This document shows positions 1 to 46,956 of a stretch of 46,956 bases of DNA, piece after piece (position 1 is the stretch's first letter; each line of letters starts with the position of its first letter). The stretch comes from Candidatus Binatia bacterium (lineage in GTDB: Bacteria > Vulcanimicrobiota > Vulcanimicrobiia > Vulcanimicrobiales > Vulcanimicrobiaceae), in contig DATKMJ010000062.1 of NCBI GenBank assembly GCA_035541935.1, forward strand, positions 1-46,956, written 5' to 3'. The position numbers were made by a program, and so were the translations under genes. The notes under the pieces were generated by a model. That model had not been told where the DNA came from, made no database searches, and worked only from the letters and a program-made list of their open reading frames with translations.

Positions 1-1
1 G

Positions 2-796
2 GTCGGAGAGCAGCCGCGCGACGCGGCGCTCAGCGCCGACGGCATGCGCCTCTACGTCGCCAACTTCGGCGGCAACTCGATCAGCGTCGTCGACACGCAA
101 CGCGAGCGAACGATTGCGACCGTCGCGGTCGGCTCGTCGCCGAACGGCATCGCCTTGACGCCCGACGGCACGACGCTCTGGGTCGCCAACGCCGACGACG
201 GAACGATCCAACCGATCGATACGCGCACGCTGAAAGCGGGCGCGCCGATCCGCGTCGGAGCGCGCCCCCGCGCCATCGCGATCGCGCCCGACGGCGCGAC
301 GCTCTACGTCAGCAACTCGTACTCGAACGACGTCACGCCGGTCGACCTGCGCTCGAACGCGGCGCAGACGCCGATTCCCGCCGGCGAGCGCCCCGCCGGG
401 CTCGCGCTCACGCGCGACGGTAAACGCCTCTACGTCGTCGACAGCGCGTCGAACGACGTGCTGCCGATCGATCTCGGGGCCACGCCGCATCCGCTCGCCC
501 CGATCCCGGTCGGCGTCTATCCGATGGAGATCGCGATCGCCCCCGACCGCCCGCTTGCGTACGTCACGAACTACGCGAACTCGACCGTGACGCCGATCAA
601 TTTAGCGGCCGGGATCGCGCGCCCGCCGATCGAGGTCGGCGGCGCGCCCTACGGCGTCGCGTTCACCTCCGACGGACGAAGCGCGATCGTCGTCTCGCAT
701 CGCGACAATGCCGCGGTCATCGTGGATATCAGTCTGCAGCGCGCGAGCGCGCCGATCCTATTGGGGAACGGGCCCTATACGGTAGCGGCGCCCTAA
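2..796 (+). CDS. YVTN-family beta-propeller protein, 5' truncated by window edge
   Basis: The reading frame is open from base 2, and the residues before the first ATG (base 44) already form part of a repeat (ALSADGMRLYVAN), so the gene starts outside the window. About six repeats of roughly 43 residues are visible, each with a core like LYVANFGGNSISVVDT, LWVANADDGTIQPIDT, LYVSNSYSNDVTPVDL and AYVTNYANSTVTPINL, alternating with 'APDG' turns. This is the layout of YVTN/NHL-like surface or periplasmic propellers, which usually bind ligands or proteins; no catalytic residues are evident. The stop overlaps the stop of the convergent hemQ gene by a few bases. The specific function is unknown. Confidence 0.85.
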   Translation, partial: VGEQPRDAALSADGMRLYVANFGGNSISVVDTQRERTIATVAVGSSPNGIALTPDGTTLWVANADDGTIQPIDTRTLKAGAPIRVGARPRAIAIAPDGATLYVSNSYSNDVTPVDLRSNAAQTPIPAGERPAGLALTRDGKRLYVVDSASNDVLPIDLGATPHPLAPIPVGVYPMEIAIAPDRPLAYVTNYANSTVTPINLAAGIARPPIEVGGAPYGVAFTSDGRSAIVVSHRDNAAVIVDISLQRASAPILLGNGPYTVAAP

Positions 797-1641
797 GTCG
801 CGGCGTCGAGCTGCGGAATCGCGTCTCCGTCGAGAAACGCGCGCAGTTCGCGGGGCGAGAACTGCAGGCCCGCCCAAAATGTTCCGAAATCTCCGTAGCG
901 CGCGCTCGCTTCGTCGAAGCGCATCTCGTAGATCAACTTCTTGAAGACGAGCGGATCGTCGGCGTAGAGATCCACGCCCCACTCGAAGTCGTCGAATCCG
1001 ACCGAGCCCGAGATCACCTGCGTCACGCGGCCATGGTAGGAACGGCCGACCGCGCCGTGCTCGCTCATCATCTTCGCGCGCGCCTCGAAGCCGAGGATGT
1101 ACCAGTTCTGCACTTCGCCGCGGCGCTTGCTCATCGGATAGAAGCACTGATAGCGGCGGGCCGGAATCTTCGCCCAAAGGCGCGGCGCGATGTACTGGCT
1201 CTCGGCCTGCTTGCGGATCAGCTCGTCGAACGCGGCGATCCACTCCGGCGACTGCGGTGCCAGCTCGCGCTGACTCAACTCCGCGTGAATCTTGCCGGTC
1301 GCATCGTAGAGGCCGAGCTCGAGCACCGAGACGTAGGAGCCGAGCGGCGTGAGAAAATCGCGCAACTCGAGCTTATCCACCAAGGTCTGCGCGTACGCCA
1401 AGCCGTCGAAACTGCGCGCGTAGTGCGTGAGCATGAGATCGCCCTTGTGGCCGACGACCTGCGTCAGGCCGACGTCGCCGTCGTCGTTGCCTTTGAGATG
1501 GTCGACGAGATCGGCGGCGTGCCCGGCGTACTTATCGCGCCGTTTCTCGGGCAGCGCGTCCCACGCACGGCGATCGAAACCGAAGATTCGGTGGAGAATC
1601 CACCATCCTTCAAGCGATTCGGGGACGTTGGGGTCGCGCAT
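793..1641 (-). CDS. hemQ: coproheme decarboxylase HemQ/ChdC (chlorite dismutase-like family)
   Basis: The 282-residue product matches the chlorite dismutase-like fold. HemQ decarboxylates coproheme III to haem b in the cytoplasm, the last step of the coproporphyrin-dependent haem pathway. Visible hallmarks are the YPMSKRR motif (Tyr168) and MMSEHG (His195). Their 27-residue spacing equals that between the catalytic Tyr147 and the proximal haem ligand His174 of Listeria HemQ. The C-terminal segment with GSVGFDDFEWGVDLYADDP is also typical. The distal Arg of true chlorite dismutases is not apparent, favouring HemQ. ATG start at 1641. The gene is the last of a minus-strand run starting at nrdR; 27 bases separate it from the panE-like stop. 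Confidence 0.9.
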   Translation of the reverse strand: MRDPNVPESLEGWWILHRIFGFDRRAWDALPEKRRDKYAGHAADLVDHLKGNDDGDVGLTQVVGHKGDLMLTHYARSFDGLAYAQTLVDKLELRDFLTPLGSYVSVLELGLYDATGKIHAELSQRELAPQSPEWIAAFDELIRKQAESQYIAPRLWAKIPARRYQCFYPMSKRRGEVQNWYILGFEARAKMMSEHGAVGRSYHGRVTQVISGSVGFDDFEWGVDLYADDPLVFKKLIYEMRFDEASARYGDFGTFWAGLQFSPRELRAFLDGDAIPQLDAAT

Positions 1642-1668
1642 CTCTGTGTACGGGTCGCCTTTACGAGA

Positions 1669-2643
1669 TCATTTGCGGGATAGTGCTCTGGCGCGCTTCA
1701 CCTCGGCGATGACTTCGGCCTCCAGCCTGTCGGGATGCTCGCGATATTTCGCCCAGAGCGGCGGGGTGTGCGCGATGTCGTTGAGGACGCGCGCGTAGAC
1801 GGCGTTGACGGGGGTGGGAACGCGCAGCTCGAGACCCGCGGCCGCGACCGCGCCGTTGAGCACGGCGACCTCGGTCTGCGGGTTGGCTCGACGCAGGTCG
1901 AGCAGCAGCGACGGCGGCTTCGTCCCGCGCGCGCCGGCGATCGAGTGCGCCAAGAGCGTGCGGGAGAGGGCGCTCGGCAGCGCGGCGACGCGGAAGAGCG
2001 CGCGCACCGGATAGCGTGGCAGATCGATCGGCTCGACGTGCAGCGCCTGCATCACCGCGCGCACCTCGCGGATCATCCGAATCTCGAGCGTGAAGATCTT
2101 CTCGAAGTGCACGAACCGGTTCGGCAGCACGTTGAGGATGGCGCAGCTCGCGTTGGCGACGACGTTGAGCGCGAGCTTGCTCCACTTGAGCGCGCGCCAA
2201 TCCTCGACGACCTTCACCGCCAAACCCGTTCCCGCGAAGGTGGCGCTCAGCCAGTTGTATGCGTTCGACCCGACCGGCGCGAGCGCGAGGCCGCCCTCTT
2301 TCGCGGGACGCGCGTTGCCGTCGCGGTCGCGATCCACGGGCGTCGTGAGCGCCGCGGCGACGACGTTCTCGGCGCCGAAGGCCGCCGCCAGGCGTTCCTC
2401 GTTGCCGACGCCGTTCTGCGGCGAGACGAAGACGCACTTCTCGGGAAAGCGGATCGCCTTGCGCAGCGTCTCGATCGCGCCCCCGGTGTCGTACGCCTTC
2501 GTCGCGACGATCGCGACGTCCGCATCGTAGGGACTCACGTCGCCGAGCGCGCGCGGCGCGTACGCGACGTCCACGCCGATGCCGCGCAGCAGATCGCCGA
2601 GATACGTCCCGACGGCGCCCTTGCCGACGATGTAGACGTTCAC
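1669..2643 (-). CDS. ketopantoate reductase (PanE/ApbA) family protein
   Basis: NADPH-dependent reductase of the 2-dehydropantoate 2-reductase family; the classical reaction makes pantoate for coenzyme A. The protein opens with a Rossmann motif ([13 protein letters not shown]), then [14 protein letters not shown] and [11 protein letters not shown], which match the family's nucleotide- and substrate-binding segments, and an all-helical C-terminal half ([15 protein letters not shown]). The start is set at GTG 2643, whose GTGA overlaps the dut stop; the ATG of the longer frame lies inside dut. Length of 324 residues is slightly above the usual 290-310. Several family members act on other 2-keto acids, so the exact substrate is not proven. 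Confidence 0.82.
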
Positions 2644-3095
2644 GCGGAGCCGCCCGTCGAACCAAAACCGCCGTCGCCGCGAGCGGTCGGCGGCAGTTCC
2701 TCGACGAGGTCGAAGGCCGCTCGTTCGACGGGCGCGACGATCATCTGCGCGATGCGATCGCCTCGCCGAATGACAAAGGGCTCCGCTCCGAGGTTCGCGA
2801 GCAAGACCGCGATCTCGCCGCGGTAATCGGCGTCGATCGTGCCGGGCGAGTTGAGACACGTAACGCCGTTGCGGGCGGCGAGCCCGCTTCTCGGGCGCAC
2901 CTGCGCTTCGTAACCGGACGGAAGCGCGATCGAGAAGCCCGTCGGCACGAGCGCGCGCGCGCCGGGTAAGAGCGTCAACTGTTCGCGCACCGCCGCGCAG
3001 AGATCCGCGCCGGCGGCGCGTTCGCTCATGTAATCGGGAAGCGGCAATCCTTCACCGTGCGGCAGGCGTCGGATCGCAACGCGCACGCTCTCCAT
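2640..3095 (-). CDS. dut: dUTP diphosphatase
   Basis: Trimeric dUTPase of 151 residues that hydrolyses dUTP to dUMP and pyrophosphate, keeping uracil out of DNA and supplying dTMP synthesis. All five motifs are present in order: AGADLCA (about 28-34), PRSGLA (68-73) with the catalytic Ser region, [14 protein letters not shown] (82-94) with the catalytic Asp, GDRIAQMIV (112-120) and the Gly-rich C-terminal [11 protein letters not shown] (140-150) that closes over the substrate. ATG at 3095 is chosen because the in-frame ATG further upstream lies inside nrdR. The stop overlaps the next start (GTGA). Neighbour nrdR regulates ribonucleotide reductase, so both concern deoxynucleotide balance. Confidence 0.95.
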
Positions 3096-3108
3096 CAGCG
3101 GTGCACCA

Positions 3109-3576
3109 CTAAAGCTGTGCCAGCTCTTCTCGGAAGCTTTCGATATCCCGGAACGAACGGTAGACGCTGGCAAAGCGAATGTAGGCGACCGGATCGAGCG
3201 CGCGCAGCGCCTCCATCAACTTCTCTCCCACCAACGCCGACTGGACTTCGCTCTCGCCGCGCGCGAAGAGTTCGCGCTCGAGGTCGGCGGCGACGGCCTC
3301 CATCTTGGCCTCGGAAATCGGGCGCTTCTCGCACGCCTTACGCAGCCCGGCGAGGATCTTATCGCGGCTGAATTGCTCGCGGCGCCCGTCCTTCTTGACG
3401 ACGAAGAGGCGCGGCACTTCCATCCGTTCGTAGGTCGTGAAGCGATGCTTGCAGCGCGGGTCCAAACATTCGCGCCGACGGCGAACGACGGTCTCGTCGT
3501 CGCGCGAGTCGACGACGCGAGTCTCGCTCTTTCGACAAGTCGGGCAAGTCAGCGGTAAATCACTCCCCCACGGCAT
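3109..3576 (-). CDS. nrdR: transcriptional repressor NrdR
   Basis: Repressor of ribonucleotide reductase genes, 155 residues, the usual family length. The N-terminus has a zinc ribbon (CPTC at about 11-14, then C and C in [19 protein letters not shown]) followed by the ATP-cone domain ([24 protein letters not shown]) that senses ATP/dATP. A good minus-strand promoter lies just upstream (TTGCGT-N18-TATAAT), implying a leader of only about a dozen bases. The gene heads the nrdR-dut-panE-like-hemQ run. No ribonucleotide reductase gene is in the window. Confidence 0.95.
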
Positions 3577-3593
3577 ATCTTGTGGGTGAGCGT

Positions 3594-3623
3594 ATTATAC
3601 GTCACTATGGGTAGATAACGCAA
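3594..3623 (-). promoter_or_regulatory. sigma70-type promoter for nrdR operon
   Basis: On the minus strand, -35 TTGCGT (3618-3623) and -10 TATAAT (3594-3599) are 18 bp apart. Predicted transcription start is near 3587, about ten bases before the nrdR ATG. The -35 box abuts the T-run of the terminator of the upstream DUF5679 gene. Confidence 0.6.
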
Positions 3624-3653
3624 AAAGTCCCAACGTGACGTGCACGTTGGGAC
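3622..3653 (-). terminator. intrinsic terminator after the DUF5679 gene
   Basis: Perfect 11-bp stem GTCCCAACGTG / CACGTTGGGAC (3627-3637 with 3643-3653), 5-nt loop, followed on the minus strand by TTTTT (3626-3622). It lies 27 bases past the stop of the DUF5679 gene. Confidence 0.88.
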
Positions 3654-3679
3654 CCTCGGCGGTCCAGGCGCGCGGTCGT

Positions 3680-3826
3680 TTAGGCTGCGCCGATCTTAAA
3701 CATCTTGGTGCCGCAGACCGGGCACTTGCCTTCCACTGCCGGCCTGCCGTTTTTCATCGTGATCTGGACCGCGTCTTTGATCTCGCGCTTGGCCTTGCAC
3801 TTGACGCAATACGCTTCTGCTGCCAA
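3680..3826 (-). CDS. DUF5679 zinc-ribbon small protein
   Basis: A 48-residue protein missed if only ATG starts are considered. It starts at TTG 3826 with a strong ribosome binding site (GGAGGT, eight bases upstream). The sequence has two Cys pairs, YCVKCKAK and KCPVCGTK, separated by a basic beta-rich stretch (QITMKNGRPAVEG), as in the DUF5679 family of single zinc ribbons. Function of the family is unknown; a nucleic-acid or ribosome-associated role is a guess. It is monocistronic: a perfect intrinsic terminator follows within 60 bases, and dprA is divergent. Confidence 0.88.
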   Translation of the reverse strand: MAAEAYCVKCKAKREIKDAVQITMKNGRPAVEGKCPVCGTKMFKIGAA

Positions 3827-3920
3827 CTCTGGTACCTCCGTTTGCGGCCAGGCTATTCCGTTGGGCGCCGACGATTCCCGCTTTGCTAGCGCGGCCGGCC
3901 GAAGACGTGATGGAGGCGGC

Positions 3921-4790
3921 GTGACCGAGCCGGCCTACGAGACCCGGGAGAGGATCGCCGCGGCGCGCGCCGGGCGAGGCTTCGAGGCCGCCGCGCCGGG
4001 CCTCTGGTGCGCCGGCTCCCTCGCCGGCCTCGCCCTCCCGTGCGTGGCGATCGTGGGGACCCGGGCGGCGACCCCGTACGGCCGCCGGATCGCGCAGGAC
4101 TTTGCCGCGGGCCTCGGGCGGGCCGGCTGCTGCATCCTCTCGGGCCTGGCGCTCGGAATCGACGCCGCGGCGCACGAGGGCGCGCTGAGCGCCGGGGCGC
4201 CGACGATCGGCATCCTCGGGAGCGGGCATCGGCGCCTCTTTCCACCCCGCAACCGCCCATTGGCCGAGCGCATCCTCGCGGCCGGCGGGGCCGTGCTCTC
4301 GCCCTACCCGCCCGACGAAGAGGCCCGCCCGTGGCAGTTCCTCGAGCGTAACGGCATCGTCGCGGCGCTCGCCGACGCGCTGCTCGTCGTCGAGGCCCCG
4401 GCGCGCAGCGGCGCCCTGAACACCGCGAGTTGGGCCGCCGGCCGGATTCCCGTCCTCGCCGTTCCCGGCGACGTCGACCGCCGGCACGTCGCCGGCTGCC
4501 TCGCTCTCATCCGCGACGGCGCGACGCTGGCGCGGTCGGCAGGCGACGTGCTCGAGGCGTTGGGGACGCTCACGCTGCTTCCGGCGCCCGCGGCCGGCGC
4601 GCCGCCGAGCGATCCCGCCTCCGCTGCGGTGCTCGACGCACTCGATGCGGGGCGCTGCACGTTCGACGAGATCGTTGCGGCGAGCGCCATCGCTGCGCCC
4701 GCCGCGCTCGCCGCGCTGACGTCGCTCGAACTCGACGGCGTCATCGAGTTCCGCGGTGCGGCGAGTTACGCGCGGGTCGCGAGTAGATAA
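3921..4790 (+). CDS. dprA: DNA-processing protein DprA
   Basis: Single-stranded-DNA-binding RecA loader used in natural transformation, 289 residues. The Rossmann-like core is clear: VAIVGTRAATPYGRRIA (about 42-58), SGLALGIDAAAHEGAL (74-89), GILGSG, FPPRNRPLAERI (107-118), VVEAPARSGALNTASWAAG and LAVPGDVD. A C-terminal winged-helix segment (about 235-289) completes it. The start is GTG 3921 with GGAGG five bases upstream; the longer open frame upstream runs antisense over the DUF5679 gene. Followed 20 bases later by argS. Competence genes are not otherwise seen here. Confidence 0.92.
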   Translation: MTEPAYETRERIAAARAGRGFEAAAPGLWCAGSLAGLALPCVAIVGTRAATPYGRRIAQDFAAGLGRAGCCILSGLALGIDAAAHEGALSAGAPTIGILGSGHRRLFPPRNRPLAERILAAGGAVLSPYPPDEEARPWQFLERNGIVAALADALLVVEAPARSGALNTASWAAGRIPVLAVPGDVDRRHVAGCLALIRDGATLARSAGDVLEALGTLTLLPAPAAGAPPSDPASAAVLDALDAGRCTFDEIVAASAIAAPAALAALTSLELDGVIEFRGAASYARVASR

Positions 4791-4810
4791 CGCGGCGAAG
4801 AGCAACGGCG

Positions 4811-6490
4811 ATGAGTCAACGCGCGACCGGCGCGGCGCCGATCGACGACGCGCTCCACGCCTTTGCCTCCGCAGCGAGCGATGCCGCCGCGGCAAAGTAC
4901 GGCGTGCCCGCGCCGGCGGTCGCGTTCGAGGCGCCCCGCCGACCCGAGTTCGGGGACTTCGCGACAAACGTCGCGTTCACGCTGGCGAAGACGGCGCGGC
5001 GATCGCCGCAAGACGTCGCCGCCGATCTCGCCGGCGATCTCCGCACGCGCGCGCCCGAGTTGGAACGGTTATTTAGCAGCATCGAGCCCGTCGCCGGATT
5101 CATCAACCTCCGGATGGCGCCGCCGGTCTGGCACGCGATCGCCGCGCGAATCCTCGCCGAAGGCGATCGTTACGGCGAAGCGCCGAGCAAGAACGAGCGC
5201 ATCTCGCTGGAGTTCGGAAGCGCCAATCCCACCGGTCCGCTCGTCGTCGTGCAGGGACGCTCGATGTCGATCGGGGCGACGCTGGCGAACGCGATGCGTT
5301 TCTGCGGCTACGACGTCTTCGTCGAGTGGATCATCAACGACGCCGGCGGTCAGCTCGACGCGCTCGGCCGTTCGATCTACGCGCGCTACCGCCAGCTCTT
5401 CGACGCCGGGTACGCGCTGCCCGAAGACGGCTATCCCGGCGAGTATCTGATCCCGATCGCGCGGCAGATTCGCGAGCGGGACGGCGAACGCTGGATCGCG
5501 GCGGCGGAAGGCGATTGGCTGCCGTACTTCTCGAAGTTCGGGCGCGACGAACTCGTCGCGCAGCAGCAACGGACCGCGCGGCGCTTCGGCGTGACCTACG
5601 ATCGCTGGCAGAGCGAGCGCGAGCTGCACGAGACCGGCAAGGTGCGCGAGGGAATCGAGCATCTCCGCGAACTCGGCCTGACCTACGAGCACGACGGAGC
5701 GCTCTTCTTCCGCGCGACGCAGTTCGGCGACGACAAAGACCGCGTGCTGCTGCGCAGCGACGGGCGACCGACCTATTTTTGCATGGACGTCGCATACCAC
5801 TATCAGAAACTGAAGAGCAACGACCGCGCCGTCGACATCCTCGGCCCCGACCATCACGGCTATATCGGCCGCCTCAAGGGCATTGCGTCGGCGCTCGGCT
5901 ATCCCGGGCGTCTCGAGGTCGCGATCGCGCAGCAGGTCGCGCTGATGCGCGGCAGCGAGCAGATCTCGATGAGCAAACGCGCCGGCGAGATCGTGACGCT
6001 CGACGAGATCCTCGACGAGGTCGGCATCGATGCGGCACGCTTCTTCTTCGTCATGCTCGCGCCGGAATCGCCGCTGACCTTCGATCTCAAACTCGCGGTC
6101 GAGAAAGAGAGCGAGAATCCCGTCTACTACGTGCAGTACGGGCACGCGCGGATCGCCTCGGTCCTGCGGCGCGCGCTCGCCGACGACGTCGCTGCCGCTC
6201 CGACCGCGTCGCTCGCGCCGCTCGCGGACGCGTCGGAGCTGGCGCTGATGCGCCGGCTCTCGGAGTTCCCGAACGTCGTCGCCGGCGTCGTCGAACATCT
6301 CGCGCCGCACCGCCTCGCCCGCTACGCTCGCGACGTCGCCGCGGATTTCCACCAGTTTTACACGGAGTGTAAGATCCTCACGGACGAACGCGAGCTGCGG
6401 CTCGCGCGCCTCGCGCTCTGCATCGCCGCGAAAACCGTCCTGGCCCGCGCGCTCGCGCTCGCGGGCGTCGGCGCACCCGACTCGATGTAG
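4811..6490 (+). CDS. argS: arginine--tRNA ligase with degenerate HIGH motif
   Basis: Class I arginyl-tRNA synthetase, 559 residues, normal length. The N-terminal add-1 domain (EFGDFATNVAF, GFINLR), the catalytic entry EFGSANPTGPL (135-144), YVNDAGGQ-like WIINDAGGQ, the KMSKS equivalent SMSKR (386-390) and the anticodon-binding C-terminus (VYYVQYGHARI ... LALAGV) are all present. The HIGH box, normally LHVGH after NPTGP, reads LVVVQ here (5243-5254), losing both His. I believe related ArgRS subfamilies also lack these His, so the enzyme is probably active; a second argS elsewhere cannot be excluded. It follows dprA and precedes a membrane-protein gene on the same strand. Confidence 0.93.
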   Translation: MSQRATGAAPIDDALHAFASAASDAAAAKYGVPAPAVAFEAPRRPEFGDFATNVAFTLAKTARRSPQDVAADLAGDLRTRAPELERLFSSIEPVAGFINLRMAPPVWHAIAARILAEGDRYGEAPSKNERISLEFGSANPTGPLVVVQGRSMSIGATLANAMRFCGYDVFVEWIINDAGGQLDALGRSIYARYRQLFDAGYALPEDGYPGEYLIPIARQIRERDGERWIAAAEGDWLPYFSKFGRDELVAQQQRTARRFGVTYDRWQSERELHETGKVREGIEHLRELGLTYEHDGALFFRATQFGDDKDRVLLRSDGRPTYFCMDVAYHYQKLKSNDRAVDILGPDHHGYIGRLKGIASALGYPGRLEVAIAQQVALMRGSEQISMSKRAGEIVTLDEILDEVGIDAARFFFVMLAPESPLTFDLKLAVEKESENPVYYVQYGHARIASVLRRALADDVAAAPTASLAPLADASELALMRRLSEFPNVVAGVVEHLAPHRLARYARDVAADFHQFYTECKILTDERELRLARLALCIAAKTVLARALALAGVGAPDSM

Positions 6491-6501
6491 TCCCGCGCGC
6501 C

Positions 6502-8223
6502 GTGCAGGGATTGCTCGCCGCCCTCTGGCTCCTCGGGCTCTTCGCTGCAGCGCCGGCGCTGCGCGCCGAAAGACGGTACCCTTTTGCCGACCGGCTGCGC
6601 GACGCGCTCGCGCTCGGCGTCGCGATTCCGCTCGCGCTCGGTTTCGTGCACGCCCTCTATTCGGCGACGTGCTGGATCGCGCTCGCCGCCTGCGCTGCGA
6701 TCGGCTACGCGCGCGACCGCTCCGGCATCGTGCCGCGAACGCCGGCGTCGCCGGTGCCGTACGTTCTCATAGCGGCCCTCGCGGCGGTCGCGTGGCCGCA
6801 GCTGATGCGCCCGCTGCTCGACGGCGATTCGCTCTCGTATCATCTGCCGAACGCGGCGTCGTGGGTGCAGTCGCACTCGATCTGGACGACCGTGACGCGC
6901 TACTGGTGGTATCCGCCGGCCTCAGAACTCTTCGCAAGCGGCCTCTACGCGGCGTCCGGGCCCTTCGGCCTTCCGTGGTGCGGTTTGGGTGCGCTCGCGC
7001 TGCTCGGCTTTCGCATCGCGGCCTGGGCGCGCGAGAGCGGAGCGCAGCCGCTCCTCGCCGACGCGCTCGCGGCCGCGACGGTCACCGCCTATCCGCTCGC
7101 GCTTCAGGCAGGCACGCTTCAAAACGACGTATGGCTCGCCGCATTCTGGCTCGAATCGCTCTGGACGATCGGTCGCGACGACGCGCCCGCGATGCGTTCC
7201 GTGGCGATCGCCGCGCTAACCAAGCCGCAAGGCTGGATCTTCAGCGCGATCGCGCTCGTCGCCGCGCGCGCCAAGCCGAAGATCTGGATCGCGGCGGCAG
7301 CGGCAGTCGGCGTCTGGGGGATTCGCGACGTCCTTCTTTGGCGATATGCTATCCTCGCCCCGGCGAGCACCGCCTATGGAAGCACGTTCGCATCGAGCAT
7401 TCTCGCGCACGGCATCGCGGGGCTTGCCCTCTTCGCGCGGGTCGCCTTCGTCGCGTCGCCGTTCGTTCTGCTTGCGATCGCCGCCGCTCTGCTCGGCCCG
7501 TTCTACGCGCGTCGCGACGCCCGGTTAGCGTGGAGCGGCTCCGCGGCGGCGCTGCTCTTTTTTGCGCTCCCATTCGGCTTCGCGAGCAACGTCGCGCAGC
7601 TCGCGACCGGCGCCTCGCTGCGCTTCGCCGCGCCGGCGATCGCTGCCGGCGCGCTGCTGCTCGCGAGGCCGGCTACGCGCGTAGCGACGATCGCCACGCT
7701 CCTCCTGTGGGCTTCGACGCTCTTCGGCGCGTTCGTCGTGCTCGCGCTCTTTGCCAACGACGCGCCGACGCTGCTCGCGCCGCTCGTTGCGTTGCTGGCG
7801 ATCGGCGTCGTCGCGCTGACGCGTCGGCAGCGCGCGGCGTGGGCCATCCCCGCCGGCATCGTCGCGGGCGCGATCGCCGGGAGTCTGCTCGCCGCAAGCC
7901 ATCCCGTCGATTTTTATGCCGACGCGCTGCGCGTTAGCGGGAGAGCGACCGGACTTTACGCCTGGATCGCGCGGCGGCAGCCGGATGCGATCGGAGGCAC
8001 CGGACTCGCGCTCGGCGCGGTCAACGTTCTTTCGCCGCGCACGCGCACCGTCGAGGCCGGCGATGTTGCAGCCTGCGCGCTCGCCGGCCGCGATCGTCTC
8101 TGGCTCGTCGCCGTCGCCGAAGACGGACGGGCGGCCGCGTTCAACGCACGTCGCCTGCGCGATGCCCGCGCCTGCGGTGCGGTGCTCTACGACGACGGCA
8201 GCGCCGTCGTCGCATCGCCGTAG
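6502..8223 (+). CDS. polytopic membrane protein, GT-C glycosyltransferase-like
   Basis: 573 residues with roughly 11-13 hydrophobic segments and a soluble C-terminal tail of about 90 residues. The first long loop contains LLDGDSLSYHLPNAASWVQ and WYPPASELF, which resemble the acidic/His loop of GT-C (PMT/ArnT-like) glycosyltransferases using lipid-linked sugars. I do not recognise a named subfamily. Start GTG 6502, 11 bases after argS. The tail (VNVLSPRTRTVEAGDVAACALAGRDRLWLVAV) looks like a small alpha/beta domain, common at the C-termini of such enzymes. Role in envelope glycan synthesis is inference. Confidence 0.65.
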   Translation: MQGLLAALWLLGLFAAAPALRAERRYPFADRLRDALALGVAIPLALGFVHALYSATCWIALAACAAIGYARDRSGIVPRTPASPVPYVLIAALAAVAWPQLMRPLLDGDSLSYHLPNAASWVQSHSIWTTVTRYWWYPPASELFASGLYAASGPFGLPWCGLGALALLGFRIAAWARESGAQPLLADALAAATVTAYPLALQAGTLQNDVWLAAFWLESLWTIGRDDAPAMRSVAIAALTKPQGWIFSAIALVAARAKPKIWIAAAAAVGVWGIRDVLLWRYAILAPASTAYGSTFASSILAHGIAGLALFARVAFVASPFVLLAIAAALLGPFYARRDARLAWSGSAAALLFFALPFGFASNVAQLATGASLRFAAPAIAAGALLLARPATRVATIATLLLWASTLFGAFVVLALFANDAPTLLAPLVALLAIGVVALTRRQRAAWAIPAGIVAGAIAGSLLAASHPVDFYADALRVSGRATGLYAWIARRQPDAIGGTGLALGAVNVLSPRTRTVEAGDVAACALAGRDRLWLVAVAEDGRAAAFNARRLRDARACGAVLYDDGSAVVASP

Positions 8224-8351
8224 TCAGCGGTCGGGCGGCTCGAGCGAGGGCGGCTGCGAGAGGAAAGACGCCGGCGGGTAGGGTGCGGGAATCGGTGTGT
8301 AGGCTCGCGGGCTCTGCTTGAAATCGAAGGCATCGGACGGGAGGAGCCGCC

Positions 8352-9428
8352 TTACGGCGTGTTGCTTTGGCGCGACGCGATCCAGGGGGCGCCGAAGTAG
8401 CGCCAGAGTATCTTGATGAGCGCCGCGACCGGAATCCCGAGGATCAATCCGGGAATGCCGAAGAGCTCTCCGCCCGCGAAGACCGCGAACATCGCGCCGA
8501 TCGGCGAGACGCCGACCGATTGCCCCATGATCTTTGGAACGAGCACGTTGTCGCTGATGCGCGCCATGCCGAACATGATCACCTGCACCCAGACGACCAT
8601 CCACAGCCCCTGCGGCGCGCTCATCGGGACGGCAACGAGCTCGGCGACGAGCATGCCGACGATCGGGATCGCGTAGGCGACGCCCGAGATGATGCCGATG
8701 ATGAGCGAGAACTTGAAGCCGATGATCGCCGTGCCGATCGCGATCACCGCCCCGGTGATCGCGCTGACGATCACCTGCCCCGAGATGTAGTTGCTGAAGA
8801 GATCGGTCACTTCGGCGGAGAGCTTGCGGGCCGTGTCCCGGCGCGACGGCGGAAAGGCCGACGCGAACGTCTCGGCGAGCTGCGTATCGTAGAGCAGGAA
8901 GAAGAACGAGAGAATGATCGCCGAGAAAGCGATGAAGAAGCCGGTCGAGACGTTGACCGCGATCGCTCCGAGCGAGGCGACGGTCGCGCTGACCACCGTC
9001 GAGAGTTGCGTGCCGCTGATCTTGCCGACGTTGAAATCCGAGGTCGGCAACTTCAGCGTCGGGAAGTGCTGGTCGAGCGAAGTCTCCACGCCGATCAGCC
9101 AGTTCTGCGCCATCGCCGCAAACGTCGGGATGTTCTGGGCGAGCAGTTGCGTCTGGTCGATCGCGAGCGGCACGACGATGACGAGGAAGAGCGCGACGAC
9201 GAGCAGCATCGCGGAGAAGACGATCGCGATCGCGAGCCACTTGGGCATCCGCCGTTCGAGCCGCGCCGCCAGCGGCCGTACGCCGAACGCGATGAAGGCC
9301 GCGATCACGAAGACCGCGATCGTCCGCGGGATGTGACGCGCGAACCAGACGGCGAGCGCCACGACCACGATCGCGGCGACGGTGGCAGAGATCCGCCGCG
9401 CCAGGTCGCCGCCTACAGCGTTTTGCAT
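8352..9428 (-). CDS. AI-2E family transporter (PerM/YdiK-like membrane protein)
   Basis: 358 residues with N-terminal paired membrane helices (AVWFARHIPRTIAVFVIAAFIAFG), a soluble mid-region, and the C-terminal block typical of the family (SGVAYAIPIVGMLVAELVAV, ISDNVLVPKIMGQSVGVSPIGAMFAVFAGGELFGIPGLILGIPVAA is split across several helices). The family includes E. coli TqsA and PerM; substrates are mostly unproven (autoinducer-2 export, or ion/proton antiport). The ATG at 9428 lies 16 bases inside the preceding acetyltransferase gene, so the two are translationally linked. A 42-codon proline-rich open stretch without a start continues past the stop in another frame. Confidence 0.88.
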   Translation of the reverse strand: MQNAVGGDLARRISATVAAIVVVALAVWFARHIPRTIAVFVIAAFIAFGVRPLAARLERRMPKWLAIAIVFSAMLLVVALFLVIVVPLAIDQTQLLAQNIPTFAAMAQNWLIGVETSLDQHFPTLKLPTSDFNVGKISGTQLSTVVSATVASLGAIAVNVSTGFFIAFSAIILSFFFLLYDTQLAETFASAFPPSRRDTARKLSAEVTDLFSNYISGQVIVSAITGAVIAIGTAIIGFKFSLIIGIISGVAYAIPIVGMLVAELVAVPMSAPQGLWMVVWVQVIMFGMARISDNVLVPKIMGQSVGVSPIGAMFAVFAGGELFGIPGLILGIPVAALIKILWRYFGAPWIASRQSNTP

Positions 9429-9886
9429 AGGAGCCGGCGTTCGGTTTGGTAGCCGCCGCCCTCGTAGAGCCGGCGCGCGGCCTCGTTATCTTCGGTGACC
9501 ATGAGTGACATATACGGTAAACCCCGCCGCCGGGCCTCATCCTCGGCCGCGGCCAGCAGGGCAGAGCCTATCCCCTCCCGTCTCGCGTCGGGCTCGACGG
9601 CCATGTAGGCGACGAACCCCTGCGGCATGAGCGTAACCTCGTCGGGAAGGTCGTCGAGCAGCATCAGGAAGCCGACCCGCTCGCCGTCTCGGCGGGCGAT
9701 CAACGTGACGTGGGACTGACTCTCCACGAGGTCGCAGAGGCGATCGAAGGCCGCGCGCACGTTTGCTTCGGGGGCGGGGCGCTGCAAACCGACGCTCGAC
9801 ATCGCGCAGCGCCGCCCGAGCTCCGTCACGAACGCGCGGTCGGCCGCTGCCTCATCGCGCTCGCCGGCGCGCACGTCGATCGTCAC
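9413..9886 (-). CDS. GNAT-family N-acetyltransferase
   Basis: 157 residues. The acetyl-CoA site is the usual R/Q-x-x-G-x-G/A: EPDARREGIGSALLAAAEDEARRRG, followed by the conserved N-E-A-A-x-x-L-Y-E motif (DNEAARRLYEGGGYQ). Such enzymes acetylate small amines, antibiotics or protein N-termini; the substrate is not evident. GTG 9886 is chosen because GTGA overlaps the pyrE stop. Its place between pyrE and an AI-2E permease suggests cotranscription with the pyrimidine operon rather than a pathway role. Confidence 0.85.
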   Translation of the reverse strand: MTIDVRAGERDEAAADRAFVTELGRRCAMSSVGLQRPAPEANVRAAFDRLCDLVESQSHVTLIARRDGERVGFLMLLDDLPDEVTLMPQGFVAYMAVEPDARREGIGSALLAAAEDEARRRGLPYMSLMVTEDNEAARRLYEGGGYQTERRLLCKTL

Positions 9887-10458
9887 AGGCGCCGCGATCC
9901 GAGGTCGGCGAGCGGCTCTCCCGCGCGGCACTGCGGACACTCGTCCGCATCGTAGGAGACGATCGGCAGATCGACGAGCGCGTGCACCGGAATTCCGGAG
10001 TCGAGATTCAGCGGCTGCCGCAATACGATCACGCCGACGCCGACGATTTGCGCGCCGCGGCCGCGGACGGCATCGATCGTCTCGCGCAGCGAGAGTCCGG
10101 TCGTCACGACGTCTTCGACGATGAGCGCGCGATCGTGCGGCGAAAGCGCGAAACCGCGCCGAAAGACCGCGACGCCGTTCTCTTTCTCGACGAAGATCGA
10201 CTTCGTTCCGAGCCGGCGCGCGACTTCGTACGCGAGCAAGATGCCGCCGACCGCCGCTCCGACGACGACCGTCGGCTCGAGCGAGCGAAAGCGATCCGCA
10301 ATCGCGGCCGCGACGGGTTCGAGCAGCACCGGATCCTCGAGGATGCGAAACTTCTGCACGAAGCGGTCGCTGTGGCGCCCCGAGCTCAAACGGAAGTGTC
10401 CCTGGAGCAGCGCGCCGCGCTCGGCGAGCGTCGTGCTCAGGTCGAGCTCGGCGCTCAT
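9883..10458 (-). CDS. pyrE: orotate phosphoribosyltransferase
   Basis: Transfers phosphoribosyl from PRPP to orotate giving OMP, fifth step of UMP synthesis. 191 residues. The PRPP-binding motif ALIVEDVVTTGLSL, the LSSGRHSDRFVQKFRIL N-terminal substrate region and the GxxxGGILLAYEVARRLG segment are clear. A C-terminal ECPQCRAGEPL extension with two Cys is seen in many PyrE of this long type. ATG 10458 overlaps the pyrF stop (ATGA). Operon order pyrK-pyrD-pyrF-pyrE. Confidence 0.95.
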   Translation of the reverse strand: MSAELDLSTTLAERGALLQGHFRLSSGRHSDRFVQKFRILEDPVLLEPVAAAIADRFRSLEPTVVVGAAVGGILLAYEVARRLGTKSIFVEKENGVAVFRRGFALSPHDRALIVEDVVTTGLSLRETIDAVRGRGAQIVGVGVIVLRQPLNLDSGIPVHALVDLPIVSYDADECPQCRAGEPLADLGSRRL

Positions 10459-11165
10459 GCGCGTACGGAGATCTCCTCGAGCATCGCGCGGGCGGCGGCG
10501 ACCGGATCCTCCGCTTCGACGATCGGACGCCCGACGACGATGTAATCGGCTCCGGCCGCGACGGCCTCGGCGGGCGTCGTCACGCGCTTCTGATCGCCGT
10601 GAGCGCTGCCCGTCGGGCGAATGCCGGGCGTGAGCGTGAGAAAATCCTCGCCGAAGAAGCGCTTGAGGTCGCGCACCTCGCGAGCGCTGCAGACGACGCC
10701 CGAACAGCCCGCATCGCGCGCGAGCGCAGCCAAACGAATCGCGTTCTCGCCCGGCCCTCCCTGCAGGCCCAACTCGTTGAGATCCTCGGGCGCGATGCTC
10801 GTGAGGAGCGTCACCGCGAAGACGTGCGGCGCCTCGATGCCGAGCTCGGCCGCGCGTTCCTGCGCGGCGTCGACCGCCGCGCGCATCATCTCGAGCCCGC
10901 CGAGCGCGTGGACGTTCACGAGGTGCACGTTCGGCCGGACGAGCTGCGCCATCGCGGCGCCGACGGTGCGCGGGATGTCGTGCAGTTTCGCGTCCACGAA
11001 GACGCGCACGTCGCGCGCCTCGCAATACGTGAGAATCCGCTGCGGATAACCGCAGAGGGCCTCGAGGCCGATTTTCAGGATGACGTCGAGCTCGTAGAGT
11101 CGGTCCACGAGCGCCTCGGCCGCCTCGGCGCTCGGCACGTCGAGGGCGACGATCAGCTGGGCCAT
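10455..11165 (-). CDS. pyrF: orotidine 5'-phosphate decarboxylase
   Basis: Decarboxylates OMP to UMP. 236 residues, short type I family. LIVALDVPS at the N-terminus, FVDAKLHDIPRTV with the catalytic Lys/Asp, GCSGVVCSAREV and the phosphate-binding TPGIRPTG and YIVVGRPI are all present. ATG 11165 has AAGGAGACGAAGG just upstream and lies four bases after the pyrD stop; the longer open frame upstream would run inside pyrD and is rejected. Confidence 0.96.
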   Translation of the reverse strand: MAQLIVALDVPSAEAAEALVDRLYELDVILKIGLEALCGYPQRILTYCEARDVRVFVDAKLHDIPRTVGAAMAQLVRPNVHLVNVHALGGLEMMRAAVDAAQERAAELGIEAPHVFAVTLLTSIAPEDLNELGLQGGPGENAIRLAALARDAGCSGVVCSAREVRDLKRFFGEDFLTLTPGIRPTGSAHGDQKRVTTPAEAVAAGADYIVVGRPIVEAEDPVAAARAMLEEISVRA

Positions 11166-11169
11166 GCTC

Positions 11170-12129
11170 TCAACCTTCGTCTCCTTCGTATTGATGCGGG
11201 GTCGCGAACCCGTGGTTTGCCTTACCGACAATCGCGTCGATTCCCGCGAGGTTGCGGCGAGCGAGATACGCCTGCAGCTCGTCCGCAATGCGCTCGGGAA
11301 TGCGCGGATCGGTGAAATTTGCCGTTCCGATCGAGATCGCGCTCGCACCTGCCAAGAAGAATTCGAGTGCGTCGGTGACGTTCTCGATGCCTCCCTGACC
11401 GACGATCGGAATCTTCACCGCCTGCGCGACCTCGTAGACGGCGAGCACCGCGATCGGCCGTATCGCGGCGCCCGAGAGGCCGCCGGTGACGTTGCCCAAT
11501 CGCGGCCGCCACGTCTCGACGTCGATCGCCATGCCGCGCACGGTGTTGATCACCGCGAGCGCGTCGGCGCCGGCGGCTTCGGCCTCACGCGCGATGGTCG
11601 CGATGTCGGTGACGTTCGGCGAGAGTTTGACGATCAGCGTCTTGCCGGTCGTCGCCCGGGCCGCGCGCACGACCGCGGCGGTCAAGTCCGGATAGCAGCC
11701 GAAGGTCTCGCCCTCGCTCGCGACGTTCGGACAGGAGACGTTCAGCTCGACGGCCGCGATCTCGGGGCGCGCAGCGAGCCGCTCGCAGACGTACGCGTAA
11801 TCCTCGACGGAGAACGCGGCGACGCTTCCCACGAGCTTGCAGGGGCGCTTTGCATACTTGTGGAGCTCGTGCTCGAGGTACCAATCGAGGCCGGGGTTCT
11901 GCAGGCCGATCGCGTTGAGCATGCCGGCGGGCGTGTGGACGATGCGCGGCGTCGGATTCCCCAGACGCGGCAGGCGGGTCACGCTCTTGAGGACGATGGC
12001 GCCGATCTTCGAGAGATCGGCGAACGGAGCGAACTCTTCACCGGTGCCGTAGCAGCCGCTGCCCATCAGGGTGGGGTAGGGCAGCTCGAGGCCGCCGATC
12101 TTCGTCGCCAGGCTGGGAGAGACGCTCAC
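11170..12129 (-). CDS. pyrD: dihydroorotate dehydrogenase, class 1B catalytic subunit
   Basis: FMN enzyme oxidising dihydroorotate to orotate; class 1B members form a heterotetramer with PyrK and pass electrons to NAD+. 319 residues. Catalytic Cys133 is in ELNVSCPN, the FMN-phosphate site is [18 protein letters not shown] and the substrate Asn region [10 protein letters not shown] is present. GTG start at 12129 overlaps the pyrK stop (GTGA), and pyrK is directly upstream, which identifies the B class. Confidence 0.95.
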
Positions 12130-12950
12130 CAGCGAAGCTCGTCCGCCCAGAATACCGGCCCCTCCTTACAGACGCGCGCGTAGACGACGTCGCTGCCGCC
12201 GAGCGTCGCGGGTGGGAATCCCGGCGCCTGCGCGCTCGTCCCCGCGAGCGGAACGACGCAACCCCAACAGCCGCCGACGCCGCATCCGAAGGTCTCTTCG
12301 AGCGAGAGCTGCGCGCGCACCCCGAGCTCCATCGCGATTCGCGCGACGCCGCGCAGCATCGGCGACGGGCCGCACGCGTAGATGATCTGCGGCTTCTGCG
12401 CGCGCGCCAGCGCGTCCGTGATGAAGCCGCTTTCGCCGCGCGTTCCGTCATCGGTCGTCACGATCAATTCGCAGCCGGCATCGGCAAAGCGTTGCGCATC
12501 GACGAGCAACTCCGCCGTGCGCGCACCGTAGAAGAGACGCACTCGCGCTCCGGCGCACACGAGCCGCTGCGCGCAGAGCAGCACCGATGCGATGCCGACG
12601 CCGCCCGCCACGATCGCGACGTCCCGCTCGCCGCCGGAGCAATCGAAGCCGTTGCCGAGCGGACCGACGACGTCGAGCCGATCGCCGTCGCGCAGCTCGG
12701 CCAGCTCGTGCGTGCGCTTGCCCGTCACGAAGAAGAGCAGGCTCGCGAGCTTGCCTTCCGCTTCGTAGACGGCAAGCGCGGTAGCGGCCGTCTCCCCGCT
12801 CGGCGGTATCGCCATCACGTATTGGCCGGGCTGCGTCGCGGCCGCCAGCTGCGGCGCATCGAGCGACAAGAGCACCACGCCCGGCGCGAGAACTCGGCGT
12901 TGGAGCACCGTTGTCTCGTGAACGCCTGCGTGCAGGTCGAGCGTCGGCAT
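12126..12950 (-). CDS. pyrK: dihydroorotate dehydrogenase electron transfer subunit
   Basis: FAD and [2Fe-2S] partner of PyrD that delivers electrons to NAD+. 274 residues. N-terminal ferredoxin-reductase FAD barrel (PGQYVM), then the NAD domain (VAIVAGGVGIASVLL, RVRLFYGARTAELL, IYACGPSPML) and the C-terminal Cys cluster GCGVGGCWGC ... YARVCKEGPVF for the iron-sulfur centre. ATG 12950 is preferred; an in-frame GTG at 13001 would add 17 residues rich in Lys/Asn unlike the family. First gene of the pyr run; no clear attenuator is visible upstream. Confidence 0.93.
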   Translation of the reverse strand: MPTLDLHAGVHETTVLQRRVLAPGVVLLSLDAPQLAAATQPGQYVMAIPPSGETAATALAVYEAEGKLASLLFFVTGKRTHELAELRDGDRLDVVGPLGNGFDCSGGERDVAIVAGGVGIASVLLCAQRLVCAGARVRLFYGARTAELLVDAQRFADAGCELIVTTDDGTRGESGFITDALARAQKPQIIYACGPSPMLRGVARIAMELGVRAQLSLEETFGCGVGGCWGCVVPLAGTSAQAPGFPPATLGGSDVVYARVCKEGPVFWADELRW

Positions 12951-13007
12951 ACGTGTAGGTATTTTCTGCAAATTCTTAGAAAAATCTCTGGAAATCGCCA
13001 CACTCCC

Positions 13008-13036
13008 TTGCGACGGGAGCCGTTATACTGTATAGA
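13008..13036 (+). promoter_or_regulatory. sigma70-type promoter of the 46-residue protein gene
   Basis: -35 TTGCGA (13008-13013), 17-bp spacer, -10 TATAGA (13031-13036); an overlapping TATACT (13024-13029) could serve as an alternative -10. The start codon is 34 bases downstream. Confidence 0.55.
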
Positions 13037-13069
13037 GAGCGTAAATACAAGGGAAAGGAGGGTCCGCAG

Positions 13070-13210
13070 ATGGCAGGTCTCATCGTCTTCAAATCGCTAG
13101 CCGACGCACTTAGAGCGGGCTATCAGGTTTACGATCGGACTGCTGACGGATATCTGGTCAGGACTCGCACGGCCGCGGGCTGGGCCATGGCTTTGGTCTC
13201 CTGTAAGTAG
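13070..13210 (+). CDS. small conserved-looking protein, 46 residues
   Basis: Begins MAGLIVFKSLADALRAGYQV and ends WAMALVSCK. ATG 13070 has a very strong ribosome binding site (GGAAAGGAGGG, 13052-13062), a good promoter upstream and a strong hairpin 21 bases after the stop, so it is a self-contained, probably highly expressed transcription unit. The sequence predicts a helix (SLADALRAGY) then two or three beta strands (YQVYDRT, GYLVRTRT, GWAMALV), like a miniature alpha/beta fold or a single domain of a DNA- or ligand-binding protein. I recall near-identical proteins in Eremiobacterota genomes but no function. It is diverged from pyrK. Confidence 0.85.
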   Translation: MAGLIVFKSLADALRAGYQVYDRTADGYLVRTRTAAGWAMALVSCK

Positions 13211-13230
13211 CATCGTTATTCTGTAAATGA

Positions 13231-13262
13231 TAATGCCGCCGGTCAACCGACCGGCGGCATTA
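13231..13262. terminator. bidirectional hairpin terminator
   Basis: Perfect 14-bp stem TAATGCCGCCGGTC / GACCGGCGGCATTA with a 4-nt AACC loop, between two convergent genes. Poly-T tracts are weak on both sides (CTATCTTC on plus, ATCATTT on minus), so it may be only partly rho-independent. Confidence 0.75.
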
Positions 13263-13284
13263 CTATCTTCGCTCGAGCGCCGCT

Positions 13285-13881
13285 TCAGCTGCGATAATCC
13301 GGAGGCGAAGCGGGCTTTTCGATCTCCGGGGTTGGTCCGGGTCTCCACCCGCCATACGTCGGTCCCGGCGGCGGCGCGCTTCCGGCGGCGCTCGTCGGCG
13401 CTCCCGGCGCACCGCTGCTCGGCCCGAAACTCTGCCGGGCCGCGGGCGGTCCGAAGCTCGCTCCGCTCAGCACCGCGCCGATGATCTGCGCGATTCCGAC
13501 GAAGAGCGGGATCAGGCCGCCGAGCAACCACGGGCCGTAGACGTAGCGTCCGTCCCCGTGATACCCGATGAAGCCGAGGCCGATGAGGAGGGCAAAGCCG
13601 ATGCAGGCGACCTGGATGCCCCGCCGCAGCTGCTGCTGCGCGTAGAAGTCGTGCTCGAAGCCGTACTGATTCGGCTGGCCCTGCGGCATCGCGCCGGGCG
13701 CCCATCCATACTTCATCGCGCGCCGCATCTCGCGCCAGTTCGGCGGCGGGACGATCCCGCGCCGGAGCATCTCCATGCGTTCCTGGTGCGCGAAGACGCG
13801 CGAGACAATGAAAGCTGCGATCGGCGCTCCGAAGATCACGATGATCGCTACGAGGGGGATAATGTCGCTATAGTCCGTCAC
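13285..13881 (-). CDS. membrane protein, three helices and Pro-rich tail (DUF6249-like layout)
   Basis: 198 residues. One helix at the N-terminus (IIPLVAIIVIFGAPIAAFIV), a short basic amphipathic stretch containing ERMEMLRRGIVPPPNW, then two closely spaced helices (VACIGFALLIGLGFIGY, WLLGGLIPLFVGIAQIIGAVL) and about 55 residues rich in Pro, Gly and Ala. The 'ERMxMLRRG' segment after the first helix is typical of a widespread family of small membrane proteins that often sits beside ECF sigma factors and DUF4097 proteins. It overlaps the upstream DUF4097 gene by 14 bases. Function unknown. Confidence 0.7.
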   Translation of the reverse strand: MTDYSDIIPLVAIIVIFGAPIAAFIVSRVFAHQERMEMLRRGIVPPPNWREMRRAMKYGWAPGAMPQGQPNQYGFEHDFYAQQQLRRGIQVACIGFALLIGLGFIGYHGDGRYVYGPWLLGGLIPLFVGIAQIIGAVLSGASFGPPAARQSFGPSSGAPGAPTSAAGSAPPPGPTYGGWRPGPTPEIEKPASPPDYRS

Positions 13882-14794
13882 TTTGGGTCACTCCATTGGT
13901 GAGAATGTGGATCGATCCGTCGGCCGTTGCCACCTTCATGCTGCCGGTGCCGGCGCCGAGACGGATCGTGCGCTGCGCGGAGTCGTCGCGGTCGATCGAG
14001 GTGCCGTCGACCGAGATTCTGCCGTCGCGCGTCGAGGCGTCGACGGTTAGGTCTGAGTTCGGCGCGAACTTCAACTGAATCGAGCCGTCGCCGGTCTGCA
14101 GCGTTCCGTCCGTAGTGACGCCGAGGTCGTCGGCCTCGATCCGTCCGTCGCTGGTGCTGGCGTCGAGCGAGGTCACGGCGACGTTGTCGAGCGTGATGTG
14201 CCCGTCGTTCGAGCGAAGCGTCAGACGATCGCCGCGCACGTTGGTCGCCTTAATGTAGCCGTCGTCGCTGCGCGCTTCGACGGTGCCCTGCAGATCGGTC
14301 AGCGTCACGTGGCCGTCCACCGAGTGGACGCTCACGCCGCCGTTGACGCCGAAGACCTCGGCGCCAGAGGCTTTCTCGATCTCGAGGCGCGCGCCGGCGG
14401 GTATGTCCACCTGGATCGCCTGCGTGCTGAAGCCGAAGATTTCTATCGAGAGCCTTCCGTTACCGGGGCGCTCGATGCGTACGCCGTCGGGCGTGCGCGT
14501 CACGTGCAGCTGCGGATATTTTCCGCTCGAGTAGACGGCGCCGTGCATCTCGGTGAGATCGCGCACGTGGATCAAGCCGTCGTTCGAGAGCCCGACGCGG
14601 ACGCGCGACTCCGGATCGTCGATGACGACGTGGGGGGAGGCGCCGGCCTCGACCGGCGCGATCGTTGCGGCGCTGAAGTCGACGCGCTGCATGCTCGAGG
14701 CGAACGAAGCGCCGCCGCCGACCGAGTAGATCGCCAATCCGACGATCAGCACTTCGGCGGCAACGAGCATTCCGACGACTGAGGCGCGCGACAT
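13868..14794 (-). CDS. DUF4097 family beta-strand repeat protein, membrane anchored
   Basis: 308 residues. A single N-terminal helix (VVGMLVAAEVLIVGLAIYSV) anchors an extracytoplasmic domain made of repeated short strands: VHSVDGHVTLTDLQG, VEARSDDGYIKATNV, LTLRSNDGHITLDNV, DASTSDGRIEADDL, LQTGDGSIQLKF, DASTRDGRISVDG. This SxDGxI ladder defines DUF4097 (LiaG-like) right-handed beta-helices linked to envelope-stress operons. It is diverged from the ECF sigma gene by about 245 bases, and a second DUF4097-like protein ends the sigma operon. Confidence 0.85.
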   Translation of the reverse strand: MSRASVVGMLVAAEVLIVGLAIYSVGGGASFASSMQRVDFSAATIAPVEAGASPHVVIDDPESRVRVGLSNDGLIHVRDLTEMHGAVYSSGKYPQLHVTRTPDGVRIERPGNGRLSIEIFGFSTQAIQVDIPAGARLEIEKASGAEVFGVNGGVSVHSVDGHVTLTDLQGTVEARSDDGYIKATNVRGDRLTLRSNDGHITLDNVAVTSLDASTSDGRIEADDLGVTTDGTLQTGDGSIQLKFAPNSDLTVDASTRDGRISVDGTSIDRDDSAQRTIRLGAGTGSMKVATADGSIHILTNGVTQSDGL

Positions 14795-14930
14795 CGTTAG
14801 AGCCGCGGGCCCCAGCCGTCAAAGGTAGGCCGCAACGATTGCGCGGAGTTCCGCTCCTCGTTGGGCATCGTCGGGAGCGCCGGCCGAGGCCGGGCGCCGC
14901 CGGGAAGGGTTTTGTTCGGGATCTTGGTCA

Positions 14931-14959
14931 TTTGCGGGTTCTGCCTCCGTGGAAGTTCC
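14931..14959 (-). promoter_or_regulatory. possible ECF-sigma promoter reading to the DUF4097 gene
   Basis: On the minus strand GGAACTT (14953-14959) is followed after about 16 bases by CGCAAA, loosely like the GGAACTT-N15/16-cGTcta of ECF-dependent promoters. It would give a leader of about 130 bases. The -10 match is poor, so this is only a candidate. Confidence 0.25.
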
Positions 14960-14987
14960 TGCCCTAGCTACGGGGAGCCGGGGCTCA

Positions 14988-15011
14988 TGTTTCGGTCGCC
15001 CGGCCGAAACA
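14988..15011. repeat. inverted repeat upstream of the ECF sigma gene
   Basis: Perfect 8-bp arms TGTTTCGG (14988-14995) and CCGAAACA (15004-15011) with an 8-nt GC-rich spacer, ending 28 bases before the sigma factor GTG. Could be an operator or a leader hairpin. Confidence 0.5.
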
Positions 15012-15039
15012 ATCGGGGGGTCGCGCGCGTAAGACGGGC

Positions 15040-15624
15040 GTGCCGGCACTCTTGGCCGAGGCTCCGCGGCCTGCGGTGAGAGCGGAGCCGGAAGACGGTG
15101 AACTGGTGGCGAGGACCCTTCGGGGCGACTCCGAGGCCTTCGCCACGCTCGTGGAGCGGTACGACCGAGCCGTCTATCATCTTTCGTATCGCACGCTGCA
15201 CGACGTCGAGGAGGCTCGCGATGCAACCCAAGAGGCGTTCTTCAAAGCCTTCCGCAGCCTGCGGACGTTCAAGCCCGGCTCGAAATTCTCGACCTGGATC
15301 TTCGCAATCGCCTACCACGCATGCTGCGACCGGCTCAACCGGCGCAAGCGCTACGCGGGCGATGAACTCCCCGATCGCGCCGACCCGGCGCCCGGCCCGG
15401 AGCACCAGGTGATCGCCCTCGACGAAGCGTCGCGCCTGCGCGCCGCCATAGAAGCCCTTCCCGAGAAGTACCGGACGGTGGTGACGCTTTTCCACTTACA
15501 GGGACGGCAGTACGACGAGATCGCAACGGTGCTCGGATTGCCGATGGGAACGGTAAAGACGCATTTGTTTCGCGCGAAGGAGCAGCTACGCAGGCTTCTC
15601 GGCGGAATGGAGGTAACGGAATGA
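15040..15624 (+). CDS. ECF-type RNA polymerase sigma factor (RpoE-like)
   Basis: 194 residues. Region 2 (FATLVERYDRAVYHLSYRTLHDVEEARDATQEAFFKAFRSL then FSTWIFAIAYHACCDRLNRRKR) and region 4 (LPEKYRTVVTLFHLQGRQYDEIATVLGLPMGTVKTHLFRAKEQLR, in parts) are complete, with the D-A-T-Q-E-A-F core-binding helix and the region-4 helix-turn-helix. It directs RNA polymerase to stress or envelope genes. GTG start at 15040. Its stop overlaps the next gene's ATG, the usual arrangement for a sigma/anti-sigma pair. Confidence 0.92.
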   Translation: MPALLAEAPRPAVRAEPEDGELVARTLRGDSEAFATLVERYDRAVYHLSYRTLHDVEEARDATQEAFFKAFRSLRTFKPGSKFSTWIFAIAYHACCDRLNRRKRYAGDELPDRADPAPGPEHQVIALDEASRLRAAIEALPEKYRTVVTLFHLQGRQYDEIATVLGLPMGTVKTHLFRAKEQLRRLLGGMEVTE

Positions 15625-15998
15625 TGAGTATGGACGAGCTGGAGCGCGCGATCTGCGATCTCCCGCTGGAGGAGCCTCCGGCGGGGATGCGTGCCTCTAT
15701 CTTGCTTGCGACGGCCTACAGGCCGGCGCCAGCCTTCTCATTCCTCGATCTCGCCGCGCTCGGAGCGATGGGGGCGATCGCCCTCTGGATGGTCGTGCTC
15801 CTCGTGCTCGGCGGCGGTTCGCTCTTCGTCCACACGCTCGAGACGATCGGCGCGACGCTCTCGCGCGCACTCTCGAACGGCGCGACCCTTGCGTGGCTCG
15901 CGGCCGGCGGCGCGACCGCGCTCTGGCTGACACTTTTCACCGGATCTCAACCAATCGCGCTGGCCCCGCACAGGTCTGAGAGGCGGACTGGACGATAA
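15621..15998 (+). CDS. small membrane protein, candidate anti-sigma factor
   Basis: 125 residues. A short acidic N-terminal cytoplasmic part ([20 protein letters not shown]) is followed by two hydrophobic helices (LAALGAMGAIALWMVVLLVL and LAWLAAGGATALWLTLF). ATGATG overlaps the sigma stop, with a good GGAGGT site six bases upstream, indicating coupled translation. No zinc-binding anti-sigma motif (HxxxCxxC) is present, so the anti-sigma role rests on position, size and topology only. A short 8-base gap precedes the response regulator. Confidence 0.6.
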   Translation: MMSMDELERAICDLPLEEPPAGMRASILLATAYRPAPAFSFLDLAALGAMGAIALWMVVLLVLGGGSLFVHTLETIGATLSRALSNGATLAWLAAGGATALWLTLFTGSQPIALAPHRSERRTGR

Positions 15999-16007
15999 TG
16001 CATCTTC

Positions 16008-16697
16008 ATGGAGAAGCACGCGCAGGAGCGACGTCCCTATAGAGTCCTCGTCATCGAGGACGACGCGGCCATCAGCCGCGTTCTTCAGCTCGAGCTAGAG
16101 CACGAGCGTTACGAGGTCGACGTCGCGCGCGACGGCCTGTCCGGCCTAGAGAAAGCGCTCAAAGAACCCGATCTCGTCATCCTCGACTTGATGCTTCCGC
16201 GCATGGACGGCATCGAAGTCTGCAAACGTATCCGCGCGAAGAGCCGCGTGCCGATCATCATGCTCACCGCGCGCGATCGCGTCCCCGATCGCGTCGAGGG
16301 CCTCGACGTCGGCGCGGACGATTACGTCACGAAGCCTTTCTCTACCGAGGAGCTGCTGGCGCGGGTTCGCGCCCGCCTGCGCGAGCGCACGCCCGTCGGC
16401 AACGTCATCGAGTATCGCGACGTCGTGATGGACCGGGATCGTCACGAGGTTCACCGCGGCGGACAGCCGATCACGCTGACCGCCAAGGAGTACGCGCTCC
16501 TCGAGTATCTTCTGCTCCACCGCAACAAGGTGCACACCCGCGACGAGCTCTTCAACGGCGTCTGGGGGAGCGATTTCCTCGGCGACTCCAATCTCATTGA
16601 CGTCTACATCCGCTACCTGCGCGGCAAGATCGACGACGGATTCGAAGACAAGCTGATCACCACCGTACGAGGCGTCGGCTACACGATCAAGGATTGA
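16008..16697 (+). CDS. OmpR/PhoB-family response regulator
   Basis: 229 residues. Receiver domain with acidic pocket EDD (17-19), phosphoacceptor Asp60 in VILDLMLPRMDG, and Lys109 in TKPF; then a winged-helix domain (about 135-228) ending HTRDELFNGVW ... LRGKIDD ... TTVRGVGYTIKD. It activates or represses genes upon phosphorylation by the kinase encoded downstream. The gene sits in the same run as the ECF sigma pair, so the two signalling devices may be coexpressed. Confidence 0.95.
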   Translation: MEKHAQERRPYRVLVIEDDAAISRVLQLELEHERYEVDVARDGLSGLEKALKEPDLVILDLMLPRMDGIEVCKRIRAKSRVPIIMLTARDRVPDRVEGLDVGADDYVTKPFSTEELLARVRARLRERTPVGNVIEYRDVVMDRDRHEVHRGGQPITLTAKEYALLEYLLLHRNKVHTRDELFNGVWGSDFLGDSNLIDVYIRYLRGKIDDGFEDKLITTVRGVGYTIKD

Positions 16698-16826
16698 CGT
16701 GCGCCCCCCGCATGGGCGACTCGAAGTCGCTCGTCGCTCCGCATCCGTGCTAGCTTTGAAGCGGCCATCCGTGGCCGGCCCGAAAAAGTTGGAGCCTTCT
16801 CGTCGCCCATGCGCGGAGCGCACGTC
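16696..16826. repeat. long-range inverted repeat between response regulator and kinase
   Basis: Two 25-nt arms (16696-16720 and 16802-16826) are reverse complements at 23 of 25 positions, enclosing 81 bases. The first arm begins in the regulator's stop codon; the second ends 15 bases before the kinase ATG and just before its GGAGACGG site. The enclosed part contains a further perfect hairpin CGGCCA-tccg-TGGCCG (16762-16777). In RNA this would fold into one large stem. Confidence 0.75.
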
Positions 16827-16841
16827 GGCCCGGAGACGGCG

Positions 16842-18293
16842 ATGTCGCTGAAGTGGCGGATCGCGATCGGGTACTCGGTGCTGCTGATCGTGGCGATCTC
16901 GGCGATGAGCGGCATCATCGTCTGGCGCTTCCAACAGATTCTCATAGACCAGGCCGCGGCGAGCGCGAACGCGACGATGCGCGCGGTCGTCTCGTTCGCA
17001 CAGCAATCGGCATCGCCGTTCTCGCTCGAAGATCCCTCGCTGAGCACGCTGCAGTTTCTCTTCAACAGCAGCAACCTGGCGACGTGGAACTCGGCGAACA
17101 GCTACGTTCAAGTAGATTCCAGCGACGGCTACCCGCTGGCGAAGACCGCCAATCTCGGCTCGTTCGCGATCCCGCCCAACCCGAAGCTCTCGCCGCTCCA
17201 CGACGTCGCGTTCCGTCGCGAGACGATCGGCGGCCGGCCGTTTCTCGTCGAGGACCGCTTTCTCAAAGAAGGCCTGAACTCGGCCGTCATCCACGTTGCG
17301 GAGCCGCTCGACACGCTGCAGCGCACCTTCGTGCGCGCCCGCGAAGCGATCTTCATCGTGCTCGGCGCAACCGTGGGCGCGGTCGTGATCTTCTCGATCT
17401 GGCTCGCATCGCAGGTAACGACGCCGATCGACGAGCTCTCACGCGAGATGGGTGAGATCAGCTCCGATCGCCTCGCGCTCGCGGCCGGCTCGCTCGAAGC
17501 GGCGGAACCCGGGCTCGAACTGCGCCGGCGACGCGATGAGATCGGACGCCTCGCCACGAGCTTCAACGACCTCCTCGCGCGCCTCGCCGAGGCGTTCGCA
17601 CGCGAGCGTCAGTTCATCTCGGATGCCTCGCACGAGCTCAAGACGCCGCTGACGTCCATCAACGCGAACGCGCAGTTGCTGTTGCGCTGGGGCGATCGCG
17701 ATCAGACGATCCGCCGCGAGAGCCTCGAGACGATCGCGCGCGAGAGCGCCGATCTCGCCGGAATGGTCAACGGCATGCTCACGCTGGCCAAGGCGGACCG
17801 CGGCGACGAGATTCCCAAGGAGCCGCTCTCGCTGGCCCAAATCGCGAGCGAGGTGGCTCAGAACTCCGCGTCGCGCGCCGCCGAGAAACGAATTGACCTG
17901 CGCTTCACGCACGACGGAACGCCGATCGTCTATGGCGACGCGCACCTCCTCCGCCAACTCATCGGGAACCTCGTGGATAACGCGTTGAAGTTCAGCGAAG
18001 GCGGCCGCGTCGTCGTTCGGGTCGGCCAGGGCGGAGCGTTCGCTTGGATCGAGGTCGAGGACAGCGGCCCAGGCATCCCGCCCGAGGAGGCCGACCACGT
18101 CTTCGAGCGCTTCTACCGCACCGATAAGGCCCGCTCGCGGATCGTTCCCGGCACCGGACTCGGGCTGGCGATCGTCCGTTCCATCGCCCGCGTCCACGGC
18201 GGCGAGGCGACGGCCGGCCGCGCTCCGGGCGGCGGGGCGCTTTTGCGCGTCGTCTTCCCCCTGATAGCGCCTCCGTTCACCGGTCTCTCATGA
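16842..18293 (+). CDS. sensor histidine kinase
   Basis: 483 residues. TM1 (about 7-29), extracytoplasmic sensor of about 135 residues, TM2 (about 169-189), HAMP linker (190-245), dimerisation domain with phospho-His264 in FISDASHELKTPL, and an ATPase domain with N box (LIGNLVDNALKFSEGG), G1 (VEDSGPGIPPEEAD), F box and G2 (GTGLGLAIV). The start is put at ATG 16842, which has GGAGACGG upstream; an ATG 33 bases earlier lies in the inverted repeat. Cognate to the regulator upstream. The large intergenic inverted repeat may control its translation. Confidence 0.95.
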   Translation: MSLKWRIAIGYSVLLIVAISAMSGIIVWRFQQILIDQAAASANATMRAVVSFAQQSASPFSLEDPSLSTLQFLFNSSNLATWNSANSYVQVDSSDGYPLAKTANLGSFAIPPNPKLSPLHDVAFRRETIGGRPFLVEDRFLKEGLNSAVIHVAEPLDTLQRTFVRAREAIFIVLGATVGAVVIFSIWLASQVTTPIDELSREMGEISSDRLALAAGSLEAAEPGLELRRRRDEIGRLATSFNDLLARLAEAFARERQFISDASHELKTPLTSINANAQLLLRWGDRDQTIRRESLETIARESADLAGMVNGMLTLAKADRGDEIPKEPLSLAQIASEVAQNSASRAAEKRIDLRFTHDGTPIVYGDAHLLRQLIGNLVDNALKFSEGGRVVVRVGQGGAFAWIEVEDSGPGIPPEEADHVFERFYRTDKARSRIVPGTGLGLAIVRSIARVHGGEATAGRAPGGGALLRVVFPLIAPPFTGLS

Positions 18294-18325
18294 TGGGGGC
18301 CGTCGGCCCCCGATACAATGGGGTC

Positions 18326-19357
18326 GTGTACGGGAAATTCGGGCGGGGAGCGACCGTGACGCTCTTCGCCTTGTTCTGTTGCCTCGCCATCGCGGCGCCT
18401 GCGCGCGCCGACGAGCAGGTGGACGTCGGCCCGAACCCGGTGCTCAACCTCAACGTCAACCGCGGCCAGGTCAAGATTACGACCTGGGACCGTCCGCAGG
18501 TGCTGATCACCTCCGAGAACGCCGTGGACGTCAAGCACCTCGCTCCCGGCGTCGTCGATCCCGAGATCCCCAAGCAGATGCAGATGCAGTCGCATCGCAT
18601 CGTCACGGAGCACGGCCCGGTCGTCCTGCCGGCGGAGTCGTTCGTGCTTCCCGACCTTCCGGGAACGCAGCACGACGCCGTCATCGCGCGGGGCAACGGG
18701 AACATGACGGTCACGATCCCGCGCGGCACGGCGCTCGTTATCGCGCATCAGCGCGCCGGCCACTTGACGCTCGAGAACTACCACGGCGTCTTCATCACGC
18801 ACGTGCGATCGGCCGGCCTCTCGCTCAACGGCGTCGGCGGAACGGGATTCGTCGAGTCGCTCCGCGGCCGCGTCGTCGCGACGAACTCCAACTTCGATCG
18901 CCTGCGCGCGCGCACGGCGACCGGCGAGATGCTCTTCGAGGGCTGCACCTCGCATCAGATTCAGGCGACGAGCTCGTACGGCTCGATCGTCTACGACAAC
19001 GGAAACTTTCAGCCGGGGCTCGCGCGCTTCGAATCGGAGCACGGTAACGTCGCGCTCGGCGTTCGCGGCAACGCGCAGATCGGCGCGCATAGCGGCGCCG
19101 GACACGTCGTCTCGAGCTTCGACGACGACGCGCACGTCCGCGGCGACCCGACGACGGAGCAGGCGACGCTCGGCAGCGGCGGACCCGTCGTGACGGCGAC
19201 CTCAAAGAACGGTTCGGTCTATCTCTATAGCGGATCCATGAGCGATCACCCGCACGTGCGCCAGGAACTCAGCGGAAGCACCGCGCTTCCGATGCGGCTG
19301 CAGAACGCGCCGCCCCCGCCGCCCGCTCGGGCGCCGGTCAGCCGGCCGCCGCCGTAA
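18326..19357 (+). CDS. secreted DUF4097-like beta-strand repeat protein
   Basis: Signal peptide (YGKFGRGATVTLFALFCC...APARA, cut before DEQV) and a repeated-strand body (VLNLNVNRGQVKITTWDRPQ, NMTVTIPRGTALVI, LTLENYHGVFI, LSLNGVGGTGF, MLFEGCTSHQIQATSSYGSIVY, VTATSKNGSVYLYSG in part) like DUF4097/LiaG adhesin-type ladders, ending in a Pro-rich tail. Possible starts are ATG 18290 (ATGA overlap with the kinase), GTG 18326 (positive n-region kept; chosen) and GTG 18356 (best ribosome site GGGGAG). A TACAAT at 18314-18319 could be an internal -10. It ends convergently, overlapping the hydrolase gene by 20 bases. Confidence 0.72.
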   Translation: MYGKFGRGATVTLFALFCCLAIAAPARADEQVDVGPNPVLNLNVNRGQVKITTWDRPQVLITSENAVDVKHLAPGVVDPEIPKQMQMQSHRIVTEHGPVVLPAESFVLPDLPGTQHDAVIARGNGNMTVTIPRGTALVIAHQRAGHLTLENYHGVFITHVRSAGLSLNGVGGTGFVESLRGRVVATNSNFDRLRARTATGEMLFEGCTSHQIQATSSYGSIVYDNGNFQPGLARFESEHGNVALGVRGNAQIGAHSGAGHVVSSFDDDAHVRGDPTTEQATLGSGGPVVTATSKNGSVYLYSGSMSDHPHVRQELSGSTALPMRLQNAPPPPPARAPVSRPPP

Positions 19358-20135
19358 CCTCGGTCTCGATATCGAGCAGCAATCCGTCGTGCGCGGCGAT
19401 CGCCCGCACCCCTAACTCGTCTTCCAGTTCCTGTGCCAGGCGGGGCGGATCGGCCTCGAGCATCTTCGTGCCGAAGTGCTGAAAGACGACGACCTTCGGC
19501 CGAACCTCGGCGACGACGCGACGCGCGTCGGCCCAGGTGAGGTGATCCACGTTCATCGCGTCGTGGAAGCGCAAGACGTTGACGATGAAGACGTCGGGGC
19601 GGTGACGGGCGTAGTCGGCGGCGAGGCCGTCGAAGTAGCGTCCGCAGGGAAGATAACTGACGCGCAGATCGCGGTGCACGAAGTGTAGACCGTGCGTCTC
19701 GACGGCGTGCGCGTGGCGCAGCGACGTAAACATCTCGACCTCGCCGATCGCGTAGGGGCCGCTGCTCGGCTCGAGCCGCTCGACGCGCTCGGCGAAGCGG
19801 CGCGCGTACGGCAGAACGACCGGGGCGTCGTCGAACGCGTCGGCGGGCGCCATCACGGCGCCGCGACGGCGAAAGCCGCCCGAGGTCATCGCCTCGATCA
19901 GCACGTTGACGTCGGCGGAGTGATCGAGATGCTTGTGCGAGAGGACGATCGCGTCGAGCTCGCGCGGGTTGCAGGGGGGCACGTGCGAGAGCGCGCGGAC
20001 GAGCGCGCCGGGGCCGGGATCGACGTGAATCTGCGTCTCACCGAATCGCATCCACATTCCGCCCGAAGCGCGCAGTTGGCGCGCGACGACGAAGCGAGCG
20101 CCACCGCTGCCGAGAAAGAGAATCGAGGCGTTCAT
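19338..20135 (-). CDS. MBL-fold metallo-hydrolase
   Basis: 265 residues of the metallo-beta-lactamase fold: SHKHLDHSADV is the HxHxDH metal motif, followed by further His (LRHAHAVETHG, VDHLTW, VVFQHFG) that complete a dinuclear site. Closest in style to the PqqB/RNase Z-like group of phosphodiesterase-type MBL proteins. ATG 20135 overlaps the DUF1501 stop (ATGA), so it is the third gene of a DUF1800-DUF1501-MBL operon. Substrate unknown. Confidence 0.85.
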   Translation of the reverse strand: MNASILFLGSGGARFVVARQLRASGGMWMRFGETQIHVDPGPGALVRALSHVPPCNPRELDAIVLSHKHLDHSADVNVLIEAMTSGGFRRRGAVMAPADAFDDAPVVLPYARRFAERVERLEPSSGPYAIGEVEMFTSLRHAHAVETHGLHFVHRDLRVSYLPCGRYFDGLAADYARHRPDVFIVNVLRFHDAMNVDHLTWADARRVVAEVRPKVVVFQHFGTKMLEADPPRLAQELEDELGVRAIAAHDGLLLDIETEVTAAAG

Positions 20136-21352
20136 CCCAGCACGGGCAGCACGGCGAACTCGCCGTCGAGCAGCGGCGCCGACGGACGGCCGAGCCAGCG
20201 CTCGAGCACCGTCGCATAGACGCTGCGGAAATCGACCGCGTAGCGCAGGTTGCCCATATTCGCGTTGCCGAGATCGGGCGCGGAGCCGTAGAGGCCGCCC
20301 TTGACGCCGCCGCCGATCATGAAGAGCGGCGAGGCCTCGCCGTGATCGGTCCCGCGGCTCCCGTTCTCCTCGATGCGCCGGCCGAACTCGCTGAAGGTCA
20401 GCGTCAAGACGCGGCGATCGTTGCCGTGCTCGGCGAGGTCGGCGTAGAAAGCGGCCATCGCGTTGGAGAACTGCTGCAGCAGCAGATTCTGGGTCGTCTT
20501 CTGGCCGACGTGCGTGTCGAACGATCCGTGCTCTACGTAAATCACCTTCGTTCCCAAGTTGCTCCCTACGATCTGCGCGGCGAGGGCGAGGCTCCGCCCA
20601 AGCGGCGTTGCCGGATACGATGCTTTCGTCGTATAGCCGCCGATCAACTTGGGCAGCTCCTCCGAGCTTTTCTGCGCGTCGCTCTCGATCTCCATGACGT
20701 GCGCCAGATAGGGGGAGGCGAACGGCAGCGTGCGGTCCTGCGCTTCGCGCGAGAAGGCGTTGCGCGCGCGCGGATTGTTGTCGGCCATCAACGAATACTC
20801 GTTGACGCCGGGGATCGCCGGAATATCGGTGCGCGTGGAGACGAGCGCTTCCGGCAGCACCTTCGAGATCGCGACGCCCTTGAAAAGTTTCGACTTCGGA
20901 AACGCCGCATCGTCAAAGTAGCGGCCGAGCCAGCCGGTGTGCTCGTAGCGCTCGGGCGCTGCCGTCTGCCAGATCTCGGTCGAACGGAAGTGCGAATGGT
21001 CGGGGTTCGGATAGCCGACGTTCTGGACGATCGCGACCTGCCCGGCGTCGTACATGCTCTTGAAGGAGCGCATCGTCGCATTGAGGCCGATGTGTCCGTC
21101 TATCGGGAGCACGTCCTCGGGCGCGATTGCAAGTCCCGGGCGCAGCTGATAGTACCGCGGATCGCCGTGCGGCACGACGCAGTTCAGGCCGTCGTTGCCG
21201 CCGTAGAGGTTGACGAGCACGAGACAGCGGTCGCTCCCGCCCGGCAGCCCCGGAAGCGGCGCCGCTGCGAGCGCACGCGCGAAGACGTGCTCGGTGTCGG
21301 CGACGACCGCCAACCCCGAGAGCGTCCCGAGCAAAAAGTTGCTTCGTTTCAT
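20132..21352 (-). CDS. DUF1501 family protein (sulfatase/phosphatase-like fold)
   Basis: 406 residues. N-terminal signal-like stretch (MKRSNFLLGTLSGLAVV), then LVLVNLYGGNDGLNCVVPHGDP, HSHFRSTEIWQTA, GWLGRYFDD, SFDTHVGQKTTQN, LTLTFSEFGRR and GTDHGEASPLFMIGGGVKGG, which are the classic conserved blocks of DUF1501, a metal-dependent alkaline-phosphatase-superfamily branch. These proteins are exported and nearly always paired with DUF1800, as here. Biochemical role is unproven. Confidence 0.92.
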   Translation of the reverse strand: MKRSNFLLGTLSGLAVVADTEHVFARALAAAPLPGLPGGSDRCLVLVNLYGGNDGLNCVVPHGDPRYYQLRPGLAIAPEDVLPIDGHIGLNATMRSFKSMYDAGQVAIVQNVGYPNPDHSHFRSTEIWQTAAPERYEHTGWLGRYFDDAAFPKSKLFKGVAISKVLPEALVSTRTDIPAIPGVNEYSLMADNNPRARNAFSREAQDRTLPFASPYLAHVMEIESDAQKSSEELPKLIGGYTTKASYPATPLGRSLALAAQIVGSNLGTKVIYVEHGSFDTHVGQKTTQNLLLQQFSNAMAAFYADLAEHGNDRRVLTLTFSEFGRRIEENGSRGTDHGEASPLFMIGGGVKGGLYGSAPDLGNANMGNLRYAVDFRSVYATVLERWLGRPSAPLLDGEFAVLPVLG

Positions 21353-21365
21353 TCGTTCGGTTTCA

Positions 21366-22757
21366 TTAATTCAATTGATACGCCGGCGTGGCCATCGCGA
21401 GATAGACCGCGCCGCTGACGCGTTGGTCGTAGTTCTCCGGCGAGAGCATCGCAAGCGCGGCGCTACCGTTTCCGCTCAAGTAGCCGTCGAGCTCGTAGAG
21501 AGAGGCGGGCGCGATGTCGTTCTGCAGGATCGTCGTTGCGATCACCGCGGCCGCGCTCTTCGGATCGACCGGGAGTCCGTGCAGCCACGAGGAGGCGTCG
21601 AGCGTCTGCGAGCCGAGCAGCCGCGTGAGGAAGTTCTGGCGCGCGATCATCGTGCCGCTCGTCAGCCAGTTCTTGCCGCCCGGCCAACCGGCGACGCTCG
21701 GCGGAAAGTAGAGCCGCTGCCCCATCTGCGCGAGCGCCGGCAGCGCGCTTTGGTCCATCGCCGTCAAGCCCAGCGTCTTGTAGGTGCCGATGACGAACTC
21801 GACCGGGCTCTTCACGAGCGCGCGATAGGCGCGGTCGCTATAGAAGACGTTGCTGCTTAGAATCGCGGAGACGACCGGCGTCAACTCGAAGTCGTGGCGG
21901 CGCAGGAGCGCCGCGACCTCCTCGACGAGCTGCGGCTCGGGATCGTCGTAGACGAACAGACCGAGCAGGCTCGCCGCGAAGAAGCGCGCGCACTGCGCTT
22001 GTTCGAAGATGATCCGCACGATATCGTCGCCGTCGAAGTCGCCGCTCTGGCCGAGGAAGGTCTTCTTTCCGTAATCGTGACGGGCCGGATCGAACGTGAC
22101 GGTATCGGTGCGCCGGTCGACGCGCCAGCCGGTCCATGCGCGCGCCGATTCGCGCACGTCGTTCTCGGTGTAGTTGTCGACGCCGAGCGTGAAGAGCTCC
22201 ATCAGCTCGCGGGCGTAGTTTTCGTTGGGATGCGCCGCGACGTTCTGCGCCCCGTTGAGGTAGATGAGCATCGCCGCGTCTTTCGAGACGCTGCGCGTCA
22301 GCTCGCGGAGATTGCCGAGGGCGTATCGCCGGAAGAGCGCGTTCTGGTTGTAGGTGATCCATGGATAGAGCGGCGTCGCGCGCGAGGTGAAGTGACCGTG
22401 AAAGTAAAGCGTCATCTTCTCTTGGAGCGGCGCGGGCGTCGCGAGCATCCGGTTCAGCCACCAGAGCTGCAGTTCCGCGATGCGGCGCAACGGCCGCCCG
22501 CTCTCGCCGAGCACGTCCGGCGGCGCAATCGCATCGGTCCGTGGAAGAACGACGAGCGCCGCGGCCGCATCGGTGCCGCGCATCGCGGCATACCGCCGAA
22601 CCTCATCGGGCGTTCCGCCGAAGCCCGCGCGCCGCAGCAAATGCGCCGCCGCGCGTTCGCCTAACCGTTCACGATAAGGCTGCAACGCCGTCGCGAGATC
22701 CGGGCGGCCCTGCGGACGGAGGATGCCGCCGACGTCGACCTGAGCCTGCGCGGCCAT
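21366..22757 (-). CDS. DUF1800 family protein
   Basis: 463 residues. AAHLLRRAGFGGTPDEVRRYA, LQEKMTLYFHGHFTS, NENYARELMELFTLGVDNYTENDVRESARAWTGW (in parts), HDYGKKTFLG and PPSVAGWPGGKNWL are the hallmark blocks of DUF1800. Function unknown; conserved next to DUF1501, 13 bases away here, suggesting a joint extracytoplasmic role, perhaps in polymer processing. No clear signal peptide at the ATG used (22757), which may mean it is exported with its partner or that the start is elsewhere. Confidence 0.92.
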   Translation of the reverse strand: MAAQAQVDVGGILRPQGRPDLATALQPYRERLGERAAAHLLRRAGFGGTPDEVRRYAAMRGTDAAAALVVLPRTDAIAPPDVLGESGRPLRRIAELQLWWLNRMLATPAPLQEKMTLYFHGHFTSRATPLYPWITYNQNALFRRYALGNLRELTRSVSKDAAMLIYLNGAQNVAAHPNENYARELMELFTLGVDNYTENDVRESARAWTGWRVDRRTDTVTFDPARHDYGKKTFLGQSGDFDGDDIVRIIFEQAQCARFFAASLLGLFVYDDPEPQLVEEVAALLRRHDFELTPVVSAILSSNVFYSDRAYRALVKSPVEFVIGTYKTLGLTAMDQSALPALAQMGQRLYFPPSVAGWPGGKNWLTSGTMIARQNFLTRLLGSQTLDASSWLHGLPVDPKSAAAVIATTILQNDIAPASLYELDGYLSGNGSAALAMLSPENYDQRVSGAVYLAMATPAYQLN

Positions 22758-22851
22758 GGTAGCCGTAGCCTACGCGGCGGCCGCCGAGCCGACCTCGCCA
22801 TTTCACGAGGTCTAACCGGGCTCTAAGCACGGCGCGCCGAAGGCGGCGGCG

Positions 22852-24435
22852 ATGGCGGTATTGGAGTCTCGTCTCGATCGGCGTTCGCCGGCCTTTGAAG
22901 AGAACGCCCGGCGAATGGAGCGGTTGGTCGCGGAGCTTCGCGAACGGCTCGTCGCGGTGCGAGCGGGCGGCGGACCCGACGCGGTCGAGAAGCACCGCAA
23001 GCGTCAGAAATTAACCGCGCGCGAGCGGATCGAACGGCTGATCGACCCCGGTTCGGATTTTCTCGAACTCTCGCCGTTGGCGGCGTTCGAGATGTACGAG
23101 AACGGCTCGCCGGCCGCCGGCATCGTGACCGGCGTCGGCATCGTCGAAGGCCAGCACTGCGTCATCGTCGCCAACGACGCGACCGTCAAAGGCGGCACGT
23201 ACTACCCGATGACGGTCAAGAAGCATCTGCGCGCGCAGGAGATCGCCGAGCAGAACCACTTGCCCTGCATCTATCTCGTCGACTCGGGCGGCGCGTTCTT
23301 GCCGTTGCAGGCCGAGGTCTTTCCCGACCGCGACCACTTCGGACGCATCTTCTACAATCAAGCGCGCATGTCGGGCAAGCGCATCGCCCAGATCGCCGCG
23401 GTGATGGGCTCGTGCACGGCAGGCGGCGCCTACGTTCCGGCGATGAGCGACGAGACGGTGATCGTCAAGGGGCAGGGGACGATCTTTCTCGGCGGCCCGC
23501 CGCTGGTCAAAGCCGCGACCGGCGAAGAGGTGACGGCCGAGGAACTCGGCGGCGCGGACGTGCACACGCGCGTCTCCGGCGTCGCCGACCACTTCGCCAA
23601 CGACGACCCGCAGGCGCTCGCGATCGTCCGCGAGATCGTCGCCAACCTCCATCTCGAGCTGCCGCGCCAGTGGGATCGCATCGAGCCGCAGCCGCCGAAG
23701 TACGATCCGCGCGACATTTACGGCATCATTCCCGCCGACAGCCGCATCGGGTACGACGTGCGCGAGATCGTCGCGCGTCTCGTAGACGGGTCGGAGTTTC
23801 ACGAGTTCAAGTCGCGCTATGGAACGACGCTCGTCTGCGGCTTCGCGCGCATCGAAGGGCATCCGATCGGCATCCTCGCCAACAACGGCATCCTCTTCAG
23901 CGAGAGCGCGCTCAAGGGCGCGCACTTCATCGAGCTCTGCGCGCAGCGCGGCACGCCGCTGCTCTTCCTGCAGAACATCACCGGCTTCATGGTCGGCAAA
24001 GAGTATGAGAATCGCGGCATCGCAAAGGACGGCGCGAAGCTCGTCACCGCGGTCGCGTGCGCCGAGGTCCCGAAGTTCACCGTCGTCATCGGCGGCAGTT
24101 TCGGCGCGGGGAATTACGGCATGAACGGGCGCGCCTACGCGCCGCGCCAGTTATGGATGTGGCCGAACGCGCGAATCAGCGTGATGGGCGGCCCGCAGGC
24201 GGCGAGCGTGCTCTCGACCGTCAAAGGCGAGATGACCGCAGCCGAAAAGGCCGCCTTCGAGGCGCCGATCCTCGAGAAGTACGAACGCGAAGGCAGCCCG
24301 TACTACTCGACCGCGCGCCTCTGGGACGACGGCATCATCGACCCGCTCGACACTCGCCGCGTAATCGCAATCGGCCTCGACGCGGCCGCGCACGCGCCGC
24401 AGCCGCGCACGCACTTCGGCGTCTTCCGCATGTAG
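22852..24435 (+). CDS. mccB: 3-methylcrotonyl-CoA carboxylase carboxyltransferase (beta) subunit
   Basis: 527 residues. Carboxyltransferase half of the biotin enzyme that carboxylates 3-methylcrotonyl-CoA in leucine degradation. Family signatures: [87 protein letters not shown] (in parts), [11 protein letters not shown] and [13 protein letters not shown]. These are closer to MCC than to propionyl-CoA carboxylase. Its biotin partner mccA is 3 kb downstream on the same strand, separated by three opposite-strand genes. Confidence 0.92.
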
Positions 24436-24446
24436 GCGGCGCGGCG

Positions 24447-25083
24447 TTAGTTCAGCTTGAAATAGAGCGGCGTCTCGACCCACTTGCCGTTCGCGTACCG
24501 CAACTCGGCCGTCGCGTGCGCTTTCGTCGGGCAGCACGCCGGTGCGTTCGCGCCGTAGTACGGGCCGGTCAGCTCGATCGAATCCCCGCCGCTTCCGCGC
24601 ACGATCCTCGCGCTCAGATCGCAGAGGTTGCTCGCGAAGACCGTCCGCCCGACCGTTGCGCCCACCGTCGTTGCGAAGATGCTGACGGTCGCCATTCCGC
24701 AATCCGCGGCCATCTCGTGCGACTGCACGACGAGCTGCTCGACGCCGGAGTGCATGAGCGAGGCCGTGCCGACGATGCGCAGGTCTTGGATCGGGAACCA
24801 CATCGCCGCGCCGTTCGCCTGCGCGACGCGCGAGAGCGGACCGCCGTTGCCCGGGGATTTATACCGCAGCCGGTACGAGCCGCCGCGCAGCCCGTAGATC
24901 GAGAGGTTCCACTGGTAGAACTCGCGCCCGCCGCTCGATCCGAGCGGCTCCTTGCTGGCAATGGCGCGCCACGCGTGACTCGAAGTCTCGGCGTTGAACG
25001 AAACGCCGACGTTCTGAACGACGGTTCCCGGCGGCGACGGGACGAGCGACGACGGCGGCCGCGGCGGCGATCAGCAACTTCAC
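24447..25083 (-). pseudogene. secreted protein gene with a frameshift near its signal peptide
   Basis: A good signal peptide starts at GTG 25083 (MKLLIAAAAAVVARP...) but its frame ends at 24859 in nonsense. The next frame is open over the same bases and gives a well-behaved protein: GTVVQNVGVSFN, HAWRAIASKEPLGSSGG, WNLSIYGLRGGSYRLRY, MWFPIQDLRIVGTASLM, and a C-terminus with PYYGANAPACCPTKAHAT, resembling LppP/LprE-type secreted proteins ('YYGPNDPxCCPS'). A one-base indel between about 25025 and 25048, in a GC-rich run, would join them. Sequencing error or real decay cannot be told apart. The first ATG of the intact frame (24803) would give only 118 residues. Confidence 0.65.
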
Positions 25084-25277
25084 GTTGCGGAGTTGTCGAC
25101 GGCGGCGAGATACTTCCTACCGCCCGGTCGCGGGAGCGCGCAAGAGACGCGCGGGTCGCCCGCGGAACTCCCCCTCAGAGGAGAGCCAGAGCAGCGGCAC
25201 GGACCCGCGCGCTCCCGGTCATGACACTACAAGAAACGAGCGGCGTTCGCACTCCGTGACGCCCGCCGGCGCTTCGT

Positions 25278-26015
25278 TTAGATGCCGGCGTACCACTCGT
25301 AGCCTTCGTCCTCCCAGTAACCGCCGTTGCCCGAGTAGATCTTCGCGAAACTGCCGACGAGCTCGATGCGCGCGATCCACTTCGCGCTCTTATAGCCGAG
25401 CTGCGTCGGCACTCGCAGGCGCACCGGAGCGCCGTGATCGGGATCGAGCGGGGCATCGTTGAGACGCAGCGCGAGCAGCGTCTGCGGATGGCGCGCTTGG
25501 TGGAGGTCGAGGCTCTCGTAGTAAAGGTTGCCCGCGCCGTCGTTATCCATGCAGCGAAAGACCGCGTAGCGGGCATCGTCGCGCGGCCTCACCGCGTCGA
25601 GGAGGTCGGAGAGGCGCACGCCGCTCCACTTGCCGATCGCGCTCCAGCCCTCGACGCAGTCGTGGCGCGTTATCTGGGTCTGTTGCGGTAGTGCGTACAG
25701 CTCGCCCAGGTCGAAGGCGCGCGGCCGATCGACCGCGCCGTCCACGACGAGGCGGTACGACGCGAATTGCCCCGCGAGCAGGCGCGCGTAGTTGGCATCC
25801 GAGGGCGTCGCGAAGCCGTTGACGCGAAACTGACGGTCGACGTCGCCCTCGCGATACTCGCGCGCGAGGCCGCGCGTTCCGATCAGCGCGTGATTCAGCG
25901 TCTCGGCCGAGGCGAGCGCGCGCTCGACGCCCCGGTTCTGGCTGAGCGCCGCGCTGATCGGCCCGCATCCGGCGAGCGCCGAGAGCGACGAGGCGACGAA
26001 GAGCCGGCGCTTCAC
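25278..26015 (-). CDS. molybdopterin-dependent oxidoreductase (sulfite oxidase/MsrP fold), lipoprotein
   Basis: 245 residues. The Mo-ligand Cys is in RHDCVEGWSAIGKWSGVRLSDLL, with DPDHGAPVRLRVPTQLGYKSAKWI completing the SUOX fold. The N-terminus KRRLFVASSLSALAGC combines a twin-Arg start with a lipobox (LAGC), suggesting Tat export and lipidation. Start GTG 26015 overlaps the cytochrome b stop (GTGA). With its membrane cytochrome it forms an MsrPQ-like pair, which in E. coli repairs oxidised methionine in the envelope; here the substrate is inferred only by analogy. Confidence 0.87.
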   Translation of the reverse strand: MKRRLFVASSLSALAGCGPISAALSQNRGVERALASAETLNHALIGTRGLAREYREGDVDRQFRVNGFATPSDANYARLLAGQFASYRLVVDGAVDRPRAFDLGELYALPQQTQITRHDCVEGWSAIGKWSGVRLSDLLDAVRPRDDARYAVFRCMDNDGAGNLYYESLDLHQARHPQTLLALRLNDAPLDPDHGAPVRLRVPTQLGYKSAKWIARIELVGSFAKIYSGNGGYWEDEGYEWYAGI

Positions 26016-26797
26016 GGCCGGTACCAGCCGGTGATCATCGAGCGCATCTGATTGACGAAGCCTTGCGTCGCGACCTGGAAGACGTGAATCGCGAAGAATC
26101 CCAGGAGCAGCACCATCCCCGCGAAGTGCCAGAGCCTCGCGAACTGGCGTCCGCCGAAAACCACGGTCAGCGGATTGGCGATCGCGTCGATTCCGGGCGA
26201 GAGCGCGAGCCCCGTCACGACGACGAGCGGCGCGAGCACGAAGAGCACGAGCGTATAGGCGGCCTTTTGCAGCGGATTGTAGATGCCGTGCGGCGGCGGC
26301 GTCTCGCGCAGCTTCAAATAGTAGGCCTGCATCGGCCATAGCTTCGGAACGTCGCCGGGCCGCAGCACCATCTCGCGCAGACTGCCCTTGATCGCGCTCG
26401 AGATCAGCCACGCGAGCCAGCACACGGTAGCGACCCATGCAAAGAAGAGATGCCAGCGGCGGCCGCCCGAGAGATCTTGATAGCCGGGTATCGTCAGCGT
26501 CGCGCCGAAGGCGCGCGCGCCGCGCGAGCCCATCCCGTTTCCCGTCCAGCCGAGCCAGTTCGTCGTCACGAACGTATGCCCGAAGATCGTCGTCGTTCCC
26601 ACGCCCGCCGCAGGCGAGCCGATTGCGAGCACGCGCCGCGCCGGGTCGCTCTTATCCGATGCGTCGAGGTTCGGCGACGCGTTGAAGATCTGCAGCCCGC
26701 TCCCGACCAATACGAAGAACGCGACGAACCACACCCAATGGCTCGCGCGGGTTAGCAGCGCGTAACGGTAGATCGGCGCGGGCCGGACCGAGCTCAT
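26012..26797 (-). CDS. cytochrome b/b6-domain membrane protein
   Basis: 261 residues with about five helices and paired His suited to two b haems (RASHWVWFVAFFVLVGSG, WHLFFAWVATVCWLAWL, FARLWHFAGMVLLLGFFAIHVFQVAT in part). It resembles the cytochrome b561/hydrogenase-type quinol oxidases that feed electrons to periplasmic molybdoenzymes. Transcribed just before the Mo-oxidoreductase gene. A TATACT box ends six bases before the ATG, which would make the message leaderless. Confidence 0.85.
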   Translation of the reverse strand: MSSVRPAPIYRYALLTRASHWVWFVAFFVLVGSGLQIFNASPNLDASDKSDPARRVLAIGSPAAGVGTTTIFGHTFVTTNWLGWTGNGMGSRGARAFGATLTIPGYQDLSGGRRWHLFFAWVATVCWLAWLISSAIKGSLREMVLRPGDVPKLWPMQAYYLKLRETPPPHGIYNPLQKAAYTLVLFVLAPLVVVTGLALSPGIDAIANPLTVVFGGRQFARLWHFAGMVLLLGFFAIHVFQVATQGFVNQMRSMITGWYRP

Positions 26798-26803
26798 ACT
26801 GGG

Positions 26804-26809
26804 AGTATA
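26804..26809 (-). promoter_or_regulatory. -10 box suggesting a leaderless transcript of the cytochrome b gene
   Basis: Minus-strand TATACT, then CCCAGT, then ATG. Initiation six or seven bases downstream would fall on the start codon. No good -35 is visible, and no Shine-Dalgarno site precedes the ATG. Confidence 0.4.
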
Positions 26810-26853
26810 ACGCCTGCGAGGCCCGGTCGGATGAGGGCGCGAACCCGCCGGGG

Positions 26854-27622
26854 ATGGCTGAGAGCGTTAAACTCGCGGTTGGCGACGGCATCGCCCGGGT
26901 GACCCTGGCGCGGCCCGACGTCCGAAACGCCTTCAACGCCGAGGTGATCGCGCAGCTCCACGACGTCTTCACGCGCATCACGGCGGCCGACGACGTGCGG
27001 GCCGTCGTCCTCGCAGGCGAGGGGAAGGTCTTCTGCGGCGGCGCCGACGTGAACTGGATGCGCGACTCGTTGAATCTGAGTTTCGATGCGAACGTCGCCG
27101 ACGCCGAGCGCATGAGCGATATGTTCCGCGCGATCGACAACTGCCCGAAGCCGGTTATCGCCGCGATCCACGGCGCGGCGCTCGGCGGCGGCGCGGGCCT
27201 CGCGGCCGTCTGCGATATCGCGATCGCGACCGACGACGCGATCTTCGGCTTCACCGAGGTGAAGCTCGGCATCATTCCCGCGGTGATCTCGCCGTTCGTT
27301 CTCCCGAAGATCGGCGCATCGCACGCGCGCGCGCTCTTCGTCACCGGCGAACGTTTCGGCGCCACGCACGCTCGCGAGATCGGGCTCGTGCACGAGGTCG
27401 TGCCCGCGAGCGAGCTCGATGCGGCGGTCGATCGCCGGCTGGCGGAGCTGAGCACCGCCGCGCCGAGTGCGATCGCCGCGATCAAACTGCTCGTGCGCCG
27501 CGTGCTCGACGGCTCGTACGACGAGTCGCGCCCGACGACCACGCAGGCGATCGCGCGCCAACGAGTCTCGCCACAGGGGCAGGAAGGATTGCGCGCCTTT
27601 CTCGAGCGCCGCCCGCCCACGT

Positions 27623-27630
<8 letters not shown>
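26854..27630 (+). CDS. liuC: enoyl-CoA hydratase/isomerase, likely methylglutaconyl-CoA hydratase
   Basis: 258-residue crotonase. Oxyanion-hole segments (GKVFCGGADVNWM and IHGAALGGGAGLAAVCDIAIA) and the catalytic Glu region (FGFTEVKLGIIPAVISPFVL) are present. Position directly before mccA and HMG-CoA lyase points to hydration of 3-methylglutaconyl-CoA in leucine breakdown; the fold alone does not prove the substrate. The mccA start lies 8 bases inside its end. Confidence 0.85.
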
Positions 27631-29559
<1,929 letters not shown>

Positions 29560-29563
<4 letters not shown>

Positions 29564-30471
29564 ATCTGCCGAAGCGCGTCACGCTCTTCGAGATGGGCGC
29601 ACGCGACGGTCTGCAGAACGAACGCGCGATTATCTCGACCGACGACAAAGTGCGTTACATCGACCTGCTCTCGGAGAGCGGGCTGCGGTGGATCGAAGCG
29701 ACCTCGTTCGTCAGCCCGAAGGCGATTCCGCAGCTCGCCGATGCCGCGGAGGTCTTCGCGCGCATCCGCAAAGCGCCGGGAGTGCGCTATCCGGTGCTCG
29801 TTCCGAACCTCAAGGGCTACGAGCGGGCGAAGGCCGCCGGCGCCGACGCGATCGCCGTCTTCACCGCGGCGTCGGAGCGCTTCACGAAGCGCAACATCAA
29901 CATGACGATCGACGAGTCCCTCGCGATCTTCGCCGACGTCGTGCGCGCGGCGACGAGCGACGGGATGTGGGTGCGCGGCTACGTCTCGACGGCGTTCGGC
30001 TCGCCGTTCGGCGACGAGGTGACGCCGCAGATGGTCGTCAGCGTCAGCGTGAAGTTGATGGAGATGGGCTGCGACGAGCTCTCGATCGGCGATACGATCG
30101 GCGTCGGCGTTCCTAGCCAGGTCGACGCGCTGATCCCGCCGCTCGCCGCAAAGATTCCGCTCGATCGTATCGCGATGCATTTCCACGACACGCGCGGCAC
30201 CGCGCTCGCAAACGTCTACGCCTCGCTGCAGCAGGGAATCGCGAAGTTCGACGCTTCGTCGGGCGGCTTAGGCGGCTGCCCGTACGCTCCCGGCGCGACC
30301 GGCAACGTCGGCACGGAGGACGTGCTCTACCTCCTCCACCAAATGGGCATCGAGACCGGCGTCGATCTCGCAAAGGTGCGCGCCGCGTCGCGCTTTATCG
30401 CAACCGTGGTCGACCACGAGCTCACGAGTAAAGCGTTCCAGGCAATGGAGGCCGCTACTAGCGTAGTCTGA
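29560..30471 (+). CDS. mvaB: hydroxymethylglutaryl-CoA lyase
   Basis: 303 residues. TIM barrel of the HMGL family: VTLFEMGARDGLQNE (metal/catalytic Arg-Asp), FVSPKAIPQLADA, ERFTKRNINMT, AMHFHDTRGTALANV (His metal ligands) and the flexible-loop catalytic Cys in GGLGGCPYAPGATGN. Cleaves HMG-CoA to acetoacetate and acetyl-CoA, the end of leucine catabolism. Last gene of liuC-mccA-mvaB; a dispersed repeat follows its stop. Confidence 0.95.
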
Positions 30472-30475
30472 GCGG

Positions 30476-30500
30476 TCCTTCGACAGGCTCAGGATGACAC
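30476..30500 (-). repeat. dispersed repeat, copy A
   Basis: Read on the minus strand it is GTGTCATCCTGAGC followed by CTGTCGAAGGA. Related copies start GTGTCACCCT at 38937 and 42894. It lies in the gap between mvaB and the convergent DUF3052 gene. Confidence 0.7.
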
Positions 30501-30510
30501 CGAAAACGGG

Positions 30511-30918
30511 CTACCGTAAGCGAAGCGGGATCACGAAGCGCGTTGCGGTGTGCGATTCGCTGTATGCGCTGATCTTATTGTCGACGAGTCCGGCCGCGAT
30601 TCCCGAGGAGCGAACCTCGTCGTCGTTCGGCGACGCGCCGCGGCCCTTCGGATGAAAGACCCAGAGCGCGCCGCTCGGCTTGAGATGTGAGGCGGCGCGC
30701 GCCAAGCGCGTGAGATCGCGCGGAGCGTCGACGCGCAGGAAGATCAGGTCGTAACGCGTGCGCAGCGCGAGGGCGGCACCCTTCGCCAGCCGCGCGTTGA
30801 GCGCCATGGTAAAGCTCTCTTCGTGGCGGCCGACGAGCGCGACGTGTGCCTCGGCGACGACGCCGAGTTTCTCGAAGAGCGTGCGTCCGGAGTAATCCCG
30901 CTCGACTGTCGCAGCCAT
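30511..30918 (-). CDS. DUF3052 domain protein
   Basis: 135 residues. YSGRTLFEKLGV at the start, RYDLIFLRVDAPRDLTRLARAASHLKPSGALWVFHPKG (in parts) and GLVDNKISAYSESHTATRFVIPL at the end match DUF3052, a family common in Actinobacteria and related to class I methyltransferase folds but without a clear SAM motif. Function unknown. ATG 30918 shares one base with the glycosyltransferase stop (TGATG). Confidence 0.85.
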   Translation of the reverse strand: MAATVERDYSGRTLFEKLGVVAEAHVALVGRHEESFTMALNARLAKGAALALRTRYDLIFLRVDAPRDLTRLARAASHLKPSGALWVFHPKGRGASPNDDEVRSSGIAAGLVDNKISAYSESHTATRFVIPLRLR

Positions 30919-32057
30919 CAGAAGCCCAGATTCTTGGGCTTCGGCGGAATTTCCGTGTAGGCCATCGGCCGGTCCCACCAATCGTGAAGGCGCGCGCGGA
31001 GGCGCTCTTCGCTCGGCGGCGGCGGCACGCGCAGTTCGAGCGCTCTCTCGTAGGCGCCGAGATAGCGGTCGATCATGCGCTCGACGGTGAAGTTCGCCTC
31101 GACGTGCGCGCGACAGGCCTGCCGGTCGAGCGACGCCAGCAGCGGCACGCGCGCGACGGCCTCGTCGACGGAGTCGCACAGGAAGCCGGTCGCGCCGTCC
31201 ACGACGATCTCCGGCAGCGATCCCATGCGCGCGCCGAGCACCGGCGTACCGCAAGCCATCGCTTCGATCGTCGTCAACCCGAAGCGCTCCGGGCGCGTCG
31301 TCATATGGACGAGCGCGAGCGCGTTGGAGAGGAGTTCGTTACGTGCCTCGCGTTCGACGGCCCCGAGAAACTGCACGCGATCGCCGTCTACGTGCGGCAG
31401 AACCTGTTCGCGAAAGTACGCCTCGTCCTGCGGTATCGCGGCGATCTTCAAGCGCACGCCGGCGCGCCTGGCGATCTCGATCGCGAGATGCGTACCTTTC
31501 TCGGGATGGAAGCGCCCGAGAAAGCATAGATACTCGCCGGGCGTCGCGCCGAACCGAAAGAGCGCGGGATTGATGCCGTTGTACGTCGTGGCGAGATAAT
31601 CGAGTCCGGGATCGCGGTCGGCATCGGAGATCGAGCAGTAGAAACTGCGCCCCGCGGCCGCGTAGTATGCCGCCAGAATTTGCGGCGACGAGAAACCGTG
31701 GATCGTCGTCAGCAGCGGCGGCGCGGTCGAGCCGAGCGCGTAGGTCAGCGGCTTCCAATCGAAGTGATTGTTGACGAGATCGAAATCGGACAGGCGCGCG
31801 AAGCACTGCCCGATGTGCAGCGCGGTGAAGACCTCGTCGTTGAGCGCCCGATCCTCGTTGAGGCCGACCGGAACCGCCGATACGAGCGTTCCGTCGAAGC
31901 GTGAGTTGCCGGTCGCAAAGAGCGTTACGTCGAGACCGCGACGGCGCATGCCGTCGGCGACGTCGAACGCGACCTGCTCCCACGGTCCGTAGCCGGGCGG
32001 CGGTGCGGGCCACGAAATCGCAGCCAGCACGGCCAGCCGCAGACCTTTGAGATCCAC
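30918..32057 (-). CDS. glycosyltransferase family 4 (GT-B fold)
   Basis: 379 residues. N-terminal acceptor domain (LAVLAAISWPAPPPGYGPWEQV), then the donor domain with YLCFLGRFHPEKGTHLAIEIA, the Lys region and the E-x7-E motif (RPERFGLTTIEAMACGTPVLG). Uses a nucleotide-activated sugar; acceptor unknown. Four bases separate it from the phosphoesterase upstream, and it is followed by the DUF3052 gene with a 1-base overlap. Confidence 0.9.
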   Translation of the reverse strand: MDLKGLRLAVLAAISWPAPPPGYGPWEQVAFDVADGMRRRGLDVTLFATGNSRFDGTLVSAVPVGLNEDRALNDEVFTALHIGQCFARLSDFDLVNNHFDWKPLTYALGSTAPPLLTTIHGFSSPQILAAYYAAAGRSFYCSISDADRDPGLDYLATTYNGINPALFRFGATPGEYLCFLGRFHPEKGTHLAIEIARRAGVRLKIAAIPQDEAYFREQVLPHVDGDRVQFLGAVEREARNELLSNALALVHMTTRPERFGLTTIEAMACGTPVLGARMGSLPEIVVDGATGFLCDSVDEAVARVPLLASLDRQACRAHVEANFTVERMIDRYLGAYERALELRVPPPPSEERLRARLHDWWDRPMAYTEIPPKPKNLGF

Positions 32058-32061
32058 CGGT

Positions 32062-33459
32062 TTAGAAGTCGTCGTCGACGACGTGATCGTTGCCCTGCGC
32101 GACCGCGAGGTTGAAGTGCGTGCGCCGAATGAGCCTCTCCATCGCCAACTCGGCGAACGGCGGCACCGGCGCCGCGCGCGTGTAGTCGAACATGTCGCTG
32201 AGATCGTCGTCGGTCGCGTCGCGCCGGCCCATATTTCCCAGCGCCCAGTTCTTCTCGATGAACGTCGTGATCGAAGTGGATTCGCGCCGCGTATGCGAGA
32301 CGTACGGAAGCGCGCCCGGCTTCTGCGGATCGTAGTTCGAACGGGCCCACGCCGAGATCACGACGATCGGAATGCGAAAGCCCCAACTCGTTCCGTCGGG
32401 CCCGGGCGGCGGATCGACGCGATCGTACCAGCCGCCGGAGTCGTCCCACGTGAGGACGATCGCGCTGTCCTTATAGTAGTCGCACTCCGGTGCCGCGCGA
32501 CGGCTCTGCACGAGCGCGAGGTAGATCGAGCCGACCCAGCCGGGTCCGCCCGCGCTCAGGTTCCCCGCGTGATCGGAGTCGAGCCAGTTCGGCATGACGA
32601 ACGAGACTTGCGGGAGCCGGCAGTTCTGGATGTCGCCGAGGATCGTGCCCGACGGCGTGACGACGTTACGCCCCCAGTCGGGGCCGTAACGGATCTTGCG
32701 GAACGCGTCGTAGATGTTGACCGTCGGATCGCTCACGTCGTTATACGCGCCGGTGTAATACTTCCACGAGACGTGCGCGGCGTCGAGCAGATCGGCGATC
32801 GACGTCTGATCGAAGCAGGGAAAGACGCCGGGTTTGATCGTCTCTTCGCCCGCTCCGAAGAGCGGGACGGTCGTACCGGCCTTCGAGTCGCAGCCCCAGA
32901 TCGCGTCGTTCGGATTGCCCGCGATCCGGCTCTGCGCGGTCGCGAGCGTGAAGTGGCTCGGAAACGTCGGCACGAGGCGCGGCGCGAAGTTTTCGTCGGC
33001 GAGCGCGTAACGCGCAGCCAGCAGATGGTAGATCGTCGTCTCGGACGCCGGAAGATACGCGTACTCGAAGCCCGGCGCGGGCGTCGGGGCGCCGAGCAGC
33101 GTTCGCACCGCGTCGTTCGCGAAGCCGTCCATCCTGCCGCGGTTCCACTCGCCGAGCAGCGCGTGGTGATTGTGGCTCGGGTCGGCCGGATACTCGAAGG
33201 GCACCGCTTTGAGTTTGACGATCTTGCCGTCCACGGTCGTCGTCTGCGCGGTCTGCGCGCCCGGATACGGACCGCCGCGTGCGAGAACCGACGACGCGAA
33301 GAGGTTGTCGAACGTGCGGTTCTCTTGGACGAGGACGATCACGTGGCGGATCGGGCTTCCCGTGATCTGCTGACCGAGCAGCGTCGGATTCGACGAGGTC
33401 GAGCCGCTCGCGCCGCTCGCGCCGAGCACCAGCGCCGCGAGAAACGCGAGCCGCTTCAT
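32062..33459 (-). CDS. phosphoesterase family protein (phospholipase C / acid phosphatase AcpA type), secreted
   Basis: 465 residues with a signal peptide (MKRLAFLAALVLGASGASG). The catalytic nucleophile block HVIVLVQENRTFDNLF, NHHALLGEWNRGRMDGF, TFPSHFTLATAQSRIAGN (in part), FVMPNWLDSDHAG and VLTWDDSGGWYDRVDPP identify PF04185. These enzymes cleave phosphoester bonds in phospholipids or phosphomonoesters outside the cytoplasm, often for phosphate supply. ATG 33459 overlaps the amidohydrolase stop (ATGA); the much longer open frame upstream is antisense noise. Confidence 0.9.
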   Translation of the reverse strand: MKRLAFLAALVLGASGASGSTSSNPTLLGQQITGSPIRHVIVLVQENRTFDNLFASSVLARGGPYPGAQTAQTTTVDGKIVKLKAVPFEYPADPSHNHHALLGEWNRGRMDGFANDAVRTLLGAPTPAPGFEYAYLPASETTIYHLLAARYALADENFAPRLVPTFPSHFTLATAQSRIAGNPNDAIWGCDSKAGTTVPLFGAGEETIKPGVFPCFDQTSIADLLDAAHVSWKYYTGAYNDVSDPTVNIYDAFRKIRYGPDWGRNVVTPSGTILGDIQNCRLPQVSFVMPNWLDSDHAGNLSAGGPGWVGSIYLALVQSRRAAPECDYYKDSAIVLTWDDSGGWYDRVDPPPGPDGTSWGFRIPIVVISAWARSNYDPQKPGALPYVSHTRRESTSITTFIEKNWALGNMGRRDATDDDLSDMFDYTRAAPVPPFAELAMERLIRRTHFNLAVAQGNDHVVDDDF

Positions 33460-34604
33460 TGAATCAAGCCGTTTTTGAAGACGAGCTGCGGATCGCGCAG
33501 CGCGCGCACGTCCTCGCCGGCGTCGCCGCGGAGCAGCAGCATGTCGGCGGGCTCGCCGAGCGCGAGGATGCCGCGATGCAGCCCGATCAATTCGGCGGCA
33601 ACGCTCGTCGCTGCGTGGAGCGCCTGTTGCGGCGTCATCCCGAGCATCGACCACATCAGCTCGACCTCTTGCGCGTAGTCCTCGTGGTAGTTGTACGGCG
33701 TGCCGGCGTCGGAGCCGCCGGCGATGCGAACGCCGCCTTCGTAGGCGCGCCGGATGTTCGCGAGCATCTTCTCGCTGAGGCCGCGTGCCTTCTCGGCGAC
33801 GTAGCGCGGCACGTGCCCCTCTTCGAGATGCGCGATGATGCACGTCGGGGCGCTCAGCGTCGGCACGAGGAAGACGCGGCGCTCCTTGAAGAGCGCGATC
33901 GCTTCGTCGTCGAGCAGCGAGCCGTGCTCGATCGAATCGATGCCTGCGCGCAGCGCGTTCTTGATTCCCTGCGTGCCGATCGCGTGAGCGGCGACTCGCA
34001 ATCCGTGGTTATGCGCCTCGTCGATCGCGGCGGTCAGCTCCTCGGGCGTCAGCTGCGCGTTGCCCGGCACCGCGCCCTTCGTCATCACGCCGCCGGTCGC
34101 GATCATCTTGATGCAGTCCGCGCCTGCGAGCATCTGCTCGCGCACGGCCTTGCGCGCGTCCCACGGCGAATCGACGGCGCGCCCGATCGGCCAGCCGTGG
34201 CCGCCGGTCATGCAGAGGACGTTGCCGACCGCGCGCATGCGCGGACCGGCGATCCGTCCCTCGTCGATCGCCTCACGCACGTCGAGCGCGATCTTGTTCG
34301 AGCTGCCGAGATCGCGGATCGTGGTAACGCCGGCCTTCACCGACTTCGCCGCGTTCGCGACCGCGCGCAGGAGCCGCTGGCTCGGCGTCGTGGTTGCGAC
34401 CATCCCCATCATGTCGGGCTCGCCGCTTCCCTCGAGATGCGCGTGCGCGTTGACGAGGCCCGGCGTCACGCAGGCGGCTTCGAGGTCGCACTCGCCGCTC
34501 GCCGCGCGGATCTCGCCGATCTTGCCGTCCTCGATGACGATATCGACGCGACGTTGGGGCGGCTCCAACGTGCCGTCGTAAAAAACTCCGGCCCGAACGA
34601 TCAT
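33456..34604 (-). CDS. amidohydrolase family protein (imidazolonepropionase/prolidase-like)
   Basis: 382 residues of the metal-dependent amidohydrolase superfamily. Visible ligands: NAHAHLEG (first HxH), KMIATGG with the likely carboxylated Lys, HAIG and IEHGSLLDDEAI (His ligands), and GGSDAGTPYN with the catalytic Asp. No signal peptide. Related proteins hydrolyse Xaa-Pro dipeptides or organophosphates; the substrate here is unknown. 34 bases downstream of marC. Confidence 0.88.
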   Translation of the reverse strand: MIVRAGVFYDGTLEPPQRRVDIVIEDGKIGEIRAASGECDLEAACVTPGLVNAHAHLEGSGEPDMMGMVATTTPSQRLLRAVANAAKSVKAGVTTIRDLGSSNKIALDVREAIDEGRIAGPRMRAVGNVLCMTGGHGWPIGRAVDSPWDARKAVREQMLAGADCIKMIATGGVMTKGAVPGNAQLTPEELTAAIDEAHNHGLRVAAHAIGTQGIKNALRAGIDSIEHGSLLDDEAIALFKERRVFLVPTLSAPTCIIAHLEEGHVPRYVAEKARGLSEKMLANIRRAYEGGVRIAGGSDAGTPYNYHEDYAQEVELMWSMLGMTPQQALHAATSVAAELIGLHRGILALGEPADMLLLRGDAGEDVRALRDPQLVFKNGLIQ

Positions 34605-34638
34605 CGTGCGGATATTCGGACCCGCCCCGAGCGCGCCT

Positions 34639-35292
34639 TTAGCGGATCGTCAGATTCGTGAGGCCGGCGACGCCGTTGATGACGAGCTGCACGGCGATCG
34701 CCGCGACGATGATGCCGACGATGCGCCCGACCGCGTCGATTCCGGTTACGCCGAAGACCCGGGTGAGCGTCTGGGCGCCGCGCATGAAGACGTAGGTGAT
34801 GAAGACGACGATCACGGCCACGACGACGAAGATCGTGCCGTTCAGGTAGTTGTGCTCGTCGGTCGGATTCACGAGCGCGACGCTCGCGGTCAAGGCGCCG
34901 GGGCCGGTGATGATCGGTATCGCGAGCGGAAAGACAGACGGATCGCTCGCCGGCGCGACGGCCTTCGCGGTATCGGCCGTCTGGCGGTCGGTCTTCTCGG
35001 CGAAGACCATGTCGAAACCGACTTTGAGCAAGAGCAGGCCGCCGGCGATCTTGAACGCGCCGATCTCGACGCCGAGCGCCTTGAGCAGCGCCTCTCCCAA
35101 GAACGCGAAGCCGATGAGCGTGACGCCGGCGACGATCGACGCGCGCCTGGCGATCTGCGCGCGGTCGGCAGGCGTGCGTCCCTCGGTCAGCGTCGCGAAC
35201 GCGGCCGCGGCCTCGATCGGATTGAGCATCGCGACGAGCGTCACGAAGACGTAAAACGCCTCCGCGATCTGCGCCGCTAGCACGCCGTCCAC
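34639..35292 (-). CDS. MarC family integral membrane protein
   Basis: 217 residues, six predicted helices. MLNPIEAAAAFATLTEG near the N-terminus, FKIAGGLLLLKVGFDMVF and FPLAIPIITGPGALTASVAL are the conserved MarC/UPF0056 segments. Transport role is unproven despite the name. GTG start at 35292, overlapping the purK end by 16 bases. Confidence 0.88.
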   Translation of the reverse strand: MDGVLAAQIAEAFYVFVTLVAMLNPIEAAAAFATLTEGRTPADRAQIARRASIVAGVTLIGFAFLGEALLKALGVEIGAFKIAGGLLLLKVGFDMVFAEKTDRQTADTAKAVAPASDPSVFPLAIPIITGPGALTASVALVNPTDEHNYLNGTIFVVVAVIVVFITYVFMRGAQTLTRVFGVTGIDAVGRIVGIIVAAIAVQLVINGVAGLTNLTIR

Positions 35293-36419
35293 CGCAGCTT
35301 CGCGTGAGCGGCCCGCGCGCGCGCGATCGCCGCGTCGTCCACCGGACCGTCGACGAGCATCGTGAAGTGCCCCATCTTGCGGCGCGCGACGGCGTGGCGC
35401 TTGCCGTAGACGTGCAAGACGATCGACGGATCGCGCAGCAGGTCGGGGATTCCCGCAAGGTGGTCGCCGTGGCCGTCACCGAGCACGTTCATCATGATCG
35501 CGTTCGCGAGCAGCCGCGGCGGCGAGAGCGGCAGATCGCAGATCGCGCGGACGTGCTGCTCGTACTGCGAGCAGGGCGTGACGTCGATCGTGTAGTGGCC
35601 GCTGTTATGCGGACGGGGCGCAATCTCGTTGAGCAGCAGCTCGCCCGCGGTCGAGAGGAAGAACTCGACGCAGTACGTACCGACGATGCCGATCCCCCGC
35701 CCGACCGCGGCGGCCGTCTCCTTCGCGCGCCGCGCGGTCGCTTCGTCAACGCGCGCGGGCGCGATCGTCATCGCGAGCACGCCGCGGTCGTGCTCGTTCT
35801 CGGCGACGGGATAGGCGACGATCTCGTCGTGCTCGTTGCGCGTGGCAACGACGCTGAGCTCGCGCTCGAGCTCGACGGCGCGCTCGAAAATCAGCTCGAC
35901 GCCGTTTGCGGCCGCGAGCGCTGCGCGCGCTTCGTCGAGCGAGGCTACCGCCCACTGGCCCTTGCCGTCGTAGCCGCCGCGCACCGTCTTGAGGATCGCC
36001 GGAAATCCGACGCTCTCGGCCGCTGCAACGAGCTCCGCCTCGCTCGCAACGCGCGCGAACGGCGTCGTCGCAATGCCTGCCGTGCGCGCGAACTCCTTCT
36101 CGAGGAGCCGGTTCTGCGTCACGTGCAGCACGCCGCTCCCAGGCAGCACCCGATGCCCGAGCTCTTCGAGGCGGCGCACCGAGCCGATGTCGATGTTCTC
36201 GAACTCGTACGTCACGACGTCGCTACGCCGGCCGAGCTCCTCGACGGCTGCGAGATCGTGGTACGCGGCGACGATCTGCTCGTCGGCGACCTGGCCGCAC
36301 GGCGAATGCTCCTGGGGGTCGAGCGTTATGACGTTGTAGCCCATGCGCTTCGCGTCGAGCGCGAACATGCGCCCGAGCTGGCCGCCGCCGATGACGCCGA
36401 TCGTCTCGACGTGCTTCAA
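35277..36419 (-). CDS. purK: 5-(carboxyamino)imidazole ribonucleotide synthase
   Basis: 380 residues. ATP-grasp enzyme that carboxylates AIR to N5-CAIR in purine synthesis. [49 protein letters not shown] and [18 protein letters not shown] (in part) are diagnostic. TTG start at 36419 overlaps the purE stop (TTGA). Product is passed to PurE. Confidence 0.95.
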
Positions 36420-36907
36420 TCGAGAACGCTGGAGGCCGCGGCGTCGTGCATGCGCGCGACGTACGCCGCGAGGCGCTCCGCGACGCCGGGATCCGCGAGC
36501 GCGACGATGCGCGCCGCGAAGAGCGCGGCGTTGACCGCGCCCCCGATCGCCATCGTCGCGACCGGAACGCCCGCCGGCATCTGCACGATCGAGAGCAGCG
36601 AGTCGAGCCCGCTCAAGCGCGCGGATTGCACCGGGACGCCGATGACCGGAATCAACGTCTTCGCGGCGGTCATTCCGGGAAGGTGCGCGGCGCCGCCGGC
36701 CGCCGCGATAATCGCGCGCAGACCGCGATCCGCGGCCGATTGCGCGTAGTCGAACATCTCGTCGGGCATGCGGTGCGCGGAAACGACGCGCGTCTCGCAC
36801 GGAACTCCGAGTTCTTCGAGCGTATCGCGCGCGGCCGCCATCGTCTCCCAATCCGAACGGCTGCCCATGATGATACCGACGACCGGTGCTCCGTCCTTTT
36901 GCGCCAT
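36416..36907 (-). CDS. purE: 5-(carboxyamino)imidazole ribonucleotide mutase
   Basis: 163 residues. Class I PurE converting N5-CAIR to [33 protein letters not shown] (catalytic His) and [18 protein letters not shown] are conserved. ATG 36907 chosen; in-frame ATGs at 36946 and 37009 would add a low-complexity extension overlapping the divergent gene's leader. Confidence 0.95.
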
Positions 36908-36983
36908 CGTCGATGCGCTTCGCCAAGCGCCGGTTTTGTCATCCATGCCCGGAGGGTCGGCGTCGCGGGGCGAAGGGTGCGTC

Positions 36984-38156
36984 ATGCCACGTTTTCTTCT
37001 GGGGATCAACTACTGGCCGCGGCAGAGCGCGATGTATATGTGGCAACGCTTCGACGTCGCCGCGATCGGCGAGGACATGGCGCGCATCAAGTCGCTCGGT
37101 CTCGACGCGGTGCGCTTCTTTCTGATGTGGGACGCCTTCCAACCGGAGCCGGGGAGGATGGACGACGACGCGCTGCGCCGCTTCGACGCGGTGATGGATC
37201 GCATCGCCGATGCGGGCCTGCGCGCGATGCCGACGCTCTTCTGCGGTCACATGAGCGGCGTCAATTGGCTGCCGGCGTGGAGCCTCGAGCGCGAAACCGT
37301 GAAGGGCCGCTTCCGCACGATCGCCGGCGGCGCCGTCGTCGAGCGGCAGATCGGCGACTTCTACGCCGACCCCGAGTTGGTGCGCGCGCAGGTCTTCTTC
37401 GCGAGGCGCGTCGGCGAACGCGTCCGCGACCATCCGGCGCTTCTCGGCTGGGATCTCGGCAACGAGTTCTCCAACGTGCGCGAGCCCGCGACGCCGGACG
37501 ACGCGGCGCGTTGGAGCGCGCGGCTGACCGAGACGCTGCTCGACGTCTCGGGCGCGCCGGTCAGCGGCGGGATGCACGGCGAGGATCTCGATCGCGATCG
37601 TCGCTTGCGGCCGTCGAGCATCGCCCGGCCGTGGGAGTTTGCAACGATGCACGGCTACTCGGTCTACAGCGCGTTCGCGCGCGACCGTCTCGACACGAAC
37701 GTCGTGCCGTTTCTCTGTCAGCTCCAACAATCGTTTAGCGGCAAGCGCGTCCTCTTCAGCGAGCTGGGAAACCCCGCGTGCCCGCCGGACACGGAGCAGG
37801 TCGACGGCTTCGCCTGTCTCGACGAGAACGAGATGGCGCACTACGCGCGCGGCGCGATCGATCGCCTGCACGCGCGCGGCGCCCTCGGCGCTTTCTGGTG
37901 GTGCTGGGCCGATTACGATCCGGCGCTCGCGGCGCTTGCGCCATTCGATCTCGCGCCGCACGAGCTGCGATTCGGCGTCGTTCGGAGCGACGCGACCTTC
38001 AAGCCGGTCGCGCAGACGCTCGCGCAGATCGCCGCGGAGAATCGCAGCGTCGTCGAAGCGCTTCCGGCTCCGATCGCCGATCAAGCCGAGCACTACGCCG
38101 GGTTGCCCGAGAGCATCGTTGCCGAGTATCGTGCGTATTGTGACACGCATGAATGA
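36984..38156 (+). CDS. glycoside hydrolase, GH5-like (clan A TIM barrel)
   Basis: 390 residues without an obvious signal peptide. [17 protein letters not shown] and [19 protein letters not shown] open the barrel; [10 protein letters not shown] carries the acid/base Glu after Asn, and [11 protein letters not shown] the nucleophile Glu, as in GH5-type mannanases/cellulases. Substrate not predictable; intracellular location would suit oligosaccharide trimming. The start ATG 36984 follows GAAGGGTG; divergent from purE. Its stop overlaps the next gene's start. Confidence 0.8.
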
Positions 38157-39243
38157 GCCGGCGCGCACGCTGATCGTCACCGGCGCGAGCTCGGGCATCG
38201 GCCGAGCGCTGGCGCTTGCGGGAGCGAAGGCCGGATTCCGCATCGTCGCGACCGCGCGACGAGCCGACCGGCTCGAGGAACTGGTGCGTGAGATTCGCAG
38301 CGCGCGCGGCGCGTGCATCGCGATTGCGGGCGACGTGACGGCGCGCGATATGCCGGCGCGAATCGTCGAAGCCGCGACGAACGCGTTCGAGCGGATCGAC
38401 GTCGTCGTCAACAACGCCGGCCTCGGCGCCTACGGCGCGCTGCTCGAGATCAGCGACGCCGAGATCGAGGCGCAGTGGCAGCTCCACGTCGGCGCGCCGA
38501 TCCGCTTAGCGCGCGCGGCGCTCCCGCAGCTCGAGGCGACGCGCGGTCAGCTCGTCTTCATCGGCTCGGGCATCGTGCGCGTGCCGCTGCCGCGCTACGG
38601 CGGGTACGCGCCGGCGAAGGCCGCGATCCGTGCCGCCGCGATCCAGCTGCGGCGCGAGCTGCGCTCGAAGGGGATCGCGGTAACGTACGTGGATCCCGGG
38701 GTCGTCGCGTCGGAATTTCACTCGCGGCTCGGGATCAAGCGCACCGTGAATCTCGTCGCCTCGCCCGAACAGGCGGCGCGCGCGATCCTGCGCGGCATCC
38801 GGCATCGCTCGGCCGTCGTCAACGCGGTGAAATGGCAGACGGCGTTCTCGACGATCGGCGAATGGGCCGGCACGCTCGCGGATCCGATCATCATCCGCTC
38901 CTTCACGAACCAACCCGCTGCGGTCGACGAAACAGTGTGTCACCCTGAGCGAAGGCCCGAAGGGCCGCAGGTGAAGGTCGAAGGGCGTAAGGACAATTTC
39001 GACGCCGCGCTCGAACCGGTTGCGCGGCGTATGGAACGCGTAAAGTTACCCGCAAGTTTTCTGCGTGAGGCGATGTCGCCGGGCGCGACGCTCGAACTCA
39101 ACGCGCTGGCGATGCGCTGGGCCGGAATGCCGAATAAGAACGAGCGCGCGGTATTGCGCGAAGCGCTCGACGCCCTCGCGGCCGGGGGTTTTCTCGAACC
39201 CGCGCAGGAGGAGACGTGGAGAGTGCTGCGCGCCGCCGACTGA
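38149..39243 (+). CDS. short-chain dehydrogenase/reductase with C-terminal extension
   Basis: 364 residues. Classical SDR core in about residues 1-250: TLIVTGASSGIGRALA (NAD(P) site), VVVNNAGLGAYG, the catalytic Ser in FIGSGIVRV, and Y-x3-K in YGGYAPAKAA. The next stretch (about 263-279) is encoded by a copy of a dispersed DNA repeat, and the last 90 residues (LEPVARRMERVKLPASFLREAMSPG...) form a helical tail unlike typical SDRs. Substrate unknown. ATG 38149 lies inside the end of the hydrolase gene (GTG 38140 is an alternative). Confidence 0.83.
   Translation: MNEPARTLIVTGASSGIGRALALAGAKAGFRIVATARRADRLEELVREIRSARGACIAIAGDVTARDMPARIVEAATNAFERIDVVVNNAGLGAYGALLEISDAEIEAQWQLHVGAPIRLARAALPQLEATRGQLVFIGSGIVRVPLPRYGGYAPAKAAIRAAAIQLRRELRSKGIAVTYVDPGVVASEFHSRLGIKRTVNLVASPEQAARAILRGIRHRSAVVNAVKWQTAFSTIGEWAGTLADPIIIRSFTNQPAAVDETVCHPERRPEGPQVKVEGRKDNFDAALEPVARRMERVKLPASFLREAMSPGATLELNALAMRWAGMPNKNERAVLREALDALAAGGFLEPAQEETWRVLRAAD
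38937..38985 (+). repeat. dispersed repeat, copy B, inside the SDR reading frame
   Basis: Begins GTGTCACCCTGAGC, contains a GGCCC-gaa-GGGCC hairpin (38954-38966) and ends GGTCGAAGGG (38976-38985). Both flanking half-sites match the copies near 30476 and 42894. The frame stays open across it. Confidence 0.65.
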
Positions 39244-39267
39244 GCGGCCCGATCTACACCGCGCCGT

Positions 39268-40098
39268 TTACGATGGCCGCGCGCTGAGCCGGCGCAGATA
39301 CTTCAGGCCGAGCGCCGCGAAGAAGAGCAGCGTCGCGAGGAGCACGATCGTCGCGCCGCTCGACGCGCGCACGTAGTACGACAAGTAGAGGCCGCCGAGC
39401 GTGCTCGCGGCGCCGAGCAGCGCCGAAAGCGCCATCATCGGCGCGAAGCGCGACGTCAGCTGATAGGCGGCGGCCGCGGGCGTGACGAGCAGCGCCGCGA
39501 CGAGCACGATGCCCACGGCCTGCAGCGCGACGACGATCGTCAGCGCGAGCATCACGAGCAGCGCGTACTCGTATGCCGGCGACGCGATGCCGCTCGCCTG
39601 CGCCACGACCGGATCGAACGTCGTATAGAGCAGCCCGCGGAAGAGCACGACGACGGCGGCTGCGACCGCGACGCTCAACCCGAGGATCAGCCAGAGATCC
39701 TGCGGCTGCACGGCGAGGATGTCGCCGAAGAGAAAGCTCTGCAGGTCCACCGCATAGCTGCGCTGCTGGCTCATCAGAAAGACGCCGAGCGCGAACATCC
39801 CGGTGAAGAGCACGCCGATCGTCGTGTCGAGCGAGATGCGGCCGCGGCGATGGACGAAGCCGATGCCGAGCGCCGTCAGCACCGCGACGACCGCCGCGCC
39901 GAGGTAGAAGTTCGCGCCGCGCAAGTATGCGATCACGATTCCCGCAAACGAGGCGTGCGCGATGCCGTCGCCGATGAACGAGAGGCGCCGCAGGATGACG
40001 TACGTGCCCATCGTCGAGCACAGCAAGCCGACGGCGAGCGCCGCGACGAACGCGCGCTGCATGAACGCGTAGTGGAACGGCGCCGTTAATGCTTCCAC
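39268..40098 (-). CDS. zinc/manganese ABC transporter permease
   Basis: 276 residues, eight or so helices of the ZnuB/TroC family: FMQRAFVAALAVGLLCSTMGTYVILRRLSFIGDGIAHASFAG (in parts), with the G-D-G-I-A-H signature, and VALQAVGIVLVAALLVTPAAAAYQL. GTG 40098 chosen, overlapping the ATPase gene end by 13 bases. Third component of the importer encoded by the run. Confidence 0.92.
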   Translation of the reverse strand: MEALTAPFHYAFMQRAFVAALAVGLLCSTMGTYVILRRLSFIGDGIAHASFAGIVIAYLRGANFYLGAAVVAVLTALGIGFVHRRGRISLDTTIGVLFTGMFALGVFLMSQQRSYAVDLQSFLFGDILAVQPQDLWLILGLSVAVAAAVVVLFRGLLYTTFDPVVAQASGIASPAYEYALLVMLALTIVVALQAVGIVLVAALLVTPAAAAYQLTSRFAPMMALSALLGAASTLGGLYLSYYVRASSGATIVLLATLLFFAALGLKYLRRLSARPS

Positions 40099-40913
40099 GG
40101 CTCGTCTCGGACTTCGGGATGGGCGGCGTGGGCCGCGTGCGGCTCGTGATCGAGGCGCAGATGGCCGTGCGTGTGCGTGTGCTCGCGGATCGCGGTGTAC
40201 GCGCCGGATTCGACGACCTCGCGCGGCGTGCCGAGCGCGAGGACGCGGCGATCGAGCACGAGCAGCCGGTCGAACCATTCGTCGACCCGATCGAGGTCGT
40301 GGGTCGCGACGAGCACCGGCATCCCCTCGCCGACGAGCTCGCGCACGATCTCGCGCAACGACTCTTCGGTCGCCGCGTCGACGCCGGTCGTCGGCTCGTC
40401 GAGCAGCAGCAGTTGTGGCTCTTGCGCGATTGCGCGCGCGACAAAGGCGCGTTGCTGCTGTCCGCCCGAGAGATTCGCGATGCGGCGCTCCGCGAGCGGG
40501 CCCATCTTCACGACGTCGAGGGCGCGGCGCACGATCTCTCGATCGCGCGCACCGAATCGCTGCCAGAAGCGCAGCCGCGAGAAGCGCCCCATCGCGACGA
40601 CGTCCCAGACCGTCGCGGGAAACGACCAATCCACCGCCTCGACCTGCGGCACGTACGCGATCGCTCCGGCCGGCAGATCGTGCGGCCGCGACCCGAGGAC
40701 GCGCAACTCGCCGCTCGCGGGAAGCAAGAGTCCGGCGATCGTCTTGAGGAGCGTCGACTTTCCCGAGCCGTTCGGCCCGACGATCCCGAGCGCTTCGCCG
40801 TAGTGCACCGAGAGCGTCGCACCGACGAGCGCGGTGAAATCGTCGTAGCGGACGACGAGATCGCGCGCGACGACCGCTTCGCCGTCATCGAGGCGGGCGA
40901 GCGGCAGCGTCAT
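40086..40913 (-). CDS. zinc/manganese ABC transporter ATP-binding protein
   Basis: 275 residues. Walker A GPNGSGKST, Q-loop YVPQVEAVDW, signature NLSGGQQQRAF, Walker B LLLLDEPTTGVD and switch His in VATHDL. The last 35 residues are rich in His (HTHTHGHLRLDHE..., AAHAAH, KH), a likely metal-binding tail not part of the nucleotide domain. ATG 40913 overlaps the binding-protein stop (ATGA). Confidence 0.93.
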   Translation of the reverse strand: MTLPLARLDDGEAVVARDLVVRYDDFTALVGATLSVHYGEALGIVGPNGSGKSTLLKTIAGLLLPASGELRVLGSRPHDLPAGAIAYVPQVEAVDWSFPATVWDVVAMGRFSRLRFWQRFGARDREIVRRALDVVKMGPLAERRIANLSGGQQQRAFVARAIAQEPQLLLLDEPTTGVDAATEESLREIVRELVGEGMPVLVATHDLDRVDEWFDRLLVLDRRVLALGTPREVVESGAYTAIREHTHTHGHLRLDHEPHAAHAAHPEVRDEPWKH

Positions 40914-41776
40914 TTGAGCGCCTTGACGATGACGGCGGTATCGTAGGTCAGCATCGCGATGTAGTTGGCGACACGCGGGTCGGTACCGATCGAATCGTCG
41001 TAGAGATTCTCTACGACCTGGATTCCGGCGGCTTGCGCGATCGAGTAGAGGATCTTCGGGCTGTACTCCGGTTCGCTGAAGACCGCGCGCACGTTGTGGC
41101 GCTTCGCGAGATCGATGAGGCCGGCGATCTGCGCGGGGTTCGGCTCCTGGCCGGGATTGCGTTCGACGAAACCGAGCGTCGTGATGCCGAAGCGGTCGTT
41201 GTAGTACTGCCACGCGTTATGAAAGACGATCATGTAGCGATGGGATGGCGGAATCGTCGCGATCGACGCCCGGATGCGAGCGATCAGCTCGTCGAGCCGC
41301 GCGTCGTAGGCCGTCGCGTTGCGCCGGTAGCCGGCTGCGTGCGCGGGATCGATCGCGATCAGCGCGTCGCGGATCTTACGCACGTACTCCTTCGCGAGCA
41401 CGGGATCCATCCAGAGGTGCGGATTGAGGTTCTTCACCGGCATGCCGTCGGCGCAGACGACGACGCGCAGATCGCGCGACGACGCGTCGCGCAGAAGCCG
41501 GTCGAGCCACGCTTCGAGCCCGGCGCCGTTTTCGACGAGCAGATTGGCGTCGGCGACCGTTGCGACGTCGGCCGGAGCCGGCTGGAACGTCTCCGGCGAG
41601 GCGCCGATCGGCACGATGCTCTTTACGCTCACGTATTCGCCGCCGACCCCTTGCACGAACGAGTTGAGGGTGGAGATCGTCGTCGCGACGTGAATCTTGC
41701 CGTCCGGCGCGGTCGGGCTATGCGCCGCGCACGCCGTTAGCGCGGCGAGGAGCGCGATCGTGGCGACGCGCCTCAT
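40910..41776 (-). CDS. zinc/manganese ABC transporter substrate-binding lipoprotein (ZnuA/TroA type)
   Basis: 288 residues with lipobox LTAC after a short signal (MRRVATIALLAALTAC). Cluster A-I fold: HVATTISTLNSFVQGVGG, SPETFQPAPADV, NPHLWMDPVLAKEYV (metal His), HRYMIVFHNAWQYYNDRFG (metal His) and FSEPEYSPKI, VVENLYDDS (acidic ligand). There is no His-rich loop of Gram-negative ZnuA. ATG 41776 overlaps the Fur-family stop (ATGA); ATG 41791 is an alternative. Confidence 0.9.
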   Translation of the reverse strand: MRRVATIALLAALTACAAHSPTAPDGKIHVATTISTLNSFVQGVGGEYVSVKSIVPIGASPETFQPAPADVATVADANLLVENGAGLEAWLDRLLRDASSRDLRVVVCADGMPVKNLNPHLWMDPVLAKEYVRKIRDALIAIDPAHAAGYRRNATAYDARLDELIARIRASIATIPPSHRYMIVFHNAWQYYNDRFGITTLGFVERNPGQEPNPAQIAGLIDLAKRHNVRAVFSEPEYSPKILYSIAQAAGIQVVENLYDDSIGTDPRVANYIAMLTYDTAVIVKALK

Positions 41777-42165
41777 CTGCACGCGCTGCATCGTCCGAAG
41801 AACTCCATCGCGTGACCGTCCAGCTCGAAGCCGTGGAGCTTGCGCAGCGATTCGGCGAAGCGCTCGATCGCGTCGCAGTCTACGTCTTCGACGCGCCCGC
41901 AGTTGCCGCAGATCGCGTGGTGATGGTGGCGCTCCGGCTCGCAGAGCATGTAACTCGCCTCGCCGGCGGCGTCGGTGCGTTCGGTGATTTCGCCCCTCGC
42001 TCGCAGGCGCTCGAGCGTGCGATAGACCGTCGAGAGCGAGACGCGCGTGCCGCCGCGCTTCAGGCGCTCGTAGATGTCGGCCGCGGAGAGAAAGCGCGGC
42101 TCGCGCGCCAGGATCGAGGCGATCTGCTCGCGCGGGCGCGTGACGTATTCAGCCCGGACTCCCAT
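41773..42165 (-). CDS. Fur-family metalloregulator, probably Zur
   Basis: 130 residues. Winged helix (REPRFLSAADIYERLKRGGTRVSLSTVYRTLERLRARGEI in parts), then HHHHAICGNCGRVEDVDCD with the regulatory and structural metal sites, and a second Cys pair CSAC at the C-terminus. Its position as first gene of the metal-importer operon suggests it represses that operon when zinc (or manganese) is plentiful. Zur versus Mur/Fur cannot be settled from sequence alone. A 19-bp palindrome sits 11 bases upstream of its ATG. Confidence 0.88.
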   Translation of the reverse strand: MGVRAEYVTRPREQIASILAREPRFLSAADIYERLKRGGTRVSLSTVYRTLERLRARGEITERTDAAGEASYMLCEPERHHHHAICGNCGRVEDVDCDAIERFAESLRKLHGFELDGHAMEFFGRCSACR

Positions 42166-42176
42166 TCGAGGGGCTA

Positions 42177-42195
42177 TTTGCGAATCGTTTGCAAA
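42177..42195. promoter_or_regulatory. palindromic operator candidate for the Fur/Zur regulator
   Basis: TTTGCGAATCGTTTGCAAA is a 19-bp imperfect palindrome pairing at 7 of 9 positions (arms TTTGC / GCAAA). It occupies the gap between the upstream secreted-protein gene and the regulator's ATG, where an autoregulatory operator is expected. AT-rich against its surroundings. Confidence 0.55.
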
Positions 42196-42202
42196 AGTCT
42201 TG

Positions 42203-42829
42203 CTAGGGAGTCGGCGAGGGTGCCGGCGAGGGGCAGCCGGCTGCGTCGCTCTTCGCCTTCGCGTGGACCTGGTCGCGCCAGTATGCGGACGTATCGGCCC
42301 ACGCCGGCAGCGTGAGATCGACCGCCTGGGCTCTGGTCTGCACCTTTGGAATGATGTCCTGGAAAGCGGCCGGCACTTGTCCGTCGCGCTCGTTGACGAC
42401 CCTCGCGAGAGCGAGCCACGCATCGGAGAGCATCATTGCCGGCAGCGCCTTTGCGGCGGCCGGACACGACGCGTTCAGGCGCGCGGCGACGTCGGAATCG
42501 AGCGCCAGCGCCCATGCCGAGGTCGCGGCGATCTGCGTGAAGAGCCCCGCGCGCTGCGTCTCGGAGCAGAGCGTGTTGAGGATCTCGCCCTCTTCGTTGA
42601 GCGTCGAGAGCACGTCGGCGATCGCCGCATATCGCTGGAGCAGTTGCGCGGTGCCGTTGCCCGGCGGATGCCGGTCGTAATCGCGTACGTGCTGGGCAGC
42701 GTCGTCAATCGTCTGGCCGTTGCAGCGATCGGACGCGACCAGAACCGGCGCCGCCGCGCCGGCGGGAGACGCCCCGAGGAGCGAGGCCGCAACGAGCGCC
42801 AGCGCGAGAGTTTGCAAGAGCTTGCTCAT
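42203..42829 (-). CDS. secreted hypothetical protein
   Basis: 208 residues with a clear signal peptide (MSKLLQTLALALVAASLLGASPAGAA, cut near AAA-PVLV). The mature part is mostly helical, with four Cys (DRCNG, TLCSE, ASCPAA, GCPSP) that could form two disulfides, and a Pro-rich C-terminus. No family recognised. It lies upstream of the Fur-family gene on the same strand, and its stop is followed within 10 bases by the operator candidate, so the metal operon probably starts separately. Confidence 0.75.
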   Translation of the reverse strand: MSKLLQTLALALVAASLLGASPAGAAAPVLVASDRCNGQTIDDAAQHVRDYDRHPPGNGTAQLLQRYAAIADVLSTLNEEGEILNTLCSETQRAGLFTQIAATSAWALALDSDVAARLNASCPAAAKALPAMMLSDAWLALARVVNERDGQVPAAFQDIIPKVQTRAQAVDLTLPAWADTSAYWRDQVHAKAKSDAAGCPSPAPSPTP

Positions 42830-42834
42830 CGGCT

Positions 42835-42864
42835 TTGACAGGTGCCCAGCCCGGCACGTACAAT
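42835..42864 (+). promoter_or_regulatory. sigma70 promoter for tRNA-Ala
   Basis: Consensus -35 TTGACA (42835-42840), 18-bp spacer, -10 TACAAT (42859-42864). Predicted start near 42871 leaves a 5' leader of about 65 bases before the tRNA, containing a copy of the dispersed repeat. Confidence 0.7.
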
Positions 42865-42893
42865 CCTCCAGGTCGCCAAACGACCCGCTGACC

Positions 42894-42920
42894 GTGTCAC
42901 CCTAAAGCGGCGTCGAAGGG
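42894..42920 (+). repeat. dispersed repeat, copy C, in the tRNA leader
   Basis: Starts GTGTCACCCTAAAGC and ends GTCGAAGGG, matching both half-sites of the copies at 30476 (inverted) and 38937. It lies 17 bases before the tRNA. Confidence 0.65.
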
Positions 42921-42936
42921 TAGGGCGCGGTCGCAT

Positions 42937-43012
42937 GGGGATGTAGCTCAGCTGGTAGAGCACTTGCTTCGCATGTAAGGGGTCGGGGGTTCGAGTCCCC
43001 CCATCTCCACCA
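42937..43012 (+). tRNA. tRNA-Ala (anticodon CGC)
   Basis: 76 nt including encoded CCA. Acceptor GGGGATG pairs with CATCTCC (one G-U), D arm GCTC-AGCTGGTAGA-GAGC, anticodon stem CTTGC/GTAAG with loop TTCGCAT (CGC at 34-36), T arm GGGGG-TTCGAGT-CCCCC. Reads codon GCG, common in this GC-rich genome. It is the integration target of the element to its right. Confidence 0.97.
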
Positions 43013-44207
43013 TCGGAAACGCCTTACTCTGTAAAGAGTTCTGGCGTTTTTGTTTCCGCGGCAATGCGAAGCGATGAGCCGCATTTACGACAATCGTACG
43101 ACAATTGGGTTCGAGCGCGGCGAAGATCCGGTCCGCGGTTTGGGCGACGCGCTTGGCGGTATGGTCGAACAGGTGGCCATAACGCTCGAACATCATGCGG
43201 GTGTCCGAATGCCCCAAACTGCCCGCGATCGCGAGCGGATCTTCTCCTGCCTCGATAAGCAGAGAGTTGGCGGTATGGCGAAGACTGTGGAAGGTGACGT
43301 CAGGCAATTCCGCCCGCTTGAGCAACGGTTTGAAGACGCGTTTGAGAAAGTTGTTCTTCCGAAGCGGCGTGCCGGTGGCGGACCTAAAGACTAAGCCGCT
43401 TCGCGAGTTGTCTGCCTCTCGAAGTTTGGTAAGCGCCGTTCGTGCGAGCTCGGGAAGGTAGATGATGCGCCGCGACTTCGGCGTCTTCGGCTCTGATCGT
43501 ACGAGATGACCGTCACGGTCCTCTGCCAGCGTCCTTTTGACGGCGATCGTCCTAGCCGCGAGGTCGACATCATCCCAGGTCAGCGCGAAGATCTCCCCTT
43601 GGCGCATGCCGGTGGTAACCGCAAGAGTCAGCAATGCACGGTCACGAGCAGTACGCGAGGCAGCAAGGAGCTCCATCACTTGCTTACCATCCAGAACCGG
43701 CACTTCAGGTCGCGGTGGTTTCTCCGGCGGAACGGTCTCACATGGGTTCCGCGCGATTTTGTCTTCCCGAAACGCGACATTGAGGGCGCACGACAGGGTA
43801 ACGAATGCCGTCCGCTGCGTAACAACTCCGACGCCGTCATCTTTCCAGCGGCGCAATAGGAAGCGCACGTCATCGGACGTAAGCTCGCTCAGCTTGCGCG
43901 CTCCGATATGCGGCACGATATGCTTGCGAATCATGTGCTCGCGAAGCTTGAACGTGCTCGGGCGAATGCTGAGAGCGTTCAGCCAAGCCGTCAGATAATT
44001 GGCAAGCGTTACCGCAGTGGGTGTGGCGATCGAGGTGCGATGCTCCTCGCGGTACTCACGCATCTTGTCGGCGATCGCGCCGCGGGTCTTGCCGTAGAAC
44101 GACTTGCGGACGACCAACCCATCCGGAGCCTTGAGGGTCAACTTCCCCTCAAAGGTGCCGTTCTTTCGCCGGGATATGCTGCCCTCGCCGTGAGCGCGCT
44201 TGCCCAT
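42948..44207 (-). CDS. tyrosine recombinase / phage-type integrase
   Basis: 419 residues. N-terminal AP2-like arm-binding domain (GEGSISRRKNGTFEGKLTL), SAM-like core-binding domain (about 64-160) and catalytic domain with Arg202 (TTGMRQGEIF), Lys near 244, His307-x2-Arg310 (FHSLRHT), His333 (LGHS) and Tyr343 (FERYGH). It catalyses site-specific integration and excision at the tRNA. The frame runs through the tRNA terminator and into the tRNA antisense, so the last 50 residues (ending EMGGLEPPTPYMRS...) are dictated by the tRNA and may not matter. Start ATG 44207 shares a base with the HTH gene stop. Confidence 0.93.
   Translation of the reverse strand: MGKRAHGEGSISRRKNGTFEGKLTLKAPDGLVVRKSFYGKTRGAIADKMREYREEHRTSIATPTAVTLANYLTAWLNALSIRPSTFKLREHMIRKHIVPHIGARKLSELTSDDVRFLLRRWKDDGVGVVTQRTAFVTLSCALNVAFREDKIARNPCETVPPEKPPRPEVPVLDGKQVMELLAASRTARDRALLTLAVTTGMRQGEIFALTWDDVDLAARTIAVKRTLAEDRDGHLVRSEPKTPKSRRIIYLPELARTALTKLREADNSRSGLVFRSATGTPLRKNNFLKRVFKPLLKRAELPDVTFHSLRHTANSLLIEAGEDPLAIAGSLGHSDTRMMFERYGHLFDHTAKRVAQTADRIFAALEPNCRTIVVNAAHRFALPRKQKRQNSLQSKAFPMVEMGGLEPPTPYMRSKCSTS
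43015..43056 (+). terminator. intrinsic terminator of tRNA-Ala
   Basis: Stem AAACGCC / GGCGTTT (43017-43023 with 43043-43049) capped by ACTCT-GTAA-AGAGT (43026-43039), followed by TTTTTGTTT. Lies a few bases beyond the tRNA CCA. Confidence 0.8.
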
Positions 44208-44611
44208 CAGGGAGCACTCCGTTCAAGACGGCGGGCGCGCAGTCTTTTCACAAACTGCTGGACAGCTCGGTACTCGACCCGACGGCGCCCCGTCCTCCGG
44301 TCAAGCAGATATGGGAGCAGGCCACGCTTCATCAAGCCGTAGACTTTCGTTTTGTGGTATCCAAGGAGCCCGCACACCTGCGGTACCGTCAGCAGAACGG
44401 CTTGACCGCTTGGCGCAGCGTTGGCGCCGGGTTGGATCGTTTCTGAAAACTTCTGCAAGCATTCACGCACATCGTCGAGGCTACTGGTTGCTGCATCAAG
44501 CGCCATTTTAATCCGTTCCAGAGAAGATCCGCCGGCCGGCAGCCACAATTCGGCAAGTTCGTCGCGAACGACGTTGACGGGGCTTTGCTCTAAGGCTCGT
44601 GTTGGTTGCAT
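44207..44611 (-). CDS. helix-turn-helix protein (MerR/AlpA-like excisionase type)
   Basis: 134 residues from ATG 44611 (157 if ATG 44680 is used). The C-terminal part is a HTH_17 domain: LLTVPQVCGLLGYHKTKVYGLMKRG, then a wing LLPYLLDRRTGRRRVEYRAVQQFVKRL. The N-terminal part is helical with no recognised domain. Proteins of this type next to integrases act as excisionases (recombination directionality factors) or as regulators. ATG 44680 is less likely because it sits inside a 30-bp palindrome and lacks a ribosome site. Directly upstream of the integrase with a 1-base overlap, so both are coexpressed. Confidence 0.82.
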   Translation of the reverse strand: MQPTRALEQSPVNVVRDELAELWLPAGGSSLERIKMALDAATSSLDDVRECLQKFSETIQPGANAAPSGQAVLLTVPQVCGLLGYHKTKVYGLMKRGLLPYLLDRRTGRRRVEYRAVQQFVKRLRARRLERSAP

Positions 44612-44667
44612 TCGAGTGATCCCGCGCGCGACAAAAACAAAAGGTCCCTCGGGGCCGTTACGTACGC

Positions 44668-44697
44668 CTTTTGCCTGCATTATTATGCGGGCAAAAG
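44668..44697. promoter_or_regulatory. 30-bp palindromic operator candidate
   Basis: Arms CTTTTGCC and GGCAAAAG with inner GCAT / ATGC; 13 of 15 base pairs match across the centre. It lies about 16-45 bases downstream of the predicted transcription start of the HTH-integrase operon, a place where a bound repressor would block transcription. Confidence 0.6.
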
Positions 44698-44719
44698 TCT
44701 GCCGTACTCTTACATACCA

Positions 44720-44748
44720 ATTATCCCGCGCGTCCTCGGGAACGTCAA
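44720..44748 (-). promoter_or_regulatory. sigma70 promoter of the HTH-integrase operon
   Basis: Minus strand -35 TTGACG (44743-44748), 17-bp spacer, -10 GATAAT (44720-44725). Predicted start near 44713, upstream of the palindrome. Confidence 0.65.
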
Positions 44749-44772
44749 GCGGCGGTCGTGGCTACGTGCAGC

Positions 44773-44967
44773 TCAGCGCGCAATTTCTACAAGGCCCTTT
44801 TCGCCAAGAGTAATAGTGCTACCGTCGTCTAGCCACAAACGAACGGCATCTTCTTCGATCGTACGCACGTCTACGACGACATGAAAGCCGGCCAACCGGC
44901 GCACGAGCATGCCACGCTTGATCTCCCGGATGCAGGCGAGCGTAGTACCGAAAACTTCTATCACCAT
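44773..44967 (-). CDS. small protein of unknown function, 64 residues
   Basis: ATG 44967 has a good ribosome site (GGGAGA, four bases upstream). The product is mostly short beta strands (MVIEVFGTTLACIREIKRG, FHVVVDVRTIEEDAVRLWLDDGS, TITLGEKGLVEIAR), like a small beta barrel. No family recognised. It belongs to the integrative element and is divergent from the ATPase gene. A longer upstream open frame crosses a hairpin and is not credible. Confidence 0.6.
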   Translation of the reverse strand: MVIEVFGTTLACIREIKRGMLVRRLAGFHVVVDVRTIEEDAVRLWLDDGSTITLGEKGLVEIAR

Positions 44968-45027
44968 TTCTCTCCCGCGGCCCGACAAAGGCGCCGCCGC
45001 ACGGCGGCCTAACCGCGCGCGAAGGGA

Positions 45028-45084
45028 CCCGCGCGCAAGGCCGGAGCGCAGCGAAGGAGCGTCAGCGGTCGCCTTGCGCGTGGG
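45028..45084. repeat. large hairpin between divergent element genes
   Basis: 14-bp stem with one G-U (45028-45041 with 45071-45084; core CGCGCAAGGC / GCCTTGCGCG) and a 29-nt loop. The 296-base gap 44968-45263 that holds it shows no convincing gene; the right third is AT-richer and leads to the ATPase start. Confidence 0.6.
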
Positions 45085-45263
45085 ATGCGCCAGCGCGGTA
45101 GCCTTGCCGGGTGGCGGCGCCGGAATCGGGTCGCGGGTGGACTTTGTCAACGGGGTCGCTAGAAAGGGCGTGAGAGTCGTCGTTGTCGCCAATATCCCAC
45201 GCGTCGAGGGTATCCAGAATCAAAGACCAAAGCAGAATAGGGAGTAAAGGATAACGATGCCTG

Positions 45264-46616
45264 ATGTTTACGGAATTATCGGCAGAGAACTACAAATCAT
45301 GGCGACGAACTGGTATCGTAAGACTCGCGCCACTAACTGCCCTATTAGGAACCAACAGTTCTGGCAAATCGAGCTTATTAAAGTTATTCCTATTGTTCAA
45401 GCAAACCGTCGAGTCGCAGGATCGAAAACGGGTGCTAGAGTTCGGCGACTATGAAAGCTATGCTGACTTTGGCGCGTACTACGACGTTGCACTTGGTCAT
45501 GATATTAAAGCGAAAATCGGATTCAGTCTTAGTTGGATCCCCGATGATCCTCTGAAGCTCCCAATAGGCCGGCGTGGCTCGGATGTTAGCGTAGAACTTT
45601 TGAAATACAAGCTTTCTGTCGAAGAAACTGATGGCGTTACTCAAGTCGCCTTTTTCCAGTATGCGTTTGATCGCCAATCGTTCGGAATGCGCTGCGAGTC
45701 TCCAGGACGTTATCAACTCGATGCCGGAGTATTCCACACAAAGCGACGACGTGGCCGCGCGTGGCCTCTACCCGCACCTACCAAATGCTACGGCTTTCCT
45801 TCGGAGGCCGTCGCGTACTACACTAACACCGCATTTCTCCCGGACTTAGCGCTCGCCTTCGAAAGGGAGTTCCAGGACATTACGTACCTGGGTCCTCTTC
45901 GGGAGGAGCCGGCGCGCATATACACATGGGCAGGTGACAGACCGTCGAACGTCGGCGTTTCGGGTCAGTACACCGTTCCCGTTCTGCTTGCAGCCGCGGC
46001 CGAGAAGATGCTCGTTGGTCGACCTGGTCGCGGCAAACGGCGACGAACGCTCATAGCCGAGATTGAGCATTGGCTTCAGGCGATGGGCCTTGCCCATACG
46101 CTCACGTTGAAGCCGCTGGGGCGATATCGCAAAGAATATGAGTTCGTGGTTCAGATGAGCGCCTCGGGCACGCCCGTAAACATCGCCGACGTCGGATTTG
46201 GCGTTTCGCAGGTTCTTCCAGTGCTCGTAGCTTGCTTCTATGCCCCTGAGCGTAGCGTTCTGCTGCTCGAGCAACCAGAGATCCATCTACACCCAAGAGC
46301 ACAATCGGTCTTGGCAGATGTTCTAATTAACGCAGTAAAGGAAAAGCGAATTCAACTGATCATCGAAACGCACAGTGAACATTTGATTCGCCGGATACAG
46401 CGCCGAATGGCCGAAGAGCTACTCGTTCCCGACGAGACTGCCTTATATTTTTGCCGCCGCGATGATGGTACCTCGCAAATAGAGGAGCTCGAGATGGACA
46501 TGTATGGGTACATAAGGAATTGGCCTGACAATTTCTTCGGCGACGACTTCGGCGATGTCAAGGCAATGCAGGAAAAAGTCGCAGAACGACGCGGATTTCT
46601 TAGCGATCGCGGGTAA
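45264..46616 (+). CDS. AAA ATPase of the DUF3696 / AAA15-like (OLD-related) group, defence-type
   Basis: 450 residues. N-terminal FTELSAENYKSWRRTGIVRL, Walker A GTNSSGKSS (29-37), a long insertion, the ABC-like signature VGFGVSQVLPVL (310-321), Walker B SVLLLEQPEIHLHP (331-344) and switch IETHSEHLIRRIQ (367-379). The C-terminus has the GYI-x-N-W-P-D-N-F-F block of DUF3696. There is no TOPRIM domain, so the effector must be another protein, most likely the PIN-like one encoded 6 bases downstream. GC content is visibly lower than the chromosome, supporting recent transfer. ATG 45264 is used; an out-of-frame ATG at 45257 is nearer to the AAGGA site. Confidence 0.88.
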   Translation: MFTELSAENYKSWRRTGIVRLAPLTALLGTNSSGKSSLLKLFLLFKQTVESQDRKRVLEFGDYESYADFGAYYDVALGHDIKAKIGFSLSWIPDDPLKLPIGRRGSDVSVELLKYKLSVEETDGVTQVAFFQYAFDRQSFGMRCESPGRYQLDAGVFHTKRRRGRAWPLPAPTKCYGFPSEAVAYYTNTAFLPDLALAFEREFQDITYLGPLREEPARIYTWAGDRPSNVGVSGQYTVPVLLAAAAEKMLVGRPGRGKRRRTLIAEIEHWLQAMGLAHTLTLKPLGRYRKEYEFVVQMSASGTPVNIADVGFGVSQVLPVLVACFYAPERSVLLLEQPEIHLHPRAQSVLADVLINAVKEKRIQLIIETHSEHLIRRIQRRMAEELLVPDETALYFCRRDDGTSQIEELEMDMYGYIRNWPDNFFGDDFGDVKAMQEKVAERRGFLSDRG

Positions 46617-46622
46617 CGAACG

Positions 46623-46829
46623 TTGCCGAGGCGTGTTGTCGACACGAACGTGTTAATGGTCGCGAGCGCTGCAGCAGCTCAGTGTAGCGACGAATGTCGG
46701 TATGTCAGCGCTGCTCGGCTCCTTGGATTGATGGCGACCGGCACCTTTGTAATCGATGATAGAGATCTAGTACTCGGTGAGTATCGCAACGCAGTCGATG
46801 GGACAACGAGTGGTAGCGTTGTGACCTGA
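46623..46829 (+). pseudogene. PIN-like nuclease gene, interrupted by an IS3-family element
   Basis: Starts at TTG 46623, six bases after the ATPase stop. About 66 native residues remain: VVDTNVLMVAS with the first catalytic Asp (Asp7), CRYVSAARLLGLMATGTFVIDD and LVLGEYRNAV with an acidic residue (Glu53), a pattern of PIN-like toxins/RNases of roughly 150 residues. The frame runs into the IS end at 46822 and stops at 46829, so the remaining acidic residues are lost. Assignment as PIN-like is by motif only. Confidence 0.6.
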
Positions 46830-46956
46830 GGTGGCGTTTCACGCAGCTGATAACTGTGAAAGTTGCTTAGTTTTGATTTCGTCGGCAAACTCCCTCGGCG
46901 ATCGGTAGCCGAGCGCGGAGTGCGGTCGAACCTCGTTGTAGTCTTGCCGCCAAGCA
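46822..46956 (-). mobile_element. right end of an IS3-family insertion sequence (IS407-like)
   Basis: The end starts TGACCTGAGGTGGCGTTT, similar to the TGACCTG ends of IS407-group elements, and is followed by the 3' end of an orfB transposase on the minus strand. The rest of the element and the other junction lie outside the window. Confidence 0.7.
46839..46956 (-). CDS. IS3-family transposase (OrfB), C-terminal fragment at window edge
   Basis: The last 38 residues are visible: AWRQDYNEVRPHSALGYRSP then REFADEIKTKQLSQLSAA. W-R-x-D-Y-N-x-x-R-P-H-S-A-L-G-Y is the invariant C-terminal block of the IS3 DDE transposase. The 5' part is outside the window. Confidence 0.92.
   Translation of the reverse strand, partial: AWRQDYNEVRPHSALGYRSPREFADEIKTKQLSQLSAA

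Follow-up and report, generated by a model that had tools for sequence, protein, structure and literature searches.

The window, which here means the whole stretch of 46,956 nucleotides analysed, contains an OmpR-type response regulator gene followed by a sensor histidine kinase gene, and the spacer between the two genes holds a long inverted repeat (Table 1). Kinases of relatives begin with M-S-L-K-W; the kinase start was therefore set at 16842, and not at 16809 within the right arm, where the ORF as listed begins. With this start the spacer is 144 nt, in agreement with the earlier note on this DNA.

Analysis of the spacer confirmed the 25-nt inverted repeat that had been described for the regulator-kinase gap. 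Positions 16696-16720 pair with 16802-16826 at 23 of 25 bases, with mismatches at 16705 (C)/16817 (A) and 16708 (C)/16814 (C), and the best ungapped inverted-repeat score of 19 was unmatched by 3000 dinucleotide shuffles (maximum 14). A repeat search extended the arms to 16696-16726/16796-16826 (31 nt, 27/31 paired, 87%). The placement proposed for the arms, from the stop codon of the regulator to just before the kinase ribosome site, is borne out by the coordinates: the opening two bases of the left arm are the GA of the regulator TGA stop (16695-16697), and the right arm ends 15 nt upstream of the kinase ATG and also upstream of the GGAG at 16832-16835, which leaves the ribosome site outside the stem. 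The hairpin said to be nested inside the stem was also found (16762-16767/16772-16777, loop TCCG). RNA folding, which had been proposed as a check, showed that both strands of 16680-16845 fold better than shuffles, with -80.7 kcal/mol (z -3.4; 1 of 200 shuffles equally good) for the plus strand and -86.9 kcal/mol (z -4.7; 0 of 200) for the opposite strand. The sole other inverted repeat scoring 14 or more in the whole window (13231-13262, score 14) is short and adjoins the ORF at 13285-13881 from outside.

Table 1. Positions of the genes and of the parts of the inverted repeat in the window.
Feature	Positions	Strand	Remarks
OmpR-type response regulator	16008..16697	+	Response_reg and Trans_reg_C
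Left arm	16696..16720	+	25 nt, locus-specific; begins in the response regulator TGA stop
Inner arm extension TCGAAG	16721..16726	+	Common to subfamily copies L098, L099 and L095
Head 5' domain remnant CGCTCGTCGCTCCGCATCCGTG, with CGTC motif	16725..16751	+	Model R1, 25.3 bits, positions 1-26 of 46
Approximate internal-deletion junction	16749..16752	+	About 34 nt gone relative to complete L098 and L099; sequences compared by eye
Tip hairpin of second head domain, CGGCCA-TCCG-TGGCCG	16762..16777	+	CAGCCA/TGGCTG in other copies
Second head stem 3' strand CCGAAAAAG, partner gone, and conserved end TTGGAGCCTTCTC	16780..16801	+	
Right arm	16802..16826	+	25 nt, 23 positions complementary to left arm
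Sensor histidine kinase	16842..18293	+	HAMP, HisKA, HATPase_c; start from relatives

The regulator was present in 41 of 41 genomes searched, and the regulator-kinase gap was compared between the window genome and 29 relatives. Between the regulator stop and the L-K-W/L-R motif of the kinase there are 11-58 nt in 27 relatives, and in one more (L026) the kinase starts at once after the regulator (read by eye, the motif being unparsed). The genome with the best-matching regulator (G004) has a gap of 113 nt with a truncated element. The element is absent from this gap in 28 of the 29 relatives, whose spacers are far too short for the hairpin, and the operon therefore works without it. Comparison of the spacer in relatives, the second check proposed, thus found the stem not to be conserved at this locus.

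A decayed copy of a dispersed two-hairpin head inside the spacer

A BLAST search of the own genome with the spacer revealed that the inner sequence matches several places and that the arms do not; the matches of the inner sequence sit between other inverted repeats. Besides the partner arm, matches lying mainly within an arm were weak in the own genome (E 0.047 or worse), and these results led to the rejection of a mobile repeat made up of the arm. The earlier note would have abandoned a regulatory reading if the arm recurred through the genome as a mobile repeat with no conservation at this locus; conservation is indeed lacking and the interior recurs as a dispersed repeat, but no such recurrence was seen for the arms.

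A sequence-only model of 46 positions built from ten copies (R1) identified at least 18 sites in the own genome (E 0.1 or less). It matched at least 22 of 25 near genomes and at least 41 of 148 genomes of the phylum (E 0.001 or less). The positive phylum genomes represent at least 12 of 70 genera, and among the matches listed all belong to two families of one Eremiobacterota order. A tRNA at 42937-43009 was the sole Rfam match of the window at gathering score, the element gave none, and two sub-threshold matches were obtained when seven loci were searched. In a pattern scan of contigs, 7 of 80 loci among the matches listed were from Eremiobacterota and the rest from other, mostly GC-rich genomes; these scattered matches were taken as chance. 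A separate pattern search with ill-fitting spacing gave matches no better than a reversed control. Judged from its sequence, the interior of the spacer is the decayed remnant of a REP-like repeat that is dispersed in one Eremiobacterota order. Only the first 26 positions of R1 are matched by the window copy; by eye, the stretch that it has lost includes the 3' half of the first hairpin together with the second stem's 5' strand. Since the copy is reduced to one tip hairpin and its arms, a working head at this locus is unlikely.

These results bear on the suggestion that the stem is a switch. An attenuator or switch specific to this operon, acting on kinase expression, would explain why an intergenic stem is so long and stable, but it is very improbable: the stem is not conserved at the locus, its interior is dispersed, the ribosome site lies beyond it, and GGCCCGG follows the right arm with no U/T run of the kind an intrinsic terminator has. 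Because 28 of 29 relatives do without the hairpin, the interior is a dispersed repeat and no T run is present, the structure probably did not originate as a switch or attenuator of the operon. Repeat debris is the more probable reading, since the interior is a worn dispersed repeat and the site-specific arms apparently mirror neighbouring DNA. Lowered kinase expression and protection of the upstream mRNA, the other effects proposed for the stem, are possible; at present the stem would do no more than a passive hairpin would at the 3' end of the regulator mRNA.

A total of 84 copies were used for the analysis of the head and its surroundings, comprising the window copy and 83 R1 matches taken from a longer list with up to about 500 nt of flank on each side. 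The 83 are mainly the strongest and the own-genome matches, and 16 of the at least 18 own-genome copies are in the set. The complete head consists of two hairpins whose stems vary and whose loops are UCC-type, and CGTC precedes the first hairpin (H1). At least three head types, grouped by eye and motif, have the first domain CGCTCGTCGC-hairpin-GCTCCTGCT in common and differ in the second domain; type C heads resemble, by eye, two tandem units. Directly 5' of H1 the motif CGTCGC is invariant in the ten model sequences, and TCCTGCT or a close variant lies downstream. The H1 stems begin with GC and have 1-8 uninterrupted pairs; a long first stem does not occur in all copies. Covariation in H1 was assessed by swapping 3' halves among 52 distinct segments from 75 copies (the set minus eight unparsed copies and the window copy): the native mean was -6.16 kcal/mol against -3.89 (sd 0.22) for permuted stems, and 0 of 2000 permutations reached the native value.

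CsrA sites are GGA within hairpins. The tip loops read TCC(N) on the plus strand, hence GGA on the opposite strand, and the genome has a csrA homologue (PF02599, 83.7 bits, G000:C18:44791-44943, L063), so the heads might be imagined as decoys that bind CsrA. Several copies, however, have TCG or other loops, and in most copies the strand that carries GGA runs antisense to the upstream gene; a decoy role is extremely improbable.

Locus-specific arms and their origin

Analysis of the flanks revealed arms scoring 10 or more in 69 of the 84 copies, compared with 23 of 420 flank-shuffled controls. In these 69 copies the median arm length is 25 bp (range 10-48) and 17 arm pairs are perfect; 35 are 25 bp or longer, and four of these are perfect. 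Arms are missing from 15 copies, six of which are cut by a contig end, leaving 9 armless among the 78 uncut copies. More than 15 nt away from the head, the agreement between left arms taken from different loci is only 0.26-0.34, against a within-locus arm complementarity of 0.92-0.94, a value inflated because arms were selected for pairing. Four copies with nearly the same heads (L137, L138, L140 and L143) still have unlike arms beyond about 15 nt from the head. According to a script, an arm extends as far as a stop codon or coding sequence in 17 copies, one of which (L162) is probably a false gene call.

Several irregular arrangements were also observed. An intergenic gap in G003:C41 (L206) holds a perfect arm pair that meets at NN, the head being seemingly absent from the assembly. 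In G007:C55 (L159), two near-identical elements with identical 23-bp arms have the same orientation and are separated by about 320 nt, and element pairs of opposite orientation occur at one site, 170-350 nt apart, in G000:C69 (L095), G011:C121 (L114) and G014:C167 (L136). Intergenic gaps of these genomes commonly contain another short repeat, GTCATCCTGAGC...GTCGAAGGA (L355, L359, L360, L363; L209, L213, L217), which sometimes replaces an arm or nests inside an element (L111, L157).

Comparison of filled and empty sites revealed where arms come from at two loci other than the window. At the first, next to a gene which we take from its translated start to be queE-like, the right arm in G014 includes the first 16 nt of the gene, ATGCTTCAACTAGCTG. 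This gene start is exact in G016 and G009 and diverges increasingly in other relatives. Its inverted copy CAGCTAGTTGAAGCAT is present in G014 only, the G009 contig ending before the position, and is absent from 11 of 11 relatives with both flanks aligned (six by script, five by eye). In G014 the upstream gene has lost its own end to the inverted copy, which provides an in-frame stop codon (frame by eye). The empty site in G003 may be a secondary loss, because the more distant G009 has the G014 arm sequence. At the second locus (L129), the left arm in G014, G009 and G003 includes the upstream gene end CTCGTAA and the right arm its inverse, and both arms are missing from 11 of 11 other relatives aligned on both flanks (ten by script, L185 by eye). 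Both loci show the mark expected of a template-switch product, an inverted copy of neighbouring sequence that empty sites lack; as one flank was copied at the queE-like locus and the other at the second, either flank can be copied. A third locus (L127) has 48/48 arm pairs, and there a close relative, G016, has a short gap without the element and G003 a different arm pair flanking NN. In the window, the left arm may be the original one, as hinted at by its two stop-codon bases and by a loose likeness of the bases after them to the spacers of G011 and G002.

The arms could instead be old target hairpins, the head having inserted into the loop of a pre-existing palindrome such as a terminator. 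Elements do lie just 3' of genes, and the available text of PMC3733652 describes REPs within palindromes in A. variabilis, T. roseum and H. neapolitanus. Relatives, however, have no such palindrome at the two loci, one arm takes in the first bases of a coding gene, and stems with 36-48 perfect pairs do not look like terminators, which makes this origin quite improbable.

Orthologous sites among the fetched copies form 13 groups, and heads of both orientations were found by eye in six of them. Heads recur at orthologous sites with unrelated arms. The arms facing queE have sequence in common in L137 and L156, whose heads point in opposite directions; in L156 a contig end truncates the far side. 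In G003, a head of a different type and in reversed orientation lies between homologous arms at the L129 locus. Template switching has been reported to homogenise arms and invert spacers (PMC8604942) and proposed to make and repair hairpins, creating perfect ones (PMC8794818), as far as the available parts of these papers state; by analogy, the homogenised arms and inverted heads seen here may be its products.

Codon-usage gene calling set up for this analysis placed the stop codon of a flanking gene within 60 nt in 66 of the 84 copies. By gene context, 29 copies are tandem sense, 8 tandem antisense, 23 convergent and 3 divergent; the remaining 21 are unresolved on one or both sides. Sense copies account for 29 of 37 in tandem pairs (binomial p 0.0008, with loci non-independent), and this bias suggests some RNA-level role. 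Selection might keep a hairpin at the mRNA end, as a stabiliser or partial terminator in the 3'-UTR, while its sequence turns over. The nearness to stop codons, the few divergent copies, the sense excess and the return of heads to orthologous sites despite unrelated arms would all suit such an element, and REPs placed similarly are thought to be transcribed, according to the available text of PMC3733652. Against this, 28 of 29 relatives lack the element at the window locus, the window head is broken, and the placement may only mirror tolerance of insertion. A functional 3'-UTR element is unlikely, though less so than insertion into a pre-existing palindrome.

Overall, our analysis suggests that the window spacer probably contains a decayed REP-like element, and that template switching, with the adjoining DNA of the host as template, made or extended its stems. 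A complete element is a conserved two-hairpin head enclosed by a long stem unique to each locus. DNA polymerase would switch templates at the head hairpin, or during insertion, and copy flanking host DNA in inverted form; the same switching would keep the arms paired and flip the head. The arms of the window copy would have arisen in the same way as those at the two other loci. Several observations speak against this explanation. Armless copies are rare (9/78), which may favour one-step insertion over later switching; G003 and G014 have similar arms with different heads at one locus, for which simple inversion of the spacer is insufficient; the empty G003 site at the queE-like locus may be secondary; selection on RNA can also yield covariation and perfect arms; and the sense excess in tandem pairs points to some role of the RNA. 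A more unusual possibility is a mobile hairpin that inserts by its own snap-back chemistry, its head priming the inverted copying of 10-48 nt of host DNA at insertion without a Y1 transposase. Each copy would then build its own locus-specific stem; we give this reading a low probability.

Comparison with known systems

The nearest described kind is the CGTC-tagged REP (repetitive extragenic palindrome), as characterised in the available text of Di Nocera et al. 2013 (PMC3733652). As described there, both have a short stem whose complementary strands vary and which is directly preceded on its 5' side by an unpaired CGTC, both are intergenic, mostly tandem or convergent and near 3' ends, with units that in the element look paired by eye, and both occur without a dedicated transposase. 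Unlike those REPs, whose 8-9 bp stems have A/T pairs at the first two positions and are followed by a short unpaired tail, mostly CCA, the H1 stem begins with GC and no such tail was seen after it. The element also differs in its UCC-type loops of 3-5 nt, its low copy number (tens), its units, which look tandem by eye whereas the REP dimers are mostly head-to-head, and its enclosure by locus-specific arms of 10-48 bp. The REPs found inside palindromes in that text lie in consensus palindromes, whereas the arms of the element differ at each locus. The tag and the placement fit and the AT-starting stem and CCA tail do not, and the element was therefore not filed as a CGTC-tagged REP.

With the REPIN/RAYT system, as far as the available text of PMC3116915 describes it, the element shares short, non-coding, dispersed hairpins, but no GTAG tag was noted in it and its arms are unconserved. 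A Y1 transposase as mover was rejected, since none of 18 genus genomes gave a PF01797 match; the control search was positive in 5 of 14. Among the papers listed by literature searches, no title or abstract describes REPs flanked by locus-specific inverted host duplications.

If the preferred explanation is correct, a mutational process tied to a dispersed repeat can yield perfect, locus-specific, covarying stems without selection at the locus, and caution is needed in deducing operon regulation from long intergenic stems and covariation. The filled and empty sites would also provide natural pairs with and without the element for the study of template switching and REP movement in bacteria with no detected Y1 transposase. 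The element resembles template-switch (quasipalindrome) mutations, as presented in the available parts of PMC8604942 and PMC8794818, in that nearby DNA is copied in inverted form, arms are homogenised and the spacer is inverted; what sets it apart from them is the link, across many loci, to a conserved and dispersed head.
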